A DNA stretch of 58,923 nucleotides from positions 1-58,923 of IMG/VR virus record IMGVR_UViG_3300025853_000094; one strand, written 5' to 3'. The position numbers and the translations under genes are program-made. Shown here in pieces: positions 1-58,923 of this stretch. The stretch is from a virus. Each line of letters starts with the position of its first letter. The first letter of the stretch is position 1. The notes below the pieces were generated by a model, which worked only from the letters and a program-made list of their open reading frames with translations, made no database searches and was not told where the DNA came from.

Positions 1-526
1 GAGAAAGACCCTTAATTCCATCAGGGTCTTTCTCTCTAAATATAATCTTTCTGTCAGTGTATTTTCGTATCTCCTTGGTAATGTCTTCCTTTACAGTATC
101 TAATTTTATATCATGATATAGTGCAGCTATTGGTCCCGGCAAAACAACAAGAACTTTACCCCCTCGTTTAAAAGATATAGGTTCAAACCCAATTAGTCGT
201 AATCGGTCATCAGATGGGTAGTGTGTCATTTGCGTGTGTTGTAGACCGTTTTTTACTAAACGAAGCCACTTCTTTCTTCCCGCTTCAAGCTTCTGGGCTG
301 GACCCACAACATTACCTATGTAACCACTATCTGTAGAATAAAAGTCTCTACTGCACCGAATACATTCATCCATTATTGGCTTGAGAATAGGTGAAGCCCC
401 GAATACAAATAATGGCTCATTGCTATTTTTTACATCAGATAGCGGAAAATCCTCTTCTGCTATTATGCTCTGATTTAGAACCTCTGCATAGTATTTGGTG
501 TTTCTAGTATAACCTAATATGATCAT
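1..526 (-). CDS. Partial paralogue of the neighbouring GT-B-like protein (3' end outside window)
   Basis: An open frame runs from an ATG at 526 to the left edge, about 175 residues, with no stop, so the C-terminus is missing. It is clearly similar to the next gene (523-1326) over its whole visible length: both begin MI-LG, share an FGA-P segment about residue 40-50, a K-K-W-RLV block, SDDRLR, FKRG-K-LV-LPG, and EIRKYTDR. It is therefore a tandem duplicate. By extension from its partner it may be a polysaccharide or glycosyl-transfer protein acting on host or virion surface glycans; this is inference. The start overlaps the stop of the upstream gene by four bases, so translation is probably coupled. 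Confidence 0.7.
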   Translation of the reverse strand, partial: MIILGYTRNTKYYAEVLNQSIIAEEDFPLSDVKNSNEPLFVFGASPILKPIMDECIRCSRDFYSTDSGYIGNVVGPAQKLEAGRKKWLRLVKNGLQHTQMTHYPSDDRLRLIGFEPISFKRGGKVLVVLPGPIAALYHDIKLDTVKEDITKEIRKYTDRKIIFREKDPDGIKGLS

Positions 527-1326
527 GCAAGATTTCTGATTTGGGCATAAAGTTCGTCAATTGATATACAGACTTTACTTATACCTCTCAACCAGTCTCG
601 CATCAAATCTTCCTTCGGCATCTTGACATTTTCAATATCAGAAATTGTAGACGAACAAACAGGAGAAGCAACGCAAGAACGCAAAGTGATTGTTGGAATA
701 CCACAAAGTATTGATTCAAGAGCTGCCACGCTTCCCCAACTGACAGTGCAATGTATATCGCCTACCTCTAGTCTTTTCCAAAATTGATTCTTAATGAATC
801 GCTCTCTTGCTCCTTTTGTGGGAAATCCTCGAAACTCAATTTCCCGATCTGTATATTTCCGTATCTCCTGAGTTATCTCTTCTGAGAGCACATTGATATC
901 AATATTGTGATAGGTGCAAGCGACATGACCCGGTAGAGCAACAAGTATCTTATCGCCCCTTTTGAATTTAACTGGAGAAACACCTAGATTTCTAAGACGG
1001 TCATCACTGTTGTATCGTATGAATTCGCAATGTTGAATGTCATTGGGAACAAGGCGAAACCACTTCTTGTATTTTGCATAACCAGATGTTTGAAATGGTG
1101 CATTGACATTGCCGAGATATGCTGAGTCTAATGTGTAGAACGGTCTTCCGACTCTCCAGCACTCTTTGATTACTTCCATTTTTTGAGGGCAAGCACCAAA
1201 CATCACGATAGGATCATTTGATTCATGCACACGTTCTGGTGGGAAGTCATCCTGTTTCGTTAAAGGATGACTCAGATGAGTGGCAATCTTGTGTATCCGA
1301 GAACCTTTGTTGCCAAGTAATATCAT
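523..1326 (-). CDS. Putative GT-B-like glycosyltransferase / capsule-biosynthesis-like protein
   Basis: 267 residues. I chose the ATG at 1326 because it overlaps the preceding stop by four bases and aligns with the start of its paralogue; a longer reading would need a TTG codon at 1362. The C-terminal part contains a GSVAALESILCGIPTITL segment (about residues 205-222), which resembles the donor-binding region of GT-B glycosyltransferases and capsule synthesis proteins, where a glycine-rich turn is followed by ESI--G-P. The role is probably glycan transfer, but the substrate is unknown. It is one of two adjacent paralogues and lies in a tight operon with two GT-A-like proteins. Family assignment is tentative. 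Confidence 0.55.
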   Translation of the reverse strand: MILLGNKGSRIHKIATHLSHPLTKQDDFPPERVHESNDPIVMFGACPQKMEVIKECWRVGRPFYTLDSAYLGNVNAPFQTSGYAKYKKWFRLVPNDIQHCEFIRYNSDDRLRNLGVSPVKFKRGDKILVALPGHVACTYHNIDINVLSEEITQEIRKYTDREIEFRGFPTKGARERFIKNQFWKRLEVGDIHCTVSWGSVAALESILCGIPTITLRSCVASPVCSSTISDIENVKMPKEDLMRDWLRGISKVCISIDELYAQIRNLA

Positions 1327-2318
1327 AGATAATTCTTCACTCCCTCTTTTATGTAGTCCCAATATGTCCCATTATTAACTTCATCAACAGTGAAGTGTGT
1401 CTTTCTATACTTTTTGAGAAGACCATCAATATCTTTACCACCTTGTAATTTATATCTAGATGTGACTTTGTGTGGTGCAAAATTGTAAGCAAATGCTGCT
1501 TTGTGACTTATAACAGTGGAGCAACCAGAAATCATACATTCGCATGATGCGGAAGATGTGTTAAATATATGAATAGAATGTCTGTCTAGGGTATCAAGGT
1601 AACTGTATCTCCTTTTATCAGGAACTATGATTTTTACTTCAGGAAAAGTGTTGAGGATGCGCTCATAATACATTACATCGTTTTGAAATTCAAAATGCTT
1701 TAGCTTTACACTACCTCGCCGAGCAGTATTATCACGAACATTACCGGGGTGAACTCTAATTTCAATGTTGGTAGTCTGGAATCTCTTTTTTAAACTCTTT
1801 ACAAGATTGTATGCCCATTGAAATTGATAGACTCCACATCTCCCATATCCAGATAGTCTATTCAAGCATATAATGTATTTGGACTTTTTTATTGTAGGAG
1901 GTGGTGTTGCTGTTATGTGTTTGAAGGAATCCTTTCTGAGATCATCAGGAATCTGTTCAAGAAAATACTCAGCCTCATGGTCATAGACTGACCTAAAAGG
2001 AAAGCGCATTATGAGTTCATTATTAAACCCCTTCAATACATCATTTTCAAAGAAAAAGATATTCTTATTGCTTTCTTCATATATGTTTTTACGTGCTTGC
2101 ATATATGGCAAAAGCGATATTTCACTCTGGTGTATATCTGCAAACGAAAACATTAATCCAAAATCGGATGAGGGGTAATAGTGCGGCTGATTTATCTCTA
2201 TGACCTTTACCCCATGACGTTTTACGCCATTAATAAATGAGTTTATGCCGAGTTTCTTATTGGCAGAGCCTCTTAGCATTTTATCTGAAATGCTTCTGTT
2301 ATATAGAGCCAGTTTCAC
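1323..2318 (-). CDS. Putative polysaccharide-biosynthesis / glycosyltransferase-like protein
   Basis: 331 residues, starting at a GTG (2318) whose last bases overlap the upstream stop (GTGA junction). No certain family. Features that suggest a GT-B-like fold are a mid-protein IRVHPGN motif (about residues 190) and a C-terminal HIFNTSSASCECMISGCSTVIS-type segment, of which the part SCECMISGCSTVIS resembles the ALE---G-P donor-site helix of its neighbours. It may act in the same glycan pathway as the genes on both sides. It is not an obvious duplicate of the two genes to its left. Substrate and direction of transfer cannot be read from the sequence. Confidence 0.45.
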   Translation of the reverse strand: MKLALYNRSISDKMLRGSANKKLGINSFINGVKRHGVKVIEINQPHYYPSSDFGLMFSFADIHQSEISLLPYMQARKNIYEESNKNIFFFENDVLKGFNNELIMRFPFRSVYDHEAEYFLEQIPDDLRKDSFKHITATPPPTIKKSKYIICLNRLSGYGRCGVYQFQWAYNLVKSLKKRFQTTNIEIRVHPGNVRDNTARRGSVKLKHFEFQNDVMYYERILNTFPEVKIIVPDKRRYSYLDTLDRHSIHIFNTSSASCECMISGCSTVISHKAAFAYNFAPHKVTSRYKLQGGKDIDGLLKKYRKTHFTVDEVNNGTYWDYIKEGVKNYL

Positions 2319-2980
2319 TCAGGCAACATCTCCTTATAGTATTCATACCACTCTTCTGAGTAGTCAGTATCGCGAAACTCCTTAAACCAAGGTCCACCCT
2401 CAGTGTAGTGGATGTTATGAACATCAGATTTGGTTTCATACTCACCAGCAAGCCAGTTCCATTCCAGAGGAATATCCCCAATTAGTTTCTCTGATTCCAA
2501 CCATTTGAATTGATGAAGCTGAAGACCGGAAGCCATGTTCACATACTCAGGAGTCAGATTAAAACACTTCTCGCAGTTCATGAGCATGAAGGATGACCAG
2601 TTCTTCTTCTCATACTTGGTCTGAATCTGTCCAAGAAACTTCTTCTCTGACTTGGGAGTATAATCATGCTTACAGACTTGAATTGCATACTTGTCATCAC
2701 GCAAGTCCCAGAGTTTTGAAATGTCTGAAACCGTGAGCATATCGCAATCCATAAACAGTGCCCACCCCTTGTAGTTCATCAGGTGGGGGATCATGAATCG
2801 ACTGAACGAAAACTCAGTAGATGAGAGTGCATTGCGCTCCCGTGTGAAGATGCCAGAAAGGTTGTTCAGTGCAATGGGAGTTATCGCAAGAGGCTTGGTG
2901 CTGTTCTTAATCAGACTCCATGAAAGAGTGTTGTAAGCCGCACGTTCCTTGCTATCAAATCCAATGAATATGTTGATCAT
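2315..2980 (-). CDS. GT-A-fold glycosyltransferase (GT8-like)
   Basis: 221 residues. The start MINIFIGFDSKE is typical of phage and bacterial GT-A proteins, and a metal-binding DxD appears as ALFMDCDML at about residues 93-101. A C-terminal GGPWF motif about residue 195 is also usual in this group, where a histidine (here HYTEGGPWF) helps bind the manganese ion. The predicted reaction is transfer of a sugar from a nucleotide sugar to an acceptor, perhaps a virion or host surface glycan. The length fits small phage GT-A enzymes. ATGA overlap with the upstream gene and GTGA overlap with the downstream one indicate coupled translation. Confidence 0.75.
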   Translation of the reverse strand: MINIFIGFDSKERAAYNTLSWSLIKNSTKPLAITPIALNNLSGIFTRERNALSSTEFSFSRFMIPHLMNYKGWALFMDCDMLTVSDISKLWDLRDDKYAIQVCKHDYTPKSEKKFLGQIQTKYEKKNWSSFMLMNCEKCFNLTPEYVNMASGLQLHQFKWLESEKLIGDIPLEWNWLAGEYETKSDVHNIHYTEGGPWFKEFRDTDYSEEWYEYYKEMLPE

Positions 2981-3753
2981 ATCTTTTTATTTTCTGGGCT
3001 TTTTAGAGCATCTTTCCTCGCACCTTTACAGTGGTCATAGACATCTCCAAGTATACTCCATGCTTGAACGTGCCCTTTCATTTTTCTCTGTTCTCTAAAC
3101 TGAGACTTATCTCTAAATCCAATATTGTAATTTTTTACTCCGTGCTTTTTTTCAAATTCAATTCTCACATGGTCAACGACAAAGCTATCATGCCATTCAT
3201 CAATTGTATATATCTCATCTGTTGAGTAGACATCATAAAGCCTTTTTGACCACTCCTTGGTTTTGGGGTGGTTCAGATTGAAATATAGAAAACCACATTC
3301 AGAGTATGCTCCAATTCTACCAAGATATGTCATCATGCAATCCTTACGGTGTAAATGCCGGTTAACCCAAGATGAATCTATGGATTTATGAAACACACTA
3401 TCGGCATCTACAAAGATTACACCGTCATACCCACCCCCTCGGTTCATTACCAAATCAGTATGGGCATAGACCTTGTAACAGAATCTAACAGCATCAAATT
3501 TGAATGGCTTCATCCTACGTCCTTTGCGGTCAAACCTAACAACACTGGACGGGTCTTTACTACCATTCCTCTCGACAAATTTTTTGCATTCAGGAACATC
3601 AGATAGAAGATTTATAGTCGTGCCTCTAGGTGCAACCCAATCGTCTTCTGTGTATGTGAACAGATCAAAATCCCAATTGTATGTCTCATAGAACTTATGA
3701 CCATAGTAGTCATAGAGTTTTTTATTCAGTGATGTTACAACTGCAATTTTCAT
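2977..3753 (-). CDS. GT-A-like glycosyltransferase
   Basis: 258 residues. It starts MKIAVVTSLN and carries a DxD motif in VIFVDADSVF (about residues 109-118), as expected for a metal-dependent GT-A transferase. A later stretch, CGFLYFNLNHP, matches the place where such enzymes report an acceptor-site loop. It is different in sequence from the GT8-like gene that follows it, so the operon encodes at least two separate GT-A enzymes. The start overlaps the stop of the upstream gene by four bases. The substrate is unknown. Confidence 0.65.
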   Translation of the reverse strand: MKIAVVTSLNKKLYDYYGHKFYETYNWDFDLFTYTEDDWVAPRGTTINLLSDVPECKKFVERNGSKDPSSVVRFDRKGRRMKPFKFDAVRFCYKVYAHTDLVMNRGGGYDGVIFVDADSVFHKSIDSSWVNRHLHRKDCMMTYLGRIGAYSECGFLYFNLNHPKTKEWSKRLYDVYSTDEIYTIDEWHDSFVVDHVRIEFEKKHGVKNYNIGFRDKSQFREQRKMKGHVQAWSILGDVYDHCKGARKDALKSPENKKI

Positions 3754-4175
3754 CTTCGCTTTGGTATCTTGTCGTGTGGTATGTGAGTGTATCTCTTAAT
3801 CATCTGACGTTCTGCCGTTGAGGTTATCATGTATCCCTCAATTGCTTCGTAGCCGTTCTCCAATGCCCACTTGACTCTTTTGTGACCAACATGAACATAT
3901 AGACCGGGAATAATCTTACCATCCTTATCTACGTTGGTTCTCTCTGGGTTATTTGGTTCTATTTCAATTCTTCTTTTAACCCACTTATGATCGTGTGTAG
4001 ATACCGCAATTGGATACATCATACCTGCCTTCTGAAAGCTTTCATTGTATCCAAATTTCTCCATACGAGCATTGAGCCAAGCATCAGAGGGGAGAAAGCG
4101 AATGTCCTTTACATCAAACAGTCGAACGCAAAGTTTGATTTCTTTTGGATGGAAGTTTGCCTGTAGTATTCTCAC
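3750..4175 (-). CDS. ParB/sulfiredoxin-like small protein
   Basis: 141 residues, GTG start at 4175 with a GTGA overlap to the cupin gene stop. The segment GLYVHVGHKRVKWALENGY (about residues 92-110) resembles the G-HR---A---G signature of ParB/Srx-type nuclease domains, with a P-I-V-type strand (MMYPIAVSTHDH) before it. Such domains in phages are found in DNA-binding or nucleotide-hydrolysing proteins, but here they occur in a glycosyltransferase operon and the activity is unknown. It could equally be a small regulator of the glycan cluster. The family call is tentative. Confidence 0.4.
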   Translation of the reverse strand: MRILQANFHPKEIKLCVRLFDVKDIRFLPSDAWLNARMEKFGYNESFQKAGMMYPIAVSTHDHKWVKRRIEIEPNNPERTNVDKDGKIIPGLYVHVGHKRVKWALENGYEAIEGYMITSTAERQMIKRYTHIPHDKIPKRR

Positions 4176-4513
4176 TTAGTCGCACCACCACTATTGAGTC
4201 TCTCAATGTCATCATGAGAAAACTCTGCCCAATACAACTCAAAAGCAATACCATCTTCAAGCCCAATGAATTGATGAAAGACTCCCGGCTTCACCTTTGT
4301 GAAATCACCGGCACCAAGAATTGTTTCATCAATAAGGTCACCGTTCCAGCAACGGACCATCATCTTACCAGACTCAACAAAGAAACCATTGCTCTTTGTC
4401 TGATGTCGATGTTCGCTACATTGATATCCTGCCTTGAATTCAATTCTATGAAATTCAAGACAATGATTCTTGAAGACTTCTTCTGTCTTACCCCATACCT
4501 TTCCAGCAATCAT
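4172..4513 (-). CDS. Small single-domain cupin
   Basis: 113 residues. Cupin motif 1 is visible at about residues 29-50 as G-x5-H-x-H-x3-(S/N)-x-F-F-V-x-S-G, with the two metal-binding histidines in EHRHQTK. Motif 2 follows as GDFTKVKPGVFHQFIG, with the P-G--H core. Single-domain cupins of this size include sugar-phosphate isomerase and epimerase relatives, so a role in nucleotide-sugar or glycan metabolism would suit the neighbouring glycosyltransferases. This is inference from context. ATG at 4513 overlaps the stop of the upstream zinc-ribbon gene by four bases. Confidence 0.65.
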   Translation of the reverse strand: MIAGKVWGKTEEVFKNHCLEFHRIEFKAGYQCSEHRHQTKSNGFFVESGKMMVRCWNGDLIDETILGAGDFTKVKPGVFHQFIGLEDGIAFELYWAEFSHDDIERLNSGGATK

Positions 4514-4701
4514 AGTTCGTAATCTTCATCTTCGTCATGCCCATCTATTCTTTCCATACAAAATGGACATATTGTAGGTTCATTTTCTTCGTATTCGTCA
4601 TCCTCTAAATCATTCTCTACATCATAGGTCGAGTGGTTGAAATCGTGCCACTCAATAGAATATGTAGTCCGGCAGGACGGGCATGTAGTTTGAAAAAACA
4701 T
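4510..4701 (-). CDS. Small zinc-ribbon protein
   Basis: 63 residues from the ATG at 4701, which overlaps the nrdJ stop by one base (TAATG). An upstream TTG (4716) is possible but less likely. Two CxxC pairs, CPSC near residue 8 and CPFC near residue 48, form a zinc ribbon separated by a very acidic segment (ENDLEDDEYEEN), and the tail is acidic too. Such small ribbons are common in phages and often bind nucleic acid or partner proteins. The function is unknown. Its coupling to nrdJ suggests co-expression only. Confidence 0.55.
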   Translation of the reverse strand: MFFQTTCPSCRTTYSIEWHDFNHSTYDVENDLEDDEYEENEPTICPFCMERIDGHDEDEDYEL

Positions 4702-6662
4702 TATCTTATGGGGCAAACCCCGCCCTCACATTCAATACCCTCAATCATTTCATTTGAGGTCTGAATCGGCGATATGGGTTTAACTTTCTTTACCATCTTC
4801 TCATATTGATCTGCATCAATTTCTTCGTATGGTGCTTGGGTGAATCCATGATCAGAGTGAAGAAGGAACGAGACACTCTTGATATGATTTTTGAAATTCT
4901 TTGCCAACCAATCTTGAATCTCTGGAAGCTCTTCCTTGCGATAGTAGACAGTGCAGGATACCGCATTATCTGCCCACTGAGATTGAAGAGTCTTGATGAG
5001 TTCAAGTTGGTCAATGGCACTCATGTCCTTGGCGACAGTTGCATTCTCATCGAACTGACAGGGAAACTCAACAACCACGGTATCGTGATTCTCTGTTCCA
5101 TCGAAGTTCTTGGCAAACTCGGTATGATAACCAAGGTCACGACAAACATCGATAAGTGAATCGGTTGCTGCCATGCGAATACGACGAATGAAGTAATGAG
5201 AGAATGCCGGATGGACACCGGGAGTAGAACCAGCAAGGATGCTTAATGTGCCACTAGGTTTAACGGTAGTCAACTTAATGGAGGGATTATGACCATTCTT
5301 CTCGGAGTATTTCTGGTCAAACTCACGAAGTTTCTGATAGGTATAATCCAACCAATCCATCTTATGTTGACTCTGACAGATACCAGTCACACCAAGACCA
5401 ATACGCATGTTCTTGTGAACGATCTTATTGGTATCTTCATGGATGAATGGTAGCGCACATATTGCCTTCTGAGTCTTATACAGAAGCTTCGCACATTCAT
5501 ACATCTCTTCCTTGGATTCGATATTGTTGAGATACAGTTCACTTAGGTTACAACACTCATAGTTGCCCAGAGAGATTTCACCGCATGGATTGGTCCCCAC
5601 GACGTTATCCTTATTGGTGGGATACAGTTCAGAACTGCGAAGGTTTCCGTCAGAAATACGACCATACTTTTCTGACAAGGGAAGGTTGAAAAGACCGTAA
5701 GGTTCACCATTGCCAGCATAACCTTCCCAGAGAGCATCAGATGTATGGTCATAAGAGTCACAGTAAATCGTGTTATTGGACATGGCACGGTAGTTTGGAA
5801 TACCGCCCAAGTCCCAACGCTTTGCCCGAAGAAAGAGAAAGTCATCAGGATCACCAATTGCAATCTCTGCACTTCTACGAACATTACCAGCAACAACAAT
5901 GGAACCAATGATGTTATTGATATCCAGAACATCCAGTGAGCGAAGTTTCTTACCCTCTCGACTCTTGAATACCTCACAGATTTTTGTGATACCATCAATC
6001 AGAATAGAGGGACCAGAGGCAGTGCCACCGAAACCACGAATCTTTTCACCAGCACCACGAATCAGAATGGTTGAATAGGTAAATCCTTTACCAGTCTCAA
6101 AGAATGAATCCAAGACCTTGCGAAGAAGATATACCCAACCCTCACGGGAATCAGGAACAATGAAGTCGGCATCATTGGTTGCCTTTCCATCAAGTTCATC
6201 ATGAGTAATCTCAACATCAGGTTTGATTCGAGGGAGTTCATGGACATCCTCACGGCGAACAGAAAACCCAACACCACCACCAAGCATGAGGTTCTCGAAA
6301 AGGAATGTGAATGCCTTTGGTTCATTCATCTGAGTGAACCAGCAGTTCAGGAGAGAGTTGGCACCAAACCGTTCGACGGTAGGGGTGCCAAGTTGCCAGA
6401 GCATACGTCCAGCGAAGTTACATTTCAGATTGAAGACATGATCAAAGAGCTTCTCTGCTTCCTTTTGTGCGTAATTGGCACCAAGGCTTTGCGCTCCATT
6501 GATGCATCTCTGAACGGTCTCATGCCATTCTTCTGTTGTGCCATCGTCCTTTAAGCGAGCATAGGTGCGCTTGTAAACGATGTAACCAAGACCATTGAAT
6601 CCCCATTTCGGGGTTTTGTTTGCGTATGTTGATGCGAATTCGTCAGAGATGATATTTTCCAT
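4701..6662 (-). CDS. nrdJ: Adenosylcobalamin-dependent (class II) ribonucleoside-triphosphate reductase
   Basis: 653 residues. It reduces ribonucleotides to deoxyribonucleotides using a cobalamin-generated thiyl radical, supplying dNTPs for phage replication. The catalytic landmarks match the Lactobacillus leichmannii monomeric enzyme: a redox cysteine in SLLNCWF (C107), the radical cysteine in TNPCGEISL (C360), its partner eleven residues later in ECCNLSEL (C371), and a C-terminal CEGGVC pair near residues 645-650 for re-reduction. The NPCGE spacing to C371 equals that of the reference enzyme. It is shorter than the 739-residue reference, so some peripheral segments are absent. It needs B12, which links it to the CobS/CobT-like genes at 35-39 kb only by inference. 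Starts with ATG at 6662. Confidence 0.93.
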   Translation of the reverse strand: MENIISDEFASTYANKTPKWGFNGLGYIVYKRTYARLKDDGTTEEWHETVQRCINGAQSLGANYAQKEAEKLFDHVFNLKCNFAGRMLWQLGTPTVERFGANSLLNCWFTQMNEPKAFTFLFENLMLGGGVGFSVRREDVHELPRIKPDVEITHDELDGKATNDADFIVPDSREGWVYLLRKVLDSFFETGKGFTYSTILIRGAGEKIRGFGGTASGPSILIDGITKICEVFKSREGKKLRSLDVLDINNIIGSIVVAGNVRRSAEIAIGDPDDFLFLRAKRWDLGGIPNYRAMSNNTIYCDSYDHTSDALWEGYAGNGEPYGLFNLPLSEKYGRISDGNLRSSELYPTNKDNVVGTNPCGEISLGNYECCNLSELYLNNIESKEEMYECAKLLYKTQKAICALPFIHEDTNKIVHKNMRIGLGVTGICQSQHKMDWLDYTYQKLREFDQKYSEKNGHNPSIKLTTVKPSGTLSILAGSTPGVHPAFSHYFIRRIRMAATDSLIDVCRDLGYHTEFAKNFDGTENHDTVVVEFPCQFDENATVAKDMSAIDQLELIKTLQSQWADNAVSCTVYYRKEELPEIQDWLAKNFKNHIKSVSFLLHSDHGFTQAPYEEIDADQYEKMVKKVKPISPIQTSNEMIEGIECEGGVCPIR

Positions 6663-6671
6663 AATTGTTCT

Positions 6672-6692
6672 ATTTCACGTTCACTGTGAAAT
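6672..6692 (-). promoter_or_regulatory. nrdJ leader hairpin next to a TATAAT box
   Basis: A 7-bp perfect inverted repeat (ATTTCAC / GTGAAAT, arms 6672-6678 and 6686-6692) sits in the nrdJ leader, about 10 nt before the ATG. A TATAAT -10 box (6691-6696) overlaps its upstream arm, so the repeat lies at or around +1. No good -35 box was found. It could be an operator or an mRNA hairpin. It is far too short to be a cobalamin riboswitch. Confidence 0.4.
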
Positions 6693-6720
6693 TATATAGT
6701 ATCACAAAACTCAGTTGAAA

Positions 6721-7104
6721 TCAATCAAGTTCTTGGCTATCACTTAATTTCATTTTCCAATTTGATATTTCAAGTTTTCCTAGTGGCTTTTCGATGTCCA
6801 TGTCGGCAAGTCTTTCATTCTGGATAACCAATTTTGTGCCGCCGTATATAACGCCATCTCTTATCTCATACAGAAAGAAAGTGCTCTTTGTGATACCAAC
6901 ACGGACAAGCCTTCCGGGTCTTCCATTGACGATCACAATGTCGTCTTCGTTGTAATCGTTTCCCAGAAAGACGAATATCCCAGCAACAAGTTTCTCAAGA
7001 GTTGACTTGAAAATAAGTGTTAATAGACCAGCAAAAAGTAACCAAGAATTATCCTTTATGAAATGCTCAACCGCGTTCTTCAGAACCGTTGTTTCGTTTT
7101 CCAT
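6721..7104 (-). CDS. Membrane-anchored protein with MscS-like beta domain
   Basis: 127 residues. One hydrophobic segment at about residues 18-48 (WLLFAGLLTLIF and following) is followed by NDYNEDDIVIVNGRPGRLVRVG, which resembles the small beta domain of MscS-type mechanosensitive channels (E-F--GD-V-V-G--G-V--I). Only a fragment of a channel is present, with a single predicted membrane span rather than three, so it may be a membrane-linked accessory rather than a working channel. It overlaps the upstream gene's 3' end by 38 bases and lies just upstream of the nrdJ promoter region. Confidence 0.45.
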   Translation of the reverse strand: MENETTVLKNAVEHFIKDNSWLLFAGLLTLIFKSTLEKLVAGIFVFLGNDYNEDDIVIVNGRPGRLVRVGITKSTFFLYEIRDGVIYGGTKLVIQNERLADMDIEKPLGKLEISNWKMKLSDSQELD

Positions 7105-7783
7105 TTGTTTCCTTTTGGATCATAGTTGACTCTTCATCACTATCCATATCCAATTCAGAACGGAATGGCATTGGCTTGGTTGCAATGGAACCCGCCACAG
7201 TAGTTTCCTCCACATCACTTTCAGTCACGTAGATTTTTTGTAAAGTGTTACGATGCTCGACTTCAAAAACCGAGACATCAAAAATGGTCCCCACGGGTTG
7301 TGGTCTGTGAACCTCAACAAGTGTTCCCTTGAAGGCAAGCAACTCACCAGTCATTGGCAGTGCAATATCATGCTTCAATTGATACATACCTTCGGGGAGG
7401 TAACCACCATCATCGACCAAGAGCCAACTCTCGCTCAGGTCCAGTTTCGTGGGGTCGATACCATAGGCTTCTTGTAGAATTCCCTTGATATCATCGTCCT
7501 CCAAATCTGTATTTTCCTTGATCAACCAGAAGGCAGCAAGGTAACGGGCAATGGTCGATTTGCCCAATGGGATTTTTGCAAGCAGACGACGAATATTGAA
7601 TACCAGACGATGAAAGATTGTGTATGCTTCCTTCTCTTCCTTTGTCTCTGGTTTCTTGAGACGTTCTCCGTTCATGTCCACAACACCAGCCTTGTATGCT
7701 GCTGTCTTTTCCCAAGGCATTGTCAGGAGTCGAAGAAACCTCAATGCATAAACCGTATCTGCGCCTCTAAGTAGTAGTCCCAT
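7067..7783 (-). CDS. Conserved T4-like phage protein of unknown function
   Basis: 238 residues. The N-terminal part (about 1-110), beginning MGLLLRGADTVYALRFLRLL, resembles proteins I recall as conserved hypothetical proteins of marine T4-like phages. It is rich in leucine and arginine helices and contains KKPETKEEKEAYTIFHRLVFN. The C-terminal half carries a beta-rich PMTGELLAFKGTLVEVHRP segment and a charged tail. No catalytic motif was recognised. It is followed two bases later in the map by the DUF7207-like gene and its 3' end overlaps the MscS-like gene, consistent with one operon. Confidence 0.6.
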   Translation of the reverse strand: MGLLLRGADTVYALRFLRLLTMPWEKTAAYKAGVVDMNGERLKKPETKEEKEAYTIFHRLVFNIRRLLAKIPLGKSTIARYLAAFWLIKENTDLEDDDIKGILQEAYGIDPTKLDLSESWLLVDDGGYLPEGMYQLKHDIALPMTGELLAFKGTLVEVHRPQPVGTIFDVSVFEVEHRNTLQKIYVTESDVEETTVAGSIATKPMPFRSELDMDSDEESTMIQKETNGKRNNGSEERG

Positions 7784-7784
7784 T

Positions 7785-8153
7785 TTAAATTTCCTGTAGT
7801 TCTTTTGCGATTTGTAAATCGACCTTTGTGTTTCCCTGTTGGCTCTCTGGCAGATAGTTCAGGAAGATTAAGAATGTCTTGAGCACTGAGTGCAAGTCAT
7901 CATCAATCTTAAAGAACATCATTTTGTTTGCAGCAGAGATGTCATACACATTGTAGATGGTGATGATATGATTCAGCACCAGCCTTGTATTTATCTCATT
8001 CGTATCTTTGTATTTTCTTAGCAATCGAAGGACATAACTAAACCGACTCATGTCCTCATAAAAGTCTTTTATGTCTAGACACTGATTATTTCGATAGTGC
8101 CTTGCAGCATATAGTTCAAAGTTTTTAGATGTAAGCTCATCAAATAATCTCAC
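7785..8153 (-). CDS. Conserved phage hypothetical (DUF7207-like)
   Basis: 122 residues, GTG start at 8153. The sequence MRLFDELTSKNFELYAARHY and the C-terminal LKTFLIFLNYLPE are typical of a small helical family found across T4-like marine phages and annotated as unknown. It is predicted all alpha-helical, with no signal peptide or cysteine motif. It lies in a run of short conserved genes between the internal head protein operon and nrdJ. Function unknown. Confidence 0.6.
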   Translation of the reverse strand: MRLFDELTSKNFELYAARHYRNNQCLDIKDFYEDMSRFSYVLRLLRKYKDTNEINTRLVLNHIITIYNVYDISAANKMMFFKIDDDLHSVLKTFLIFLNYLPESQQGNTKVDLQIAKELQEI

Positions 8154-8157
8154 GAAT

Positions 8158-8430
8158 CTATTTATGAAACAAATTAAACCATGCAGTCACAAATGCCCCG
8201 GCAATCGCGACAAAGAAAGCAACCACGGTATTAAAGAATCCCTTTTGAAACCTGAGATTCTCTTTCTGCTCAACCTCAAGTTTATTGATTCGATACTCAT
8301 TGGTCTGGTTCTTCTCGATCATTCTTCTGGTATGTTTCTCAAGGTTGCTGACCTTCTCTTCGGTCCTCACACTTGTAACCAGTAACGATTCAATCTTCTC
8401 TTCCAGTTTGTTAAAACGATCTTCAGTCAT
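8158..8430 (-). CDS. Small coiled-coil protein with C-terminal membrane helix
   Basis: 90 residues. Residues about 1-65 form a charged heptad-like coiled coil (RFNKLEEKIESLL, NEYRINKLEVEQ), and residues about 66-86 form one membrane helix (NTVVAFFVAIAGAFVTAWF). This layout resembles XhlA-type haemolysin/holin-associated proteins, so a role in membrane or lysis functions is possible, but no lysis neighbour was seen. Ends with FHK at a TAG that also creates a CATAAATA string, which I rejected as a promoter. Confidence 0.5.
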   Translation of the reverse strand: MTEDRFNKLEEKIESLLVTSVRTEEKVSNLEKHTRRMIEKNQTNEYRINKLEVEQKENLRFQKGFFNTVVAFFVAIAGAFVTAWFNLFHK

Positions 8431-8698
8431 TATTTTCAGTGATTTGTATTTTCAGTTCCGTTGCATTTTCACCCTTCATCAATCGATGATATAAGTCCCT
8501 CTCAATGCTATAGGTTTTTCCGACAACCAACTCAATCGGCATTTGATTGTCGAACTGAAGAAACCAATCAGTCCCATTCAGTATCGTGACCTCTCTGTTC
8601 CTTCTGTCTCTATGCCATACCAGTTCATCACTATTTACATCAGCACAAAAGCATCTTTCAATGCTCTGGTCTTCACGAATCGTATCAGTATAGGGCAT
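8423..8698 (-). CDS. Small cupin-like conserved phage protein
   Basis: 91 residues. The segments ELVWHRDRRNREVTILNG, WFLQFDNQMP and GKTYSIERDLYHRLMKG follow a beta-barrel pattern with a histidine in WHRD and another in YHR, as in small cupin-like proteins of T4-like phages. Metal binding is plausible but not proved. The 3' end overlaps the coiled-coil gene by 8 bases. The start lies two bases downstream of the upstream gene's stop. Confidence 0.5.
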   Translation of the reverse strand: MPYTDTIREDQSIERCFCADVNSDELVWHRDRRNREVTILNGTDWFLQFDNQMPIELVVGKTYSIERDLYHRLMKGENATELKIQITENND

Positions 8699-8700
8699 TA

Positions 8701-9225
8701 TTACCAGAAGAACTTACCGCCGCCCTCAAGACCCAATGCCTTGGCGAACCACGGCAAACGACAAGACCAATAACTTGGTTTTGTCTTATCATTTCTTGTC
8801 TCACACTTATGTCTTGCTGCGAAATTCTTACGTGCCTCTGGATCGTTAATCTTTGCTTGCAAACCAGAGGTATCACCAAACTCTACTTTGATGACATTGC
8901 CTTTGTCATTCTTGACATAGACATAAAACTTCTTGTTACCTCCACGTTTGGGTTTCTCTAACTCAGGTTCTTTTTGTTCCTCAATCATAGGAACATCAAG
9001 AGGCACATCCTTACCCTCATAGACCCCCATAAGACCAATATCTGAATCTAGTAGGGTTTTGTCTTGTGAGTCTAGGAGGGCAGGATCAAGATTACGTGCC
9101 TCCTGAAAGAACAGAAGGTATGCTTCAGAACCAATGCGAAAAATGTTGTCAGAGAAAGGTATCGAGTTCTCTAGGTGATAGTCGATACCCTCTCTGACAA
9201 CTTCATATTGGTCGAAATCAATCAT
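8701..9225 (-). CDS. Conserved phage protein with C-terminal Cys/Trp-rich domain (DUF5872-like)
   Basis: 174 residues. A variable acidic N-terminus (about 1-90) precedes a compact conserved C-terminal domain: KKFYVYVKNDKGNVIKVEFGD then ARKNFAARHKC and WSCRLPWFAKALGL. I recognise this C-terminal pattern from marine myovirus structural or head-associated proteins; the name DUF5872 is from memory and should be checked. No enzyme motif is seen. It overlaps the next gene by four bases (ATGA), in the run downstream of the internal head protein operon. Confidence 0.5.
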   Translation of the reverse strand: MIDFDQYEVVREGIDYHLENSIPFSDNIFRIGSEAYLLFFQEARNLDPALLDSQDKTLLDSDIGLMGVYEGKDVPLDVPMIEEQKEPELEKPKRGGNKKFYVYVKNDKGNVIKVEFGDTSGLQAKINDPEARKNFAARHKCETRNDKTKPSYWSCRLPWFAKALGLEGGGKFFW

Positions 9226-9467
9226 CTTTGACGAATCTCTCTGAAGGACTTCTTCTTAGACTCAACCTGTTGTCTCTTCTTGGAAACCATGTAGTCACGG
9301 GCTGAATCAAGATAGTCAGTAGCCTTGGTGATTTTGGACTGAACCCACTCAGGGAGATTCTCATCATCACTCAGTAGCGCATGGAGTTGCTTGGCAGCAT
9401 CTTCAATAGTTCTGAGTTGAGTCTTTGCCATCTCACCCTCATAGTCGTATTCGTTAGGATCTTTCAT
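9222..9467 (-). CDS. Small conserved T4-like phage protein
   Basis: 81 residues. The core EMAKTQLRTIEDAAKQLHAL and EWVQSKITKATDYLDSARDY is a widespread motif block in marine T4-like phages, often as a short helical gene near structural genes. It is predicted to be two or three helices with no membrane segment. Function unknown. It lies directly after the modular 772-residue head-protein gene, so it may be co-packaged, but it has no recognisable capsid-targeting leader. Confidence 0.6.
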   Translation of the reverse strand: MKDPNEYDYEGEMAKTQLRTIEDAAKQLHALLSDDENLPEWVQSKITKATDYLDSARDYMVSKKRQQVESKKKSFREIRQR

Positions 9468-9478
9468 TGTTTATTTGC

Positions 9479-11797
9479 TTACGAAATGTAGGCATTCAAC
9501 TCATAGCGTCCAGATTCCAGACCATAGACCTGAAACGAAACAACCTTGCGAGTTGGCTTACCACCCTTTTCAAGTTCAAGAGTGAAGCTGTTTGTCTTGC
9601 CAGCAGAAGGCTTGCGAGGACCACTTGAAACATTGGTGAACCAGAGGTCTTCGTCAACCTTGTATCCATTTCGAGCAACAAGGTCCAGAACTTCACTCAA
9701 GGCAGAAGTGTATGAGTCATGGTAGATCTCGTAGTCACTCTTGGACTTGCGCTTTTCTTCCAACTCCTCAGTGGACTCTTCAATCTCTTCCTTGACATGA
9801 CTCACAGAAACAGCACCGATTGCCTCGTATTTTTGAACTTCAAGGGGCTTGTCAACACCTTCGACCTTTTCCTCTTCATCATCCGCATCGCTAATGCCCT
9901 TGATCATCTTCTTTGCCTTCTCATAGGCAAGTTTGCGAATCTTCTCACGAAATTCACGACGACGAGCATCGAGTCTTTCAGTCTCTTCAGGAAGGTTATC
10001 GACTACTTTGTATCCAGTGGTTGTATCCAATGTAGCGAGCATATCATCTTCATCGGGATGATTGTCGTCATCAGCAGCAGCTTCGGCATCAGGGATGGTA
10101 TCCAAGATGCTGGCAACGATTTCCTCTTCTTCCTCTTCAGTAAGATCAAGTTCAGTCTCCTCGCTAATACCCATTCCCTTCAGCGTATCAGTGAGATTCT
10201 GCATCCAGAAACCCAGAGTATTCTTGGCGAACTTCTTCTTGCTCTTCTCAACTTCTTGGTCGGTCTTGGCTTGATCGGCAACAGCAAAGGAGTGGAAGTA
10301 ATCAAAGGCAGCATCACTGGTATTGAACTTCTTGTTCAGGTCAATCTTTGCCTCTTCCAACTCCTCAGTGGATTCCCTGCGAGCCTTTCGGATATCTTTT
10401 TTAGCGGTCTTGATATCCTTTTTCAATTGTTTAGAACGTCTGATTTCGCTTGATTTACTTTTCAGTTTCTTGAGTTTCTTGGCGCGAGCATCATTTCTAC
10501 CTTTACGAGTCAAGAATCTCTTAGCACCCTTTTTAATCAGGTTACCAATAAGCCCTTCTTCAACATCACCCTCATCATCTTCCAACTCATCAGTGGATTC
10601 TGAAATGTCTTGCACATCCAACACATAGATTTTCGAGTATTTTTTGTGACCCGAATCGACGGCAATATAGAAGTCATCATCATAATCACCTTTTCTGAGA
10701 TCAGCAACTGCCTTCTCAACTCCATCATGAGAAATCGTTAAGACCACATTTGCATCAGGGTGGTTTATGATCTGCTTATCAGTCAACTTGGGCTTCTTCT
10801 TACCTTCTCCCAAATCTTCAGTAGATTCTTCCAACTCCTCAACTGATTCAAGTTTCTCTGATTCATCGATGCTATACTTCGACATGAAAAAGTAGCCGCC
10901 AGTGTCATTCTTGTCAATAGCAGCCACATGACGGTCTCCATCGAATGGGTGAATCCAGAGGGCATCCCCAGACTTCACCTTGGTCTTAACTGAATGCATC
11001 TTACCTCTAATGATGTGCTCCCCGCGACTTTTGGCTTTCGTCCACTTCTTGCTATCAGGTTTGATGTCAAAGATCGATTTCGCTGACTCTTTGACCGGCT
11101 TGCCGTCTTTAGAGATGATGCCACGATAACCTTCAGCTTCACGGTCACTCAGGAACTTCTTCGCCTTGTCTAAAGTCATGAACTTGGTCACCTGAATTGG
11201 ACCGCGCTTACTCTTGGCATATTTAACATGAAAGTCTGGTGTTTGCTCTTCCAACTCCTCAACTGATTCTTCAACAGAGGCATATCCTTTAGCAGCAGGA
11301 ACCAAAACTTTATCATAGAAGTTCCTTGCTCCACCGATCCAACCCCACCCATCAGTTGACTTCTTGCCACCATGCTTCTTAGCCAAATTGATGAACGCAT
11401 CAAGACCGGGACCAGAACCCCTATACGATTTCACGGCATCATCAAAAGAGGGGGGATTGGTAAAGTCTTCATCATCAAAGACTTTGTTTGAAGTCAACCA
11501 CTTATAGGCATCTTTACCCGAAATCTTTGCTGCCTCTTCCAATTCAACGGATTCATTCTTCTCAGGCTTCTCATCATCACCCTTCCAACCAGCATCAATC
11601 TCATCAAAGAACTTCTTCTTGTCATCACCCTTAAGTTCAGATGGTGATTTCACACCATACTTTTTCAGAGTGTCATTGAAGAACTTCTGATAGGCTTCCT
11701 TGTCGCCGGTGGCTTCTTCAATCGCTTCTACAGACTCCCCAGCCATGATTCGCTTGGCAGTCTCTGCTAGTTTTTTTGTAAGTTCGTCGTTATACAT
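9479..11797 (-). CDS. Modular internal-head-type protein with repeated ESxEELEE linkers
   Basis: 772 residues. It is built from small globular modules separated by repeated acidic linkers: ESVEAIEEA (about 21), ESVELEEA, ESVEELEE, ESVEELEESTEDLGE, ESTDELED, ESTEELEEA, EETELDLTEEE and ESTEELEE. Recognisable modules are an N-terminal AYQKFFNDTLKKYGV..KKKFFDEID domain, a very basic segment (RNDARAKKLKKLKS and on), and a C-terminal DYEIYHDSYTSALSEVL..FQVYGLESGRYELNAYI domain known from phage structural proteins. T4 gp21 cleaves after [LI]xE, and most linkers contain LxE (LEE), so it may be a polyprotein processed in the prohead; this is inference. A CTAAATA late-promoter-like box lies just before the ATG. 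Confidence 0.65.
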   Translation of the reverse strand: MYNDELTKKLAETAKRIMAGESVEAIEEATGDKEAYQKFFNDTLKKYGVKSPSELKGDDKKKFFDEIDAGWKGDDEKPEKNESVELEEAAKISGKDAYKWLTSNKVFDDEDFTNPPSFDDAVKSYRGSGPGLDAFINLAKKHGGKKSTDGWGWIGGARNFYDKVLVPAAKGYASVEESVEELEEQTPDFHVKYAKSKRGPIQVTKFMTLDKAKKFLSDREAEGYRGIISKDGKPVKESAKSIFDIKPDSKKWTKAKSRGEHIIRGKMHSVKTKVKSGDALWIHPFDGDRHVAAIDKNDTGGYFFMSKYSIDESEKLESVEELEESTEDLGEGKKKPKLTDKQIINHPDANVVLTISHDGVEKAVADLRKGDYDDDFYIAVDSGHKKYSKIYVLDVQDISESTDELEDDEGDVEEGLIGNLIKKGAKRFLTRKGRNDARAKKLKKLKSKSSEIRRSKQLKKDIKTAKKDIRKARRESTEELEEAKIDLNKKFNTSDAAFDYFHSFAVADQAKTDQEVEKSKKKFAKNTLGFWMQNLTDTLKGMGISEETELDLTEEEEEEIVASILDTIPDAEAAADDDNHPDEDDMLATLDTTTGYKVVDNLPEETERLDARRREFREKIRKLAYEKAKKMIKGISDADDEEEKVEGVDKPLEVQKYEAIGAVSVSHVKEEIEESTEELEEKRKSKSDYEIYHDSYTSALSEVLDLVARNGYKVDEDLWFTNVSSGPRKPSAGKTNSFTLELEKGGKPTRKVVSFQVYGLESGRYELNAYIS

Positions 11798-11802
11798 GCT
11801 AC

Positions 11803-11809
11803 TATTTAG
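11803..11809 (-). promoter_or_regulatory. Possible late promoter (CTAAATA variant)
   Basis: The minus strand reads ACTAAATA then five bases and the ATG of the 772-residue gene. T4 late promoters are TATAAATA and marine relatives accept other first bases; CTAAATA is a weaker match. The short distance to the start codon matches the pattern seen at gp20 and other late genes. Placed at the end of the upstream gene. Confidence 0.35.
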
Positions 11810-12484
11810 TTATTTGAGTTTTGAGAGTTGGATAGTCTTCTTTACAGCATCCTTTGGAATATGTGAGACTGCATAGTTACCGGGATCTCTTGGTTCTAGA
11901 TTGGGGAGCTTCTTGCGATCCAGAACAAGAAGATATCCTTCTCCAGTGTCACGATATGCCACCAGAGCAAAGCGTCCAGCAAGGTGAACATTGTCAGCAA
12001 CATATGAACCATCAATGTCACTGGTGTTCCCCTTGCCTTTAGATTTTACTGCACCCTTACGAGTCAGCACATTGTATTCAGCACCAGAGATTCCACGATA
12101 AACCTCTGACTTGCTGCTCTTGAGTTTATTGAGTTTCTCTGTGATAGTGCGAAGGTCACCTTCTGGTTCCCAGATCAGGAAGTCTTCTACCTTGGATTCG
12201 TTAAGGTCAAATCCTTTATATCCAAGTCTTTTATTCATCAACTTGACGGCATCCTTATAGCTCAAGTCTTTTTTTACGTATGCCCATGATGAGCGAATCC
12301 CACCACGAACCTTGCCATCATAATTCTGTTTCAGAACCCAGACATAATAACCACCCTCTTCTTTTGGTCTGCCATCAAGTCTACTGTCTCTACCGAATGC
12401 ATATGTTTTTCCACTTTTTGCTTTTGTGGCAGTCTTCTGATAGACAGAGGCTCCTTCAGAAATATATTCAATGAATGTTTTCAT
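11810..12484 (-). CDS. Capsid-targeted protein with ADP-ribosyltransferase-like domain
   Basis: 224 residues. I use the ATG at 12484 because it begins the leader MKTFIEYISE, nearly identical in pattern to the T4 internal-protein leader MKTYQEFIAE; a longer start is less likely. It overlaps the previous gene by four bases. The C-terminal half (about 125-215) has SEVYRGISGAEYN (R130), a GNTSD turn, a DGSYVADNVHLAGRFA segment and YLLVLDRKKL, an arrangement resembling R-S-E class ADP-ribosyltransferases, where the arginine in a YRG motif starts the NAD site. The final glutamate is not obvious, so activity is uncertain. T4 Alt is also a packaged ADP-ribosyltransferase. Confidence 0.55.
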   Translation of the reverse strand: MKTFIEYISEGASVYQKTATKAKSGKTYAFGRDSRLDGRPKEEGGYYVWVLKQNYDGKVRGGIRSSWAYVKKDLSYKDAVKLMNKRLGYKGFDLNESKVEDFLIWEPEGDLRTITEKLNKLKSSKSEVYRGISGAEYNVLTRKGAVKSKGKGNTSDIDGSYVADNVHLAGRFALVAYRDTGEGYLLVLDRKKLPNLEPRDPGNYAVSHIPKDAVKKTIQLSKLK

Positions 12485-13140
12485 GCTCCCTTGTGTTTCT
12501 TCCATAGGTCAGCATCAGTTGTCTTCTGAGTCTTTCCACCAGTGACAAATGAATTCACCCTAGCTAAACCCCACTGTTCAGGAGTAGTGCCGGGTCGATG
12601 ACCAGTTCTCCATGCACCTACACCCCTCTTATAGACATCCCAGAGAATATCAAAGGCAATTCCACTACCATCTGCCTTATTCTGGACTGCCTTCTTGGGA
12701 TTTGATTCCGCGAGTTCTGATTCTTCTTTCTTAGTCATCGAACGGTCTTGCCAATCATATGAAACCTTGTCATCAGTGATCGGTCCACCTTTTGCCCATG
12801 TGGTGCAAGTGCGAGCAGAGTGACACTTGAAGTGATGCATCCAGCAGTATCCAAGTTCACCATCATCATCAGATGTTTCACCGGGCATACAGTCTTTCAT
12901 ACGAGCACTGATATCAAATGCAACACAATTGGCGCACACTGATTTCTTTGCTGCTTCAACAGAGGTATCCCACTTCTTTGCAATCTTCTCCCAATAGTCA
13001 CCCGGTTCATCTACATTCAAGGGACCATAGGCAAACTGCTTGGTTGTGGCATCACGATTCTTTGTGTTGAGTTTTACATCCTGTGTCGCTGGTGGACAAG
13101 GGTGTTCTTTTTCGGTAAGATATTCAGTGAACGATTTCAT
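12481..13140 (-). CDS. Capsid-targeted Cys-rich protein with DUF5824-like domain
   Basis: 219 residues. It starts with the leader MKSFTEYLTE. Residues about 68-125 are rich in cysteine: CANCVAF, KDCMPG, GYCWMHHFKCHSARTC and TWAKGGP, suggesting a zinc or iron-sulphur site. Residues about 160-212 (FDILWDVYKRGVGAWRTGHR, WGLARVNSFVTGG, TTDADLW) match the DUF5824-type phage domain as I remember it. No catalytic role can be assigned. Four-base overlap with the upstream NTase gene's stop and the ART-like gene's start puts it in the capsid-cargo operon. Confidence 0.55.
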   Translation of the reverse strand: MKSFTEYLTEKEHPCPPATQDVKLNTKNRDATTKQFAYGPLNVDEPGDYWEKIAKKWDTSVEAAKKSVCANCVAFDISARMKDCMPGETSDDDGELGYCWMHHFKCHSARTCTTWAKGGPITDDKVSYDWQDRSMTKKEESELAESNPKKAVQNKADGSGIAFDILWDVYKRGVGAWRTGHRPGTTPEQWGLARVNSFVTGGKTQKTTDADLWKKHKGA

Positions 13141-14954
13141 TTCTTTTTCCCATAGAGTTGCTGATACTTCTTTGTGTATCTGGAAGGCTTGGTCTTGGCA
13201 GACGCATCACCGGGAGCGGGTTTGTAAGCAGATGGGTCATCTGTTGCTTTCTTTGTCTGCTTCTTGAAGTGAGATGAGCGACTCTTCTTGGTGCTCTTTG
13301 CCATCTCATCGCCCTCTGCATCCTTGGCATAGTAACGGTCTGGTCCTTGAAGGTCATCTTCTTCTTTTTCTTCTTCCAATCCAGCTTCACGAGGGTTTCG
13401 TGTCCTTCGCTCAAGGTATCTGGTGAGGTCAGGAGTAGGAACGATCTTCGGGCGAACCCCAAACGAGGGGTTCGCCTTGTTTGTTGCCTTGTCCCTCTTG
13501 CCGCTAGAAAGATACTCGAAATGTCTGGGATAAGCCTTTGCCAGACCTCTGAGTCCCGCTAGTGTAGTGTTCAGGGCAAGTGCAATATCATCGGCATCCA
13601 CGGTGTTCTCTCGCTGCCAGAGCTTGATCAACTCCCTTGCCATCTGCTCCTGCTTCGGGTTTGGAGCAGACTCATTCACCGCAAGATTTGCCAGCTTGTC
13701 CTTGAGCCGCATCATCATCCGCCTTTTGGTTCCTGAGACTTCCAGCCCATACCGACTCCCATAGTCATCCTCCAGCTTCTTGATCAGACTCCGTGCCTGT
13801 TCCTTACTCAAGACCAGCTTGCCCCTTTCCAAAGAAAACCAACCATCCTCCAGACCCAGAACTTCATGTCCCCATGTGGAGGCAGTGGCATCCAGTTCAG
13901 ATATCTGGGCGTTGCTCAATTTGACTGTGATGGTTCCTCCTGCCTTGGGATCAAGTTTTTCTTCAATGGGTTGAAGGTCATCTTCTTTTTCTTCTTCCAA
14001 TCCAGCTTCACGACGAGCAGAATAGTATGCAGCAAGTGCCATATCGATTCTCTTCTTCTTGTCCTTACCCTTGAACTGAGGGGCATCAGACTTCACGAAG
14101 TCATCAATCCATGTATCAACATCTGCCTTGGGATCAAGTTTCTCTTCGATGGGTTGAAGGTCTTCCAACCAACATTTGAAGGTCACCTTTTCATTATTCT
14201 CACAAACCACAAAATTAGGTTTGCGTTCGACCACTCTGAGTTCTACACCCGCCTTTGTGACACGATCACCGACATTGAAGAGTTTACCCTCAGTGTATTG
14301 TTCACGGATATCACTTACCTTTGGAAGTGCGATGTGTTTTCGAAAGATAAAGGACTCTTTGAGACCCATACCCTTACGAATGGCATTCAAGAGTTCTTGG
14401 ACTTCTCCAAAGTTCTTGGGAAGACCAGTGGCGAATAGTTCCAGATCGTTATCCGCTGCTGCGGCACGCATCTTGGATGCTGACATTCCAGAAACACCCT
14501 CTGCATCAGGATCTCTTTCACCAGCAGAGATGACCTGAATACCATCCTTGAAGTTGTAGAATCCATCCTTTCTTTCCTTGCCGTTGTATTTGTTCAACAA
14601 GAGCTTGAACTCATTCACACGGTCAGAACCAGCAACATAGACGAATTCTGTATACCCTTCCTTGTATGCACGATCAGCAATATGAAGTGCAATCTTGACA
14701 TTCTTGTCCATGTAGATGTTACGAGCATGTTTTGGAAACATCTTACGCATGAACTTCACCTTGTCATTATAACTCAGTGGATTCTTCTTTGCGTCCTGTG
14801 ACTGAGAAGGATAAATCTGGTAATCATTCTTACCAGCAACCTTGGCAACCTTATCAATGAGCTTCTGATGCCCAATGGTAGGTGGATTGAAGCGACCGAA
14901 GGCAGTCACCAAGGTCTTCTTCTTTTCTTCTGTAAACTGACTGAACGATTTCAT
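13137..14954 (-). CDS. Capsid-targeted multi-domain protein with cytidylyltransferase-like domain
   Basis: 605 residues beginning MKSFSQFTEEKKK. Residues about 14-180 form a nucleotidyltransferase domain: AFGRFNPPTIGH (the [HT]xGH motif at 26-29), AGSDRV and SGMSASKMR (the ISxTxxR-like motif), as in NMN/pantetheine-phosphate adenylyltransferases. The rest holds a KOW-like region (FNVGDRVTKAG), a helical DTWIDDFVKSDAP module, then a region of about 200 residues absent from simpler forms, and a basic tail ending SRYTKKYQQLYGKKK. The strings DDLQPIEEKLDPKA and REAGLEEEKE both occur twice, flanking the insert. The enzyme substrate is unknown. It is in the packaged-protein operon by leader and position. 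Confidence 0.65.
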   Translation of the reverse strand: MKSFSQFTEEKKKTLVTAFGRFNPPTIGHQKLIDKVAKVAGKNDYQIYPSQSQDAKKNPLSYNDKVKFMRKMFPKHARNIYMDKNVKIALHIADRAYKEGYTEFVYVAGSDRVNEFKLLLNKYNGKERKDGFYNFKDGIQVISAGERDPDAEGVSGMSASKMRAAAADNDLELFATGLPKNFGEVQELLNAIRKGMGLKESFIFRKHIALPKVSDIREQYTEGKLFNVGDRVTKAGVELRVVERKPNFVVCENNEKVTFKCWLEDLQPIEEKLDPKADVDTWIDDFVKSDAPQFKGKDKKKRIDMALAAYYSARREAGLEEEKEDDLQPIEEKLDPKAGGTITVKLSNAQISELDATASTWGHEVLGLEDGWFSLERGKLVLSKEQARSLIKKLEDDYGSRYGLEVSGTKRRMMMRLKDKLANLAVNESAPNPKQEQMARELIKLWQRENTVDADDIALALNTTLAGLRGLAKAYPRHFEYLSSGKRDKATNKANPSFGVRPKIVPTPDLTRYLERRTRNPREAGLEEEKEEDDLQGPDRYYAKDAEGDEMAKSTKKSRSSHFKKQTKKATDDPSAYKPAPGDASAKTKPSRYTKKYQQLYGKKK

Positions 14955-15706
14955 TCTTCACTCTTTTTCTTGCCCTTCTCCTGTTCGGCTTTCTTCAACT
15001 GAGGAAGGAGCTTCTTGGCAATACGATTAATGCCACCCTGCATCTTATCTAGTTTCTTTTCGATGCGTTCTTGTTCACCAGCAGAAACATCAGCACGGTT
15101 TCTACCCTTCAACAGCTTGGTGTATAGAAGGTCTCTTGCTTTCTTCTTGGCACGTTTCTGAAGTGTTTCGGTTGAAGCTTTCTTATTCTTACCCCTCTTG
15201 AGAGCACGTTGAATCTTTGCCTTGTTACGCTTGGCAATCTGCGAACGCTTGATACGTTGTGCGCGAGTCAGTGCTTCATCCAACTCCTCAGTGGATTCTG
15301 AAATTCCGAGCTTCTTCAATTCTTTGGAAATCTTCCCTTTGAGATCAGTCGCCTTCTTGAAAGCGTGTTTAGGCATCATCCCTTTGTTCTTATAGAGGTT
15401 GAAAAAGTCATTGAGGAATGCAGAAGCCGAAGAAAGGTAATCCTTTTCCTTGTTGACCTTAAACCAACCCCAATATTGTTCTGCTTTATTCAAAAAGGAC
15501 TCACCTTTGAAAGCCTCCTCTTCTAACTCAGTCTCTTCCTTCATCAACCTATCAATCTTGCTCTGAATCATCTTCTTGTATCCCTCGATGCCACCATAGT
15601 TCTTGGCAATCTTGGGATCAGGATTCTTGAGAAGTGCTTTCAGATCTGCAATGTCTTCTTGCTTGGATTCGTTAATTTCGTTTCTGATCTCTTTGATTGA
15701 TTTCAT
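14951..15706 (-). CDS. Basic internal head/core-type protein
   Basis: 251 residues. The N-terminus MKSIKEIRNEINESK is a divergent form of the capsid-targeting leader with an INE cleavage-like motif. Linkers EETELEEE (about 58) and ESTEELDE (about 140) match those of the 772-residue protein. The C-terminal 110 residues are very basic (ALTRAQRIKRSQIAKRNKAK, KKARDLLYTKLLKGRN, RIEKKLDKM), similar to DNA- or core-binding tails of marine T4-like head proteins. It probably sits inside the capsid and may help neutralise packaged DNA; this is inference. Confidence 0.6.
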   Translation of the reverse strand: MKSIKEIRNEINESKQEDIADLKALLKNPDPKIAKNYGGIEGYKKMIQSKIDRLMKEETELEEEAFKGESFLNKAEQYWGWFKVNKEKDYLSSASAFLNDFFNLYKNKGMMPKHAFKKATDLKGKISKELKKLGISESTEELDEALTRAQRIKRSQIAKRNKAKIQRALKRGKNKKASTETLQKRAKKKARDLLYTKLLKGRNRADVSAGEQERIEKKLDKMQGGINRIAKKLLPQLKKAEQEKGKKKSEE

Positions 15707-15707
15707 T

Positions 15708-16943
15708 CTAGTGTTCCCATCCTTTGATGATATCTGGTGAAAAATTGTTCATGGAGAATTCCAGTCTATCCACCAGTTTGACTGCTCCACCACCGATCTT
15801 ATCGATTGCCACAAATCCTTCCTGACCTGTGACACGAAATCCATTCTTTGTGCGAACGAAGGTATCCAGTTTTTTGAGGTCATCAAGTTTTGCAATGATA
15901 AGTTTCTTTGCCACAACTACTGCATTCTGCAATTGAAAAACCAAGTCAAGGTTCTTCTGGTTTTCCGGTGAGAAGAACTTCAGGAATTCATCTCTTCTCT
16001 GTTCGACACCAGCCTTACCTTTCTCGGTCTTTCTCTTTTCTGCTTCTTTGGCATATTTATCATTGACCCAAGCAATCATGTTCTGGACATGCTTCTTGGT
16101 ATTCGTTACCTCTTCACCCCTACGGACATAGGTGTTATTGAATGTCTCAATCGTCTTTGCAAGCTCAGGGTCACCTTCAATCTGACGAAGAGTAGAACCA
16201 GAAATCTTCTGGAAGATCTTACCAGCAGTAGAGAGTGCTTTCTGAACCTTTGCAGTATCACTGGAATTCAGGAGTGCTTTACCAGAGATGTCACGAAGAC
16301 CAGCATCTTGAAACCAGACACTTGGTGTTTGCTTGAGCTTCGATGCATCCACATCATAGGAAGCAGTCATGGACTCAAAGTCTTTACCTGCATATGCAGT
16401 ATGAAAGACCACACCAAGATTGGCTTTGGAAATCTGTTTACCCAAGGCACTGCTTGCAGGAACCGCATACACAATGGTATTGGGTTGAAAGGTCAGGTAG
16501 GATTCACCATCAATGGTTTCTTTCTTCAGGTCACTCTTCGTGAACATGATGTCCCCTTGAATGACTCCCTTGATACCAAGCTTGGGAAGTTCAGCAAGGG
16601 CAACTTTCATCTTTGCTGCAAGGTCACCAGACATATCTGCATCAATCTCTGCATCTGTCTTGTAGACCTTTGGCTCCTTGTTAAAGATACCCTTCTTGGC
16701 AACAAAGAACTTACCATCTCTTGGATCTTGACCAGCAAAAACAGCAGGAGCACCATCCCACTTCACGGTAATGTCAACCTCCTTGGATGAGTTACCAGCA
16801 AGCATATCTCTCAGAGAACGAAGAGCAAGAATAGCTTGGCGAGCACCAGAGACACCACCATAGATTACCTGATCTTCAATATGAGTCATGTGGGTATTCT
16901 TACCCACTGCTGCTTCGGAAATGAAGTCAAGGAAGGTGTTCAT
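15708..16943 (-). CDS. Capsid-targeted protein with ligase-like KxDG motif
   Basis: 411 residues from the ATG at 16943, which begins MNTFLDFISEAAVGK, very close to the T4 internal-protein leader. I chose it over an upstream non-ATG start; the ATG lies one base after the preceding stop. Residues about 58-90 read ITVKWDGAPAVFAG and KFFVAKKGIF; K61-W-D-G64 is the covalent-nucleotide motif I of DNA/RNA ligases and capping enzymes, and IQGDIMF later fits a motif III/IV-like strand. Other ligase motifs are not obvious, so it may be a degenerate or novel nucleotidyltransferase. The C-terminal half is helical and lysine rich. Confidence 0.55.
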   Translation of the reverse strand: MNTFLDFISEAAVGKNTHMTHIEDQVIYGGVSGARQAILALRSLRDMLAGNSSKEVDITVKWDGAPAVFAGQDPRDGKFFVAKKGIFNKEPKVYKTDAEIDADMSGDLAAKMKVALAELPKLGIKGVIQGDIMFTKSDLKKETIDGESYLTFQPNTIVYAVPASSALGKQISKANLGVVFHTAYAGKDFESMTASYDVDASKLKQTPSVWFQDAGLRDISGKALLNSSDTAKVQKALSTAGKIFQKISGSTLRQIEGDPELAKTIETFNNTYVRRGEEVTNTKKHVQNMIAWVNDKYAKEAEKRKTEKGKAGVEQRRDEFLKFFSPENQKNLDLVFQLQNAVVVAKKLIIAKLDDLKKLDTFVRTKNGFRVTGQEGFVAIDKIGGGAVKLVDRLEFSMNNFSPDIIKGWEH

Positions 16944-16944
16944 A

Positions 16945-17883
16945 TCACCAAGGGTCTCCACTGAGTTTAAGAGACGATGCCATCTTTTCAGATTCGAATT
17001 TGAATCGAATCTTCATGATTTTCTTGGGACCAGCCTTTACTCCAATAGACTCATTTCCAATTGGCTCAAGTTCAATATCATTCTTAGAAAAAGCAGAAAG
17101 CTTATCGTTCTTGAGTGGGTCCATTGTTACTGCCTTATATGGTGCCTTTTTACCTTGTCCAGTAACTTTAACATATGGAGGATAAAGAACTTCAGCGTCC
17201 ATCCAGTCATCTAAAAGATACTTTTTCAAAGAGGCTTGGTCAAACTGAAGAAGACGCTTTAGGAGGATATCGCGGAACTCTCGCATGGTTGTGACACCAG
17301 CTTCGATTGTCTGCTTTTGGATATCCTTATTGGAGCGGATAAATTGTTTCCTCGCTTTGGTTGAGGGAGGAAGGTCAAGTCGTCGGATAGTATCTTCGGT
17401 GACATCCTTGAGAGTTGCGGCGAAGGAAGTGTTCAGGCTTCTGTCAATAGTTCCAATGCCGGGATTTTTGAAACCGATATCACCCTTGCTCTTCGTGGCT
17501 TTTGCAGATAGACCAAGAAACCCATTAGCAGGACCATCAGCAAATCGAATAAGAACATCAGTGGGATTCTTCTTCTGGTTGACTTCTTGACCAACTGCCT
17601 TGGTCATTGAGTTTGGTCTTGCGGTCCACCAGACTTGAGTGGGTTTACCTTTATAACCCGCTTTCTTTGCCCATTTAAGAAAATCAACTGCCATTGCCTC
17701 TGCCTTACCTTTGGCATCTTCAACAGCAGCAGGTGAAGCTTGTTTTATTCTTTCTTCAAACTGCCTTCTTGCATCAGCATCAAACCAGCGATTTCCAGCA
17801 AGGACGTATCCAACCCAAATTTCATTGATGTCTGCTAGAATTGTGTTGGCAGATTCCGTTAGGTATTCTTTAAAAGATAGCAT
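16945..17883 (-). CDS. Capsid-targeted protein, possible PD-(D/E)xK-like nuclease
   Basis: 312 residues from the ATG at 17883, giving the leader MLSFKEYLTESAN; an ATG three codons upstream is also possible. It is the first gene of the late operon, about 40 nt after a TATAAATA box. A central segment NPTDVLIRFADG then GFLGLSAKATKSK followed by FKNPGIGTID has the D-x(n)-x-x-K layout of PD-(D/E)xK nucleases, although the usual acidic residue before the lysine is replaced by serine. The end is rich in lysine. The nuclease call is weak; a DNA-processing role on entry would suit a packaged protein. No other family was recognised. Confidence 0.4.
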   Translation of the reverse strand: MLSFKEYLTESANTILADINEIWVGYVLAGNRWFDADARRQFEERIKQASPAAVEDAKGKAEAMAVDFLKWAKKAGYKGKPTQVWWTARPNSMTKAVGQEVNQKKNPTDVLIRFADGPANGFLGLSAKATKSKGDIGFKNPGIGTIDRSLNTSFAATLKDVTEDTIRRLDLPPSTKARKQFIRSNKDIQKQTIEAGVTTMREFRDILLKRLLQFDQASLKKYLLDDWMDAEVLYPPYVKVTGQGKKAPYKAVTMDPLKNDKLSAFSKNDIELEPIGNESIGVKAGPKKIMKIRFKFESEKMASSLKLSGDPW

Positions 17884-17924
17884 AGTTCCCATAAATTACA
17901 ATTGAATTTTAGTGTTACTAGAAC

Positions 17925-17932
17925 TATTTATA
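17925..17932 (-). promoter_or_regulatory. Late promoter of the internal head protein operon (TATAAATA)
   Basis: The minus strand shows a perfect TATAAATA box, the recognition sequence for gp55-type late sigma factors, 41 nt before the ATG at 17883. It is the only strong promoter before the run 17883 to 11810, so it probably drives all six capsid-cargo genes late in infection, at the same time as capsid assembly. Confidence 0.75.
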
Positions 17933-17949
17933 ATATTTAAAACCTCCAG

Positions 17950-19311
17950 TTAGTGCTTGAGATTCGCATAGTCAGCATCACCACTTGCCACTGGAGGAGA
18001 GTCACTGATGATTCCAGCAGTCGCATTTTCAAGGTCAAAGAGTCTCATGTAGGAACGGTCCACACCAATACAGAACTTCTTGTTTCTCTCTGGGTCATTG
18101 TAACGATTCTTCAACTGCTTGATCATCAGTTGATTCTTGTTGGCAAGGTCATCGTTACTGATTGCTGCAATCATGAAGTCAGCAGTTGCTGGAAGACCAA
18201 AGGATTCGCTGGTATCTGTCAAGTCAACATCTGAACTTTTGAAACCCTCACGGGTAACCTGAGTAGCAGACCAGACAGGGACATTAAACTCCACGGCAAG
18301 ACCACGTATCTCCTCTGCAATTGCCTTGACAAAGGAGTAGGTGTTGATGGAACCACCAAGACCACGAACACGACTGGAGGCACATATGTTCAGGTAGTCA
18401 ATGAAGATGATATCAGGAGCAAAGTTCTTCTTCATCTTCAACTCATTCAGTAGTGCTCGAAAGTGTGCAACATGAGCAGACCCTGTAGGATACTCCTTGA
18501 TGACTAGCTTACCCTGAGTCTTCTGGCGAATGGAATCAATCTTGGAATCAAAGATCGGTTTCGTGACATTCTCAAGGTCATCCAGAGATATGTCAAAGAG
18601 ATTCGCATCAATGCGTTCAGCAATCTTTTCCTCTGCCATCTCCATTGTGATATAGAGAACATTCTTACCCTGCTGAAGAGCAGCACCAGCAAAGTGACAC
18701 ATCATCAGACTCTTACCAACACCAGTGCCAGCAAGGATAATGTTCAGTGTCTTTCTTGGTAGACCACCCTTGGTGATGGTATTGAACATCTCAAGGTCAA
18801 AGGACTGCTTCTCCTCAACACGATGATATGCTTCATAACGCTCAGTGGCATTCTCAATGTAGTCATGACCAACATTGGTATCAAAGGTCACTGCAAGTGC
18901 CTTACTCAAGATATCTGGAATCGCTCCTTCTGCTTTGTCTTTGGTCTTACCATCAATGATTTGAATCGACTCCATGATTGCCAGATATACAGCACGGTCC
19001 TTGCACCACTTCTCAGTAGAGTCAAGCAGCCAGTCTTCATTGACATCATCTTCTTGCTTTGAGAGCGACTGTATAGCATCGACAACTTCCTCGACGTTTG
19101 CCTTACTGAAGTCTGACTGCTCATACTCGATCTGGATGGCAGATGAGTTTGGAAGCTTGTTGTATTTTGTAATGAAGCGAAGAATCAACTCATAGACAGT
19201 GCGAGAAGACCCTTCAAAGTATTCTGGTTTGATATGGGGAATCGCCTTGCGACAGAACGATTCGTTTTGGATTAGGTTTCTAAGAATTAGGGGTGTTAGG
19301 TTGCTGCTCAT
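17950..19311 (-). CDS. 41: Replicative DNA helicase (DnaB-like, T4 gp41)
   Basis: 453 residues. Hexameric 5'-3' helicase that unwinds the replication fork and recruits the primase. Residues about 185-320 contain the RecA-type core: IILAGTGVGKSLMM (Walker A), NVLYITMEMAEE, PDIIFIDYLNICAS (Walker B) and WSATQVTREG, as in T4 gp41 and DnaB. The N-terminal 150 residues are the helical collar domain. The length matches T4 gp41 (475). The 5' end overlaps the 99-residue gene by 32 bases. Confidence 0.92.
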   Translation of the reverse strand: MSSNLTPLILRNLIQNESFCRKAIPHIKPEYFEGSSRTVYELILRFITKYNKLPNSSAIQIEYEQSDFSKANVEEVVDAIQSLSKQEDDVNEDWLLDSTEKWCKDRAVYLAIMESIQIIDGKTKDKAEGAIPDILSKALAVTFDTNVGHDYIENATERYEAYHRVEEKQSFDLEMFNTITKGGLPRKTLNIILAGTGVGKSLMMCHFAGAALQQGKNVLYITMEMAEEKIAERIDANLFDISLDDLENVTKPIFDSKIDSIRQKTQGKLVIKEYPTGSAHVAHFRALLNELKMKKNFAPDIIFIDYLNICASSRVRGLGGSINTYSFVKAIAEEIRGLAVEFNVPVWSATQVTREGFKSSDVDLTDTSESFGLPATADFMIAAISNDDLANKNQLMIKQLKNRYNDPERNKKFCIGVDRSYMRLFDLENATAGIISDSPPVASGDADYANLKH

Positions 19312-19579
19312 TCTCTACTTGTTCTTCCAAGATGTTGATTAGAATCTTTCCAATTGTGTCCTGCAATTCTAACATATTCTCTGCCTCTTGACAAGCCTTT
19401 CCTTTGGGTGGCGTGGTAACTTCAAAGTCAAATGTGAGCTTACACTTGTCTTCCTCATCGTCTTCATTAAAGGTGATCTTTCCAAATGCAAATTCAACAT
19501 TCTTGAATTCACCTTCAGTGATTTGAATAATGGCAAGACCATTATCTGTGTTCTTTTCTGTGAGTTCGTAGTTTTTCAT
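19280..19579 (-). CDS. Small conserved T4-like phage protein
   Basis: 99 residues, ATG at 19579. The sequence has beta-strand character with NGLAIIQITEGEFKNVEFAFG and an acidic loop NEDDEEDKCKL, and a glutamine- and asparagine-rich tail. Similar short genes sit just before gp41 in marine T4-like phages, annotated as unknown. Function unknown, co-transcribed with gp41. Confidence 0.6.
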   Translation of the reverse strand: MKNYELTEKNTDNGLAIIQITEGEFKNVEFAFGKITFNEDDEEDKCKLTFDFEVTTPPKGKACQEAENMLELQDTIGKILINILEEQVENEQQPNTPNS

Positions 19580-19616
19580 TTTTTATTTTTTGTGGAGACT
19601 GTAATAAATGTCTGCT

Positions 19617-20213
19617 TTATTTGAGGAGTTCTGGTTCGATTTCATAGACTTCGTTTATATCTATTCCGCGATATTTTATGCCATTTAGCTCGCCTGTTAT
19701 AGATTTATGATGATGCCCAGCTACTACAATTTTGGGCTTTCTTACTTCTATCATAACTTGTAAGAGGTTTCTGGTAGCAGAATTGTCGTATATTTTATAC
19801 ACATATTCAGCAAAACTTTGAGGTATATCGTGCGCGACTAATATGTTTTTATCGCTTCTCTCCCAAGCTTCAAGGCATTGTTTCATTTGGTTACAGTTAA
19901 GTTCTTCATCTTCCCACCAATTGACTTCAGGAGTTCTCCAATCCTTGTCTATGCTATCTGCTCCGCTAACAAAAAATATATCGTCAAATTCTCCGAAATC
20001 TCCCATATACCCTTTAATCATGGGAGCTTCGCGCCTTTTGTCGTGGTTCCCGCAGAAAAAATATAGATTATCAGGGAAGTTCTCGTTTAACTCGTCAGAA
20101 GAAATGAATCCTACTCCGAAATCCCCCACTTGGATAACCTTATCTTTCGGGTAACGTGCGGCGATAGATTTGGCGAAATGGTGGTCGCCGTGTATGTCTC
20201 CTAAAAAAATCAT
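19617..20213 (-). CDS. Calcineurin-like metallophosphoesterase
   Basis: 198 residues from the ATG at 20213, which directly follows the thyX stop and gives the family start MIFLGDIHGD. Metal-binding motifs are visible: GDIHGD (about 5-10), VGDFGVG, CGNHDKR (the GNHD motif, about 71-75), AHD and AGHHHKS near the end. It probably cleaves a phosphodiester or phosphomonoester with two metal ions; the substrate is unknown. A second, different enzyme of the same superfamily lies at 24740-25261. Confidence 0.85.
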   Translation of the reverse strand: MIFLGDIHGDHHFAKSIAARYPKDKVIQVGDFGVGFISSDELNENFPDNLYFFCGNHDKRREAPMIKGYMGDFGEFDDIFFVSGADSIDKDWRTPEVNWWEDEELNCNQMKQCLEAWERSDKNILVAHDIPQSFAEYVYKIYDNSATRNLLQVMIEVRKPKIVVAGHHHKSITGELNGIKYRGIDINEVYEIEPELLK

Positions 20214-20220
20214 TCTTAAT

Positions 20221-20913
20221 TCATAGTCCAAAAGCAGCAATAGTATGTTCAAATGGATTGCCTTCAATATTCTTCACCAAGTCAAGCATCATCTGAGCAA
20301 TCTCACGAATCTCTTTCTGAGCTTCCGGTTTGTTTCGCAATCCCTGAAAGTGATAGAATGATCTCCAGTTGAACATCACATCTGACGTAATCCTGCTATT
20401 GTAGGTCTTGAAGAATCGAGCAGATTCCTTGGCACGTTTGCGACCCAGAACAGGTTCAAGATCAGCAACACATTGGTGATAAAGGTCATTTCCTTTTCTG
20501 GTATATTGTTCTAAAACCTCAGTCCAGTATTCTGTTGGAAACGGAAACTCATTTCCGTTAATATCCCTTGGCACAATGGGCGGGGGAGATTTCTTAATAC
20601 CAGCCCAATCATCAGGCACAATATACTTGTCTTCTTTCAGTTCCTTGTATCGAGCAGATTCAGCATTTAATGACACTCCGATACGATGTTTAAGAAGGTG
20701 AATATGACTAGCAATATCGCAATCGACCAGAAAGTGCAGAGAAGACTTCTCGAAAGGTGTGTGGTGACCCTCTTTAGCGAGGAAGCTGAGTAGTTGCGGT
20801 ATTCTGTTTCGTTTTTCATCTGTAATTTCTCGACTGGTGGAAGTCCATGCGCTACAGGCATGGATCTCATCATCACCGTAGTGTCCGATAAGTTCTACTG
20901 TATTTTTATTCAT
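20221..20913 (-). CDS. thyX: Flavin-dependent thymidylate synthase
   Basis: 230 residues. Makes dTMP from dUMP using FAD, NADPH and methylene-tetrahydrofolate. The signature region KHRIGVSLNAESARY (the RHRxxSxNExSxRY motif with small changes) is at about residues 76-90. The ATG at 20913 follows a GGAAG ribosome-binding site; the longer reading begins with TTG. It supplies thymidylate with NrdJ, dUTPase and the deaminase encoded nearby. Confidence 0.92.
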   Translation of the reverse strand: MNKNTVELIGHYGDDEIHACSAWTSTSREITDEKRNRIPQLLSFLAKEGHHTPFEKSSLHFLVDCDIASHIHLLKHRIGVSLNAESARYKELKEDKYIVPDDWAGIKKSPPPIVPRDINGNEFPFPTEYWTEVLEQYTRKGNDLYHQCVADLEPVLGRKRAKESARFFKTYNSRITSDVMFNWRSFYHFQGLRNKPEAQKEIREIAQMMLDLVKNIEGNPFEHTIAAFGL

Positions 20914-20944
20914 TAAACTTCTTCCAATGGGCAATGTTCACTTA

Positions 20945-21148
20945 CTACTTCAATTTCTGCGTAATCAAAAAGCTCGTATCCGTGCAGCTTGAACACGGCG
21001 TCTTCAAAACAACTTTGCCTTCGAGGTCGTAATATTCGTGATTTGCGAGAATCATTCTCGCCGTGATAGTGTCGCCCTCATAGATGTCAACACCATTCTT
21101 GTCCTTGAGTCCAGCGGGGGTGCGTAGATCGCGCTCTTGTTCTTTCAT
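20945..21148 (-). CDS. Small YopX-like protein
   Basis: 67 residues from ATG 21148. The GLKDKNGVDIYEGDTI core is typical of YopX-type phage proteins, followed by a beta-rich part with CSSC. It is the first gene after the perfect promoter at 21158-21186, so it is likely expressed early. Function unknown. Confidence 0.5.
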   Translation of the reverse strand: MKEQERDLRTPAGLKDKNGVDIYEGDTITARMILANHEYYDLEGKVVLKTPCSSCTDTSFLITQKLK

Positions 21149-21157
21149 TGTCCAACA

Positions 21158-21186
21158 ATTATACCGGACTTCCAATCCAGTGTCAA
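21158..21186 (-). promoter_or_regulatory. Perfect-consensus sigma-70-type promoter (TTGACA-N17-TATAAT)
   Basis: Minus strand TTGACA (21181-21186), 17-nt spacer, TATAAT (21158-21163). It matches the E. coli consensus in both boxes. Only nine bases separate the -10 box from the ATG at 21148, so the mRNA should have a leader of about three bases. It probably serves the YopX-like gene, thyX and the phosphoesterase. Confidence 0.85.
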
Positions 21187-21195
21187 CCGTTCATC

Positions 21196-21696
21196 TCATT
21201 TGAAAATCCTGCGAATGTTCTCGTCGTCAATGTCAAATCCCTTTTTCAAGTATCTAGTCATTCTTCTTGCTTGAATGATATTTCGATTCACAGTCTCTGG
21301 CATTCCTGCAAACCACTTTTCACTTCCACCAGTATAGACCAATTTCTTAGCATGAAGATGTGTGAAAAAATCGGGATGATGGCAACATTCTCCAAGGTTG
21401 TCTTTGGCAATACTACACACAGTATAATCGAAACACTCAATAGTTTCTTGTGGCGTTGCGCCCATGTGAAGCAAGTCATAAACCTTTCCTTCAAATTCAA
21501 TTGAGTCACCAAGTCTTAGTTTCTTGACATGAGTGCCGCCTTTACTCAGCAATGTCTCTACTGCTCTTTCTCTTTCAGATTCAGTAGCAAAGAAGACATC
21601 AATGTCCTTTGGTGTTGTGTTTAAAAACTCTGCAAGAACAGCACCACCAGCAACCCAACAGTGAGAATCAAAATGGCTTAGGAAACTCTGAATCAT
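21196..21696 (-). CDS. Pol-beta-fold nucleotidyltransferase-like protein
   Basis: 166 residues. The N-terminal segment WVAGGAVLAEFLNTTPKDIDVFF has the GG..(D-x-D) core of the DNA polymerase beta / poly(A) polymerase superfamily, where the aspartates bind metal and the glycines bind nucleotide. The remainder is helical. It may attach nucleotides to a nucleic acid or protein; a target is not known. The 3' end of dut overlaps its start by four bases. Confidence 0.6.
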   Translation of the reverse strand: MIQSFLSHFDSHCWVAGGAVLAEFLNTTPKDIDVFFATESERERAVETLLSKGGTHVKKLRLGDSIEFEGKVYDLLHMGATPQETIECFDYTVCSIAKDNLGECCHHPDFFTHLHAKKLVYTGGSEKWFAGMPETVNRNIIQARRMTRYLKKGFDIDDENIRRIFK

Positions 21697-22121
21697 TTTC
21701 CAGAAGAACCAAATCCACCCATACCACGATGAGTAGGATTGAAAAAATCATCAACTACTTCAAGTTCAAATGGATCAACTCGCTCAAAGATGATTTGAGC
21801 AATACGATCCCCTTTCTTGAATTCAAATGGATCTTCACTGGTATTCAACAGAACAACCCCAATTTCATTGCGATATCCAGAATCAACTACACCAGCAAGA
21901 ACATCAATACCATTCTTAACTGCAAGCCCAGAACGTGGGGCAATACGACCATAGTAACCGAGAGGAATTGCCATTGCGATTCCCGTCTTTACAATGGTTC
22001 GAAATCCAGAAAAGACCTTGCCATCTTCGTTAGCATAAATGTCCCAACCAGCATCATCTTTATGTGCCTTGGTTGGTACGAGTGCATCGTCAGACAATTT
22101 TTTTACAGGTACAATATTCAT
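21693..22121 (-). CDS. dut: dUTPase (dUTP diphosphatase)
   Basis: 142 residues. Hydrolyses dUTP to dUMP and keeps uracil out of DNA. All five trimeric dUTPase motifs are present: DAGWDIYA, PRSGLA, VVDSGYRNEIGV, KGDRIAQIIF and RGMGGFGSSG at the end. Length is normal for the family. It sits with the deaminase, thyX and NrdJ in the nucleotide-metabolism region. Confidence 0.95.
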   Translation of the reverse strand: MNIVPVKKLSDDALVPTKAHKDDAGWDIYANEDGKVFSGFRTIVKTGIAMAIPLGYYGRIAPRSGLAVKNGIDVLAGVVDSGYRNEIGVVLLNTSEDPFEFKKGDRIAQIIFERVDPFELEVVDDFFNPTHRGMGGFGSSGK

Positions 22122-22122
22122 T

Positions 22123-22275
22123 CTATCTGTTCAATAAAGCATTGAGTTGTTTCACGTCTTCAATTACTTCTTCAAGGAAGAAGTTAAAGGTCTTATTCTC
22201 CTGAAGGTAGACTCGCTCCTTCTGAAGTTTGTTCTCCAAGTCCTTTGCTCTTTTTTGTATCTCTTGAATTTTCAT
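22123..22275 (-). CDS. Small helical protein
   Basis: 50 residues from ATG 22275. It is a coiled-coil-like helical peptide: MKIQEIQKRAKDLENKLQ and FFLEEVIEDVKQLNALLN. Similar short helical genes occur near uvsX in T4-like marine phages. It overlaps the previous small gene by about 83 bases in another frame. Function unknown. Confidence 0.5.
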   Translation of the reverse strand: MKIQEIQKRAKDLENKLQKERVYLQENKTFNFFLEEVIEDVKQLNALLNR

Positions 22276-22372
22276 GGTTCTTATTCCCAAAGATTGTATC
22301 ATAGTTGTCACGAAACTTCTGACTGAAACAGTTTCGTGGAGAATCGCCCTTGCCGTTTGTTGACTTGCTCAT
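22193..22372 (-). CDS. Small conserved peptide with PRNCFSxKFRDNYD motif
   Basis: 59 residues, ATG 22372, 5 bases after the uvsX stop. The core GDSPRNCFSQKFRDNYDTIF resembles a short peptide I recall from many T4-like marine phages, so this frame is probably real although it overlaps the next gene. The lysine- and serine-rich tail may be less constrained. Function unknown. Confidence 0.55.
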   Translation of the reverse strand: MSKSTNGKGDSPRNCFSQKFRDNYDTIFGNKNHENSRDTKKSKGLGEQTSEGASLPSGE

Positions 22373-22377
22373 TTATT

Positions 22378-23409
22378 TCAATCTTCAAGCATTGGTGAAT
22401 GTGCAACAGTGAATTTCTGACGAATCACTTCGGCAAAGTCTGTATTATCTATAATGGGCTTCCAGAAGTCTCCCTTCATGGTATCTGCTGCTCGACAATT
22501 GCTGGCAGCAAGTTCCTTCTTGGTTGCAGGATCGATGGGCATATACCAACCATTCTTTGGCTTGATAACATGACCAGTCTGTAGTGCAACATCCAGAAGA
22601 CCAGACCACTTTTCAATTCCACCTTCCCAAGAAACTGAAATTGGAATCTTGGACTTCTCACGAACAAAGCGAGACTTCTCGACATTGACCACAAAGTGAT
22701 ATCCCTGAATCTCAGTTCCAACCTTATCCTGCTGGCGACCAATGATCCAGATGTTATCAGCGGAGTAGTATGCACCGGTTCCACCAGATACGATGTCCTT
22801 GGGGAACATACCCTGTTCCTTGTAGGTATGGTTGATCGTCAGGAGAGGAATGTCCTTCATTGCCAAGTGGGGGGTCAGCATACGAAAGAGTGACTTCAAT
22901 GCCTTGGCGCGAGTCATGTCAGCAACACTCTTTTCATTCAGGGCATCCTCAACCTCTTTCTTGGAAGCGACATTACCAATAGAGTCAATGACAATGACAA
23001 CCTTCTCATCACGCTTGAGTTCATTCAACTGATGAATCAAGTCAAACTTCAGAACCTCAATGTCAGTGACAGGAGTATGAAGAACACGATCCGTATCGAT
23101 ACCAAAGGATTCAAAGTATGATTGTGGTGAACCAAATTCACTATCATAGAACAGCAATGCTGCATCATCATACTTCTTGAGATATGCAGATGCCATTAGC
23201 AGTGCAAAGGATGTCTTGAAGTGTTTGCTTGGTCCTGCCAGCATTGTGTGACCGGGAGCAAGACCACCATCAAGTGAACCAGACAATGCCACATTGAGCA
23301 TTGGAACTGAGGTTGGAATCATGTCCTTCTTGGTGAAGAACTTTGAGTCAGTGAGAACAGAGACGTTCTCAACCTTACTTGATTTTTTGAGTCTATCGAT
23401 TAGTGACAT
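22378..23409 (-). CDS. uvsX: RecA-like recombinase (UvsX)
   Basis: 343 residues. Forms filaments on single-stranded DNA and catalyses strand exchange for recombination-dependent replication. Walker A appears as MLAGPSKHFKTSFAL (about residues 55-69), matching the GPSKxFKS form of T4 UvsX, and Walker B as KVVIVIDSIGNVAS. A conserved TINHTYKEQG follows. Partner of UvsY at 44375-44821. Confidence 0.95.
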   Translation of the reverse strand: MSLIDRLKKSSKVENVSVLTDSKFFTKKDMIPTSVPMLNVALSGSLDGGLAPGHTMLAGPSKHFKTSFALLMASAYLKKYDDAALLFYDSEFGSPQSYFESFGIDTDRVLHTPVTDIEVLKFDLIHQLNELKRDEKVVIVIDSIGNVASKKEVEDALNEKSVADMTRAKALKSLFRMLTPHLAMKDIPLLTINHTYKEQGMFPKDIVSGGTGAYYSADNIWIIGRQQDKVGTEIQGYHFVVNVEKSRFVREKSKIPISVSWEGGIEKWSGLLDVALQTGHVIKPKNGWYMPIDPATKKELAASNCRAADTMKGDFWKPIIDNTDFAEVIRQKFTVAHSPMLED

Positions 23410-23412
23410 AGT

Positions 23413-23865
23413 TTAGATATTGATTTTACGGTATTCTACTTTTGCTTCTTTGAAGAATTCTGCTGCTCTCATTGTGGATGACATCCATTGTGGGGAAGCT
23501 TCCATTGTATTTACAATGACTCTCTTGATGCCTACCTGAATAACAGTCTTGGCGCATTCATGACAAACGGGAAGACCATACACATAAAGAGTGGTGCCGT
23601 TCAGACACTTTCCTTTCCTTGCAGCAGTGCAGATTGCATTCACCTCTGCATGAACAGTGTAATTGTATTTCACGACACGGTTTTCAAATCGTTCACCTGT
23701 ATCTTGAAATCCACGGGGAAAGCCATTATATCCCATAGAGACAACATCATGACTTGGACCTTCTTCAGCAATCACTGCACCAATCTTGGTTGTATCTTTA
23801 GACCAAGATGAGATGTGTTTTGCGAGCTCAAGGAACTTACGGTTCCACTTTTGCTCAGAGGTCAT
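23413..23865 (-). CDS. dCMP deaminase
   Basis: 150 residues from ATG 23865 (MTSEQKWNRKF). Deaminates dCMP to dUMP, feeding ThyX. The zinc site is HAEVNAICTAARKG with PVCHECAKTVIQ (H-A-E and P-x-C-x-x-C). The ATG overlaps the end of the upstream 57-residue gene by 11 bases; a longer reading would swallow that gene in another frame, so I chose this start. Confidence 0.9.
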   Translation of the reverse strand: MTSEQKWNRKFLELAKHISSWSKDTTKIGAVIAEEGPSHDVVSMGYNGFPRGFQDTGERFENRVVKYNYTVHAEVNAICTAARKGKCLNGTTLYVYGLPVCHECAKTVIQVGIKRVIVNTMEASPQWMSSTMRAAEFFKEAKVEYRKINI

Positions 23866-24028
23866 TGGTTTTGTTTCGTTGTTCTTCACAAGCTTCGGCA
23901 ATATATTCACAGTATTCTTGGAGGGTTTTGAGGTTAATGGACGAGACGGTAGAAAGACCATATTTGTCAATCATTTGTTTTAATTCATTTGCCTTGACCA
24001 TAATCTTGTGATGTGATGTTTCTCGCAT
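23855..24028 (-). CDS. Small protein (57 aa) upstream of the deaminase
   Basis: 57 residues: MRETSHHKIMVKANELKQ, then KTLQEYCEYIAEACEEQRN. Helical, hydrophilic, with two cysteines. It starts only seven bases after a TATAAT box, so it is expected to be read from a leaderless mRNA, and it leads an operon with the deaminase and uvsX. Function unknown; the frame is supported by the promoter and the coupled overlap to the deaminase start. Confidence 0.6.
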   Translation of the reverse strand: MRETSHHKIMVKANELKQMIDKYGLSTVSSINLKTLQEYCEYIAEACEEQRNKTNDL

Positions 24029-24035
24029 TTCAATT

Positions 24036-24064
24036 ATTATACACTATTCTGAGGGAGAAGTAAA
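24036..24064 (-). promoter_or_regulatory. Sigma-70-type promoter with -10 box seven bases from ATG
   Basis: Minus strand TTTACT (24059-24064), 17-nt spacer, TATAAT (24036-24041), then AATTGAA and the ATG at 24028. The -35 box is weaker than consensus. Expected transcription start is at or next to the start codon. Probably drives the 57-residue gene, deaminase and uvsX. Confidence 0.7.
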
Positions 24065-24595
24065 CCACTTAGGTGTGGGGCGTTTTGTCCAGACCATCTT
24101 GAATCGTTTCTGTTTAGTCTTGTAGAAAGAGCGATAGGAATTGATTGGATCTGGTCCCATGCATTCTGGATTAGACCCCATTGCCAAGCGGAATGGAGTC
24201 ATTCCTGCAATTGGAATTGAATTTGGGCAATCTGCAAGGGCATCGATAAGCTTGGTCTCAGTGACATGAGTCTTTCCGTATCGATGAGTGTACTCCTCAC
24301 ACAAAGCGACAAAGAGTTCAAAATGCCAATAGTAATTGTCACTGCTTTCTCTTGTCCAAATCGTGCAAGGATGGTTCATGTGGACTGCCTGATACATCTG
24401 ATTCTCACGGGCATCAGGCAGAACCCATGTGCGATGTTTGCGACCATTGCGAACCTGAATCTGCTCAGTGCCATCCAGCATACGATGAGCAGTAGATAGC
24501 ATCTGAGCAGATTCTAGGATCATCTTGACAACGTGCTTGTCACAGTGTTCACGGGCAGCAATCTCAGGGTTTTCATTCAAGACAAAGATGTTCAT
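24044..24595 (-). CDS. Conserved marine T4-like phage protein
   Basis: 183 residues. Motifs CDKHVVKMILESAQMLSTAH, MNHPCTIWTRES, YHW/YYWHFELFVALCEEYTHRYG and MTPFRLAMG define a family I have seen widely in T4-like marine phages and annotated as unknown. The pattern of histidines suggests metal binding. No certain activity. It is transcribed from its own promoter (24606-24634). Confidence 0.6.
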   Translation of the reverse strand: MNIFVLNENPEIAAREHCDKHVVKMILESAQMLSTAHRMLDGTEQIQVRNGRKHRTWVLPDARENQMYQAVHMNHPCTIWTRESSDNYYWHFELFVALCEEYTHRYGKTHVTETKLIDALADCPNSIPIAGMTPFRLAMGSNPECMGPDPINSYRSFYKTKQKRFKMVWTKRPTPKWFTSPSE

Positions 24596-24605
24596 AATAA
24601 AAGAG

Positions 24606-24634
24606 ATTATACACTATTGTCAGTCATCAGTCAA
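24606..24634 (-). promoter_or_regulatory. Sigma-70-type promoter (TTGACT-N17-TATAAT)
   Basis: Minus strand TTGACT (24629-24634), 17-nt spacer, TATAAT (24606-24611). The ATG at 24595 is ten bases after the -10 box, so the leader should be only about four bases. The -35 box overlaps the stop codon of the small 35-residue ORF upstream. Confidence 0.8.
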
Positions 24635-24738
24635 TGGTTGATTTCAAACTTACCCCAGACTTGATTCCAGACCTGATTTTTGGGTGTCCCTTTTTCCTTG
24701 AAAGGAAACGGAAGATCTGGTTTACGCCTGTTTCTCAT
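24631..24738 (-). CDS. Possible 35-residue small protein
   Basis: ATG at 24738, one base after the stop of the metallophosphoesterase gene, so translation could be coupled. The product is basic and rich in proline and asparagine (MRNRRKPDLPFPFKEKG), with no recognised family. Its stop lies in the -35 box of the next promoter. It is short, so it could be spurious. Confidence 0.45.
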   Translation of the reverse strand: MRNRRKPDLPFPFKEKGTPKNQVWNQVWGKFEINH

Positions 24739-24739
24739 C

Positions 24740-25261
24740 TTAGTAATTTTTGGTTGCTTCTATGATTTCCTCAAAGTCAATTGGCGTTTGATTTATTTGC
24801 TCGACGCTCACATTAAAATAGCGCAAGTCTGGTTTGCCATCAAGCAAAACTTTTCGTGCGTGAATGTGACCGTGAATGTTGGCTTTGCACCAATCCGCAA
24901 TAGATTCTGGATGGACCGGAATGTGTGTTAAGATAAACTTAAATAGCTTATGACTTCCGCGAATATCTTTAAAGTGTTTTAAATAGTCTTTGGCTTTGAA
25001 GATGTCATGGTTTCCTTTGATTAGAATTTTACGACCGTTTAATCTATCAAGAATATCAAGTCCTTTTCTGCCAATTGCGACATCGCCAAGGTGATAAACT
25101 TTATCGTCTTTTCCAACAACACGATTCCAGTTATCGGTCATTATTTGGTCACCTTCCTCTGAATTTGAAGCCCAAGGACGCATCAACTCACCAGATTCTG
25201 TGGCAAATCTGTAGCAGTTATTGTGACAGAAATGAGTATCTGAAATGAGGAATGTTTTCAA
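24740..25261 (-). CDS. Metallophosphoesterase (calcineurin-like, second copy type)
   Basis: 173 residues, TTG start at 25261 chosen because it gives the family start MKTFLISDTHFCHNN and no ATG precedes the first motif. Motifs: SDTHF, HLGDVAIG, KGNHDIF (GNHD) and THIPVHPES, GHIHAR near the end. It is shorter than and different from the enzyme at 19617-20213. Substrate unknown. Confidence 0.85.
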   Translation of the reverse strand: MKTFLISDTHFCHNNCYRFATESGELMRPWASNSEEGDQIMTDNWNRVVGKDDKVYHLGDVAIGRKGLDILDRLNGRKILIKGNHDIFKAKDYLKHFKDIRGSHKLFKFILTHIPVHPESIADWCKANIHGHIHARKVLLDGKPDLRYFNVSVEQINQTPIDFEEIIEATKNY

Positions 25262-25264
25262 AAC

Positions 25265-25531
25265 TCACAGTTCCTCACTTATGTATTTTAATGCCAGTTC
25301 TTTGGAACCGCAAACGTATCGATCCTCGTAACCACCCTTCATTGTCCGAAACAGAATCCAGTTGGGGCTATAGACACGAACCTCACCATCCAGAGTTCTA
25401 GCACGACAGAAGGTTGCGTATCGGTATTTCTTGTCTTGACTGAGACCAGTATTAATTCCATAAACTTGATCAAGGTCTGCTTCTTGCAGTGCCTCGATCA
25501 AGTCTTCTAGGATTTCTTCACGCTTGCTCAT
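25265..25531 (-). CDS. Hypothetical protein
   Basis: 88 residues. MSKREEILEDLIEALQEADL is a helix; then YRYATFCRARTLDGEVRVYS and WILFRTMKGGYEDR suggest beta strands. No family recognised. Its start overlaps the stop of the next upstream gene by 14 bases. It is the first gene downstream of a cluster of very small genes. Confidence 0.5.
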   Translation of the reverse strand: MSKREEILEDLIEALQEADLDQVYGINTGLSQDKKYRYATFCRARTLDGEVRVYSPNWILFRTMKGGYEDRYVCGSKELALKYISEEL

Positions 25532-25799
25532 TGACAGACTCTTTCAGGAATTCAATTTCCTTCTCGACATCCTCTTCGGTAAGGTAACCATTCACCTTAC
25601 TGCCCCACTCAGGAACTTCTTCAAGGTCACCAGAGGGACCATAGAAACCAATCTCGTAGTGACCCTCCCTGCCCCCATAAGACCAATCATGACGAATCAC
25701 AGAGGCTTTACAGCCATTACCCAAATCAACAATGGCTTGAATGGCATCCAGACCAAATGCCGAACCCATCTTTTCAAATTGCAATTCATTGAATTTCAT
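25518..25799 (-). CDS. Hypothetical small protein
   Basis: 93 residues from ATG 25799, which follows the upstream stop by one base. Sequence MKFNELQFEKMGSAFGLDAI then SVIRHDWSYGGREGHYEIGFYG suggests a compact beta-containing protein. No family recognised; could be a phage regulator of host function. Confidence 0.5.
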   Translation of the reverse strand: MKFNELQFEKMGSAFGLDAIQAIVDLGNGCKASVIRHDWSYGGREGHYEIGFYGPSGDLEEVPEWGSKVNGYLTEEDVEKEIEFLKESVNEQA

Positions 25800-25800
25800 T

Positions 25801-26031
25801 TTATCGCTTGTTCTTGTTTTTCTCATACCAATATTTTCCTGAATCCCGGAGCATTTCATTGCTGTTTCGGATATGCTCTAGTTCTGCCTTGATCGTCTCA
25901 TAGAGCGATTCCGCAAACCGTAGTTTGTTCTCTTCAGCGAGATCTTTAAGTTCATCAACCATGTGAATGACATGGTCGATGTAGGGACACGTATTTGCCG
26001 GGATGGGCGGGGATTCATCTTTTTTGTTCAT
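25801..26031 (-). CDS. Hypothetical small helical protein
   Basis: 76 residues. The core YIDHVIHMVDELKDLAEENK and FAESLYETIKAELEHIRN is amphipathic helix. No membrane segment. Function unknown. Overlaps the upstream gene stop by four bases (ATGA), so it is in the same coupled cluster. Confidence 0.5.
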   Translation of the reverse strand: MNKKDESPPIPANTCPYIDHVIHMVDELKDLAEENKLRFAESLYETIKAELEHIRNSNEMLRDSGKYWYEKNKNKR

Positions 26032-26231
26032 GAATTATCTATGTTCTCAAGCACATCCTCCAAGAAGTCAACTTCAGACTTCTTTTGAATCAGTTTTTCT
26101 CGCACTTCACTGGCAAGCCATTTCTTGTCGTGCATTCGACGTTTGAACTGCTCCCAACCCACGCACTGTTCCCCAGCAACAACTAGTTGAAAGAGTTTCA
26201 TTCTATCTTCAGGTTTCATTTCGATTTTCAT
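26028..26231 (-). CDS. Hypothetical small protein
   Basis: 67 residues from ATG 26231. That start lies just after the stop of the 57-residue gene and has a GGAAG ribosome-binding site; an ATG ten codons upstream would overlap that gene. MKIEMKPEDRMKLFQLV and KWLASEVREKLIQKKSEVD are helical. Function unknown. Confidence 0.5.
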   Translation of the reverse strand: MKIEMKPEDRMKLFQLVVAGEQCVGWEQFKRRMHDKKWLASEVREKLIQKKSEVDFLEDVLENIDNS

Positions 26232-26232
26232 A

Positions 26233-26406
26233 TCAATCTTCCACTTCCAATTCAACAACATACCAATTATCGCAGTAACTCAGGTCTTCCTTATACTTTC
26301 CATTAGCGGCTTCGTTAGCCTTATCTTCCGAAGAAAACAAAGAAACCAAAGAAACCAACTCAGTGCCTGAGTAGTTATACTCTTTGAACAATCCGTAAAC
26401 TTTCAT
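26233..26406 (-). CDS. Hypothetical small protein (57 aa)
   Basis: 57 residues: MKVYGLFKEYNYSGTELVS, then SSEDKANEAANGKYKED and DNWYVVELEVED, a small beta-alpha-beta pattern seen in short phage proteins that bind small partners. It is too short for the usual length cut-off but supported by its clean stop and neighbour spacing. Function unknown. Confidence 0.55.
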   Translation of the reverse strand: MKVYGLFKEYNYSGTELVSLVSLFSSEDKANEAANGKYKEDLSYCDNWYVVELEVED

Positions 26407-26429
26407 AATTTTGATACTATTAGATTTTT

Positions 26430-26666
26430 TTAGAGAAAAGAGGCAAGAAGCCCACTCATGACAAATGTGGACTTGTCGAGGCGAGCGACATACCTCTGAC
26501 CAACACCACCTTGAGCAACACCATCACGCCTCCAAGGGATGATGGTCACAAAGGCAGAGTTCCCCTCAATCTCATCAACGCGAACAATCGCGCCAAAGTT
26601 CTCAATGATGTCACCAACCTTGATGTTGGTCTTGTAGTTGGGTTTGAGTTTCATATCGGTATTCAT
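26430..26666 (-). CDS. Hypothetical small beta-rich protein
   Basis: 78 residues with ATG 26666, or 74 from an internal ATG at 26654. KVGDIIENFGAIVRVDEIEGN and AFVTIIPWRRDG form an SH3/KOW-like beta pattern. Such small barrels often bind nucleic acid or proteins, but no activity is known. Confidence 0.5.
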   Translation of the reverse strand: MNTDMKLKPNYKTNIKVGDIIENFGAIVRVDEIEGNSAFVTIIPWRRDGVAQGGVGQRYVARLDKSTFVMSGLLASFL

Positions 26667-26681
26667 AATTCAATTCATTTC

Positions 26682-27008
26682 TTAGCTGATACCAGACCAA
26701 CGAACCCTGCTGAAGTCACCAGTGAAGATGTTCCCGCGAGAGAAATTAGTGGCGGGAGCCTTCCATGAAGCTGCCTTGAGAATGTCGCCCTTGGCAAATC
26801 CCTTCTTGGGGTTGTCCTTCTTGGCAACAAACCCAACCACGCTCCTCTGATTCCCAGAGTCAACGAAAACCTTGTCGTAGTTGCGACCAGAATCGTCAAG
26901 GTGGAAGGTGTATCCAAGGCGAATTCCAGAAGGGCGATTGGCATCCTGCTTGTCCCAATCATTTCGAATGTGGGAGAGGAGGTTGTTCAGTGCTTTTTCG
27001 TAGCTCAT
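26682..27008 (-). CDS. Hypothetical protein
   Basis: 108 residues. I use the ATG at 27008 (MSYEKALNNLL) because the leader before it resembles that of the CobS-like gene; ATGs at 27023 and 27035 are alternatives. It contains YTFHLDDSGRNYDKVFVDSG and a lysine-rich centre. No family recognised. It is driven by the repeated promoter element at 27034-27062. Confidence 0.55.
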   Translation of the reverse strand: MSYEKALNNLLSHIRNDWDKQDANRPSGIRLGYTFHLDDSGRNYDKVFVDSGNQRSVVGFVAKKDNPKKGFAKGDILKAASWKAPATNFSRGNIFTGDFSRVRWSGIS

Positions 27009-27033
27009 AGCGTTCTTTCTCATTACGTAGATC

Positions 27034-27062
27034 ATACTAGACCATTTCTGGATTCCCGTCAA
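27034..27062 (-). promoter_or_regulatory. Promoter of repeated type (TTGACG-N17-TAGTAT)
   Basis: Minus strand TTGACG (27057-27062), 17-nt spacer, TAGTAT (27034-27039). Upstream sequence with A-tracts is nearly identical to the promoter at 36520-36548. The leader contains CTACGTAATGAG, also shared. Probably drives the 108-residue gene. Confidence 0.7.
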
Positions 27063-27096
27063 CCCCTCAGAGCACTTTTTTTCACTTTTTTTACGG

Positions 27097-27258
27097 CTAT
27101 TCCGTCCACAGGACCGTCCACAGGATGGCGTAGTAGCACGACTCATCAAACAATTCAGGCTTGGAAACATCGCAGTCGCAACAAAAGTCTTCCACGGCTT
27201 CCTTGCCGAATTCTTCAACCGCTTCCGCGAACCAGTCAATTTCAACTTCGTTTTTCAT
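27097..27258 (-). CDS. Small acidic protein (53 aa)
   Basis: 53 residues: MKNEVEIDWFAEAVEEFG, then AVEDFCCDCDVSKPEL and SCYYAILWTVLWTE. Very acidic, with a CCDC cluster and aromatic C-terminus. Its stop sits directly before the A-tract repeat of the next promoter. Function unknown. Confidence 0.55.
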   Translation of the reverse strand: MKNEVEIDWFAEAVEEFGKEAVEDFCCDCDVSKPELFDESCYYAILWTVLWTE

Positions 27259-27296
27259 GTTTTTAAGGTAACCCATTTAGGCTTGCTGGTCAACGT

Positions 27297-27479
27297 TTAT
27301 TTTGATTTTTCTTCAACAAAGCGCAATCCGCCTCGTCCTGCCATGCTCATGTCGTCGTCAGAAAATGTTTCTCCGATTTTCCACATTGAAGTCTCGGTCG
27401 CTGTTACGACAAAAAAGCTGCGTCCTTTGACTTGATCTTTTGCGATTCGTTTGTAAGTGATTTTGATTGCGTCTTTCAT
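27297..27479 (-). CDS. Hypothetical small protein
   Basis: 60 residues, ATG 27479. MKDAIKITYKRIAKDQVKGRSFF and TATETSMWKIGETF form a beta-rich pattern. No family. It starts seven bases after a TACATT -10 box, so its mRNA should be leaderless. It is the first gene of the small-gene cluster that follows the 143-bp repeat-rich gap. Confidence 0.5.
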   Translation of the reverse strand: MKDAIKITYKRIAKDQVKGRSFFVVTATETSMWKIGETFSDDDMSMAGRGGLRFVEEKSK

Positions 27480-27486
27480 TGTTTAT

Positions 27487-27514
27487 AATGTAACAGATTT
27501 TCAGATTTTTGCAA
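27487..27514 (-). promoter_or_regulatory. Sigma-70-like promoter (TTGCAA-N16-TACATT) with A-tracts upstream
   Basis: Minus strand TTGCAA (27509-27514), 16-nt spacer, TACATT (27487-27492), and the ATG at 27479 seven bases after the -10 box. Upstream lies an A-tract series (AAAAAAAGTG repeated about every ten bases), as at the other repeated promoters. The gap 27480-27622 otherwise holds only this promoter and a second repeat (see 27531-27583); no further gene was found in it. Confidence 0.6.
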
Positions 27515-27530
27515 GTCTTTTTTTCACTTT

Positions 27531-27583
27531 TTTTTCACTTTTTTTACGTTACCGTTAAAGGTGTTGGTAATCAACGACTTACG
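27531..27583. repeat. Intergenic repeat B, copy 1 (A-tract plus GTTACCGTTAAAGG core)
   Basis: The plus strand carries a T-rich tract ending TTTTTTTACG and a core ACGTTACCGTTAAAGGTGTTG followed by TAATCAACGACTTACG. A near-identical copy occurs at 38777-38832, directly before the CobT-like gene promoter. In this copy the inner repeat can pair as GTTACC/GGTAAT. Not coding in either place except the last bases of gp46 at the second copy. Confidence 0.75.
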
Positions 27584-27622
27584 AAAGAAGAAAAGTCCCC
27601 CTATGACGAAAAGCAGGCAAAA

Positions 27623-28561
27623 TCAGGTGTTCAGAAGGGCATAGTCGATTGCTCTTTGTGCCTCTTTCTCCCAAGCACGACCAGAATCACGATACCAATT
27701 GCCAGTGCAAAGGTCCAATTCCTTGCAGAGAGAGACAACTTCCTGATTTTGAATGCGATACCCGGAACGAATTGCATTCACGGCAATGGAAACCATGAGA
27801 GAATACATCTTGGAATACCATCCAGCAGAGAGACACTTGTATTCATCCACGATCTTACGATTCACGAAAGGGCAATCCCATAGACCAGTCCACCGTGGCT
27901 GAGTGACATTCAATCCCTCCCATCGACTTTTTGCAATTTGAATTTGAACTTCTTCTGGAAGACTGCCACCTAGAGTAGTGCTCATGACTGGTGATTGGTA
28001 AGGGTGTTTTCGCATCAAGGCAAATGGATTCAAGTAGTCACCAGTGTGAGTGAAGATGAAGTTGTGTGCATCAGGATACTGAGCAGGGACAAAATACATT
28101 CGACTCAGGTCTTTGGTTTGCTTGTCACCAAGTGTTTCAAATTCAGTATTCATGGCATACCAGAAGTGACGAATCTTGTCAGCACTCACTGAACCATTGA
28201 AGGGAAGCACCACACGAAACTTTGGGTGCTCCTTGGTTGACGATGCAGTAGAGTAACACACATAGTAGTAATTACGAAAGACTTCCAGTGCATTCTCAAA
28301 GGAACCTTCATAATCATCAACATCAAGTGCTGCCCATCCATTCCATGAAACCACATTGTTGTTTGCCCTAGTGGTTCCGGGTTTGTATGAAGAGGGAGAT
28401 ATCAAAGGTGAACCAAGTTTTCTTTCACTCTTCTTTGGTTTGTATCCCGGTTGCTTACTCAGGTCATACAACAACTTCTCCATGCCATCGAATGAAGAGA
28501 ACTTCATTGAACGATGAGTCTTGTTGTCAAAGACGCTTTGAAACAGTGTGAGTGAAGTCAT
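27623..28561 (-). CDS. AEP-type primase-like protein
   Basis: 312 residues from ATG 28561. The region about 75-165 carries the archaeo-eukaryotic primase signature as it appears in phage primases: a D-x-D in WAALDVDDYEG (80, 82), a histidine in STKEHPKFRVVLPF (112) with R116, and D151 in KDLSRMYFVPA. The C-terminal half is helical with a PRWTGLWDCPFVNRK segment. It follows gp43, and no T4-type gp61 primase was found in this window, so it may make primers for gp41 and gp43. Driven by its own promoter (28569-28597). The family is inferred from a short motif set. Confidence 0.55.
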   Translation of the reverse strand: MTSLTLFQSVFDNKTHRSMKFSSFDGMEKLLYDLSKQPGYKPKKSERKLGSPLISPSSYKPGTTRANNNVVSWNGWAALDVDDYEGSFENALEVFRNYYYVCYSTASSTKEHPKFRVVLPFNGSVSADKIRHFWYAMNTEFETLGDKQTKDLSRMYFVPAQYPDAHNFIFTHTGDYLNPFALMRKHPYQSPVMSTTLGGSLPEEVQIQIAKSRWEGLNVTQPRWTGLWDCPFVNRKIVDEYKCLSAGWYSKMYSLMVSIAVNAIRSGYRIQNQEVVSLCKELDLCTGNWYRDSGRAWEKEAQRAIDYALLNT

Positions 28562-28568
28562 TTCAACT

Positions 28569-28597
28569 ATTATAGCATTACACAAAGAAGTCTTCAA
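28569..28597 (-). promoter_or_regulatory. Promoter (TTGAAG-N17-TATAAT) with start codon seven bases downstream
   Basis: Minus strand TTGAAG (28592-28597), 17-nt spacer ending TGC, TATAAT (28569-28574), then AGTTGAA and the ATG at 28561. The TGC before TATAAT is an extended -10 form. Expected to yield a leaderless mRNA for the primase-like gene. The same AGTTGAA spacer follows the -10 box at gp43. Confidence 0.8.
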
Positions 28598-31085
28598 GTG
28601 TCATGACTGCTTCTGGTTTCCAATCAATGGCATCCAGAATGAACTTCAGTGGATCGAGGAACGTCTTTTCAAACTGAAGGTCATAGTTTATGTATTTCGA
28701 AAGACCAAGTTCATTCGGCAACTTGGTTGGAAACGCAATGACATTTTCACGAATCGGATTGGGAATATGAAGATGCACAAACCGAATCTTGTCGCCGCTC
28801 TGAATCAGTTCGTAGTTTGTCTGTAGACCACTCTTTGTGAGATGGTGGTTGTATAGCAGACAACCACGAACATGCATTGGAGTTCCCTTAGTGTAGATAG
28901 TATCCCGGTCAGCAAAAGACCTGATGTCAGAAACTCCACGGGGAAACGAAATCTGCTCTGGTGTAAGTTTAAGAAACTTCTTTTTGAATTTAGCAATCGC
29001 TTCCTGAGTTGTCTTCTCATCAGTGGTCAGGATAATCTTGAACATCTCCTTCATCGCTTCTCGGCAGACTTGAGGTGTTGAAGACTTGACTGCCTCGATG
29101 CCCATGATCTTCAGTTTTGGTTTTGCATACTGAACACCCTCACTGTTGTGAACATTCAGGATGTATCTCTTCTTGGCAGTCCAGATACCACGGTCAGCAA
29201 TCACTTCCCGCGCCATGACCATACGATTCTTGTATGAGTTCATGGTATCTGCAAAACGTTCAAATGCTTTTTTCAGAACAGGCTCGATTGCAGTTGAACC
29301 AAATTCATCAAGGAAGGCAACGGGGTCTTTTGGTTTTGCTTTTTGAATAACATCGTTGACATTCACATAAACAGAGTCAGTGTCAATCGCAACCACTCGG
29401 TCTTTGTCCTCACCAAGTGCTTTGTTAAGGTATGCATTCAGTTCTTTCTCTGCATACCGAATCACAGACTGACCTGTCAGAGTCACGCCTTCAGCAATAC
29501 GCAAGTCAAAGTATCGAAACCATATATTGCCCATTGCACCATACAAGGAGTTGAGTAGAATCTTCACTGCCATCTGCTCAGTCTCGCAACGAGCAATCTC
29601 TCTTTCAATCGATGCGCTAGAACCATCTCGCTCCATGCGTTGTTGTGCCTTGAGCATTTGCTGTTTTATCATGACACGCTTGTCATACAACTCCTGAATG
29701 ATCTCAGGAATGATACCCTGCTTGTCCTTACGATAACATGAACCATTTGCAGCAACAGAAACATCATCTTCAGTAAGGCAACTATCTGCCTCAAGCACCT
29801 TGTCAGGATTCAATCCATCGATACGAGTATGCGGTATCAAAGTCTCTGGTGACATATTGCATTGAATGATGATGTTGGGATACAGAGAGTTCAAGTCAAA
29901 GGACATCACCCAATCATGAAGACCAACATGAGGTTCCTTGACATACCCACCAGTGAATCCCGTCCGGTGATGCTTCTTGCTTGGGGGAACTGCAATCTTT
30001 TTCTGAGCAAGACGACGAAAGATGATAGAGTCCCAGATACCCACGGTCCCAAGTGTGTCGCTATAGTTTACGCCCCCAAGGTATGCCATTGTCAGAACCA
30101 GATTGATAAGACCAACCTTGTCTTCCATCTTCTCAATCAATTCAACGTCCACGATGTTGTAGTCAACGAAACGCTGAAAGTCTTGCTCATAGAGTTTCTT
30201 GAGTGAACCCAAGTCAGTGTAGTCTACCTTCTTTGTCCCAAGCACAACATTGGCAATGTGGTCAAGCTTGTATGATTCTTGATTGCCATACTTGTAACCA
30301 AACTTCTTGAACAGGTCTAGGTAGTCAAGACTTTCGATACCCTTGATGTCAAACACCTGTTGCTTTCTACCCATCATCTCAACCTCCTGCCCATAGACAT
30401 TCTTCCAAGGTGATAGACGATTCGCTTCCTTCTCACCAAGGACTCTCTTGATGCGATTTACAATGTAAGGGATGTCAAAGAATCGAGTGTTCCACCCACT
30501 AATAACATCAGGGATATGGTCTTCATCTTCCCACCAAGACAGGAATGCCTGTAACATCTCAATCTCATTACGATACTCGTAATACTCAATCTTCAATCCA
30601 GTGGTGGTGACAGATGGATCGTAACTCTTTCCAAATGACCAGACACGATAGATGCTTTCCCGACTGGACTTGAAGGCAATTGTAAGAATCTCTTGGTCTG
30701 CAATGTTTGGATGTGGAAACCCATTGTCATAAGCAGTCTCAATGTCAACATAGGCAACATCCACATTACGAGGTTCAAATTCAATCTTACCGGGAAAGCG
30801 AGACTGAATGAATGAAGATACAAAACGGTCAGAACCATGAATCGTGTAACCGGGAACGTCCTTGTATGTCTTCAGAAAGCTTTCGGCATCGCGCATGTTG
30901 GAAAACGGAACACCCTCTACTGGAGTCCCGTCCAGTGATTTCCAAATTGAATTTGCATTTTTGGATTCAGTGTAAAGTGTCGGTTTGTATTTGACGCGCT
31001 CCTTGATTCGCTTACCTTGGTTGTCATATCCACGATAAAGAATGGTGTTTGCATTCTTCACAACTGAAGTGTAAAATCCTATCAT
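28578..31085 (-). CDS. 43: DNA polymerase, B family (T4 gp43)
   Basis: 835 residues from ATG 31085. Replicative polymerase with 3'-5' proofreading. Exonuclease motif I is DIETAYDNGF (about 116-125). Polymerase motifs are SLYPNIIIQCNMSPET (A), KILLNSLYGAMGN (B) and DTDSVYVNVND (C). The length is near T4 gp43 (898). The promoter at 31094-31123 gives a very short leader. Confidence 0.96.
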   Translation of the reverse strand: MIGFYTSVVKNANTILYRGYDNQGKRIKERVKYKPTLYTESKNANSIWKSLDGTPVEGVPFSNMRDAESFLKTYKDVPGYTIHGSDRFVSSFIQSRFPGKIEFEPRNVDVAYVDIETAYDNGFPHPNIADQEILTIAFKSSRESIYRVWSFGKSYDPSVTTTGLKIEYYEYRNEIEMLQAFLSWWEDEDHIPDVISGWNTRFFDIPYIVNRIKRVLGEKEANRLSPWKNVYGQEVEMMGRKQQVFDIKGIESLDYLDLFKKFGYKYGNQESYKLDHIANVVLGTKKVDYTDLGSLKKLYEQDFQRFVDYNIVDVELIEKMEDKVGLINLVLTMAYLGGVNYSDTLGTVGIWDSIIFRRLAQKKIAVPPSKKHHRTGFTGGYVKEPHVGLHDWVMSFDLNSLYPNIIIQCNMSPETLIPHTRIDGLNPDKVLEADSCLTEDDVSVAANGSCYRKDKQGIIPEIIQELYDKRVMIKQQMLKAQQRMERDGSSASIEREIARCETEQMAVKILLNSLYGAMGNIWFRYFDLRIAEGVTLTGQSVIRYAEKELNAYLNKALGEDKDRVVAIDTDSVYVNVNDVIQKAKPKDPVAFLDEFGSTAIEPVLKKAFERFADTMNSYKNRMVMAREVIADRGIWTAKKRYILNVHNSEGVQYAKPKLKIMGIEAVKSSTPQVCREAMKEMFKIILTTDEKTTQEAIAKFKKKFLKLTPEQISFPRGVSDIRSFADRDTIYTKGTPMHVRGCLLYNHHLTKSGLQTNYELIQSGDKIRFVHLHIPNPIRENVIAFPTKLPNELGLSKYINYDLQFEKTFLDPLKFILDAIDWKPEAVMTLEDFFV

Positions 31086-31093
31086 ATTCAACT

Positions 31094-31123
31094 ATTATAG
31101 CACAAAAAGGGGGAGACCGTCAA
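31094..31123 (-). promoter_or_regulatory. gp43 promoter nested in the hsp20 terminator hairpin
   Basis: Minus strand TTGACG (31118-31123) lies in the loop of the terminator described at 31104-31137, with an 18-nt spacer, extended TGC, TATAAT (31094-31099) and eight bases to the gp43 ATG. The mRNA leader should be two bases. Confidence 0.8.
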
Positions 31124-31137
31124 CTACAGTCTCCCCC
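31104..31137 (-). terminator. Intrinsic terminator after hsp20
   Basis: Perfect 9-bp stem GGGGGAGAC/GTCTCCCCC (31129-31137 and 31109-31117) with an 11-nt loop, followed on the minus strand by TTTTT (31104-31108). It lies after the hsp20 stop (31156). Its loop contains the -35 box of the gp43 promoter. Confidence 0.9.
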
Positions 31138-31155
31138 TCTCGTTTTGAATTTCAA

Positions 31156-31572
31156 TTAAGAACGAATGTTCAACTTCTTCGGCTTTTCGGCTTCAGGAAC
31201 GATACGCTGAAGCTCAACACCAACAATACCATTCTTGTAATAAGAACCAGTAGGAGTAATGTGCTCACCCAAACGAAAGCACTTAGTGAACTTACGTGCA
31301 GCAATGCCTTTCGTTTGATATTTGCGATCATCCTTCTCTTTCTTATCACCAGTAATGGTCAGTGTATTGTCTTTCCACTCAACATCCAAATCCTCTGGTC
31401 CGAAACCAGCAACTGCCAATTCAATGGCAGAATTGTCGTCATCAATATTTATGACGTTATATGGAGGGAATGAAGTGGATTCGTCTCTGGACTGAGAGTA
31501 GGAGAGTGAATTGAAGAGTTCTTCAAAACCAATCCAGTTAGACGGATACGATGAATACTTAGATACGGTCAT
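31156..31572 (-). CDS. hsp20: Small heat-shock protein (Hsp20/alpha-crystallin)
   Basis: 138 residues. The alpha-crystallin domain is visible at about residues 38-135: SAIELAVAGFGPEDLDVEWK, NTLTITGDKKEK and the GIVGVELQRIVPE strand with the I-x-I/V-type C-terminal region. It probably helps phage or host proteins fold during infection; this family is common in marine T4-like phages. A strong ribosome-binding site AAAGAAAGG precedes ATG 31572. The 92-bp gap to regA holds two small hairpins (CCCGAATGGG and CCCAATGATGGG) and no gene. Confidence 0.85.
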   Translation of the reverse strand: MTVSKYSSYPSNWIGFEELFNSLSYSQSRDESTSFPPYNVINIDDDNSAIELAVAGFGPEDLDVEWKDNTLTITGDKKEKDDRKYQTKGIAARKFTKCFRLGEHITPTGSYYKNGIVGVELQRIVPEAEKPKKLNIRS

Positions 31573-31664
31573 TTGTTTACCTTTCTTTCGACAAGGTTAT
31601 TGTATTACGACTGACCCCATCATTGGGCATCAGAAGTTCGCTCCCATTCGGGCAGCAAATTTAT

Positions 31665-32087
31665 TTAGCTTTTCTTTACATTGCCAATTGTGTATTTGGC
31701 TTGTAGATTCCACACCTTCTTATCTCGGTGAGGAATGATCTTAATCTGTCTCAATGTAGTTGTCTCTGTTGGTCTCTCTTTGATTTCAAGCAGACCCCAA
31801 TCAGAAAGCAATACAGCAATGGTGTTACGACGAGCAAAGTCATCCTTCGTGAAGTTGGATGGTTTGCCATCGAGCATAAACAGTTCCTTGAAATGCACAA
31901 TGAAGTATCTCCCTTGTTTGTGAAGAATATGACAACTCTGATACAGAGTGTTTTCTTCTTTCCTTGAGGCAACCCCAATACGAGTAAGTGTCTCTCGTAT
32001 CTTGAGAAAGTCATCAGGGTCACCAAGCGATACTTCCAGCATATCGGCTGGAGTCCATTTCATAATTTCTTCGTCGTTATTCACCAT
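31665..32087 (-). CDS. regA: RegA translational repressor
   Basis: 140 residues. Binds the start region of early phage mRNAs and blocks their translation; it is autoregulated in T4. The core SLGDPDDFLKIRETLTRIG and SCHILHKQGRYFIVHFKE matches the RegA family, and its place after gp62 is that of T4. A TATAAATA box, created by the last codons of gp62, lies seven bases before the ATG, suggesting additional late expression. Confidence 0.88.
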   Translation of the reverse strand: MVNNDEEIMKWTPADMLEVSLGDPDDFLKIRETLTRIGVASRKEENTLYQSCHILHKQGRYFIVHFKELFMLDGKPSNFTKDDFARRNTIAVLLSDWGLLEIKERPTETTTLRQIKIIPHRDKKVWNLQAKYTIGNVKKS

Positions 32088-32093
32088 GTATTT

Positions 32094-32516
32094 CTATTTA
32101 TACTTTTTACTTCCTTGAGGAGTCATGGCACGAACAACGTATTCAATTTGTTCCTTGGTAAGAAGTGAAATTGCATCTCTTGCTTTTACAGCAGAGTAAC
32201 CATATCGCTTCATGAAACACTTCACGGTATTGTCATCAGCAATACCTTTGGCAAACTTTGAAAACCTCTTTCGGGGCTTGATTGCATTCTTCAAAAAGTC
32301 ATACTGCATCTTCGGTGGCAAGTGATGATGTTGGTTCATCTCATTGGCAAAGAAAACAGTATCCATGAAGTTCGAAAGAGAACGGTTTACCAAAAAGGAT
32401 GAGTAAGACTTTGATGGCGAGTCAGGATCAAGTTCATCTTCAAGTGCATTGAATCCATCGAAGATACTCTTCTTGCTTGCTGAGTTGATGCTGTTTACAA
32501 ATTCAAATGGATTCAT
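32094..32516 (-). CDS. 62: Clamp loader small subunit (gp62)
   Basis: 140 residues from ATG 32516 (MNPFEFVNSINSASKKS); the ATG overlaps the gp44 stop by four bases, so I prefer it to a GTG two codons upstream. Works with gp44 to load the gp45 clamp. Motifs SLSNFMDTVFFANEMNQ, SKFAKGIADDN and KRYGYSAVKARDAI match gp62 in order and position. Its last codons KKYK-stop form TATAAATA. Confidence 0.82.
   Translation of the reverse strand: MNPFEFVNSINSASKKSIFDGFNALEDELDPDSPSKSYSSFLVNRSLSNFMDTVFFANEMNQHHHLPPKMQYDFLKNAIKPRKRFSKFAKGIADDNTVKCFMKRYGYSAVKARDAISLLTKEQIEYVVRAMTPQGSKKYK
32095..32102 (-). promoter_or_regulatory. Late promoter TATAAATA at the end of gp62, seven bases before regA
   Basis: Perfect TATAAATA on the minus strand spans the codons for Y, K and the stop of gp62. 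Seven bases separate it from the regA ATG. T4 regA is an early gene, so if functional this would give a second, late regA transcript. It could be a chance product of the codons. Confidence 0.45.
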
Positions 32517-33448
32517 TTCCACTTCACCTTTGTCATCAATTCAGTCAGACATGCCATCAGATTGATTTCCTTGTCTGCAACAAAGGCAGACTGGTAACCA
32601 TACTTGGCAAGGATTAGAACTGCTTCAGGAATGCTGGTGGGTGTCATATACTCATACATTGTATCATAGATGCCGCGAAAGGTAACTGTCCCATCAAGGT
32701 CACTATTAGAGGCAACCCACTTACGAGCACCACCAAAGTCCTTGTCTCGTAGCATACTCATAATCTTCTGAATGCTTTCATCCGAGACACTCAGGAGAAC
32801 ATCAGAGGTCAGTTCACCAGATGTGCTGTGACGTTGACACTCATTCAAGACACGACGCCAGTCCGGGGCGTGTTTCATAATCAACTCCACAAGTAACTTG
32901 GTGTTATACTTCACTCCCTCGTTCTTGAGGATGTCTTCAAGACGATGCATGAAGGCAGCGCATAGTTTTTGCAATTCACTTTTTTTGAAATTGAAATTGA
33001 AACCAGAACACCGGGAGTGTAGTGGTTCAATGATTCTGTTTTTGAAATTGCAAGTCAGGATGAATCGACAATTTGCACTAAACTCTTCAATGAATGCTCG
33101 GAGTGCTGGCTGAGTCGAGTTTGCATTCAGGTAATCTGCTTCATCCAGAATCACGACACGATAACCACCAGACAAGGACATACTTGAAGCGAATGATTTG
33201 ATCTTGTTGCGGAGCGTATCAATACCACTCTCTTCAGAGCAGTTCACCAGAAGGTAATCAAGGTTCAACTCATTACAGAGTGCCTTGGCGACAGTAGTCT
33301 TCCCAAGACCAGCAGTCCCAGAGAAGAGCATATTCGGAAGTTCACCTGAACTAACAAACCCCTTGAAGGTGTTCAGGATATCGGCGGGAAGAATGATGTC
33401 TTCAATGATTTGTGGGCGGTACTTTTCGACCCAGAGGAATTCTTTCAT
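32513..33448 (-). CDS. 44: Clamp loader AAA+ ATPase subunit (gp44)
   Basis: 311 residues. Loads the gp45 sliding clamp using ATP. Walker A FSGTAGLGKTTVAKAL (about 44-58), Walker B VVILDEADYLN and the arginine-finger motif PLHSRCSGF are present, as in RFC-type loaders. ATG 33448 follows the promoter at 33457-33486 by eight bases. Confidence 0.93.
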   Translation of the reverse strand: MKEFLWVEKYRPQIIEDIILPADILNTFKGFVSSGELPNMLFSGTAGLGKTTVAKALCNELNLDYLLVNCSEESGIDTLRNKIKSFASSMSLSGGYRVVILDEADYLNANSTQPALRAFIEEFSANCRFILTCNFKNRIIEPLHSRCSGFNFNFKKSELQKLCAAFMHRLEDILKNEGVKYNTKLLVELIMKHAPDWRRVLNECQRHSTSGELTSDVLLSVSDESIQKIMSMLRDKDFGGARKWVASNSDLDGTVTFRGIYDTMYEYMTPTSIPEAVLILAKYGYQSAFVADKEINLMACLTELMTKVKWK

Positions 33449-33456
33449 ATTGTAGT

Positions 33457-33486
33457 ATTATATCAAAAAGGTTGGTGGCTAGTCAA
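33457..33486 (-). promoter_or_regulatory. gp44 promoter (TTGACT-N18-TATAAT) inside a hairpin
   Basis: Minus strand TTGACT (33481-33486), 18-nt spacer, TATAAT (33457-33462), ATG at 33448 after eight bases. The -35 box lies in the inner hairpin of the terminator-like structure 33465-33507. Expected leader of about two bases. Confidence 0.8.
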
Positions 33487-33507
33487 GAGACTAGTAAGGC
33501 TACCACC
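33465..33507 (-). terminator. Weak terminator-like hairpin before gp44
   Basis: On the minus strand, GGTGG (33503-33507) can pair with CCACC (33474-33478), and inside it CTAGTC pairs with GACTAG (6 bp, 4-nt loop). A 5-nt U-tract (33465-33469) follows four bases later. It lies after the gene ending at 33522. Its shape is less clean than the hsp20 terminator. Confidence 0.5.
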
Positions 33508-33521
33508 ATCACCATCCCATA

Positions 33522-33833
33522 TCAGTCAGCACCTTCAGCGGTGACTTCTTCTCCTTGTTTTGCTTGCTCCTCTACCTCTTCTTCAGTGGTTGCTTCAGTC
33601 TTTGGAGCATTCTCCTCCAAAAATGCTTGCAGACGTTCACCAAGGGTTCCTACGTTTTTCAACTCATTGAGTTCAAATGCACCACGGCGGGATGCTGCTT
33701 TAAGAACTTCAACGGTGAAAGCAATATCACTCAAAGAGATACTTGCCTTTTGGTCCTTTGGTTCCCATCCATCCTTTACGGTGGATGCCCCTTCTTTCAC
33801 TTGTTCTGTTTCTTTATCCATATCTTTAGTCAT
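33522..33833 (-). CDS. Conserved phage protein between gp45 and gp44
   Basis: 103 residues from ATG 33833, which overlaps the gp45 stop by 8 bases. The centre KASISLSDIAFTVEVLKAASRR and GAFELNELKNVGTLGERLQAF matches a family always found between gp45 and gp44 in marine T4-like phages. The N- and C-terminal ends are acidic and variable (EATTEEEVEEQAKQGEE). It may be a small subunit or regulator of the clamp; no function known. Confidence 0.65.
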   Translation of the reverse strand: MTKDMDKETEQVKEGASTVKDGWEPKDQKASISLSDIAFTVEVLKAASRRGAFELNELKNVGTLGERLQAFLEENAPKTEATTEEEVEEQAKQGEEVTAEGAD

Positions 33834-34506
33834 TGAATGTTGCGGATTTTTCAATTGCCACAAAGTAGTCTACCTTGCAGTCTGTCTTGTTGTCCCACTT
33901 ACTTATGAACTTCTTGGAGATGCTCACTTCGTAATCAGCAGGAACCATTTTCAAATTTGAAATTGAAAAATGGATATCAAAAACCTTGTCGGTTTCATGA
34001 TCCAATTTGTTCGAAGATTGACGCATACCATCATTCTCATCAAATGCAGCAAGGACAGTCTTACCCTTACCAGTTGATTGAATTCGAATTTTGGCAAGTT
34101 TGTAGACAGATGCCATGCTCAAGACATTCGCCAGAAGCTCTTGCGTAATGGTCACAACCACATCAGAACTTGGAAGCGAAACCTGTTTGTCGGGATAAGA
34201 CAAGACACTTGGTTCTGAGTATGGATAGACTGTCTCATTATCCGAGACACTCATCACCACACTGTTATCCTTGAAGTTCAAATCAGGTTCACCATACTGA
34301 CGTTCCAACTGAGAATAAACGGCAAGGAATTCGTTCAACTTGAAGATTCCAAATCGTTGTGGGAAGTTCTCCTCAACAGTGGCATTGGCAAGGAGAGTCT
34401 TTTGTTCATTGATAGTCTGAAGAGTTGAACCAGCATCCACCACAAGGTTATCATTGATGCTGGCGAAGTTCTTCAGAACTGTTAGTGTGTTAGGGCTTAG
34501 TTTCAT
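33826..34506 (-). CDS. 45: Sliding clamp (gp45)
   Basis: 226 residues. Trimeric processivity clamp and, in T4, a coactivator of late transcription with gp55. The pattern of two similar beta-rich domains with LSPNTLTVLKNFASIN at the start and FKDNSVVMSVSDNETVYPYSEP in the middle matches gp45; the length (228 in T4) also fits. The leader has the promoter at 34534-34561 and a 7-bp hairpin at 34519-34536. Confidence 0.9.
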   Translation of the reverse strand: MKLSPNTLTVLKNFASINDNLVVDAGSTLQTINEQKTLLANATVEENFPQRFGIFKLNEFLAVYSQLERQYGEPDLNFKDNSVVMSVSDNETVYPYSEPSVLSYPDKQVSLPSSDVVVTITQELLANVLSMASVYKLAKIRIQSTGKGKTVLAAFDENDGMRQSSNKLDHETDKVFDIHFSISNLKMVPADYEVSISKKFISKWDNKTDCKVDYFVAIEKSATFND

Positions 34507-34916
34507 AAATTAAGTGTCAATTGATTATCATCAATTATATCAGAATTGCAGGTTTTGTCAAGTTCAAGCATGAAGAGCAAACAGGAAGCTGCATGAGCCG
34601 CGTGATGGTATCCAGACTCAGGATCGTTCTCTTCGTTTCTCTGTAGTGCCCACATATGTCTTTGTGCAGCAGCAAAGTATCGACTCCATGCACTATTCAG
34701 TTTCTTCCAGTTACCGGGGGAATACTTCTTAGCACCAAAAGTCAAAACCTTGACAGTTTCTTCAAGGGCATGAGGGGGAATCAAAGAGTAGTCAGGCTTC
34801 TCTGAATCATACTTCATACCTTCTTGGTATTCCTCAAGTTCATCCTGATACCCATCATCATCACGAACAAATTGTGTGATGTTCGTGATGATTTGGTTCT
34901 CTTGTTCTTTGGTCAT
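34503..34916 (-). CDS. DUF5664 / dATP-dGTP diphosphohydrolase-like protein
   Basis: 137 residues from ATG 34916. The block KPDYSLIPPHALEETVKVLTFG, then GNWKK, FAAAQRHMWALQRNEENDPESG and HHAAHAASCLLFMLEL matches the DUF5664 family as I remember it, reported as a dATP/dGTP diphosphohydrolase N-terminal domain in phages. It may lower or reshape the dNTP pool. The ATG comes four bases after the U-tract of the terminator at 34921-34953. A perfect 12-bp inverted repeat lies in its coding region. It also hosts the gp45 promoter at its 3' end. Confidence 0.6.
   Translation of the reverse strand: MTKEQENQIITNITQFVRDDDGYQDELEEYQEGMKYDSEKPDYSLIPPHALEETVKVLTFGAKKYSPGNWKKLNSAWSRYFAAAQRHMWALQRNEENDPESGYHHAAHAASCLLFMLELDKTCNSDIIDDNQLTLNL
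34534..34561 (-). promoter_or_regulatory. gp45 promoter (TTGACA-N16-TATAAT)
   Basis: Minus strand TTGACA (34556-34561), 16-nt spacer ending TGA, TATAAT (34534-34539). The leader to the gp45 ATG is about 27 nt and contains a perfect AATTGAT/ATCAATT hairpin (34519-34536) that overlaps the end of the -10 box, a possible operator or regulatory hairpin. Confidence 0.75.
34857..34892. repeat. Perfect 12-bp inverted repeat in DUF5664 coding region
   Basis: Arms ATCATCACGAAC (34857-34868) and GTTCGTGATGAT (34881-34892) with a 12-nt loop, near the 5' end of the DUF5664 gene. It would form a stable mRNA hairpin about 25 bases after the start. May regulate this gene or be chance. Confidence 0.6.
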
Positions 34917-34920
34917 GGTG

Positions 34921-34953
34921 AAAAAAAGGGAGGGAGGATTTCTCCCCCCTCCC
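34921..34953 (-). terminator. Strong intrinsic terminator after the wHTH gene
   Basis: Ten-base-pair GC-rich stem GGGAGGGGGG/CCTCCCTCCC (one G-U pair) with a 6-nt loop, followed by seven T on the minus strand (34921-34927). It lies directly after the stop of the HTH-like gene and four bases before the ATG of the DUF5664 gene. Confidence 0.9.
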
Positions 34954-34961
34954 AATCACGA

Positions 34962-35243
34962 TTAGCGGGATGCCTGATCAACACCGAACGGTGCCAGCAT
35001 ATCGCGGTAGCCACGGGTCATACCCAAGGCGTAACGAGTCACGCTATGACCCTTGGAGTTAGTGCGCTTGTTAGCATACACATCGACAATCGCCTTCTTC
35101 TCAGAGAGATAGGAACGCAAATCGGAAACCGTAGCGGAAGGATTTGCAATCTTCAACTGAGTCTTGATCTCCCCGGCAGTGAATTGCTTGCCAGTGGAGA
35201 GGTGGTTGAAGAGGCGCTCGATGTTAGTGGTGGACTTGCTCAT
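34962..35243 (-). CDS. Small winged-helix-like DNA-binding protein
   Basis: 93 residues. N-terminal helix-turn-helix pattern STTNIERLFNHLSTGKQFTAGEIK, then LKIANPSATVSDLRSYLSEKK, which looks like the recognition helix of a winged helix (common in small phage HTH proteins). The C-terminus TSVTRYALGMTRGYRDM could be a beta wing. It may regulate the replication cluster. The gene has a possible -10 box TATAGT at 35249-35254, five bases before its ATG. Confidence 0.5.
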   Translation of the reverse strand: MSKSTTNIERLFNHLSTGKQFTAGEIKTQLKIANPSATVSDLRSYLSEKKAIVDVYANKRTNSKGHSVTRYALGMTRGYRDMLAPFGVDQASR

Positions 35244-35284
35244 ACTTTACTATACTTTCTTTTTTTTTGTTCTTGTTTGTTAGA

Positions 35285-35305
35285 TTCGATACAACAGGTA
35301 TCGAA
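35285..35305. promoter_or_regulatory. Hairpin after the CobS-like gene
   Basis: Perfect 8-bp stem TTCGATAC/GTATCGAA with a 5-nt loop lies five bases after the CobS-like stop. There is no U-tract, so it is not a classical terminator; it may protect the mRNA 3' end or mark processing. Confidence 0.5.
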
Positions 35306-35309
35306 AGTG

Positions 35310-36491
35310 TTAGAGATTTTCATCAACGAAGTAGAAGTTTGCAGAAGGGACTTCATCACCCAGCTTGTCGTAAAGGTCATTGAAGGAATCCTTGGTATCA
35401 TTGTCAAAGCGACGGATGCAGAATTCAATCGACTTCTTCTCATCTTGGAAAATGGAATAGGTCTGAACAATGTGACAGAGACGACGGGTTGAGATAAACT
35501 CTTCAACTCCTCCATCCTCAAAGGTCTTGCGAATCACTTCGCTCCATGCAGTGAGTTTGTCGGCAAACTTCTCGACCAGACACTCAAACTTCTCCATGTG
35601 CTTTTTGACAATCTTGGTTTCAACAGCACGGGAAGGATAAGGCTGTTCAAGAGTTGCAGGGAATCGCTCAAGGAAAGCATCATCGATGATACCAGCAGCA
35701 CTGTAGCGACCATCATCAGAACCGCGTCCCTTGGTGTTAGCAGTAGCGACAACAGTGAAACCAGCTGCGGGAGAAACAACCTCACCAGTCTTCTTGACCA
35801 GCACTGGCTTGCCTTCCAGAACACCTTGGAGACACATAATCTTGTTGGTGCCTCGATCAATCTCATCAATGAGAAGAACAGCACCAGATTCCATTGCCTT
35901 GAGAACCGGACCTTTCTGAAAAACAGTCTCTCCATTGATGAGACGAAACCCGCCAATCAGGTCATCCTCATCAGTCTCAGGGGAAATCTGGACACGAACA
36001 TACTCACGCCCCAATTGAGCACAAGCCTGTTCGACCATGAAGGTCTTGCCGTTACCAGAGAGACCAGCGATGTAGAACGGAAAGAACTGTTTGCTCTCAA
36101 GTGCAGTCTTGAGATCCTTGAAGTGTCCCCAAGGGACAAATGTGTCGTCCTTGGAGGGAACGAAAACAGAATCGTTGCACACAGACGAAACACTCGCAGC
36201 AAGAGCCATCGATGTTGGAGCCTCTTGAACCGGAGCCGGGGAGGTCTCAGTCTTGCGCTTTGCCCTTGGTGCAGCTTTCCGCTTCACGGCAACCTTTTGT
36301 TTGCGAGTCTCACCGAAAGAGTAGACTCCACGCGAAACCTTGTTCATCTTGCGAATCAAGGCACCAGCAACAGCAATGTCATACCCAACCTCATTACACG
36401 CATCGATGATATCGGCACGGGTGAATCCGGTAAGGTTTCCATGAGTTTCGACCAGTTGGTCACGAACGAGTTTTTTGTCAATGTGATACAT
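35310..36491 (-). CDS. CobS-like AAA+ ATPase (MoxR family)
   Basis: 393 residues from ATG 36491. The N-terminal 100 residues carry a helical domain and a basic, proline-rich linker (KRKAAPRAKRKTETSPAP). The AAA+ core has Walker A YIAGLSGNGKTFMVEQ (about residues 167-180), Walker B AVLLIDEIDRG, sensor TVVATANTKG and the arginine region ERFPATLEQPYPSR. It resembles CobS, the ATPase of the aerobic cobalt chelatase, and the MoxR group. With the VWA protein upstream it probably forms a chaperone-like pair. The true substrate is unknown. Confidence 0.7.
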   Translation of the reverse strand: MYHIDKKLVRDQLVETHGNLTGFTRADIIDACNEVGYDIAVAGALIRKMNKVSRGVYSFGETRKQKVAVKRKAAPRAKRKTETSPAPVQEAPTSMALAASVSSVCNDSVFVPSKDDTFVPWGHFKDLKTALESKQFFPFYIAGLSGNGKTFMVEQACAQLGREYVRVQISPETDEDDLIGGFRLINGETVFQKGPVLKAMESGAVLLIDEIDRGTNKIMCLQGVLEGKPVLVKKTGEVVSPAAGFTVVATANTKGRGSDDGRYSAAGIIDDAFLERFPATLEQPYPSRAVETKIVKKHMEKFECLVEKFADKLTAWSEVIRKTFEDGGVEEFISTRRLCHIVQTYSIFQDEKKSIEFCIRRFDNDTKDSFNDLYDKLGDEVPSANFYFVDENL

Positions 36492-36519
36492 GATGTTGTT
36501 TCTCTCAATTACGTAGAAC

Positions 36520-36548
36520 AGTCTATCAGAACCTTGGATTCCCGTCAA
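36520..36548 (-). promoter_or_regulatory. Promoter of repeated type (TTGACG-N17-TAGACT)
   Basis: Minus strand TTGACG (36543-36548), 17-nt spacer, TAGACT (36520-36525). The sequence from the -35 box upstream through the A-tracts is nearly identical to 27034-27095. The gap 36492-36608 holds this promoter, the A-tracts and a short unassigned stretch; no other gene was seen. Confidence 0.7.
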
Positions 36549-36608
36549 CCCCTCAGAGCACTTTTTTTCACTTTTTTTTCCATGCGTAAGTTGTTGATTT
36601 TTAGCGGT

Positions 36609-38729
36609 TTAGGAGATAATGTCCGAAAACACATTCAAAAACCGACGAGAATCTTTGCGATTCTTGGTCGAATTCTTGAACTTCTTCATCAAATCCCGAA
36701 CACTTTTCTTGTCACTGGCATCGAAGGTATCAGAACCAAGATCAAGTTCATCATCTTCAATCTCAAGTTTCTTAGTATTCATCATGAAGTAGTGGTCATA
36801 CCCAAGGGCATTGGGAGCATGAGCGAATCCCTCTTTTCGAAGACTCTTCTTCAAATTTTCACAATCATTGATTCTCCAAGCCTCTCTAGAAAGGTCGTAA
36901 GAATTACCAACACGGTATCCAACCAGAGTGATATCAACCTCTTTGCGAAGTGCCGCAAACATTTGGGTAGTGCCACCGTAACTTCTATAATTTACCCCAC
37001 TTCCAAAATCAACGGTAATGCGAGAGTGGCAGCAGGACATTGAATCGCCATCAGTGAGAAACAGTGCAATCGTTTTCTGAATTCGATGAGTCTTTTGAAA
37101 ACGTCGAATGATAGCAGCACTGATGACAATTGTTGAATCCAGTGGTGTTCCATGCATCTTTTCAATACTCGACTGATCAATGTAGCATTTTCCCGAAACT
37201 GTTGCCCATAACCGAAAACATGCTTCTTCGAACTCACCCTTTTTCAAGCGAGAGTTGACCAATTCAAAAACATTGGTTGAGGAAAAATCCAATTCGTTTT
37301 TCTTCCCAGCGTCACTAGGATTAGCGCAATGACCACAAGTGAACCCATAGACTTCAAATGGAATACCAACCTTTTTGCAGAACCAGACCATGTTCAATGT
37401 TTGCTCAATGACTTCTCCCATATATGAAGCCATTGATGAAGAGTAGTCAACAACCATCACCATTCCATGATCCTTGGCATTGGCAAGATTGCTGACACTC
37501 TGAAATATATCGTCATCGATCTTGTAGCGATGGAGGGAATTCATGTTCAGACGACCATTACGAGAAACAGTAGCACGTTGATATTGATAAGCAGCCTTTT
37601 TGCGTTCGAATTGAGTGATGAGGTATTGAATTTGCTTTTCTTGCTTTTTCTTGAAGACCTTGAACTCACCTCTCTTTTCAGGAGTAAACCTCTCCTTGAT
37701 CCAAGGAGAGAGTTCCTGATATTCACGACGGGATTCTTTCACATCCTCGTAAGAGTGAACCATATTCAGCAAACGCTTGTCAGAAGGAACATATAGAAGT
37801 CCTTCAGCATTCTCATCGATATTGTCTTCAAGGTGCTTTTCCATTTGCTTCAGCGTATCGCTCTTGAAGTCTTCAAGGTTGCCACCGGAATCACCAGCAC
37901 CATCATTGATAGAAGAGTCACCATCTTGCTGTTCGCCATCTTGGTCATCGTCAGCATCAGCGGGAGAACCATCACCGTCTTGGTCTTGGTCATCACCATC
38001 TTGCTTCTCAGCAGAATCATCAGTCTCGCCTTCTTGCTCCTCACCAGAAGTGGAAGAATCTTGCTCCTCACCATCTTGCTGTTCGCCCTCACCCCCATCA
38101 CCGGAGGGAGAATCAGTAACATCTTCTTCTTCCCCTTGGTCATCAGTATCACCGGAATCCTCGTTCTGTTGATTCTCTTGGTCTTGCTTGATTGAGGAAA
38201 CCAATTCTTTGGCAAGGTCAAAGGCTTCCTCTGGAGTCTCAGCAGCATAGCACCGATCATAAAAGTCCCTTTCCTCATCAGTCAAAGGAACATCAATGTG
38301 TTCTCCACACTTGGCATGAAGGTTTACCTTGTCAATCTTCTTCATTGAAGAAAGGTCTGCTGGAAGTTCAATAACATCATCCAGCAATCGCTTGCGTCCA
38401 TTGTGAAAGGAACGAATCAAACCGGGGAACTGCTCTTGAATCTTTCGCTCAATCCGAATATCCTCAGTGACATTCAGGGCATCGAAATACTCAACACCAA
38501 CTTCCTCCTTCCACCTGTCGAGTAGATCGACTGGAGTACTCTTTGCATGAGAAACCTCATGCCCAATCACGTAGTCAAGAAAGTCAGTGTCCTTGAAGTC
38601 CCACATTGGGAGAGTCAGAATCCGATTCTTTACATCAAAAGTTGCTGTACGTTGATTGGTCTGACGGACCTCAATATTCTCAGTGGCGAGAAGCTTTGCC
38701 AATTTCGTTTTTGATTCTTTAACTTTCAC
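36609..38729 (-). CDS. CobT-like VWA-domain protein
   Basis: 706 residues, GTG start at 38729. The first 130 residues contain a zinc-metalloprotease-like DYVIGHEVSHAKSTP (HExxH form) motif. Residues about 190-300 are an extreme acidic, glutamine- and serine-rich region (EEQDSSTSGEEQEGETDD). The C-terminal half holds a von Willebrand factor A fold with the MIDAS motif VVDYSSSMASYM and the strand IALFLTDGDSMSCC. CobT has the same plan of acidic middle plus VWA. It sits just before the CobS-like ATPase, the typical pair for a metal-chelatase or protein-remodelling machine. Confidence 0.65.
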   Translation of the reverse strand: MKVKESKTKLAKLLATENIEVRQTNQRTATFDVKNRILTLPMWDFKDTDFLDYVIGHEVSHAKSTPVDLLDRWKEEVGVEYFDALNVTEDIRIERKIQEQFPGLIRSFHNGRKRLLDDVIELPADLSSMKKIDKVNLHAKCGEHIDVPLTDEERDFYDRCYAAETPEEAFDLAKELVSSIKQDQENQQNEDSGDTDDQGEEEDVTDSPSGDGGEGEQQDGEEQDSSTSGEEQEGETDDSAEKQDGDDQDQDGDGSPADADDDQDGEQQDGDSSINDGAGDSGGNLEDFKSDTLKQMEKHLEDNIDENAEGLLYVPSDKRLLNMVHSYEDVKESRREYQELSPWIKERFTPEKRGEFKVFKKKQEKQIQYLITQFERKKAAYQYQRATVSRNGRLNMNSLHRYKIDDDIFQSVSNLANAKDHGMVMVVDYSSSMASYMGEVIEQTLNMVWFCKKVGIPFEVYGFTCGHCANPSDAGKKNELDFSSTNVFELVNSRLKKGEFEEACFRLWATVSGKCYIDQSSIEKMHGTPLDSTIVISAAIIRRFQKTHRIQKTIALFLTDGDSMSCCHSRITVDFGSGVNYRSYGGTTQMFAALRKEVDITLVGYRVGNSYDLSREAWRINDCENLKKSLRKEGFAHAPNALGYDHYFMMNTKKLEIEDDELDLGSDTFDASDKKSVRDLMKKFKNSTKNRKDSRRFLNVFSDIIS

Positions 38730-38736
38730 GGATACT

Positions 38737-38764
38737 ATTATCCATATTTTCGCTTCCCAGTCAA
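38737..38764 (-). promoter_or_regulatory. CobT-like gene promoter (TTGACT-N16-GATAAT) with repeated upstream
   Basis: Minus strand TTGACT (38759-38764), 16-nt spacer, GATAAT (38737-38742), GTG at 38729 seven bases later. Upstream A-tracts and flanking bases match the promoters at 27034 and 36520. The 90-bp gap holds only this promoter and repeat B. Confidence 0.65.
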
Positions 38765-38776
38765 CCCTTTAGAGCA

Positions 38777-38832
38777 CTTTTTTTCACTTTTTTTACGTTA
38801 CCGTTAAAGGTGTTGATAATCAATGACTTACG
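38777..38832. repeat. Intergenic repeat B, copy 2
   Basis: Near-identical to 27531-27583 (T-tract, ACGTTACCGTTAAAGGTGTTG, TAATCAA, GACTTACG, with a few substitutions). The right end overlaps the last codons of gp46. Confidence 0.75.
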
Positions 38833-40538
38833 GTCATCTGAGAGAAGTGATTTGGCTTCCGAAACTCGATTTTTCGGTCGAACTTGCCTTCCAGAACATC
38901 CTTTTTGTGTGAAATCACGAACACCCGTGTGTCTTCGTCCAGTGTCTTGAGTATCTTCTGAAGGTTTTCAACTCCATCCGTATCCAGCGAGGAATCAAAA
39001 ATCTCATCCAGAATCAGAAGGTTAGTATTCACACTATTCTTCATCTTGGCGACCTGACGCCAAGCAAAGAGTAATGCCAAATCGATTCTTTGTTTTTCAC
39101 CTTCACTGAATGAAGCATAGGCAAAGTTGTCTCGATGCCTTGAGCGAATGGTTTCATTGAATGCTTCATCAAGCTGAAACGAAACGAAGAAATCCAGAAC
39201 ACCAAGATACGAATTGATCAATCGATTCATGACCGGGAGATACTGACGAATCACTTTGGTTTTGATTCCGGTATCCTTGAGCATCTCTGCAATCACTTCA
39301 TTGTATCTCTTAGCATCCATCTCAGATGCTCTTTGATTCAGCAATTCATCCTTGGTGTTTACATCATCAAGTAATGCTGCTTGTGCCTTACTCACATCTG
39401 CACCACTGTTGTTCTGAATCTTGGCTTGGAGTTTTGAAATCTGATTCTGGTATCCAGCCACTGTCTTTGCATTACCATCAATGATGTTCTTGGATTCAAC
39501 CAAAGCGGTGCGGAGGAAGGCGGCAACCTTCATCTCTTTGTTTACCTCAATACCCTTGGTCTTATTTGATTCCGTTTGAGCTTGGATTTCTCTTGCAGAT
39601 TCTCTCAATTCTTTCATTCGTGATTCACGAAACGATTCTTCAATCTTTTGACCACAAGTATGACACTCTGATTTACCCTCATAGGTTTGTGCTTTATTGG
39701 CAATATCTTTTGCCTTGTGCTTCAACTCAACACGCTCTTCGGACAATCCCTTGGAAATATCACTGAGTCTTTCAATCTCCTTCAAAGCAGAATCCCAACA
39801 GGCATCATACTTCTTTGTATGCTTGGCAGTCTCCTCATTGAGCTTGATGATGTTTTGTGTTAGTTCCTGAATATCAGACTCATACTCCTGAACCTTCTGG
39901 GCATCAATCCCCATCAATTCTTGAATATGCTCAGATTGAAGTGATATGCGACTCTTGAGGTTTGCAATCTTTGTTTCCAGACCATCAATCTTACCACGTA
40001 GATCAAGGTTGCGCTCCTTTACCAATCCATTCATCTTTGTGAAGATACCAATATCCAGAAGGTCTTCAATGACTTCTCTTCTGGCATTTGCAGACAACTG
40101 CATGAATGGAACGAAGCTACTTGAACCAAGAACAACCACCTGATGAAAGGTCTTGTGATTCAATTTCAAGATATTCGTTTCCAGCACCTTCTGGTAATCC
40201 CGTGAATGCGATTCCTGATTCATCAGTTTGCCGTTCAACCATATTTCAAAAGTGTTTGGCTTGATACCACGAACAACTTTGTATTCCGCACCACCAACAG
40301 AAAACTCAACTTGAACTTCACACTTCTTTTGGTTGATGCTGTTCAGCAGTTGAGGCTTATTGATGTTGCGGTGAGGTTTCCCAAACAGTGCAAAACTCAA
40401 TGCATCCAGCATAGTGGATTTACCGGAACCATTGGAACCAATCACCAGAGAGGAACGGAATGCCTCAAGATTGATTCGTGTTGGTGTATCGCCAGTGCTT
40501 AGGAAGTTTTTGTATTGTATAGATTTAAAGCAAATCAT
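38820..40538 (-). CDS. 46: Recombination/repair nuclease subunit gp46 (Rad50/SbcC-like)
   Basis: 572 residues. ATPase subunit of the gp46-gp47 complex that resects DNA ends for recombination. Walker A SLVIGSNGSGKSTMLDALSFALFG (about 30-53), a zinc-hook CHTCGQ near 300, and C-terminal SEGEKQRIDLALLFAW plus LLILDEIFDSSL. Coiled coils flank the hook. The ATG overlaps the gp47 stop (TAATG). Size fits T4 gp46 (560). Confidence 0.94.
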   Translation of the reverse strand: MICFKSIQYKNFLSTGDTPTRINLEAFRSSLVIGSNGSGKSTMLDALSFALFGKPHRNINKPQLLNSINQKKCEVQVEFSVGGAEYKVVRGIKPNTFEIWLNGKLMNQESHSRDYQKVLETNILKLNHKTFHQVVVLGSSSFVPFMQLSANARREVIEDLLDIGIFTKMNGLVKERNLDLRGKIDGLETKIANLKSRISLQSEHIQELMGIDAQKVQEYESDIQELTQNIIKLNEETAKHTKKYDACWDSALKEIERLSDISKGLSEERVELKHKAKDIANKAQTYEGKSECHTCGQKIEESFRESRMKELRESAREIQAQTESNKTKGIEVNKEMKVAAFLRTALVESKNIIDGNAKTVAGYQNQISKLQAKIQNNSGADVSKAQAALLDDVNTKDELLNQRASEMDAKRYNEVIAEMLKDTGIKTKVIRQYLPVMNRLINSYLGVLDFFVSFQLDEAFNETIRSRHRDNFAYASFSEGEKQRIDLALLFAWRQVAKMKNSVNTNLLILDEIFDSSLDTDGVENLQKILKTLDEDTRVFVISHKKDVLEGKFDRKIEFRKPNHFSQMTVSH

Positions 40539-41608
40539 TATGCAGCATCAAGTGTCTGTGCCTCATTGTAGAAGGACTGGAGGATCGCCTTGATTCTCTC
40601 CTTGTCGAGATCCGTCTCAATTGCATCCACGTAGGAGTCCAGCAATGTTGAGGTATCCTCAAGTGAGACTGAAGTATCCGAAATGGAATCACCCGTGAAC
40701 TCTTCAAAGCTCTCAATGATTTTAAGATCAAATGGCTCATGCGACTGTATTGTATCTATAAACTTGTCAAACTGAAACGGGTCTTTCTTATTGACCACTA
40801 CCACCTTCACAAAGCAGTTCTTGATTTCATCTGAAGGCGGAACGGGTTGCGTTTTCGAATCATCAAATTCAACTCGATGAAACAAACGATGTGGATTTAC
40901 AATTCTTTCTAAGGAACGTGTCTCAGTGTCCAAGACATGAAATGCTTTCTCATCAACGGCATCACTCCATGTCAACTGATATTGTGTCCCCAGATACTTC
41001 ACATTGTCCTTCTCACTCGCAGTGTGATAGTGACCACTCAGGACCATCTCGTAACGAGAAAAGAGTTTATGATCCATGCCATGACTTTTGATATCTGCAT
41101 TACCAAGATACTTGAATCCCTCAAGTTCAAGGTGACCCATCAGGATAGGAGCAGCAGCAGTCTTGACAAACTCCATGCATTGCTCCTGATTGTCTTCGGT
41201 AATCCAAGGGAGCATTGCCACATCCAGACCAGAATCAAAGTGAAGGATTGCTGGCTCCATGTGAACCTTGATGCAATCGTAATGAACCAACTGCTCTGTT
41301 AGTGAGCAAAGGTCATTGGTATTCTTCCAGTAGACATCATGGTTACCGGGAACGATATGCATCGTGATACCAAGTCTTTCAAGTTGGTCTATGAACATCT
41401 CACGATTCCGTTTCAGCACCTTGTAGTTGACAAACTTGCGATGCTCAAAGTAATCGCCCAGATGAAGGATGGTCTTGATGCCATTCTCCTCACAGTAAGG
41501 AAAGAAGACATCACAATAGAACTTCTCCATGTAATCAAGGAAGATGTCACTTCCGTTCTTTACACCAGAGTGTGTGTCATTCAGGATTGCAACTTTGTTA
41601 CTTTGCAT
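40538..41608 (-). CDS. 47: Recombination/repair nuclease subunit gp47 (Mre11/SbcD-like)
   Basis: 356 residues. Metallophosphoesterase nuclease partner of gp46. Motifs: LNDTHSGVKNG, LHLGDYFEHRK, VPGNHDVYWKN and VLSGHYHT, the Mre11 phosphoesterase set. Size fits T4 gp47 (339). ATG 41608 follows the remnant ORF at 41627-41677. Confidence 0.93.
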   Translation of the reverse strand: MQSNKVAILNDTHSGVKNGSDIFLDYMEKFYCDVFFPYCEENGIKTILHLGDYFEHRKFVNYKVLKRNREMFIDQLERLGITMHIVPGNHDVYWKNTNDLCSLTEQLVHYDCIKVHMEPAILHFDSGLDVAMLPWITEDNQEQCMEFVKTAAAPILMGHLELEGFKYLGNADIKSHGMDHKLFSRYEMVLSGHYHTASEKDNVKYLGTQYQLTWSDAVDEKAFHVLDTETRSLERIVNPHRLFHRVEFDDSKTQPVPPSDEIKNCFVKVVVVNKKDPFQFDKFIDTIQSHEPFDLKIIESFEEFTGDSISDTSVSLEDTSTLLDSYVDAIETDLDKERIKAILQSFYNEAQTLDAA

Positions 41609-41626
41609 ATGAAGTATTCAAGCAGT

Positions 41627-41677
41627 TCATGGAGTGGTCTTACCCGACCCCGGTTGTCCAAAGATGGAGATAATCAT
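41627..41677 (-). pseudogene. Remnant of a P-loop kinase: MIISIFGQPGSGKTTP then stop
   Basis: A 16-codon ORF starts at an ATG that overlaps the gp55 stop by four bases. Its product carries a perfect Walker A motif, GQPGSGKTT, at the N-terminus typical of APS-kinase or small nucleotide kinases (MII-IFGQPGSGKTT), but it ends immediately after TTP. The rest of the kinase is absent before gp47. The best reading is a truncated gene remnant; a working 16-residue peptide is possible but unlikely. Confidence 0.6.
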
Positions 41678-42249
41678 TTCATGAAAGGCTCAAGGGTGTT
41701 CTCATTGGAAGCGAGTTTCTTTTTCTTACGAACCTTCTTTCCAAACTCCTTGATCTTGGAATCCCTATCACGAATCTTATCAGCACGGGAGCGAAGACGT
41801 TCTACGATACCCTGTCCCTGAACCATATCACCATCAAAGTCACCAAAGTTCTCGATGCCAGCATGTTCCTTGTAGAGTTCCTTGATATCCTGATGCTTCT
41901 TCTCCTTTGCAATACGACGAAGAAATGCGTAATAGGAAATCTGAGTGAAGTAGGCAAAGGCATTGGGATTACCAGTGCGAGTAGTCTTGGTCACATCGTA
42001 GTTGTTGATTGCCTTAATGCAATTCTCCACGGCATCACTGACCATTTCATCACGGTAGGTGTAGCAGGAGAAGTTGGGTTTATGGGAAAGACCTTCTGCA
42101 ATCTTGAGGAAGCAAGTTCCAATGTATTCAGTGACAATCGGGATGGTCCCATCTATGCCCTTTGCGGCATTCACCGAATTGACATACTCAACAACTGCAC
42201 TCGAAAAGTCTTTATTGTTCACATAATGATTCGGTTTTTCTCTACTCAT
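41674..42249 (-). CDS. 55: Late-transcription sigma factor (gp55)
   Basis: 191 residues from ATG 42249 (MSREKPNHYVNNKDFSS). Directs host RNA polymerase to TATAAATA late promoters with gp45. Helical motifs GYxKIAEGLSHKPNF-like, YRDEMVSDAVENCIKAINNYD and AFAYFTQISYYAFLRRIAKEKK match gp55/sigma region 2. Size fits T4 gp55 (185). Its promoter (42257-42285) lies seven bases before the start. Confidence 0.93.
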   Translation of the reverse strand: MSREKPNHYVNNKDFSSAVVEYVNSVNAAKGIDGTIPIVTEYIGTCFLKIAEGLSHKPNFSCYTYRDEMVSDAVENCIKAINNYDVTKTTRTGNPNAFAYFTQISYYAFLRRIAKEKKHQDIKELYKEHAGIENFGDFDGDMVQGQGIVERLRSRADKIRDRDSKIKEFGKKVRKKKKLASNENTLEPFMK

Positions 42250-42256
42250 TCCAACA

Positions 42257-42285
42257 AGTCTATCACAGTTAATTTTTGAAGTCAA
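42257..42285 (-). promoter_or_regulatory. gp55 promoter (TTGACT-N17-TAGACT)
   Basis: Minus strand TTGACT (42280-42285), 17-nt spacer with TGA before the -10 (extended form), TAGACT (42257-42262), ATG at 42249 after seven bases. Expected leaderless transcript. Confidence 0.7.
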
Positions 42286-42315
42286 CCGACTCAGTAGTGT
42301 GCCTGTTCAGGGGGG

Positions 42316-42344
42316 TTGACAAGTATTGACAATTGGTTTATAAT
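42316..42344 (+). promoter_or_regulatory. Perfect-consensus plus-strand promoter (TTGACA-N17-TATAAT)
   Basis: On the plus strand, TTGACA (42316-42321), exactly 17 bases, TATAAT (42339-42344). Both boxes match sigma-70 consensus. It points to the right, into the antisense strand of the gene 42374-42769 and uvsW. No clear plus-strand gene starts close by (a short TTG ORF after an AAGGAG box at 42365-42370 is only 12 codons). It may drive an antisense or non-coding RNA. A second TTGACA-like box lies 10 bases inside the spacer. Confidence 0.75.
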
Positions 42345-42373
42345 TGATTTGCGTTCAGCAGAAAAGGAGAAGT

Positions 42374-42769
42374 TCAATTCCTTGAGAAATTTTCAAAACC
42401 TCCAGTATCAAGTGGACTAAAGGAATTGAAAAGGTCATCAATAGCATCATTGATGTTCTTTGTATCTTCTTCAAGTGCCTTTTGATAAAGGACGAGTGTT
42501 GCAAAGTAACTTCTTTTAAGGTTAATTGTAGCATCTGACCTACTTATGATATTTCTCTCATGAAAGATGAAGGTAGTATCCATGTTCTCTGGAACGTATG
42601 GCACTAACCTTGTCTTAAAGTCTCTTTCCAAGAATTCCATTACGCCATAGACTTCAATGTAACCATTGCTGTAGTTGTAATCAACCTCTTCACCAATCAC
42701 TCTTGACCCATCCACTAGTGTGTAGACACAAATGACAAGAGCATCTAAAGCATCATCATCGTATATCAT
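42374..42769 (-). CDS. Conserved phage protein between uvsW and gp55
   Basis: 131 residues, ATG 42769. Beta-rich N-terminus (DALVICVYTLVDGSRVIGEEV, GYIEVYGVMEFLERDF) followed by helices; the pattern resembles a small Sm-like or beta-barrel protein seen at this position in T4-like phages. The C-terminal SFSPLDTGGFENF is acidic. Function unknown. Its ATG overlaps the uvsW stop by four bases. Confidence 0.5.
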   Translation of the reverse strand: MIYDDDALDALVICVYTLVDGSRVIGEEVDYNYSNGYIEVYGVMEFLERDFKTRLVPYVPENMDTTFIFHERNIISRSDATINLKRSYFATLVLYQKALEEDTKNINDAIDDLFNSFSPLDTGGFENFSRN

Positions 42770-44223
42770 TGGTTTACCTCCACTTCAAAGATTGAAAAAT
42801 CAAAGTTTTGTTTCTCGTAGATCTTAACTCTTTCCACGGCATGATTCATAGTGTAGTTCTTTCTTCGTTTCCAGCTTAGGTTGTCACTGATATCGTAAAC
42901 CTTAGTTGGTTTACCTTGGTTTCCTTTTCGAAGTCCACGACCAATTGACTGTAGCACACGTATCTGAGATTTCGTTGGTGCAGCAAACACAATGTTATTT
43001 AGGTTTCGTATATTGATTCCAGTAGAGAAGGTTCCCATTGATGCAACAATGATGGCATTGGTTTCTTGCTCAGTGATTTCACGAATACGTTCTCTCTGGT
43101 CTACCGATACCGCACCTGATACAAAGAACACTTTACGATCTCCTGCTCTTGCCTGAAGTTGTTCAAACAAAGGTTTACCATGTTTGGCAACAAGGTTGTA
43201 AAGGACCAATGAGTTACCAGTCTGATCAAGTGTTAGATTGCAGATGAAGCGATTCCTTGCTTCATTGGTTACCAGAAACTCGATCTCCTCCTGATACTTC
43301 TTCTTACCAAATGCCTTTCTTACTTCATCTGAGTACTTGAGGACAAGGCAGGATACCTTGAGCTGTGCCAGTGTGTCATTTTCAATTAACTCCTTTGTAG
43401 AAGTGACATGATAAGGATCGCCAAAGTGACCAGTCAGGACAAGTTCATGCACCTTGGTTCCATCTAGTGTTCCTGTTGTCCCAATACGATAAGAAGCATT
43501 CTCCAGCATCCCCATAATCTTGTTCAATGACTTTGCCTTGAAGGTATGCGCTTCATCACCAACAACTCCACCAAACTGGCTAAACCAATCTGGTGGGCAT
43601 AGGATTGCTGATTGCCATGTAGTGATAACAACTCTCTGCTCAAACATGATTTTGTCTTTGCCTGAGTAGATACGATGAACATTCTCTGAGACGGGAAATC
43701 CATTCACCTTTGAGTAATCTTGAAAGTCCTTATACATCTGTTCAACCAGTGATGTAGTTGGAACCACGATAAGAAACTTGTCTTCCTCTGTAGCAAGAAA
43801 GTAACGCATCAGCAGATAGATGATTAAAGACTTACCAGAACCTGTTGGTGAGACAAGGATTGCCCTACGCTTCACCACTCCATGATGCCAAGCCTGAATC
43901 TGATAGTCTCTTGGTTGAAATGGCAATTGCGTTTCAAGATGCGGAGTATCTGGTTCTGGTGGAAAGATGTTCTCATTAACCTTGAGTTTGTATCCCTGAG
44001 TCTCAGAGAAACGAATAAGGTCATTCACCAGACCATAGGGGAGGATACCATTGACTCGATTGAAGATTCGTATCTTGCCATCCCAGATCTTGTTTCGAAA
44101 CGAAGGAACAAATTTGTATCCCGGTGCATAGAAAGTGTAGTGGTCAGCAATCTCCATAAGAATCCCTTGGTCATCGCATTCAAGCATGACAAAGGCTTCG
44201 TTTCTCTTATGGACTTCAATCAT
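42766..44223 (-). CDS. uvsW: Recombination DNA helicase UvsW
   Basis: 485 residues. SF2 helicase that remodels branched DNA and can switch origin to recombination-dependent replication. Motif I VSPTGSGKSLIIYLLMR, motif II GDEAHTFKAKS (DEAH) and motif VI SIGRGLRKG are present; the N-terminus has a small extra domain as in T4 UvsW. Size fits (T4 503). Confidence 0.93.
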   Translation of the reverse strand: MIEVHKRNEAFVMLECDDQGILMEIADHYTFYAPGYKFVPSFRNKIWDGKIRIFNRVNGILPYGLVNDLIRFSETQGYKLKVNENIFPPEPDTPHLETQLPFQPRDYQIQAWHHGVVKRRAILVSPTGSGKSLIIYLLMRYFLATEEDKFLIVVPTTSLVEQMYKDFQDYSKVNGFPVSENVHRIYSGKDKIMFEQRVVITTWQSAILCPPDWFSQFGGVVGDEAHTFKAKSLNKIMGMLENASYRIGTTGTLDGTKVHELVLTGHFGDPYHVTSTKELIENDTLAQLKVSCLVLKYSDEVRKAFGKKKYQEEIEFLVTNEARNRFICNLTLDQTGNSLVLYNLVAKHGKPLFEQLQARAGDRKVFFVSGAVSVDQRERIREITEQETNAIIVASMGTFSTGINIRNLNNIVFAAPTKSQIRVLQSIGRGLRKGNQGKPTKVYDISDNLSWKRRKNYTMNHAVERVKIYEKQNFDFSIFEVEVNQ

Positions 44224-44231
44224 TATAAATA
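44224..44231 (+). promoter_or_regulatory. Candidate plus-strand late promoter (TATAAATA)
   Basis: Perfect TATAAATA on the plus strand six bases before the GTG at 44238, the same spacing seen for minus-strand late genes. It directly follows the uvsW start codon on the other strand. Confidence 0.5.
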
Positions 44232-44237
44232 TCTAGC

Positions 44238-44378
44238 GTGAAGAAAACTGTAAGACTACGAGAGATTTACGAAGAAGCCTACAGAAGAAACAAAGCGAAT
44301 CCCGCACTTGATATCCATGAAATGGTTCTTGAAATCATCAAAAGATGGAAATCAGAAGGTTACATCATCATTAGTTAG
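44238..44378 (+). CDS. Small plus-strand protein (46 aa)
   Basis: The only plausible plus-strand gene in the window. GTG start at 44238 and stop TAG at 44376-44378, overlapping the uvsY stop by four bases in convergent orientation. The product reads MKKTVRLREIYEEAYRRN, then KANPALDIHEMVLEIIKRW, ending KSEGYIIIS: amphipathic helices with a basic N-terminus. It sits in the 151-bp gap between uvsY and uvsW that has no minus-strand gene. There is no clear ribosome-binding site, so it would be read from a leaderless late transcript if real. No family recognised. Confidence 0.5.
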   Translation: MKKTVRLREIYEEAYRRNKANPALDIHEMVLEIIKRWKSEGYIIIS

Positions 44379-44821
44379 GCACCAGCAGTAAACTTCTTCC
44401 AATCGATTATATTTCGGATATTCTGGTGACGCCACTTGATGTTGTCCATGATATCAATCAGAGTATCGATGATAACTTTTTGATACTCAATCTGAGATTC
44501 AATCTTAGTGAGTTCGGGGTCAGTCTTGTAGTAATGATCCATGTTTGTCTTGAGTGGTTTGGTCATACCATCAAAGGGATCATACTTCCATCCTCTTTCC
44601 TCAATGTCAGTCTTGGTCATCTTCCCTTCAAAGTAAAGCCACTTGTCCTTCTTTGAGGAATCGAATTCCATCTGCTTCTTTTTCAAATTCAATTTTGCAG
44701 TGCTGAGAAGAGACAGATACTTCGCATGAAGTTTTGCGGACTTGATGGACGTTTCGTCTAGGTTGATATTGTCAATCTGGGAGTCCTTCTCCCACATATC
44801 AAGAATCTCATTTAGGGTCAT
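44375..44821 (-). CDS. uvsY: Recombination mediator UvsY
   Basis: 148 residues. Loads UvsX on single-stranded DNA. The pattern of a helical, lysine-rich protein with an N-terminal LNEILDMWEKDSQID and a C-terminal KWRHQNIRNIIDWKKFTAG matches UvsY in size (T4 137) and position next to uvsW and the late genes. Confidence 0.85.
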   Translation of the reverse strand: MTLNEILDMWEKDSQIDNINLDETSIKSAKLHAKYLSLLSTAKLNLKKKQMEFDSSKKDKWLYFEGKMTKTDIEERGWKYDPFDGMTKPLKTNMDHYYKTDPELTKIESQIEYQKVIIDTLIDIMDNIKWRHQNIRNIIDWKKFTAGA

Positions 44822-44831
44822 ATAGTATTAT

Positions 44832-45301
44832 CTATAGGATAGCAAAACGGTCATAGCGAAAGGTAACGTCTGCTTGAAGATACTCAACATCTTGGGTTTG
44901 AGTAGAGAACTCAACACCACTCAGTGTTGTAGGGAATGCATTCAGAAACTGAACTGCTTGTTTATATTGTTGTGGCTGGTAAGGACCGTAAGAATCATAT
45001 CAGAAACAGTGATGCTTTTCTTAGTGACGTTATTTTGAATCCAATTGTAGATCTCACTGTAGTTCTTCATGCTCTCATCAATCATGAAGCGACAACTCAT
45101 GGTGCCATACTCTACTCTTTCACCGGGAATATATCCAATGTTGCCTCTGTAGGAAGTAGCAACTTCACCAAGCGAGAGATCTGGAATAGTGAAACTGGTC
45201 AGGAAGTATTCAACATTCGCATACTTAGTGAAATCAATCCCCAACTTGAATCCAGTTGGTGAAAGCAAATTGAAGTTATCTGTGAGTGTGCTATCTGCCA
45301 T
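44832..45301 (-). pseudogene. Tail-tube-like (gp19-like paralogue) protein, frameshifted
   Basis: The open frame from ATG 45301 reads MADSTLTDNFNLLSPTGF to SITVSDMILTVLTSHNNINKQ and then stops at 44942. The missing end continues in the -1 frame as VQFLNAFPTTLSGVEFSTQ to DVTFRYDRFAIL with a stop at 44832. Restoring one base would give a complete tail-tube-like protein, of the type seen as a second gp19-like or tail-tube-terminator gene in marine T4-like phages. It may be a sequencing error, a real mutation or a programmed frameshift. Its late promoter TATAAATA (45308-45315) is intact. Confidence 0.6.
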
Positions 45302-45307
45302 ATGAAG

Positions 45308-45315
45308 TATTTATA
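45308..45315 (-). promoter_or_regulatory. Late promoter TATAAATA before the tail-tube-like gene
   Basis: Perfect TATAAATA exactly six bases before the ATG at 45301, overlapping the U-tract of the gp23 terminator. Confidence 0.75.
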
Positions 45316-45345
45316 AAAAAAGGGAGTCCCCTTTCGAGGACTCCC
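45315..45345 (-). terminator. Intrinsic terminator after gp23
   Basis: Perfect 8-bp stem GGGAGTCC/GGACTCCC (45338-45345 and 45322-45329) with an 8-nt loop and a run of seven T on the minus strand. Its U-tract runs into the TATAAATA of the next late promoter. Confidence 0.92.
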
Positions 45346-45374
45346 ATGAGTTTACTTACTTACCTATCCTAAGA

Positions 45375-46625
45375 TTAGGAAGGATCAGAGATGTTGATGT
45401 TCTCAACAACGAATCGACGGTAGTAAGGATTGTCATCACCAGCAGAAGCGCCAGTAGCAACAGTTCCAGCAACAAGAGGATTATGAGCAATGCCATAACG
45501 GGTCTTGAAGGCAATACGAGGCTGGAAGTTTTCTTCACCAATGCCTTTGACCATTGTCAAAGGAACGTAAGGAGCATAGAAGAAACCAGCATCGTAAGGA
45601 TTGCTACCACGATAACCAACATTGACAACACCAGCAGAGGCGTAAGGGTCAACGTAGATCTTCATGTTACCAATGGAACCAACGAGTGTGTTCTGACCGT
45701 AGTCGGAAGTAACATTGGAACCAACACCAGTGCTGTCGAGCTTACCAGTAGCGGCAAGAGCGGAAGCAACATCAGCGTGAACGATGGCGAGGTTACCCTT
45801 ACCACGGCGTGTCTGACTGAAGATTGTGTTGGCTTCAAGGTCCAACTGGAACAACAGGGCTTGGAACTTCTCAATAGCCCAACGACCATCAGCATCGATA
45901 GCAAGGTCGAAGATACCAGTAGTGGAGAGACCAGTCTGCTGGGCACCGGGCTTGGCAGCATAGTCGAGTTCACCAATAATTTCTCTGTTGATTTCAGCAA
46001 GAATCTCCTGAGAGAGAATATTGGCGAGTTCGCTTTCGGCATCAAGACCATGAACAGCCTTGAGATCCTGAGCGAGTTCCATTGTGTATTCAGCCTTCAG
46101 GGCGCGAGTCTTAGCAGTAACTGTGCATTTCTCGATTGTGAAACCCATGTTGGCAGTGATGTCACCTTCAGCGAAAGCTGTAGTTTCACCAGCGCCAGAG
46201 TCGTCGCCAGAGAATGTCTTATCAGCAACATTGAAGAGAGCTTCAGTGTCACCAGTGGTAACGGCTCCAGCGGCTCCAGCGGAATCGGATTCGTTATAGC
46301 GAGCCTTCATTGCAAAGATGAGACCTGTAGGACCAGTCATGGGCTGGACACCACAGACATCATAAGCAATCAAAGAAGGCATGGCGCGACGAACGAGGCT
46401 AATGAGAACGGGGTCGCCGTTTGCAGCAGAAGAAGCAACTGTTCCTGTTCCGCTTTCTTCAGTGATGAAGTTAGAAAGCGCAGCAGATTGCTTGCGGGAT
46501 TCAACTTCAGTGTTTTCGAGAAGCTGTGCAGTAACAGCCATACGATGTGCATCCTTGATAGCAGGAGCTTCGGGATGCTCAAGGATGGACTTCCATTTTT
46601 CGATATTTGTTTGTGAATTAAACAT
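45375..46625 (-). CDS. 23: Major capsid protein (gp23)
   Basis: 416 residues. Precursor of the main head subunit; HK97-type fold expected. The start NIEKWKSILEHPEAPAI and VLISLVRRAMPSLIAYDVCGVQPM match gp23. An LSNFITEESG site at about residue 56 is a likely gp21 cleavage point ([LI]xE), giving an N-terminal delta piece as in T4. It is shorter than T4 gp23 (521). It lies between gp22 and its own terminator. Confidence 0.96.
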   Translation of the reverse strand: MFNSQTNIEKWKSILEHPEAPAIKDAHRMAVTAQLLENTEVESRKQSAALSNFITEESGTGTVASSAANGDPVLISLVRRAMPSLIAYDVCGVQPMTGPTGLIFAMKARYNESDSAGAAGAVTTGDTEALFNVADKTFSGDDSGAGETTAFAEGDITANMGFTIEKCTVTAKTRALKAEYTMELAQDLKAVHGLDAESELANILSQEILAEINREIIGELDYAAKPGAQQTGLSTTGIFDLAIDADGRWAIEKFQALLFQLDLEANTIFSQTRRGKGNLAIVHADVASALAATGKLDSTGVGSNVTSDYGQNTLVGSIGNMKIYVDPYASAGVVNVGYRGSNPYDAGFFYAPYVPLTMVKGIGEENFQPRIAFKTRYGIAHNPLVAGTVATGASAGDDNPYYRRFVVENINISDPS

Positions 46626-46666
46626 TTTTTTGGATCTTTCTAGTAGTTTACGGTTTGGGTTTTTAA

Positions 46667-47701
46667 TTATTTGAACAAACGACTCAGTGAATCATGATAC
46701 TGTTTCATCTCGGGAGAAAGCCCATCAGTGATGTCTTTCTTTTCTTCGCCTTCAATGATTTGCTTAGTCTCAATGATCTCATCGTTACCTTCATTCAATT
46801 CTTTTTCTTCAGACTTGTTTGAGAAATAGGATTCCTTGATGGTCTTAACCTTCTTGGCGAAGGTATCAGCATCAACAAACTCTACATCTTCAACAAGGCA
46901 AGCAAGCTTGACACTCTGTGTAGTTGCAAGATTTTCGGACGCTTCAGAGAGAATCTTCTCGCGAGAGAGTTTCTCAACCTGTTCCATGAGTTCGGCAACA
47001 ACACTAGTGCTTTCTTGCAGTTGACTTTCGAGTTCAATAGCCTTGTTTTCAACCTCTTCATAGAGATCGACTTTGGACTCAGGCACTTCGATGTAATTTT
47101 CTGTAAAGACAGTCTTCAGAGCAGACATGAAGTCTTCAGTCAATTCGGAGCGAAGACCAGCATCAATAGCAACTTCATTCTCCTTGACCCATTCAGTGAC
47201 AACGTAGTCGAGATAGGAGTTAACCTTCTCGGCAAGGTCGGTGCGAATGGATTCAGTTTCTTCAGTCAGTTTCACTTCATACTCAGACTCCAACTTCTCA
47301 GTGGCTTCACGAAGCTTGGAAGTGAAGGCAGCTTCAAAGATGACAGAGGCTTTATCCTTGAAGTCCTCAGTGAGACCTTCAGTGGAGTTAACAAGAACAT
47401 CAAGATCTTCCTTATAAGAAGCCTTCAGTTCTTCTTCTTCTTCTTCCTCTTCTTCCTCGTCGCCATGCTCCATTTCTTTCACAGACTTCTTGGCTTCAGA
47501 GACTTCTTCTTCTTCCTCTTCTTCCTCACCAGCTTCGCCGTCGCCTTCTTCCTCATCTTCATGAGCAACTTCGACCTTGGCTGTCTTTTCTTCTACATCT
47601 TTCTTGGCTTCTTCGATAGACGCAGTTTCTTCAGTTGTTTCCTCAACAAGTTCTGCATCATTCTGAAGCTCTTCCTCAACAGGGTTTTCTTTTTCTTCCA
47701 T
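46667..47701 (-). CDS. 22: Prohead scaffold/core protein (gp22)
   Basis: 344 residues. Main core protein of the prohead, degraded by gp21. It has the expected very acidic, glutamate-rich N-terminus (runs such as EEEEEEEE near 60 and 90), long helices with DVLVNSTEGLTEDFKDKASV, and a C-terminal KKDITDGLSPEMKQYHDSLSRLFK-type tail. Many LTE/LxE sites are present. Position between gp21 and gp23 supports the call. Confidence 0.88.
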   Translation of the reverse strand: MEEKENPVEEELQNDAELVEETTEETASIEEAKKDVEEKTAKVEVAHEDEEEGDGEAGEEEEEEEEVSEAKKSVKEMEHGDEEEEEEEEEELKASYKEDLDVLVNSTEGLTEDFKDKASVIFEAAFTSKLREATEKLESEYEVKLTEETESIRTDLAEKVNSYLDYVVTEWVKENEVAIDAGLRSELTEDFMSALKTVFTENYIEVPESKVDLYEEVENKAIELESQLQESTSVVAELMEQVEKLSREKILSEASENLATTQSVKLACLVEDVEFVDADTFAKKVKTIKESYFSNKSEEKELNEGNDEIIETKQIIEGEEKKDITDGLSPEMKQYHDSLSRLFK

Positions 47702-47721
47702 GTTAGTATACTTCTTTCTGA

Positions 47722-48369
47722 TTAGAGTTTTGAGAGGAAATCTTCGAAGACGTTTTTTTGCGCTTCAGCAAGCTGTGCCGAAGGAGCCTTCTTGATCTCA
47801 GTCTCGTATTCTTCAATTTGTCGAGCAGTCAGTTTTCCGTTGTCCCAAACCCAGTCCACGCCTTCCATGATGCCATTTACAAAGGCACCGGGAGCGGAGG
47901 GGTCTTGAACGATGTCAACTGTAGAAAGCACGAAGTCGTTATTAACGCGACTCACACCATCTTTCATCTCGACTGTTCCCATACCACGACTAGAGACACC
48001 CAACTTCACTCCACCTTCAACGAGTCCTTTCACAATTTTACCCATCGGTGTATCGAGTATGAGTGCCTTTCCAACAACATCATCACCGTTCCATTTCAGT
48101 TCAGTGATGCGATGTGAAACTTTATCAAGGTTAATCGTAGGTCCATCTGGGTGATTCAACTCACCAACAGCACGACCTGTTTTCACCTGTTCAGAGATAT
48201 ACTTGTTGACTGCGCCCTCAAGTATGTTCTTTTCGTAAATTCTATTGTTGCGATTCTTCTTGTTCGCTTGCATGAACACACCCTCAATGAAGACATTCTT
48301 TGCTCCATTCTTACCTTCAGTGATGGTGTATCCAAGGTCTTGTTCGATGTGTTCTGAAATTAGTTTCAT
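47722..48369 (-). CDS. 21: Prohead core protease (gp21)
   Basis: 215 residues. Serine protease (U9/S78 type) that matures the prohead by cleaving after [LI]xE. Catalytic histidine in VGELNHPDG (H73) and serine in LGVSSRGMG (about 126-127) are visible. Its own N-terminus has LISE and ITEG motifs, probably for self-processing. It is the likely enzyme for the capsid-targeting leaders at 12-18 kb. Size matches T4 gp21 (212). Confidence 0.93.
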   Translation of the reverse strand: MKLISEHIEQDLGYTITEGKNGAKNVFIEGVFMQANKKNRNNRIYEKNILEGAVNKYISEQVKTGRAVGELNHPDGPTINLDKVSHRITELKWNGDDVVGKALILDTPMGKIVKGLVEGGVKLGVSSRGMGTVEMKDGVSRVNNDFVLSTVDIVQDPSAPGAFVNGIMEGVDWVWDNGKLTARQIEEYETEIKKAPSAQLAEAQKNVFEDFLSKL

Positions 48370-48374
48370 AGGTG

Positions 48375-48539
48375 TTATTTTCCTAATACTCGACGCAATC
48401 TACGTTCAGCAAGTTGAACATCACCTTCACTGATATCATCAAGTGCATCTTCAATTGCTTGGCGAAGTTCCTTTACCGAAGCCTTCTCGATAATGGACTG
48501 TTGTTTCATCTTTTTTGCTGTTTCGATTAGTGATTTCAT
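48375..48539 (-). CDS. Small prohead core-type protein (gp68/67 position)
   Basis: 54 residues: MKSLIETAKKMKQQSIIEK then VKELRQAIEDALDDISEGD and ERRLRRVLGK. Helical with a basic end, and placed between the gp20-side core gene and gp21, as T4 gp67/gp68. The N-terminus MKSLIE is close to the capsid-leader pattern. Not found by longer ORF cut-offs but well formed. Function inferred from position. Confidence 0.6.
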   Translation of the reverse strand: MKSLIETAKKMKQQSIIEKASVKELRQAIEDALDDISEGDVQLAERRLRRVLGK

Positions 48540-48544
48540 AGGTG

Positions 48545-48901
48545 TTACTCATCAAAGTCTGTTTGAAGTGCTACAAATTGTTCTTCCGAGGTTTCAGTCT
48601 TGCCCTTATCTTGACCAGTTCCCTTGATCTTGACCTTATTACCAACATATCCAATTACGATACCTTCGAAGTGGACCTCTGGACCAAAGCTATCACCATC
48701 ATGGATATAAACCTTGTCACCATTTTTAAACTCTCTTTTTGCTTCAGTGACAGATTCATTGAACCTCTTTTGGGCAACTGCTACTTTACGAGCATCAAGT
48801 GCATTCGAAACCTTGTCTGCAATAATTGCGTCGAACTGCTCTTTGGCTTTTGTTTGATTGTCACTTGTAATGCTCTGTAGTAAATCTTTGATTTCTCTCA
48901 T
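48545..48901 (-). CDS. Prohead core-type protein (gp67/68 position)
   Basis: 118 residues. The motif KVSNALDARKVAVAQKRFNES is typical of small core proteins beside gp20 in marine T4-like phages, followed by a KOW-like NGDKVYIHDGDSFGPEV and a charged tail. It is preceded by TATAAATA six bases before its ATG. Probably part of the prohead core; T4 has gp67 and gp68 here. Confidence 0.65.
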   Translation of the reverse strand: MREIKDLLQSITSDNQTKAKEQFDAIIADKVSNALDARKVAVAQKRFNESVTEAKREFKNGDKVYIHDGDSFGPEVHFEGIVIGYVGNKVKIKGTGQDKGKTETSEEQFVALQTDFDE

Positions 48902-48907
48902 AACTTC

Positions 48908-48915
48908 TATTTATA
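48908..48915 (-). promoter_or_regulatory. Late promoter TATAAATA before the core gene
   Basis: Perfect TATAAATA with exactly six bases (GAAGTT) to the ATG at 48901. Confidence 0.75.
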
Positions 48916-48935
48916 ATATTTGATTTTTCCAATTG

Positions 48936-50435
48936 TTAAAATTCGCCCTCTTCAGGCTCTTCAATCTCACCGGATTTCTTCTCGTCTTCGATTTCCTTCT
49001 TCAGTTTCTCGATGGTTTCATCGTCCTGACGAAGAATATTGCGACGAATCCAGTCATTAGAGTAGTAGGTGCCGACATACTCACCAAGCTGGGCAAGCAT
49101 CTCTATACGTTCACGAAGAATTTCCATTTCCTTGAGTTCAGAAAAATAGTTATCCTCCAGAAAGTCGAGTGTGATATCTTCACGAATCGATTCCCAATCT
49201 TTCTCAGTCACCACACCCTTGAGAAGCAACTGCACCTTCAGGGTATCCAGAATAAGATGAGAGAACTTCTTACGAAGCTTATCAATGAACTTCTGAAAGC
49301 GAACTTCTTCACGGTTGATTTCCGTGGCACGACCAACAGTAAATGCTGCATCAGTTTCCAGACGACCAATCGGAACATTCAGTGCCTTGTAAAGCTTTCT
49401 CTGGAAAAAGATGACATCATCAATCTGACCAAGATTCTCACCACCGGGAAGAGTGGTGATCTCAGTGCCTCTTCCACCTTCTTTACGTGGTAGCCAGAAG
49501 TCTTCAAGCATTGCCATTGACTTACGGTCATCACGAATCTGTCCAGTATCGACATCATAGACCAACTTATTACGATACTTGGACATGATGCTCTGGACGT
49601 ATTGTTCTGCTTTACCTTTCGCAAGGTTACCAACATCAACATAGAAGATACGTCTTTCAGGAGCACGGGAAATACGATAAATTACCAAGGCATCTTCCAG
49701 CATTCTCAACTGATTGATGATCTTGATTGCCTTGTGGCAGTAGGAAATTGTTTTCTCTCCGGTCTCATCTACGAGACCAGATGGGCAGTAGATGACTGCG
49801 TTCTTGTCTACCTTGATTCCGCTTGTTGCGTTTCCTGATTCATAGTCACCATACACAAAGTATTCAGCAGTGACTTGTTCAGTCTGCACACCAGTAGTTT
49901 TATCTTGCTTTGTGGTAATCTCTTTGACCTTACGAATTGCAGTAGGATCAACCTTACGCATTTCCTGAATACCAAGTTTTGGATTCTTAGGGTCAACCAT
50001 CAGGTGATAATAGAGTCTTCCGTCCACATACCATGAGCGAAAGATATCTGCTGCCATATGGTTAAAGTTTAAAAGCTTCAGGACATGATTGAACTGGTCA
50101 ATGATTTCTTCCTTTACCTCATCAGGTTGGTCAAGGTCTTCAAGAATGATTGAGAGAGGTGAACTAGTCTCCCCACTGGCAATTGCTTGATCTACAATAT
50201 CGGAAATTGCTTGGTCAACTTCTGGTTGGGAGGCGCACCAACGATAGCGGCGAATTAAGTCATTTTCATTGGTAACCTGAGTACCACCAAGGTCAATATA
50301 TTGACCGTAATATCCACCAGCAGCAGATGTTATGATTGCGTCGTCATTCTGGTCTGGAACCAATGCAGGCAGTTCCTTTTTTTCTTGACGAGACGCTTTG
50401 ATCTTCTTAGTTATTTCAAATCCAAACAGTTCCAT
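48936..50435 (-). CDS. 20: Portal protein (gp20)
   Basis: 499 residues. Dodecameric portal through which DNA enters and leaves the head. The sequence GTQVTNENDLIRRYRWCASQPEVDQAI, ILRQDDETIEKLKKEIEDE and the VGRATEINREEVRFQKFIDKL segment match gp20. Size fits T4 gp20 (524). The late promoter at 50442-50449 precedes it by six bases. Confidence 0.94.
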   Translation of the reverse strand: MELFGFEITKKIKASRQEKKELPALVPDQNDDAIITSAAGGYYGQYIDLGGTQVTNENDLIRRYRWCASQPEVDQAISDIVDQAIASGETSSPLSIILEDLDQPDEVKEEIIDQFNHVLKLLNFNHMAADIFRSWYVDGRLYYHLMVDPKNPKLGIQEMRKVDPTAIRKVKEITTKQDKTTGVQTEQVTAEYFVYGDYESGNATSGIKVDKNAVIYCPSGLVDETGEKTISYCHKAIKIINQLRMLEDALVIYRISRAPERRIFYVDVGNLAKGKAEQYVQSIMSKYRNKLVYDVDTGQIRDDRKSMAMLEDFWLPRKEGGRGTEITTLPGGENLGQIDDVIFFQRKLYKALNVPIGRLETDAAFTVGRATEINREEVRFQKFIDKLRKKFSHLILDTLKVQLLLKGVVTEKDWESIREDITLDFLEDNYFSELKEMEILRERIEMLAQLGEYVGTYYSNDWIRRNILRQDDETIEKLKKEIEDEKKSGEIEEPEEGEF

Positions 50436-50441
50436 ATTCTA

Positions 50442-50449
50442 TATTTATA
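50442..50449 (-). promoter_or_regulatory. Late promoter TATAAATA before gp20
   Basis: Perfect TATAAATA with exactly six bases (TAGAAT) to the gp20 ATG at 50435. Confidence 0.8.
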
Positions 50450-50454
50450 TGGTC

Positions 50455-50486
50455 TGGAGTGGGTGACCCGAAGACCACCCACTCCA
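50455..50486 (-). terminator. Strong hairpin between gp19 and gp20
   Basis: Perfect 11-bp stem TGGAGTGGGTG/CACCCACTCCA (arms 50476-50486 and 50455-50465) with a 10-nt loop that contains a TTCG core. There is no U-tract, so termination may be partial or the hairpin may protect or process the gp19 mRNA. The late promoter of gp20 follows six bases downstream. Confidence 0.6.
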
Positions 50487-50507
50487 TGTAACCATTACTT
50501 TATTTGT

Positions 50508-51032
50508 TTAGGAAGTAACACCAGCTGCTTCCCAGTATTGATACTGAAGTTCAACAGTATATTCCTCGATGGTATCATTCGTCTCGTAATTCAAATCGAT
50601 AGAGAGAATATTCGTAGGAAACACACCACGGAACTCAATCTGCTTAATAACAGAATCGTCCTTATCAAGCTGTTGGACAGTCATATCAGTCTGATATTCG
50701 GTAGGGTTGGCAATGCCAACATTCGCAACATGCTCATTGATGCTGTTCATCCAGCGTTCAAAGGCATTACGTGTTACGAAACCGGTATCATTGATAACAG
50801 TGATTGTCCAAGGCTCAAAGGTTCTGTCACCAGCAATCTTGAGCTTGCGTCCACGGTATGGAACTTCAATCGGAGCCATGACACTGGCAGGGAGAGCAGC
50901 ACCCTTGATCAAGAATGATGCAAGTTCAGCATCACCCTGTGCAGTTGCCGGGAAGTTACAAATCACCTTGAAGAGATTTGGTCTTGCTCCACCACCAGCC
51001 AGTTTTGCTTTGAAATCATCGATATTAGCCAT
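50508..51032 (-). CDS. 19: Tail tube protein (gp19)
   Basis: 174 residues. Forms the inner tail tube. The pattern NLFKVICNFPATAQGDAELASFLIKGAALPASVMAP, GDRTFEPWTITVIND and the C-terminal YTVELQYQYWEAAGV matches gp19; size fits T4 gp19 (163). It follows gp18 and precedes gp20, as in T4. Confidence 0.92.
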   Translation of the reverse strand: MANIDDFKAKLAGGGARPNLFKVICNFPATAQGDAELASFLIKGAALPASVMAPIEVPYRGRKLKIAGDRTFEPWTITVINDTGFVTRNAFERWMNSINEHVANVGIANPTEYQTDMTVQQLDKDDSVIKQIEFRGVFPTNILSIDLNYETNDTIEEYTVELQYQYWEAAGVTS

Positions 51033-51065
51033 AATAGTATTCTTTCTCTTTAACTATTTAGTCGA

Positions 51066-53867
51066 TTAACCCTGTCCACCAGCAATTTCAGTGAACTCAA
51101 CTCCAGTGCGCGTGGCAATGAAGTTCAGGGTAATGAAGTTGATACTACGTGCTGGCTTGATATAGATGTCAGCAACGAAACGATTGGAATCGATGACCTG
51201 TCCTGTATTGTTTGTCTCGTCACAAACAACCAAGAAGTCAGTGATACCACGACGACCCTTAACATCACGAAGGAATGGCTCGACCATGTTACGGAACATG
51301 GCGCGAGTAAACTCATCGTTCAGTTCAAAGAGTTGATACTTGGAAGCAGTCGCAATTGCCTTTTCAAGAACAATGAACAAACGGCGAACATTGATTCTAT
51401 CGAAGGCAGAAGGCTTGCTCTGAGCAGTCTTGTCGCCAAAGAGAAGAATACCCTGACCGGGGAAGGAAACAATCGGATTGATTCGCTTCTTGTAGAGGGA
51501 ATCTCTTTGAGCTTGATTCGGATTGATTTTCAACTTGGCAACATCCAGAAGCTGACCGCGATTGTAACCAGCAGGAGAGAACCAAGGATCATTGGTATCA
51601 TCAGTGCGAGCACAAAGACCAGCCATGTGACCAGCAGCTTGAATATACTCATACTTGTCAGAATACTTGTTGTAGACGTACACTGGACTTGAATCAAACA
51701 CAAGATAATTGCTATTAAGATTCAAGGTCTCATCATAGAATTCTTCAACATCGCGAGTAGAGTTTGACGTAACTGGAGGTGAAATGAATCCAACACAATC
51801 CTTACGCGTATTACAGATAGTGTTAATTGCTTTAGGGACTGTTGTATCACCATCAACCATTTGTCTTGAAAAGAGAAGGCTCACATCAATAGTCTCTGCA
51901 TCCTCAAACTTATCGAGACCAGTAACCACACTAGCAACATCAGGAGAAGCATCCTTACCACCCTCAAGACGAAGAATCTCAACAGTGTTATTTGCAACAC
52001 TTGGAGCAGTAATGGCATATTGGCTAAGGTTGATTCTATGGAACTTGGCAACACGCAATGTGACACCAAAACCATATGTGGATTTCAGTGTCTCGGAGCC
52101 GAAGTTAAGCAAATTACCACCGAGAAATTCACTACCACCAATTTGCAAGCGGCTGGTGGTGCTGTAATTGGTCGGATTGATATTTTTCAGGTAACCACCA
52201 TCATGCTTCACGGAACCATCCATGATTAGATAGACGCCATCCTTGTTATTTTGGGGAATACTAGCCACGGCTGAAGTAGGAGCATTGAACCATGTTTCCA
52301 GTGTAAAATTACCGGGCATGGTTGGATAGATAGTAATATTCGAAATACCAGTCTGAAAACTATCGAATGTCAATGTTTCATCTGAATCTTCACCACCCTC
52401 AGATCCAAGTTCTTCTGGGATCAGATAAGGCTGTATGTTCGTGAATGGAATACCAGTAACACCGTTTGATGAGAGTTCACCACCAGTGCCTGTTGCTAGA
52501 GCAAGGTTCGAATCGCTTGCAGTTCCTTCAGGAATATTGATGTTAACCCACTCAACATAATATGCATCATTATCAAGCTGAGTAACGTCATCAGCGAAGT
52601 CATTGATAATGATAACATCATTGGCAGACAGACCATCATTAATGTTGGTAGCCTTGAATGATTTCCATGTTCCAGCAGAGTTTCTGAGGAGCATTTCACC
52701 CTGATTGGAGTAGATAGCAGCAGCATGACTTGTGCCACCATCATCATTGTTCCACCAAGGCTGAGATGTGAATGTTGATGCAACACCATGATCAAGATCC
52801 TGTGATGCAGGGAAATCATCTTCAGTGACACCACTGTCGATTGTCATCTTCTTATCTGCCAAGGTGCTCAATTCACTATCAATCAGGAAGAACTTGTCAA
52901 CAACATTAGTTGCAGTTGATGCCATTCCGGGTTGAAAGTTATTGTAGCGGTCTTCGGAGTCTTGAGTGCGGTCAAATGAGTTTACAAAGAACTCAGCATT
53001 GCTGATGTAAATCCAATTTGAATCGCGATTGATAACCTCAAGGAAGTAGTTAGTGCTACCATCATCCTTCTTGGCATCCTTTAGTAGAGAAAGACCTCTG
53101 TATGATTCAAGGATAGTATTTGCTGTTCCACTGATGCCACCACCTTGGTCAAAGATGACAATGTTAATTTCATCATTAACAGCAGGAGTTGCACCAAGCG
53201 TGTCAATTGCCCACTGTGTAGATGTTGGTTTTGGAAACAATCCATTCAAAGGTGCAGCAGCTTCTTGTGGTGAAGTTGCAACTTCATATGTGATGGCAAT
53301 GTTGTTACCCAAAGAACCGGGAAAACGCGCTGCCCAGTCAAACCCAGCAACTGCATCAATTGGCTCATTTGTTCCTTGACTGTCCCCATCGCCGCCGTTT
53401 CCACCAATCTCACTCCTAGTGACAACAGTGGGAAGTGAGAGTGCATCAAACGCATCGTCGTTTTCGATGTATGCGCCAATATCAGCACCGGCTTCATCAT
53501 CATTGAAGCCAAAAAGAATTTCGTTTCTTTTGTTGACACCATCATTGGTTTGTGCTGCTCTCAACTGAGCCGCATTTCTGGCATTCACCAGATTATTGGA
53601 CTCTGAGCTTTTGACTGCACGAACCACACGAAGAGCATTTCCGTATTTCAGGAAGGAAGCAGCTTCAAGGTAAGACTTTTGGTTGTTAGTTGTTGGAGGA
53701 CCGAAAACCTCAACCAACTCTGTCTCGGAAGAGATCAGCGTTGGCTGGTTTACCGGACCCCATGTAAAATCTCCGACGTATCCACCAATAGATGTGGAAA
53801 CAGCGGGAATAACATTGGTGAGATCGAGTTCATTGACATCGACCCCCGGTGATACTAGGAATCCCAT
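51066..53867 (-). CDS. 18: Tail sheath protein (gp18), enlarged
   Basis: 933 residues, well over T4 gp18 (659). Contractile sheath subunit. N-terminus FLVSPGVDVNELDLTNVIPAVSTSIGGYVG and a C-terminus with RRLFIVLEKAIATASKYQLF, FTRAMFRNMVEPFLRDVKGRRG and FIATRTGVEFTEIAG match the family. The extra residues lie in the middle (about 110-640), likely the outer, variable domain. It has its own promoter at 53935-53942. Confidence 0.9.
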   Translation of the reverse strand: MGFLVSPGVDVNELDLTNVIPAVSTSIGGYVGDFTWGPVNQPTLISSETELVEVFGPPTTNNQKSYLEAASFLKYGNALRVVRAVKSSESNNLVNARNAAQLRAAQTNDGVNKRNEILFGFNDDEAGADIGAYIENDDAFDALSLPTVVTRSEIGGNGGDGDSQGTNEPIDAVAGFDWAARFPGSLGNNIAITYEVATSPQEAAAPLNGLFPKPTSTQWAIDTLGATPAVNDEINIVIFDQGGGISGTANTILESYRGLSLLKDAKKDDGSTNYFLEVINRDSNWIYISNAEFFVNSFDRTQDSEDRYNNFQPGMASTATNVVDKFFLIDSELSTLADKKMTIDSGVTEDDFPASQDLDHGVASTFTSQPWWNNDDGGTSHAAAIYSNQGEMLLRNSAGTWKSFKATNINDGLSANDVIIINDFADDVTQLDNDAYYVEWVNINIPEGTASDSNLALATGTGGELSSNGVTGIPFTNIQPYLIPEELGSEGGEDSDETLTFDSFQTGISNITIYPTMPGNFTLETWFNAPTSAVASIPQNNKDGVYLIMDGSVKHDGGYLKNINPTNYSTTSRLQIGGSEFLGGNLLNFGSETLKSTYGFGVTLRVAKFHRINLSQYAITAPSVANNTVEILRLEGGKDASPDVASVVTGLDKFEDAETIDVSLLFSRQMVDGDTTVPKAINTICNTRKDCVGFISPPVTSNSTRDVEEFYDETLNLNSNYLVFDSSPVYVYNKYSDKYEYIQAAGHMAGLCARTDDTNDPWFSPAGYNRGQLLDVAKLKINPNQAQRDSLYKKRINPIVSFPGQGILLFGDKTAQSKPSAFDRINVRRLFIVLEKAIATASKYQLFELNDEFTRAMFRNMVEPFLRDVKGRRGITDFLVVCDETNNTGQVIDSNRFVADIYIKPARSINFITLNFIATRTGVEFTEIAGGQG

Positions 53868-53934
53868 ATTTGTTTATCTTTCTCTCTTAGGTTAATTATA
53901 AGTGTTTGAATCATTACAAGGTGTTCATGTCATC

Positions 53935-53942
53935 TATTTATA
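53935..53942 (-). promoter_or_regulatory. Late promoter TATAAATA before gp18
   Basis: Perfect TATAAATA on the minus strand 67 bases before the gp18 ATG. Unlike gp20, this one has a normal leader with a GAGAGAAAG ribosome-binding site. It sits in the 88-bp gap after gp17. Confidence 0.7.
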
Positions 53943-53955
53943 ATTTTTCGTTCTT

Positions 53956-55563
53956 TCAGAGGTTATGCCATTCCTGTCTCTGTCGAAGCATCTCCTCATA
54001 CTCATAATTAGTGGTATCTCCTGCTGGAGCAGAGAAAAATCCAGCAGGAACCATGTCATCCTCAATCTCCTTGGAACGATCCGCATAGAGCATGGATTTG
54101 AAATCCAATTCCTCCACCATATCACCAAAGGCATCACTGGATGCAAACCATGAGAACAGGACAAGGTTCATCACCAAGTCATCGTGATTACCTTCTGTTG
54201 CTGAGTAGGAACCACCCCTTGCAGAAAAGCAGCTAAGTTCTTCGATTGTGTCTGCATCACGTATCTCAATTTTACTCATCTCAATCAAGTCCTTGAGATT
54301 ACTACAACCAACTCTTTTGATTCTCTTGGTCATCGTAATACCAATCCCACCACGCTTGATTGAAGACTCCACAAAGGTGTTCTCATACTCATGCTCATAG
54401 TAGACTGCATTACAAACTACCTGACCAGCATCATTGCTTTCAATCAGGACCATTGCCTCATTATAGAGGTTTGCAATCTTCACAATGATATCAGGAAACA
54501 GCAGTGGTGAGACCATGTTGTTTCGATAGACACAAACTTGCTTGAATGGTCTTGCAGTTATATCAATGATATTGAAGGTAGAATAGTCCTGTCCACGACC
54601 ACGACTGGTATCTACTGCCATGATATATCGATGACCCTCTTCGGGTTTGTCATAGAATCTCAGACCCAAATCTTCTTTGTATTCTATTGCAGTTTTTGCC
54701 TTTAACCCCAGAAGTTTATCAGTAGCAATCAGGGTATCCGAATGACCTATTGCAGCATTGCCAAACTCTTGATCGAATTGTAGCTGTGATGTGTTTGCGA
54801 TTGTTTGTTTCTTCCATTCCTCATCTCGACCGGGAACATCCCACCAATCCACACGAAATGGTTTGAAGTCATTTGTTCCCTGAATAGCACCCTGCCAGAT
54901 ATTATAGAACACATTACCAATACCGTTCATTGTGGAAGTAATGATGACTTTAGTGGTTTTACCAGAGGTGATAACAGGATAGGTGGAGGTATAGAACTTG
55001 TTTGCTTGTTCCACGAATGCAAACTCATCAAGGAACAGAAGATTGATAGAGAGACCACGAATTGAACTACCAGAGGTTGCTGCTGCAATGATCTCACTGT
55101 TATTTGAAAACTCAATGTTACCTTTATTGAGTGCTCGACATCCCGGCTGAAGAAAGAATGGAAGATTCTCCAATGCCAGAGTCACACGGGAAAGCATCTC
55201 CCTTGCAGTAGCACCTTTGTTTGCCAGAATCGCAATGGTCTTCTCTGGGTGAAAAATTGCATACCAGAGGATATAACCAACACTTGAAATGGATTTACCG
55301 GATTGACGACAAGCAAGAACAATAGAGAAACGATTGTCATTGAAGTGTTGAAACATCTTTCTCTGGTATGGATATGGAGAGAATGGAACCAGACCTTTAT
55401 CAAGGTGAATGATTCTCATGTAGTTTTCTATAAAGTATGCGGGACATGCCATGCACTTTGCATACTCTTGAACCTCTTCTTTGGTGAAGGATTGCTCGAC
55501 GCCGTCCCTCTTCACGCGAGGGTTGCCGAGATATCCAAGGTCATTGTTCTGAACTCTCTGCAT
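53956..55563 (-). CDS. 17: Terminase large subunit (gp17)
   Basis: 535 residues. ATPase and nuclease that packages DNA. Walker A VLACRQSGKSISS (about 85-97), Walker B NLLFLDEFAFVEQ, coupling motif IITSTMNG, and nuclease carboxylates in AVDTSRGRGQDYS, LIESNDAG and GNHDDLVMNL. Size fits T4 gp17 (610). Confidence 0.96.
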   Translation of the reverse strand: MQRVQNNDLGYLGNPRVKRDGVEQSFTKEEVQEYAKCMACPAYFIENYMRIIHLDKGLVPFSPYPYQRKMFQHFNDNRFSIVLACRQSGKSISSVGYILWYAIFHPEKTIAILANKGATAREMLSRVTLALENLPFFLQPGCRALNKGNIEFSNNSEIIAAATSGSSIRGLSINLLFLDEFAFVEQANKFYTSTYPVITSGKTTKVIITSTMNGIGNVFYNIWQGAIQGTNDFKPFRVDWWDVPGRDEEWKKQTIANTSQLQFDQEFGNAAIGHSDTLIATDKLLGLKAKTAIEYKEDLGLRFYDKPEEGHRYIMAVDTSRGRGQDYSTFNIIDITARPFKQVCVYRNNMVSPLLFPDIIVKIANLYNEAMVLIESNDAGQVVCNAVYYEHEYENTFVESSIKRGGIGITMTKRIKRVGCSNLKDLIEMSKIEIRDADTIEELSCFSARGGSYSATEGNHDDLVMNLVLFSWFASSDAFGDMVEELDFKSMLYADRSKEIEDDMVPAGFFSAPAGDTTNYEYEEMLRQRQEWHNL

Positions 55564-55954
55564 TGATGATAATTTCGTTCTTCAGTATCTTCTGTAGTTC
55601 ACTTGTGGAACCAACAAAGATAGCATTATTATTGGTGACTTCCTGTTTCTTCTCTTCCTCCTTATGGAGAGCCTTGCGCTCCTTCTGGAGTTTCATGAGT
55701 TCAGTGGTCATGTCACTGGTGTTCTTGATCATCTGAGAGACAACTTCAAATGCCCTTGGATGTTCAGCTTCCATTGCAAGCCCCATAGCAGCATCAATAG
55801 CCCCTTCTGCACGGTCAATCAGACTCTTGAACTTCTCGCGAGAATACTCATAGTCTTCCTCTGCATCACGAACAGTTTCAGACTCTTTTGGTTTCACCAC
55901 AGGTTTCTGTGGCATGTGTTTCTCAAGATTCTTTGTGATGTCATCTTTGTTCAT
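55541..55954 (-). CDS. 16: Terminase small subunit (gp16)
   Basis: 137 residues. Binds DNA or regulates gp17. A long coiled-coil helix with ESETVRDAEEDYEYSREKFKSLIDRAEGAI and MTTELMKLQKERKALHKEEEKK, typical of gp16. Position just before gp17, with a 23-base overlap. Confidence 0.8.
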   Translation of the reverse strand: MNKDDITKNLEKHMPQKPVVKPKESETVRDAEEDYEYSREKFKSLIDRAEGAIDAAMGLAMEAEHPRAFEVVSQMIKNTSDMTTELMKLQKERKALHKEEEKKQEVTNNNAIFVGSTSELQKILKNEIIINAESSEQ

Positions 55955-56190
55955 GTTAAAACTAATTGAGAACTATCTGTGAGAACTACACGATTATCAT
56001 CACTCAAGATTAAGAAGGTGAATTCTACACTGGAATCCACACCGAAATCCACGCGGGTAAGAACAGCGGTTACTCTGCCTACTTCTTGAAGTTCACTGGT
56101 GATATTTGAGACCCTTTGTAAAAGACCACGAACAGCATTGGTCTTTTTAAAAACAACTGTGATAGGATTTCTAGTTTCAGATTCCATCAT
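55951..56190 (-). CDS. Small conserved protein between gp15 and gp16
   Basis: 79 residues, ATG 56190 (a GTG one codon earlier is possible). ETRNPITVVFKKTNAVRGLLQRVSNITSEL and TRVDFGVDSSVEFTFLILSDDNR give a beta-rich small protein. Function unknown; its place suggests a neck or packaging accessory. Confidence 0.5.
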   Translation of the reverse strand: MMESETRNPITVVFKKTNAVRGLLQRVSNITSELQEVGRVTAVLTRVDFGVDSSVEFTFLILSDDNRVVLTDSSQLVLT

Positions 56191-56924
56191 CACTATCAGT
56201 TATGACTCTTGGGATACTATCATCGCTTTCAGAGTCAGCAGTATATCCAACCTCCTCAAGAAATCCATCATTACCCTTATCAAAGAAGTCAATATCAACA
56301 TCCAAGATAATAGCCTGTTCACTGACACCACCAGCAAATTTGACCTTCACTGAAAAGGTCAGGGTATATACAATCAACTGGCGAGCTGTAAAGTCTCCTT
56401 CATACTCATTTGAGAATGAAGTTCCAGTAAGAACAATCGGGACATCAGTGCGACTTCCCGGTCCCTCAAAATCCTTTACCGTTACGGTATATTCAGGTGC
56501 AAATGTTGGTAGAATCTGCTCAACAATCTGAAGTGCTTCATCTTGTGTCTTGGACATGATATTCAGGTCCATTGTTATAATGTAGGGAACGCTTTGACGA
56601 ACTGTTCTCCTTCTCGTCTCGTCGCCATTCGTCATCGCATGTTCTCTTGTTTCCCTTGTTCAACTTCTGAGAGGAATCATAAGAGATATCTGATATTTCA
56701 AAACTCATACGAGGAAGCTTGATTGCAATTGCTTGCTCTTCAAGTTTCTCTAGTTCATCAATACGTGCCAGAAACTTCTCAAGGGGACCATATGCAAGAG
56801 GAACCTTGGTGGCAGAGAGAACACGATCACCACTCGTCTTTCGAACCTGAATGTTATTGAACAGACTGCCGAAAACAGAGACTGTTTTGCGAATGGTTTT
56901 GTTATAAAAATATGCTCCTAACAT
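56177..56924 (-). pseudogene. 15: Tail sheath stabiliser gp15, frameshifted in this sequence
   Basis: The frame from ATG 56924 starts MLGAYFYNKTIRKTVSVFG and IKLPRMSFEISDISYDSSQK, the N-terminus of gp15, but ends at 56538. The rest continues in the +1 frame (ATG 56635) as VPYIITMDLNIMSKTQDEALQIVEQILPTF and TARQLIVYTLTFSVKVKF, the C-terminus of gp15. The two frames overlap around 56640-56670, so a single inserted base would explain it. gp15 joins the tail to the neck. The real gene is probably intact or needs a frameshift to read. Confidence 0.7.
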
Positions 56925-57835
56925 TAGTCAGTAAAATTGATTTCTCCAAAAGGATTGGTCTCTGTGAAGTCAACAAAGTCATTACCAATCGTTTCGAATT
57001 GATTGTTCTGTGCTTGAGCGTCTACCTCCTCTAGTGCAGTCATGTCATCAGTAACAGCAGTGACAGGACGAGTTGCCCCACTACGCTGCCCAATAAGGTT
57101 ACCAACAGATCCAGCAGTTACCTGCCAGAAGGTATCGCTACCATTATCAGAATCGCGAGTCTGGACAACCTTAATTGTTGTGGTGCTAACAGAGGCAACT
57201 TCACCAGTAATTGTTGTATCAGAATCAAGAACTTGCGTGACTTCTTCGCCATACTGGAATGTTCCACTGCCGGATGTAGTGGAGATTGTGAGGATGCTTC
57301 TGAAGGCTTCATTGCGTTCAACATCATCAATCTCAAGAACACCAGTATCGATTTGCTCATTACCATACTCAAAGAGTTCACAAGTGAGTTCATATGTGGG
57401 GAGATTCTGAAGTTGGTAGAAAGGCGAATCACCAACTGCATACTTGATTTCAAAGAGTCCGTTAACAAGAGGAAAGTAAATCAAGTCACCTTCTGCTGGT
57501 CTTACAGATTGAGTAACCTTGAATCGCCCAACAAGTTCTTCCCATCTCTTACGAGCAACAACCAGCTTGACCTGATCGCGAATCTCTAGACCAAACTTTG
57601 AAATGAATTGACCATCGCCCTCGAAACCATCAACATTTGAGACATACATCTCAACCTTGAATGCATCACCAAACTTTGACTGGATTGTCTCGTTGAGAAT
57701 GGTATCTCGATTGACGATGTTTCGAGGAAGATAGTAAACCTCATGACCATAAATTTGCAAAGCTTCAATGATTAGATTCTCTTGAAGTCTCTGCTCGTTA
57801 GTGGTCCCAAGGGAGATGTAAGGATTACGCGGCAT
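56924..57835 (-). CDS. 14: Neck protein (gp14)
   Basis: 303 residues. Part of the head-neck joint. NEQRLQENLIIEALQIYGHEVYYLPRNIV, FGDAFKVEMYVSNVDGFEGDGQFISKFGLEI and RSGATRPVTAVTDDM match gp14. Size fits T4 gp14 (256) with a longer, disordered tail. The gp14 stop overlaps the gp15 start by one base. Confidence 0.9.
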   Translation of the reverse strand: MPRNPYISLGTTNEQRLQENLIIEALQIYGHEVYYLPRNIVNRDTILNETIQSKFGDAFKVEMYVSNVDGFEGDGQFISKFGLEIRDQVKLVVARKRWEELVGRFKVTQSVRPAEGDLIYFPLVNGLFEIKYAVGDSPFYQLQNLPTYELTCELFEYGNEQIDTGVLEIDDVERNEAFRSILTISTTSGSGTFQYGEEVTQVLDSDTTITGEVASVSTTTIKVVQTRDSDNGSDTFWQVTAGSVGNLIGQRSGATRPVTAVTDDMTALEEVDAQAQNNQFETIGNDFVDFTETNPFGEINFTD

Positions 57836-57838
57836 ATC

Positions 57839-58591
57839 TTATCCTACGAAGAAGTCGGGTGGATCTTCGTGATTCAACCTCAACTGTTCTTCTAGCTTTT
57901 CGATTTCTGCATTTGCATCATCAAAGGTCTGACGACCGTTCAGTGTAACTCCACCGGGAAGCTGAATACCTTCAAACTTAATGAGGTTCAAGCCCCACTG
58001 TCTCTTGAAGAGTGCTGTGACATACCTCTTCAGCCACATATCATTATAGACATTAGTATAGGTCTCTGGGTCAAGCGTTTCGTATCCCTCAAAGACAATG
58101 TATTGACCAGCAGTAATATCTGTTCCCCAGCGAATAGAGTCAAGTTTTACAATATTCTGATGCCTGTTAAATGTAACCTGTTCAGTAACACCATTAATCT
58201 TCAGATCAATCAGTGACATATACTGCTTCGTCAACTCATACGAAAGTAAATCGCCGGGATCACGAAGACCAAAGAGGTCGTTCATATGAAGCTGATAGTC
58301 AATAGAGAAATCACCAACAGAAGAATTGGCACCCTTTACAGGAAGCACTCTTCGAATATACAGGAGACTTTCTGGAACAGTGATATATTCATTGGTAATA
58401 TCAGCAGCAGTGACTTCATGTTTACGATAGTTCCGAACAATGGCATCACTGTGATACTCTTGGTAATACTGAATTGCCTCATCGATTCGGTCCTCCATCT
58501 GATCGTCATCTAGATTGACTTCAATCACTGGATGACCAAGAGCACGAAGGCAATAGTCTGAAAGTGCTGTTCTGGAACTTGGTGTTGCCAT
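57839..58591 (-). CDS. 13: Neck protein (gp13)
   Basis: 250 residues. Head-tail connector partner of gp14. LSDYCLRALGHPVIEVNLDDDQMEDRIDEAIQYYQEYH, QYIVFEGYETLDP and WGLNLIKFEGIQLPGG match gp13. Size slightly shorter than T4 gp13 (309). The region 58592-58732 upstream holds a mini-ORF and a hairpin but no larger gene. Confidence 0.88.
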   Translation of the reverse strand: MATPSSRTALSDYCLRALGHPVIEVNLDDDQMEDRIDEAIQYYQEYHSDAIVRNYRKHEVTAADITNEYITVPESLLYIRRVLPVKGANSSVGDFSIDYQLHMNDLFGLRDPGDLLSYELTKQYMSLIDLKINGVTEQVTFNRHQNIVKLDSIRWGTDITAGQYIVFEGYETLDPETYTNVYNDMWLKRYVTALFKRQWGLNLIKFEGIQLPGGVTLNGRQTFDDANAEIEKLEEQLRLNHEDPPDFFVG

Positions 58592-58604
58592 AATGGTTTA
58601 TTGA

Positions 58605-58661
58605 TTAAAGGTCTGCCTTACTTGTGCTATTTACTGTGGATGTTGCTACTGTTTCAGCCAT
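58605..58661 (-). CDS. Possible 18-residue leader peptide before gp13
   Basis: ATG 58661 to TAA 58605: MAETVATSTVNSTSKADL. A GATAAATA late-promoter-like box (58667-58674) lies five bases before the ATG, and the ORF ends 13 bases before the gp13 start. Very short; could regulate gp13 translation or be chance. Confidence 0.35.
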   Translation of the reverse strand: MAETVATSTVNSTSKADL

Positions 58662-58692
58662 ATTTCTATTTATCCTGTTAATCTATCAGAGG

Positions 58693-58712
58693 GTTTCATT
58701 CACAGATGAAAC
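58693..58712. promoter_or_regulatory. Hairpin upstream of the gp13 mini-ORF
   Basis: Perfect 7-bp inverted repeat GTTTCAT/ATGAAAC with a 6-nt loop between the right-edge gene and the GATAAATA box. No U-tract. Possible transcript-processing or weak attenuation site. Confidence 0.4.
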
Positions 58713-58732
58713 TCAAGTAACCATTGGTTTCT

Positions 58733-58923
58733 CTATTTATACAATCTCTCATATCCTCCAGCAAGAAAGTCTTCATAATGCAGGAAGTATATCAACTCAG
58801 CATGTTCTGGAGACAAATCCATTTCTACCTTGTTCTCTGTCTTATTTCTGTGTGGAATTGGAATTCTCTCATTGGTGCTTGGGTGATACACTATTAGGTT
58901 GTGCTTTTCTAGTTCCTCTTCCA
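58733..58923 (-). CDS. Partial gene at the right edge (C-terminus only)
   Basis: An open frame enters from the right edge and ends at TAG 58733-58735. The visible C-terminal 63 residues include EEELEKHNLIVYHPSTNER, then DLSPEHAELIYFLHYEDF and AGGYERLYK. The last codons TAT-AAA-TAG form TATAAATA (58734-58741), as at the end of gp62. Located just upstream of gp13, but no family was recognised. Confidence 0.5.
   Translation of the reverse strand, partial: EEELEKHNLIVYHPSTNERIPIPHRNKTENKVEMDLSPEHAELIYFLHYEDFLAGGYERLYK
58734..58741 (-). promoter_or_regulatory. Late promoter TATAAATA at the end of the right-edge gene
   Basis: Perfect TATAAATA formed by the last codons of the partial gene; about 143 bases before the gp13 ATG, with a short M-V-T mini-ORF nine bases after it. 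It probably drives gp13 and later neck genes. Confidence 0.6.

Follow-up and report, generated by a model that had tools for sequence, protein, structure and literature searches.

A probable head-cargo operon with T4-type capsid-targeting leaders in an IMG/VR virus

Six minus-strand genes that lie back to back, almost without gaps, in a viral DNA of 58,923 nucleotides (the window, by which we mean the whole stretch analysed) very probably form a late-expressed head-cargo set, whose T4-type capsid-targeting leaders would be cut and whose products would be delivered with the DNA. We read the operon as a broader form of the T4 internal-protein system, and we infer packaging, cleavage and injection in the phage of the window. 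An earlier note on this DNA had proposed that larger, enzyme-like cargo is directed to the capsid in the T4 manner, a proposal now supported by a leader query built from T4 only, by 11 body groups found behind the leader, by the exact boundary at which the leader ends, by conservation and by the virion proteomes of relatives.

In the mechanism that we propose, hydrophobic residues 4 and 7 of the leader would dock a cargo protein to the gp22-type core and a gp21-type protease would cut after Glu10, with residues 8 and 10 defining the site. Mature cargo would stay in the head, be delivered with the DNA and act in the first minutes of infection, at a guess in nucleic-acid repair, in cofactor or defence countermeasures, or in attack on host DNA.

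Operon layout and leader sequences

The features are as follows; leader ranks are those of the T4-only query described below.

17925..17932, minus strand: T4-type late promoter TATAAATA, about 40 bases ahead of the ORF1 ATG
16945..17883, minus strand: ORF1, leader MLSFKEYLTE and a 302-residue body; leader rank 5 of 1224
15708..16943, minus strand: ORF2, leader MNTFLDFISE and DUF6267 (PF19782, 6e-107)
14951..15706, minus strand: ORF3, weak leader MKSIKEIRNEINE; leader rank 15 of 1224
13137..14954, minus strand: ORF4, leader MKSFSQFTEE, cytidylyltransferase-like domain and further domains (PF01467, 8.3e-7; phrog_395, 4.5e-70); leader rank 4 of 1224
12481..13140, minus strand: ORF5, leader MKSFTEYLTE, Cys/His-rich domain and DUF5824 (PF19141, 2.9e-15); leader rank 3 of 1224
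11810..12484, minus strand: ORF6, leader MKTFIEYISE and cargo matching phrog_24586 (3.8e-24); leader rank 1 of 1224
9479..11797, minus strand: ORF7, 772 residues, leaderless, small domains strung between ES(V/T)xxLEE-type repeats
45375..46625, minus strand: gp23-type major capsid protein (phrog_138, 7.1e-131)
46667..47701, minus strand: gp22-type head scaffold (PF25623, T4_CASP, 1.5e-59; phrog_237, 2.1e-64)
47722..48369, minus strand: gp21-type prohead protease (phrog_207, 1.2e-78)

The six consecutive genes claimed in the earlier note are present, with minus-strand ATG codons at 17883, 16943, 15706, 14954, 13140 and 12484, and the interval 9479-17883 assigned to them also contains the leaderless seventh gene, ORF7. 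Further in-frame starts lie upstream in ORF1 (ATG 17892), ORF2 (GTG 16961) and ORF6 (ATG 12505), so the exact start sites are a matter of choice. The single late promoter placed at 17925 is likewise found, and its sequence occurs 8 times in the window against 0.91 expected, as many being seen in 0 of 100 shuffles. The protease reported at 47.7 kb is confirmed by its profile match; it is the presumed enzyme for cutting the leaders, and the gp22-type scaffold is their presumed docking partner. The gp23-type protein has a possible cleavage site after FITE-56 that resembles the leader ends. Searches of the window found no tRNAs, nothing in Rfam reached its gathering score, and PADLOC returned nothing for the seven proteins up to E 0.1.

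Glu stands at residue 10 in all six leaders, one more than previously counted, and [LI]xE occupies residues 8-10 in only four (ORF1, ORF2, ORF5 and ORF6), so that the description of almost all leaders as ending in this motif holds for these four and fails for ORF4 (FTEE) and for ORF3, which has Arg at residue 8 and a second candidate end, INE, at residues 11-13. The T4-type decapeptide, with hydrophobic residues at 4, 7 and 8 and Glu at 10, is complete in the same four genes; ORF3 and ORF4 fail at residue 8 and ORF7 lacks the leader altogether.

T4 IPII and IPIII begin MKTYQEFIAE, and as an independent test of the leaders we scored candidate starts by BLOSUM62 similarity to residues 2-10 of these two proteins, taken from the T4 record. 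With this query five of the six operon genes take ranks 1-5 among the 1224 candidate starts, at scores of 28 to 18, and the best other starts reach 17 and 15. The ORF3 leader is weak, and on sequence grounds the membership of ORF3 in the set is uncertain. A strict regex, fitted post hoc to the operon leaders, gives 5 matches among 1246 candidate starts, all inside the operon, where residue shuffles expect 0.022; with the looser form M..[FYILM]..[FYILM]..E the count (6 matches against a shuffle mean of 4.94) is not above chance. In the predicted models of both ORF1 and ORF2 the leader regions are the sole stretches with pLDDT below 50. The leaders are real.

The leader in related phages

We surveyed 80 related DUF6267 contigs with the window-fitted regex, which matches 67 plus-strand ATG starts and none of 4444 GTG/TTG starts on the plus strand or of 2318 starts on the minus strand; a looser regex matches 100 ATG starts and also 17 plus-strand GTG/TTG and 14 minus-strand starts. 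The bodies behind the leader in these contigs sort into 11 groups that BLAST does not connect with each other. Cultured relatives in which several leaders occur include Methylophilales phage Melnitz (MZ577097) and Phage C48C1 (OQ984149). Among DUF6267 decapeptides collected without any regex, E10 is found in 52 of 74, and information after Met1 is highest at positions 4, 10 and 8, followed by 5 and 7; T4 mutants, in the available text of PMC9026906, assign targeting to residues 4 and 7 and processing to residues 8 and 10.

Relatives of ORF1 were found at 90 loci in 80 contigs, 20 leader loci coming from 10 of the contigs. The leader is absent from 65 contigs, present in 10, and in 5 more it precedes a retained native ATG. 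In the 65 leaderless contigs the start codon lies one (54) or two (11) codons ahead of residue 11, and on the ORF1 tree the leader state requires three changes, with which one gain and two losses are also compatible. Among ORF1 relatives, then, the leader is a removable add-on, gained or lost at an exact boundary.

That these N-termini are family-specific, and alike by chance or through descent from one duplicated gene, is the explanation to which we give least credence. The leader DNA of ORF5 and ORF6 is identical at 21 of 27 bases and that of ORF2 and ORF6 at 20 of 27, so some leaders could be mutual copies, but the 11 dissimilar body groups, the changes of leader state on the ORF1 tree and the native ATG kept behind the leader in five contigs argue against such an origin.

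Published virion proteomes of relatives bear on where leader-bearing proteins go. Cytidylyltransferases or NMNAT-like proteins with a T4-like leader, as in the operon, were detected in virions of the marine T4-like cyanophages S-SM1 (T4-GC190), S-CREM2 (gp154), S-SZBM1 (S-SZBM1_140, with a leader of nine residues) and S-SCSM1 (S-SCSM1_91), and they belong to the superfamily of the first ORF4 domain. Their gene adjoins DUF6267 in S-SM1 and S-SZBM1. The leaderless DUF6267 proteins S-SZBM1_141 and S-CREM2 gp87 are absent from the published virion lists. In S-CREM2, five of the six proteins scoring at least 14 against the T4 leader were virion-detected, compared with 52 of 215 overall (p 0.0035), the cut-off of 14 having been set post hoc given a gap in scores from 16 to 10; the window-strict regex has no match in this phage, and simpler regexes give p 0.010 to 0.06. 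Several proteins depart from the pattern: S-SZBM1_139 and 136 and S-SCSM1_90, 92 and others are virion-detected neighbours without a leader, S-SCSM1_30 has the best T4-like start in the stretches examined and no virion label, and S-CREM2 gp83, with the highest T4-leader score in that phage, was undetected in virions. The available text of PMC10665884 names the NMNAT of S-CBWM1 as virion-detected, calls this phage non-T4 and has its authors not excluding co-purification; the S-CBWM1 NMNAT is without a T4-like leader. The relatives' virion proteomes are a fair match to the leader-packaging rule, agreeing with it for the most part.

The decapeptide might instead dock its proteins to another phage or host complex, such as the replisome, the late-transcription machinery or the tail. 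The cluster of P-HM1, S-PM2 and S-SZBM1 is indeed flanked by replication and nucleotide genes, with a gp41-type helicase to one side and primase and nrdA to the other, and the cluster in the window comes after a helicase gene. We nevertheless consider a destination other than the head very improbable, given leaders that resemble those of the T4 internal proteins, a late promoter, leader-bearing relatives that were detected as virion proteins, and leader ends of the [LI]xE form that resemble the presumed gp23 site.

Predicted activities of the cargo

ORF2 contains KWDG at 61, QGD at 129, EGFV at 375 and VKLVDR at 388, and across 46 diverse DUF6267 sequences K61, D63, G64, G130, D131, E375, G376 and K389 are invariant or conserved in at least 90%. 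Covalent nucleotidyltransferases of the ATP-dependent RNA/DNA ligase type have motif I, KxDG, followed by motifs III, IV (EG) and V (K), and ORF2 and DUF6267 show these motifs in this order. Judged by title, each of the 50 listed structure matches of the predicted ORF2 model is a ligase or a ligase complex, the best having a middling Z of 8.3 (rmsd 3.8, 183 residues aligned), and Foldseek alone gives a weak match (prob 0.63). We read ORF2 and its family as a candidate ligase-like covalent nucleotidyltransferase. DUF6267 matches occur in 463 phage records, and a majority of its relatives carry the leader.

The predicted model of ORF1 has a pLDDT of 87.9, with a mean of 36 over residues 1-10, and aligns with HinP1I at Z 8.4 (rmsd 4.2, 210 residues; in Foldseek prob 0.95, E 2.5e-3), followed mainly by nucleases of the same fold at Z of 5.7 or less and by some unrelated matches. 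PD-(D/E)XK nucleases have a D...(D/E)xK catalytic triad. Over 27 sequences of the ORF1 family D109 and K128 are invariant and S126-A-K128 is kept, Ser replacing D/E at 126. The model points to a restriction-endonuclease-like, nuclease-like fold for the ORF1 body.

ORF4 as an NMN adenylyltransferase scores far below the NCBIfam cut-offs (for example 19.8 against 341 bits for TIGR01526), and its sequence supports membership of only the wider CTP_transf_like superfamily; it is cytidylyltransferase-like. For ORF6, an assignment as an ADP-ribosyltransferase was dropped: there is no Pfam match up to E 1 and no NCBIfam match, and the single weak match among PDB sequences is a MerR-type regulator (E 0.38).

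The leaders may target the capsid and be removed while the cargo is inactive in the new host and works solely in assembling the head or condensing the DNA. We think this unlikely, although T4 IPIII mutants show head-assembly aberrations and an assembly or condensation role is discussed for IPIII (available text of PMC9026906), and ORF3 and ORF7 are strings of domains without a recognised enzyme domain. Against it, DUF6267 keeps KxDG, QGD, EGFV and K389, and ORF1 keeps its D109 and S126-A-K128, as enzymes do, in both families with leaderless relatives included. With a nuclease-like ORF1, a ligase-like DUF6267 and a cytidylyltransferase-like ORF4, early-infection action would be our guess at the likeliest role, and since most of the enzyme-like operon genes start with the T4 head-loading tag, a small set of enzymes is probably delivered together with the phage DNA.

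Linkers, known systems and meaning

Repeats of the ES(V/T)EELEE type separate the domains of ORF7, in which E[LIV][ED]E occurs 6 times against a shuffle mean of 0.35 (as many in 0 of 2000 shuffles); plain [LI]xE is not in clear excess (15 against 10.0 expected, as many in 117 of 2000 shuffles). ORF7 may be a multi-site cleavage substrate, cut at internal LEE sites. ORF3 has the internal sites ETELEEE and ESTEELDE and a basic C-terminal domain that sits behind a leader in other contigs (L078, for example), and in ORF4 internal cleavage-type sites are not in excess. As a polyprotein test we asked how often [LIV]xE lies at most 15 residues ahead of a domain that is itself located over 40 residues inside its frame. 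For DUF6267 it does so in all 9 distinct contexts (control 0.15), of which at least four carry their own Met at the leader and could simply be starts. The figures are 18 of 26 for the ORF3 C-terminal domain (control 0.27), 5 of 9 for the last ORF7 domain (control 0.23) and 3 of 6 for the second (control 0.21), but for the ORF5 Cys domain no more than 11 of 33 (control 0.21). The evidence from these sequence contexts is mixed. Tentatively, and short of calling it probable, we suggest that in T4-like phages of this type the head address moves freely between genes as a module, gained or lost at an exact boundary, and that after fusion of cargo genes it persists as an internal linker which the prohead protease can cut once more. 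Such phages might load their heads beforehand with a set of enzymes that evolves, trim these and inject them; a nuclease and a ligase-like repair enzyme would be among them, and both single genes and cleavable polyproteins like ORF7 would encode them.

The operon shares the ten-residue leader spacing with T4 IPI, IPII, IPIII and Alt, and with the T4 internal proteins a gp21-type protease, a gp22-type scaffold and several genes with unrelated bodies. The T4 internal proteins are small (95-193 residues), and ipI lies some 7 kb from the neighbouring pair ipII and ipIII, whereas the six leader-type genes here are clustered, encode 219-605 residues and are accompanied by ORF7. The operon cargo also differs in having ligase-, nuclease- and cytidylyltransferase-like parts; among the T4 internal proteins only Alt is called an enzyme in the available text of PMC9026906. 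DarB of the P1 Dar system is large, has an N-terminal signal to the head and is believed to enter the cell, but the Dar proteins have no common N-terminal sequence by BLAST (both from the available text of PMC9024508), while most operon genes share one consensus. Polyvalent phage proteins combine several domains, belong to the virion and are believed to be injected (available text of PMC9503650); unlike in these, some domains here occur both as separate leader genes and as parts of longer proteins, in which they follow LEE-type linkers that are possible cleavage points.

The suggestion that the system is undescribed stands in part: T4 internal proteins, Alt and P1 DarB are precedents and the cyanophage virion cytidylyltransferases are in print, published with no mention of a leader in the text available, and the window adds leader-bearing neighbours to them. 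In the literature text searched, which covers few subscription papers, work joining capsid targeting, marine and phage comprised, by title, T4 reviews, T4 omics and the Salmonella phage SPN3US, and no mention of DUF6267 or DUF5824 was found there. For DUF6267, a family of unknown function, we thereby propose both a ligase-like activity and a location in the virion. For cyanophage virion enzymes, the question of whether they are packaged or contaminants becomes a testable rule, by which proteins with a T4-like leader should be packaged and orthologues that lack it should be kept out of the virion.

The leader operon and its setting

The virus record (58,923 bases) carries T4-type head genes and, downstream of a gp41-type helicase gene, seven tightly packed minus-strand genes running from 17883 to 9479:

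Head module in the window: gp20-like portal gene
Further head-module genes: gp21-type protease, gp22-type scaffold and gp23-type capsid protein
17950-19311: gp41-type helicase gene, upstream of the seven-gene cluster
17883, 16943, 15706, 14954, 13140 and 12484, minus strand: ATG codons of ORF1 to ORF6
9479-11797, minus strand: ORF7

The six ATG codons named in an earlier note are indeed the starts of the cluster's first six genes. The six-gene operon that it proposed for 9479-17883 keeps those starts but also holds a seventh gene, ORF7 (772 aa), which lacks the N-terminal decapeptide leader resembling the T4 capsid-targeting sequence. The late promoter that it placed ahead of the operon is borne out by a late-promoter octamer ~40 bases before ORF1; the window contains 8 such octamers against 0.91 expected.

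A regular expression fitted to the leaders matched 5 of 1246 candidate starts in the window, all in the operon, against 0.022 in shuffles; with its loosest form the match count in the window was not significant. Because the fitted expression was made after the leaders had been seen, we used as outside standard the T4 decapeptide MKTYQEFIAE, the start of both IPII and IPIII in the T4 record. By BLOSUM62 similarity to it, ORF6, ORF2, ORF5, ORF4 and ORF1 take ranks 1 to 5 of 1224 starts on both strands, and ORF3 is 15th. Judged from sequence, five operon leaders are solid and that of ORF3 is doubtful.

Portability and exact boundary of the leader

In the best 80 of 316 contigs encoding a relative of ORF2 (Pfam family DUF6267), some nearly identical, the fitted expression matched 67 plus-strand ATG starts, 0 of 4444 plus-strand GTG/TTG starts and 0 of 2318 minus-strand starts; a looser expression added 100 plus-strand ATG, 17 plus-strand GTG/TTG and 14 minus-strand matches. 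At least one fitted match occurs in 39 of these 80 contigs and, once the leader is removed, the 67 proteins fall into 11 groups between which BLAST shows no similarity at 1e-4. For DUF6267, each decapeptide was read from the closest ATG situated 10-27 residues before the body; such an ATG exists at 181 of 208 loci (some being stretches of one contig), which gave 74 distinct decapeptides, 52 with Glu10. Information after Met1 is highest at positions 4 and 10, then 8, 5 and 7; T4 genetics, as reported in PMC9026906, assigns residues 4 and 7 to targeting and 8 and 10 to processing.

The junction was examined in the best 80 of 141 contigs with ORF1 relatives, the N-terminus being positioned from the body alone. 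The leader is missing in 65, where a start codon precedes the residue following Glu10 by one codon (54 contigs) or by two (11 contigs); ten have a leader without the native start, and five have a leader plus the retained native ATG. In four of these five, a cut after the leader Glu would make the native Met the first residue; the fifth, contig L117, has seven extra residues in between. On a tree built from 27 representative bodies, of which four carry a leader, the leader state has to change three times; gains would account for this, as would a single gain with two losses.

Proposed cargo proteins and internal sites

The ORF1 AlphaFold2 model (27 sequences) has a pLDDT of 87.9, with residues 1-10 the only stretch below 50. 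Its best PDB match is the restriction enzyme HinP1I (Foldseek probability 0.95; Z 8.4, rmsd 4.2, 210 aligned), followed mostly by nucleases of that fold at Z 5.7 or less. D109 and K128 are invariant in 27 sequences, and nuclease activity is predicted at most, since position 126 has Ser where an acid is usual. The ORF2 model (pLDDT 88.4; residues 1-17 below 50) matched weakly by Foldseek alone, and RNA/DNA ligases or their complexes make up 50 of the 50 matches listed (best Z 8.3, rmsd 3.8, 183 aligned; Z about 7 for T4 Rnl2 and Rnl1). A Z near 8 is insufficient by itself; it is the motifs K61-x-D-G, G130-D131, E375-G and K389, invariant or nearly so in 46 DUF6267 sequences, that make a ligase-like covalent nucleotidyltransferase a credible prediction. 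ORF4 has a CTP_transf_like domain with TIGH and SASKMR, and did not reach the cut-offs of NMNAT-specific models. ORF5 combines a Cys/His-rich domain with DUF5824. Viral stretches contain at least 597 relatives of this gene (12481-13140), and its Cys/His-rich domain, at least 72% identical across 53 distinct contexts, occurs in proteins that differ in architecture and reach 1180 aa.

ORF7 contains six E[LIV][ED]E sites, most of them within ES(V/T)EELEE-type repeats separating small domains, where shuffling predicts 0.35 and none of 2000 shuffles reached six; plain [LI]xE showed no clear excess over shuffles in ORF7. Two ORF7 domains and the ORF3 C-terminal domain have relatives elsewhere directly behind an N-terminal leader (MKDFKGFMSE in stretch L103, MISFSQYLIE in L059, MIGFKKYLTE in L078). 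In stretches L067 and L072, DUF6267 forms the rear part of a fusion with another small protein, and the leader is retained internally as KTFKTYISE. The number of [LIV]xE sites ahead of internal domains points to cut linkers in the case of DUF6267 and the ORF3 domain and does so weakly for those of ORF7, but gives no such indication for the ORF5 domain; some of the material therefore plausibly has cleavable linkers. Downstream of ORF7, the small genes at 8423-8698 and 8701-9225 resemble by eye the parts fused before DUF6267 in L067 and L203, and so possibly belong to the same cargo pool.

Virion proteins of related phages

When 215 of the 219 CDS of cyanophage S-CREM2 were scored against the T4 decapeptide, six reached at least 14, the next score being 10. 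Five of the six (gp154 cytidylyltransferase, gp136, gp14 kinase, gp6 and gp13; not gp83) are among the 52 virion proteins of PMC10665884, Table 3, compared with 52 among all 215 scored (p 0.0035). With simpler expressions p ranged from 0.010 to 0.06, and no S-CREM2 protein matched the window-strict form. The leaderless DUF6267 protein gp87 is absent from that table, whose source states that co-purification is possible. In virion-detected gp12 (stretch L089, 7704-10313), which bears the label Cas9-like, a leader-like RFASFMAE follows the first 17 residues.

In S-SZBM1, cytidylyltransferase 140, whose start MRFRQFIIEA is one residue shorter, is in virion Table 1 of PMC9146016, and the leaderless DUF6267 protein 141 is absent from it; 139 and 136, which lack a leader, are listed. 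According to PMC3037559, the T4-GC190 protein of S-SM1 was detected in the virion and its S-PM2 counterpart was undetected in an older study; the S-SM1 protein starts MKKFSAFLNE, and the S-PM2 copy is leaderless. For S-SCSM1 we relied on virion labels in the sequence record (see also PMC9602691): NMNAT-like protein 91 (MKSFLQFLKE) is labelled, and it and protein 30 rank as the two most T4-like among the 3719 starts that the stretches covered contain, but 30 carries no label, and 89, 90, 92 and others are labelled without a leader. Labelled protein 90 (stretch L182, 32459-33793) lies beside the NMNAT-like gene, in the place held by ORF1 in the window, and, inspected by eye, has a D...VSLKK pattern that recalls PD-(D/E)XK nucleases; labelled protein 93 (stretch L184, 3627-3836; 69 aa) has a leader-like RTFKEFLEYIE at its C terminus. 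The leaderless NMNAT of S-CBWM1, named as virion-detected in PMC10665884, which calls the phage non-T4, counts against a link between leader and virion. Agreement between leader-bearing relatives and their virion lists is fair.

The leader, its portability, its boundary, the head genes and the promoter are all in place, and clustered enzyme-like proteins under T4-type capsid targeting are the best account of the operon. The leader would dock cargo to the gp22-type core and be cut by the gp21-type protease, and the cargo would be injected and may then play a role in the host. We place the operon as a variant of the T4 internal-protein system and not as a new kind.
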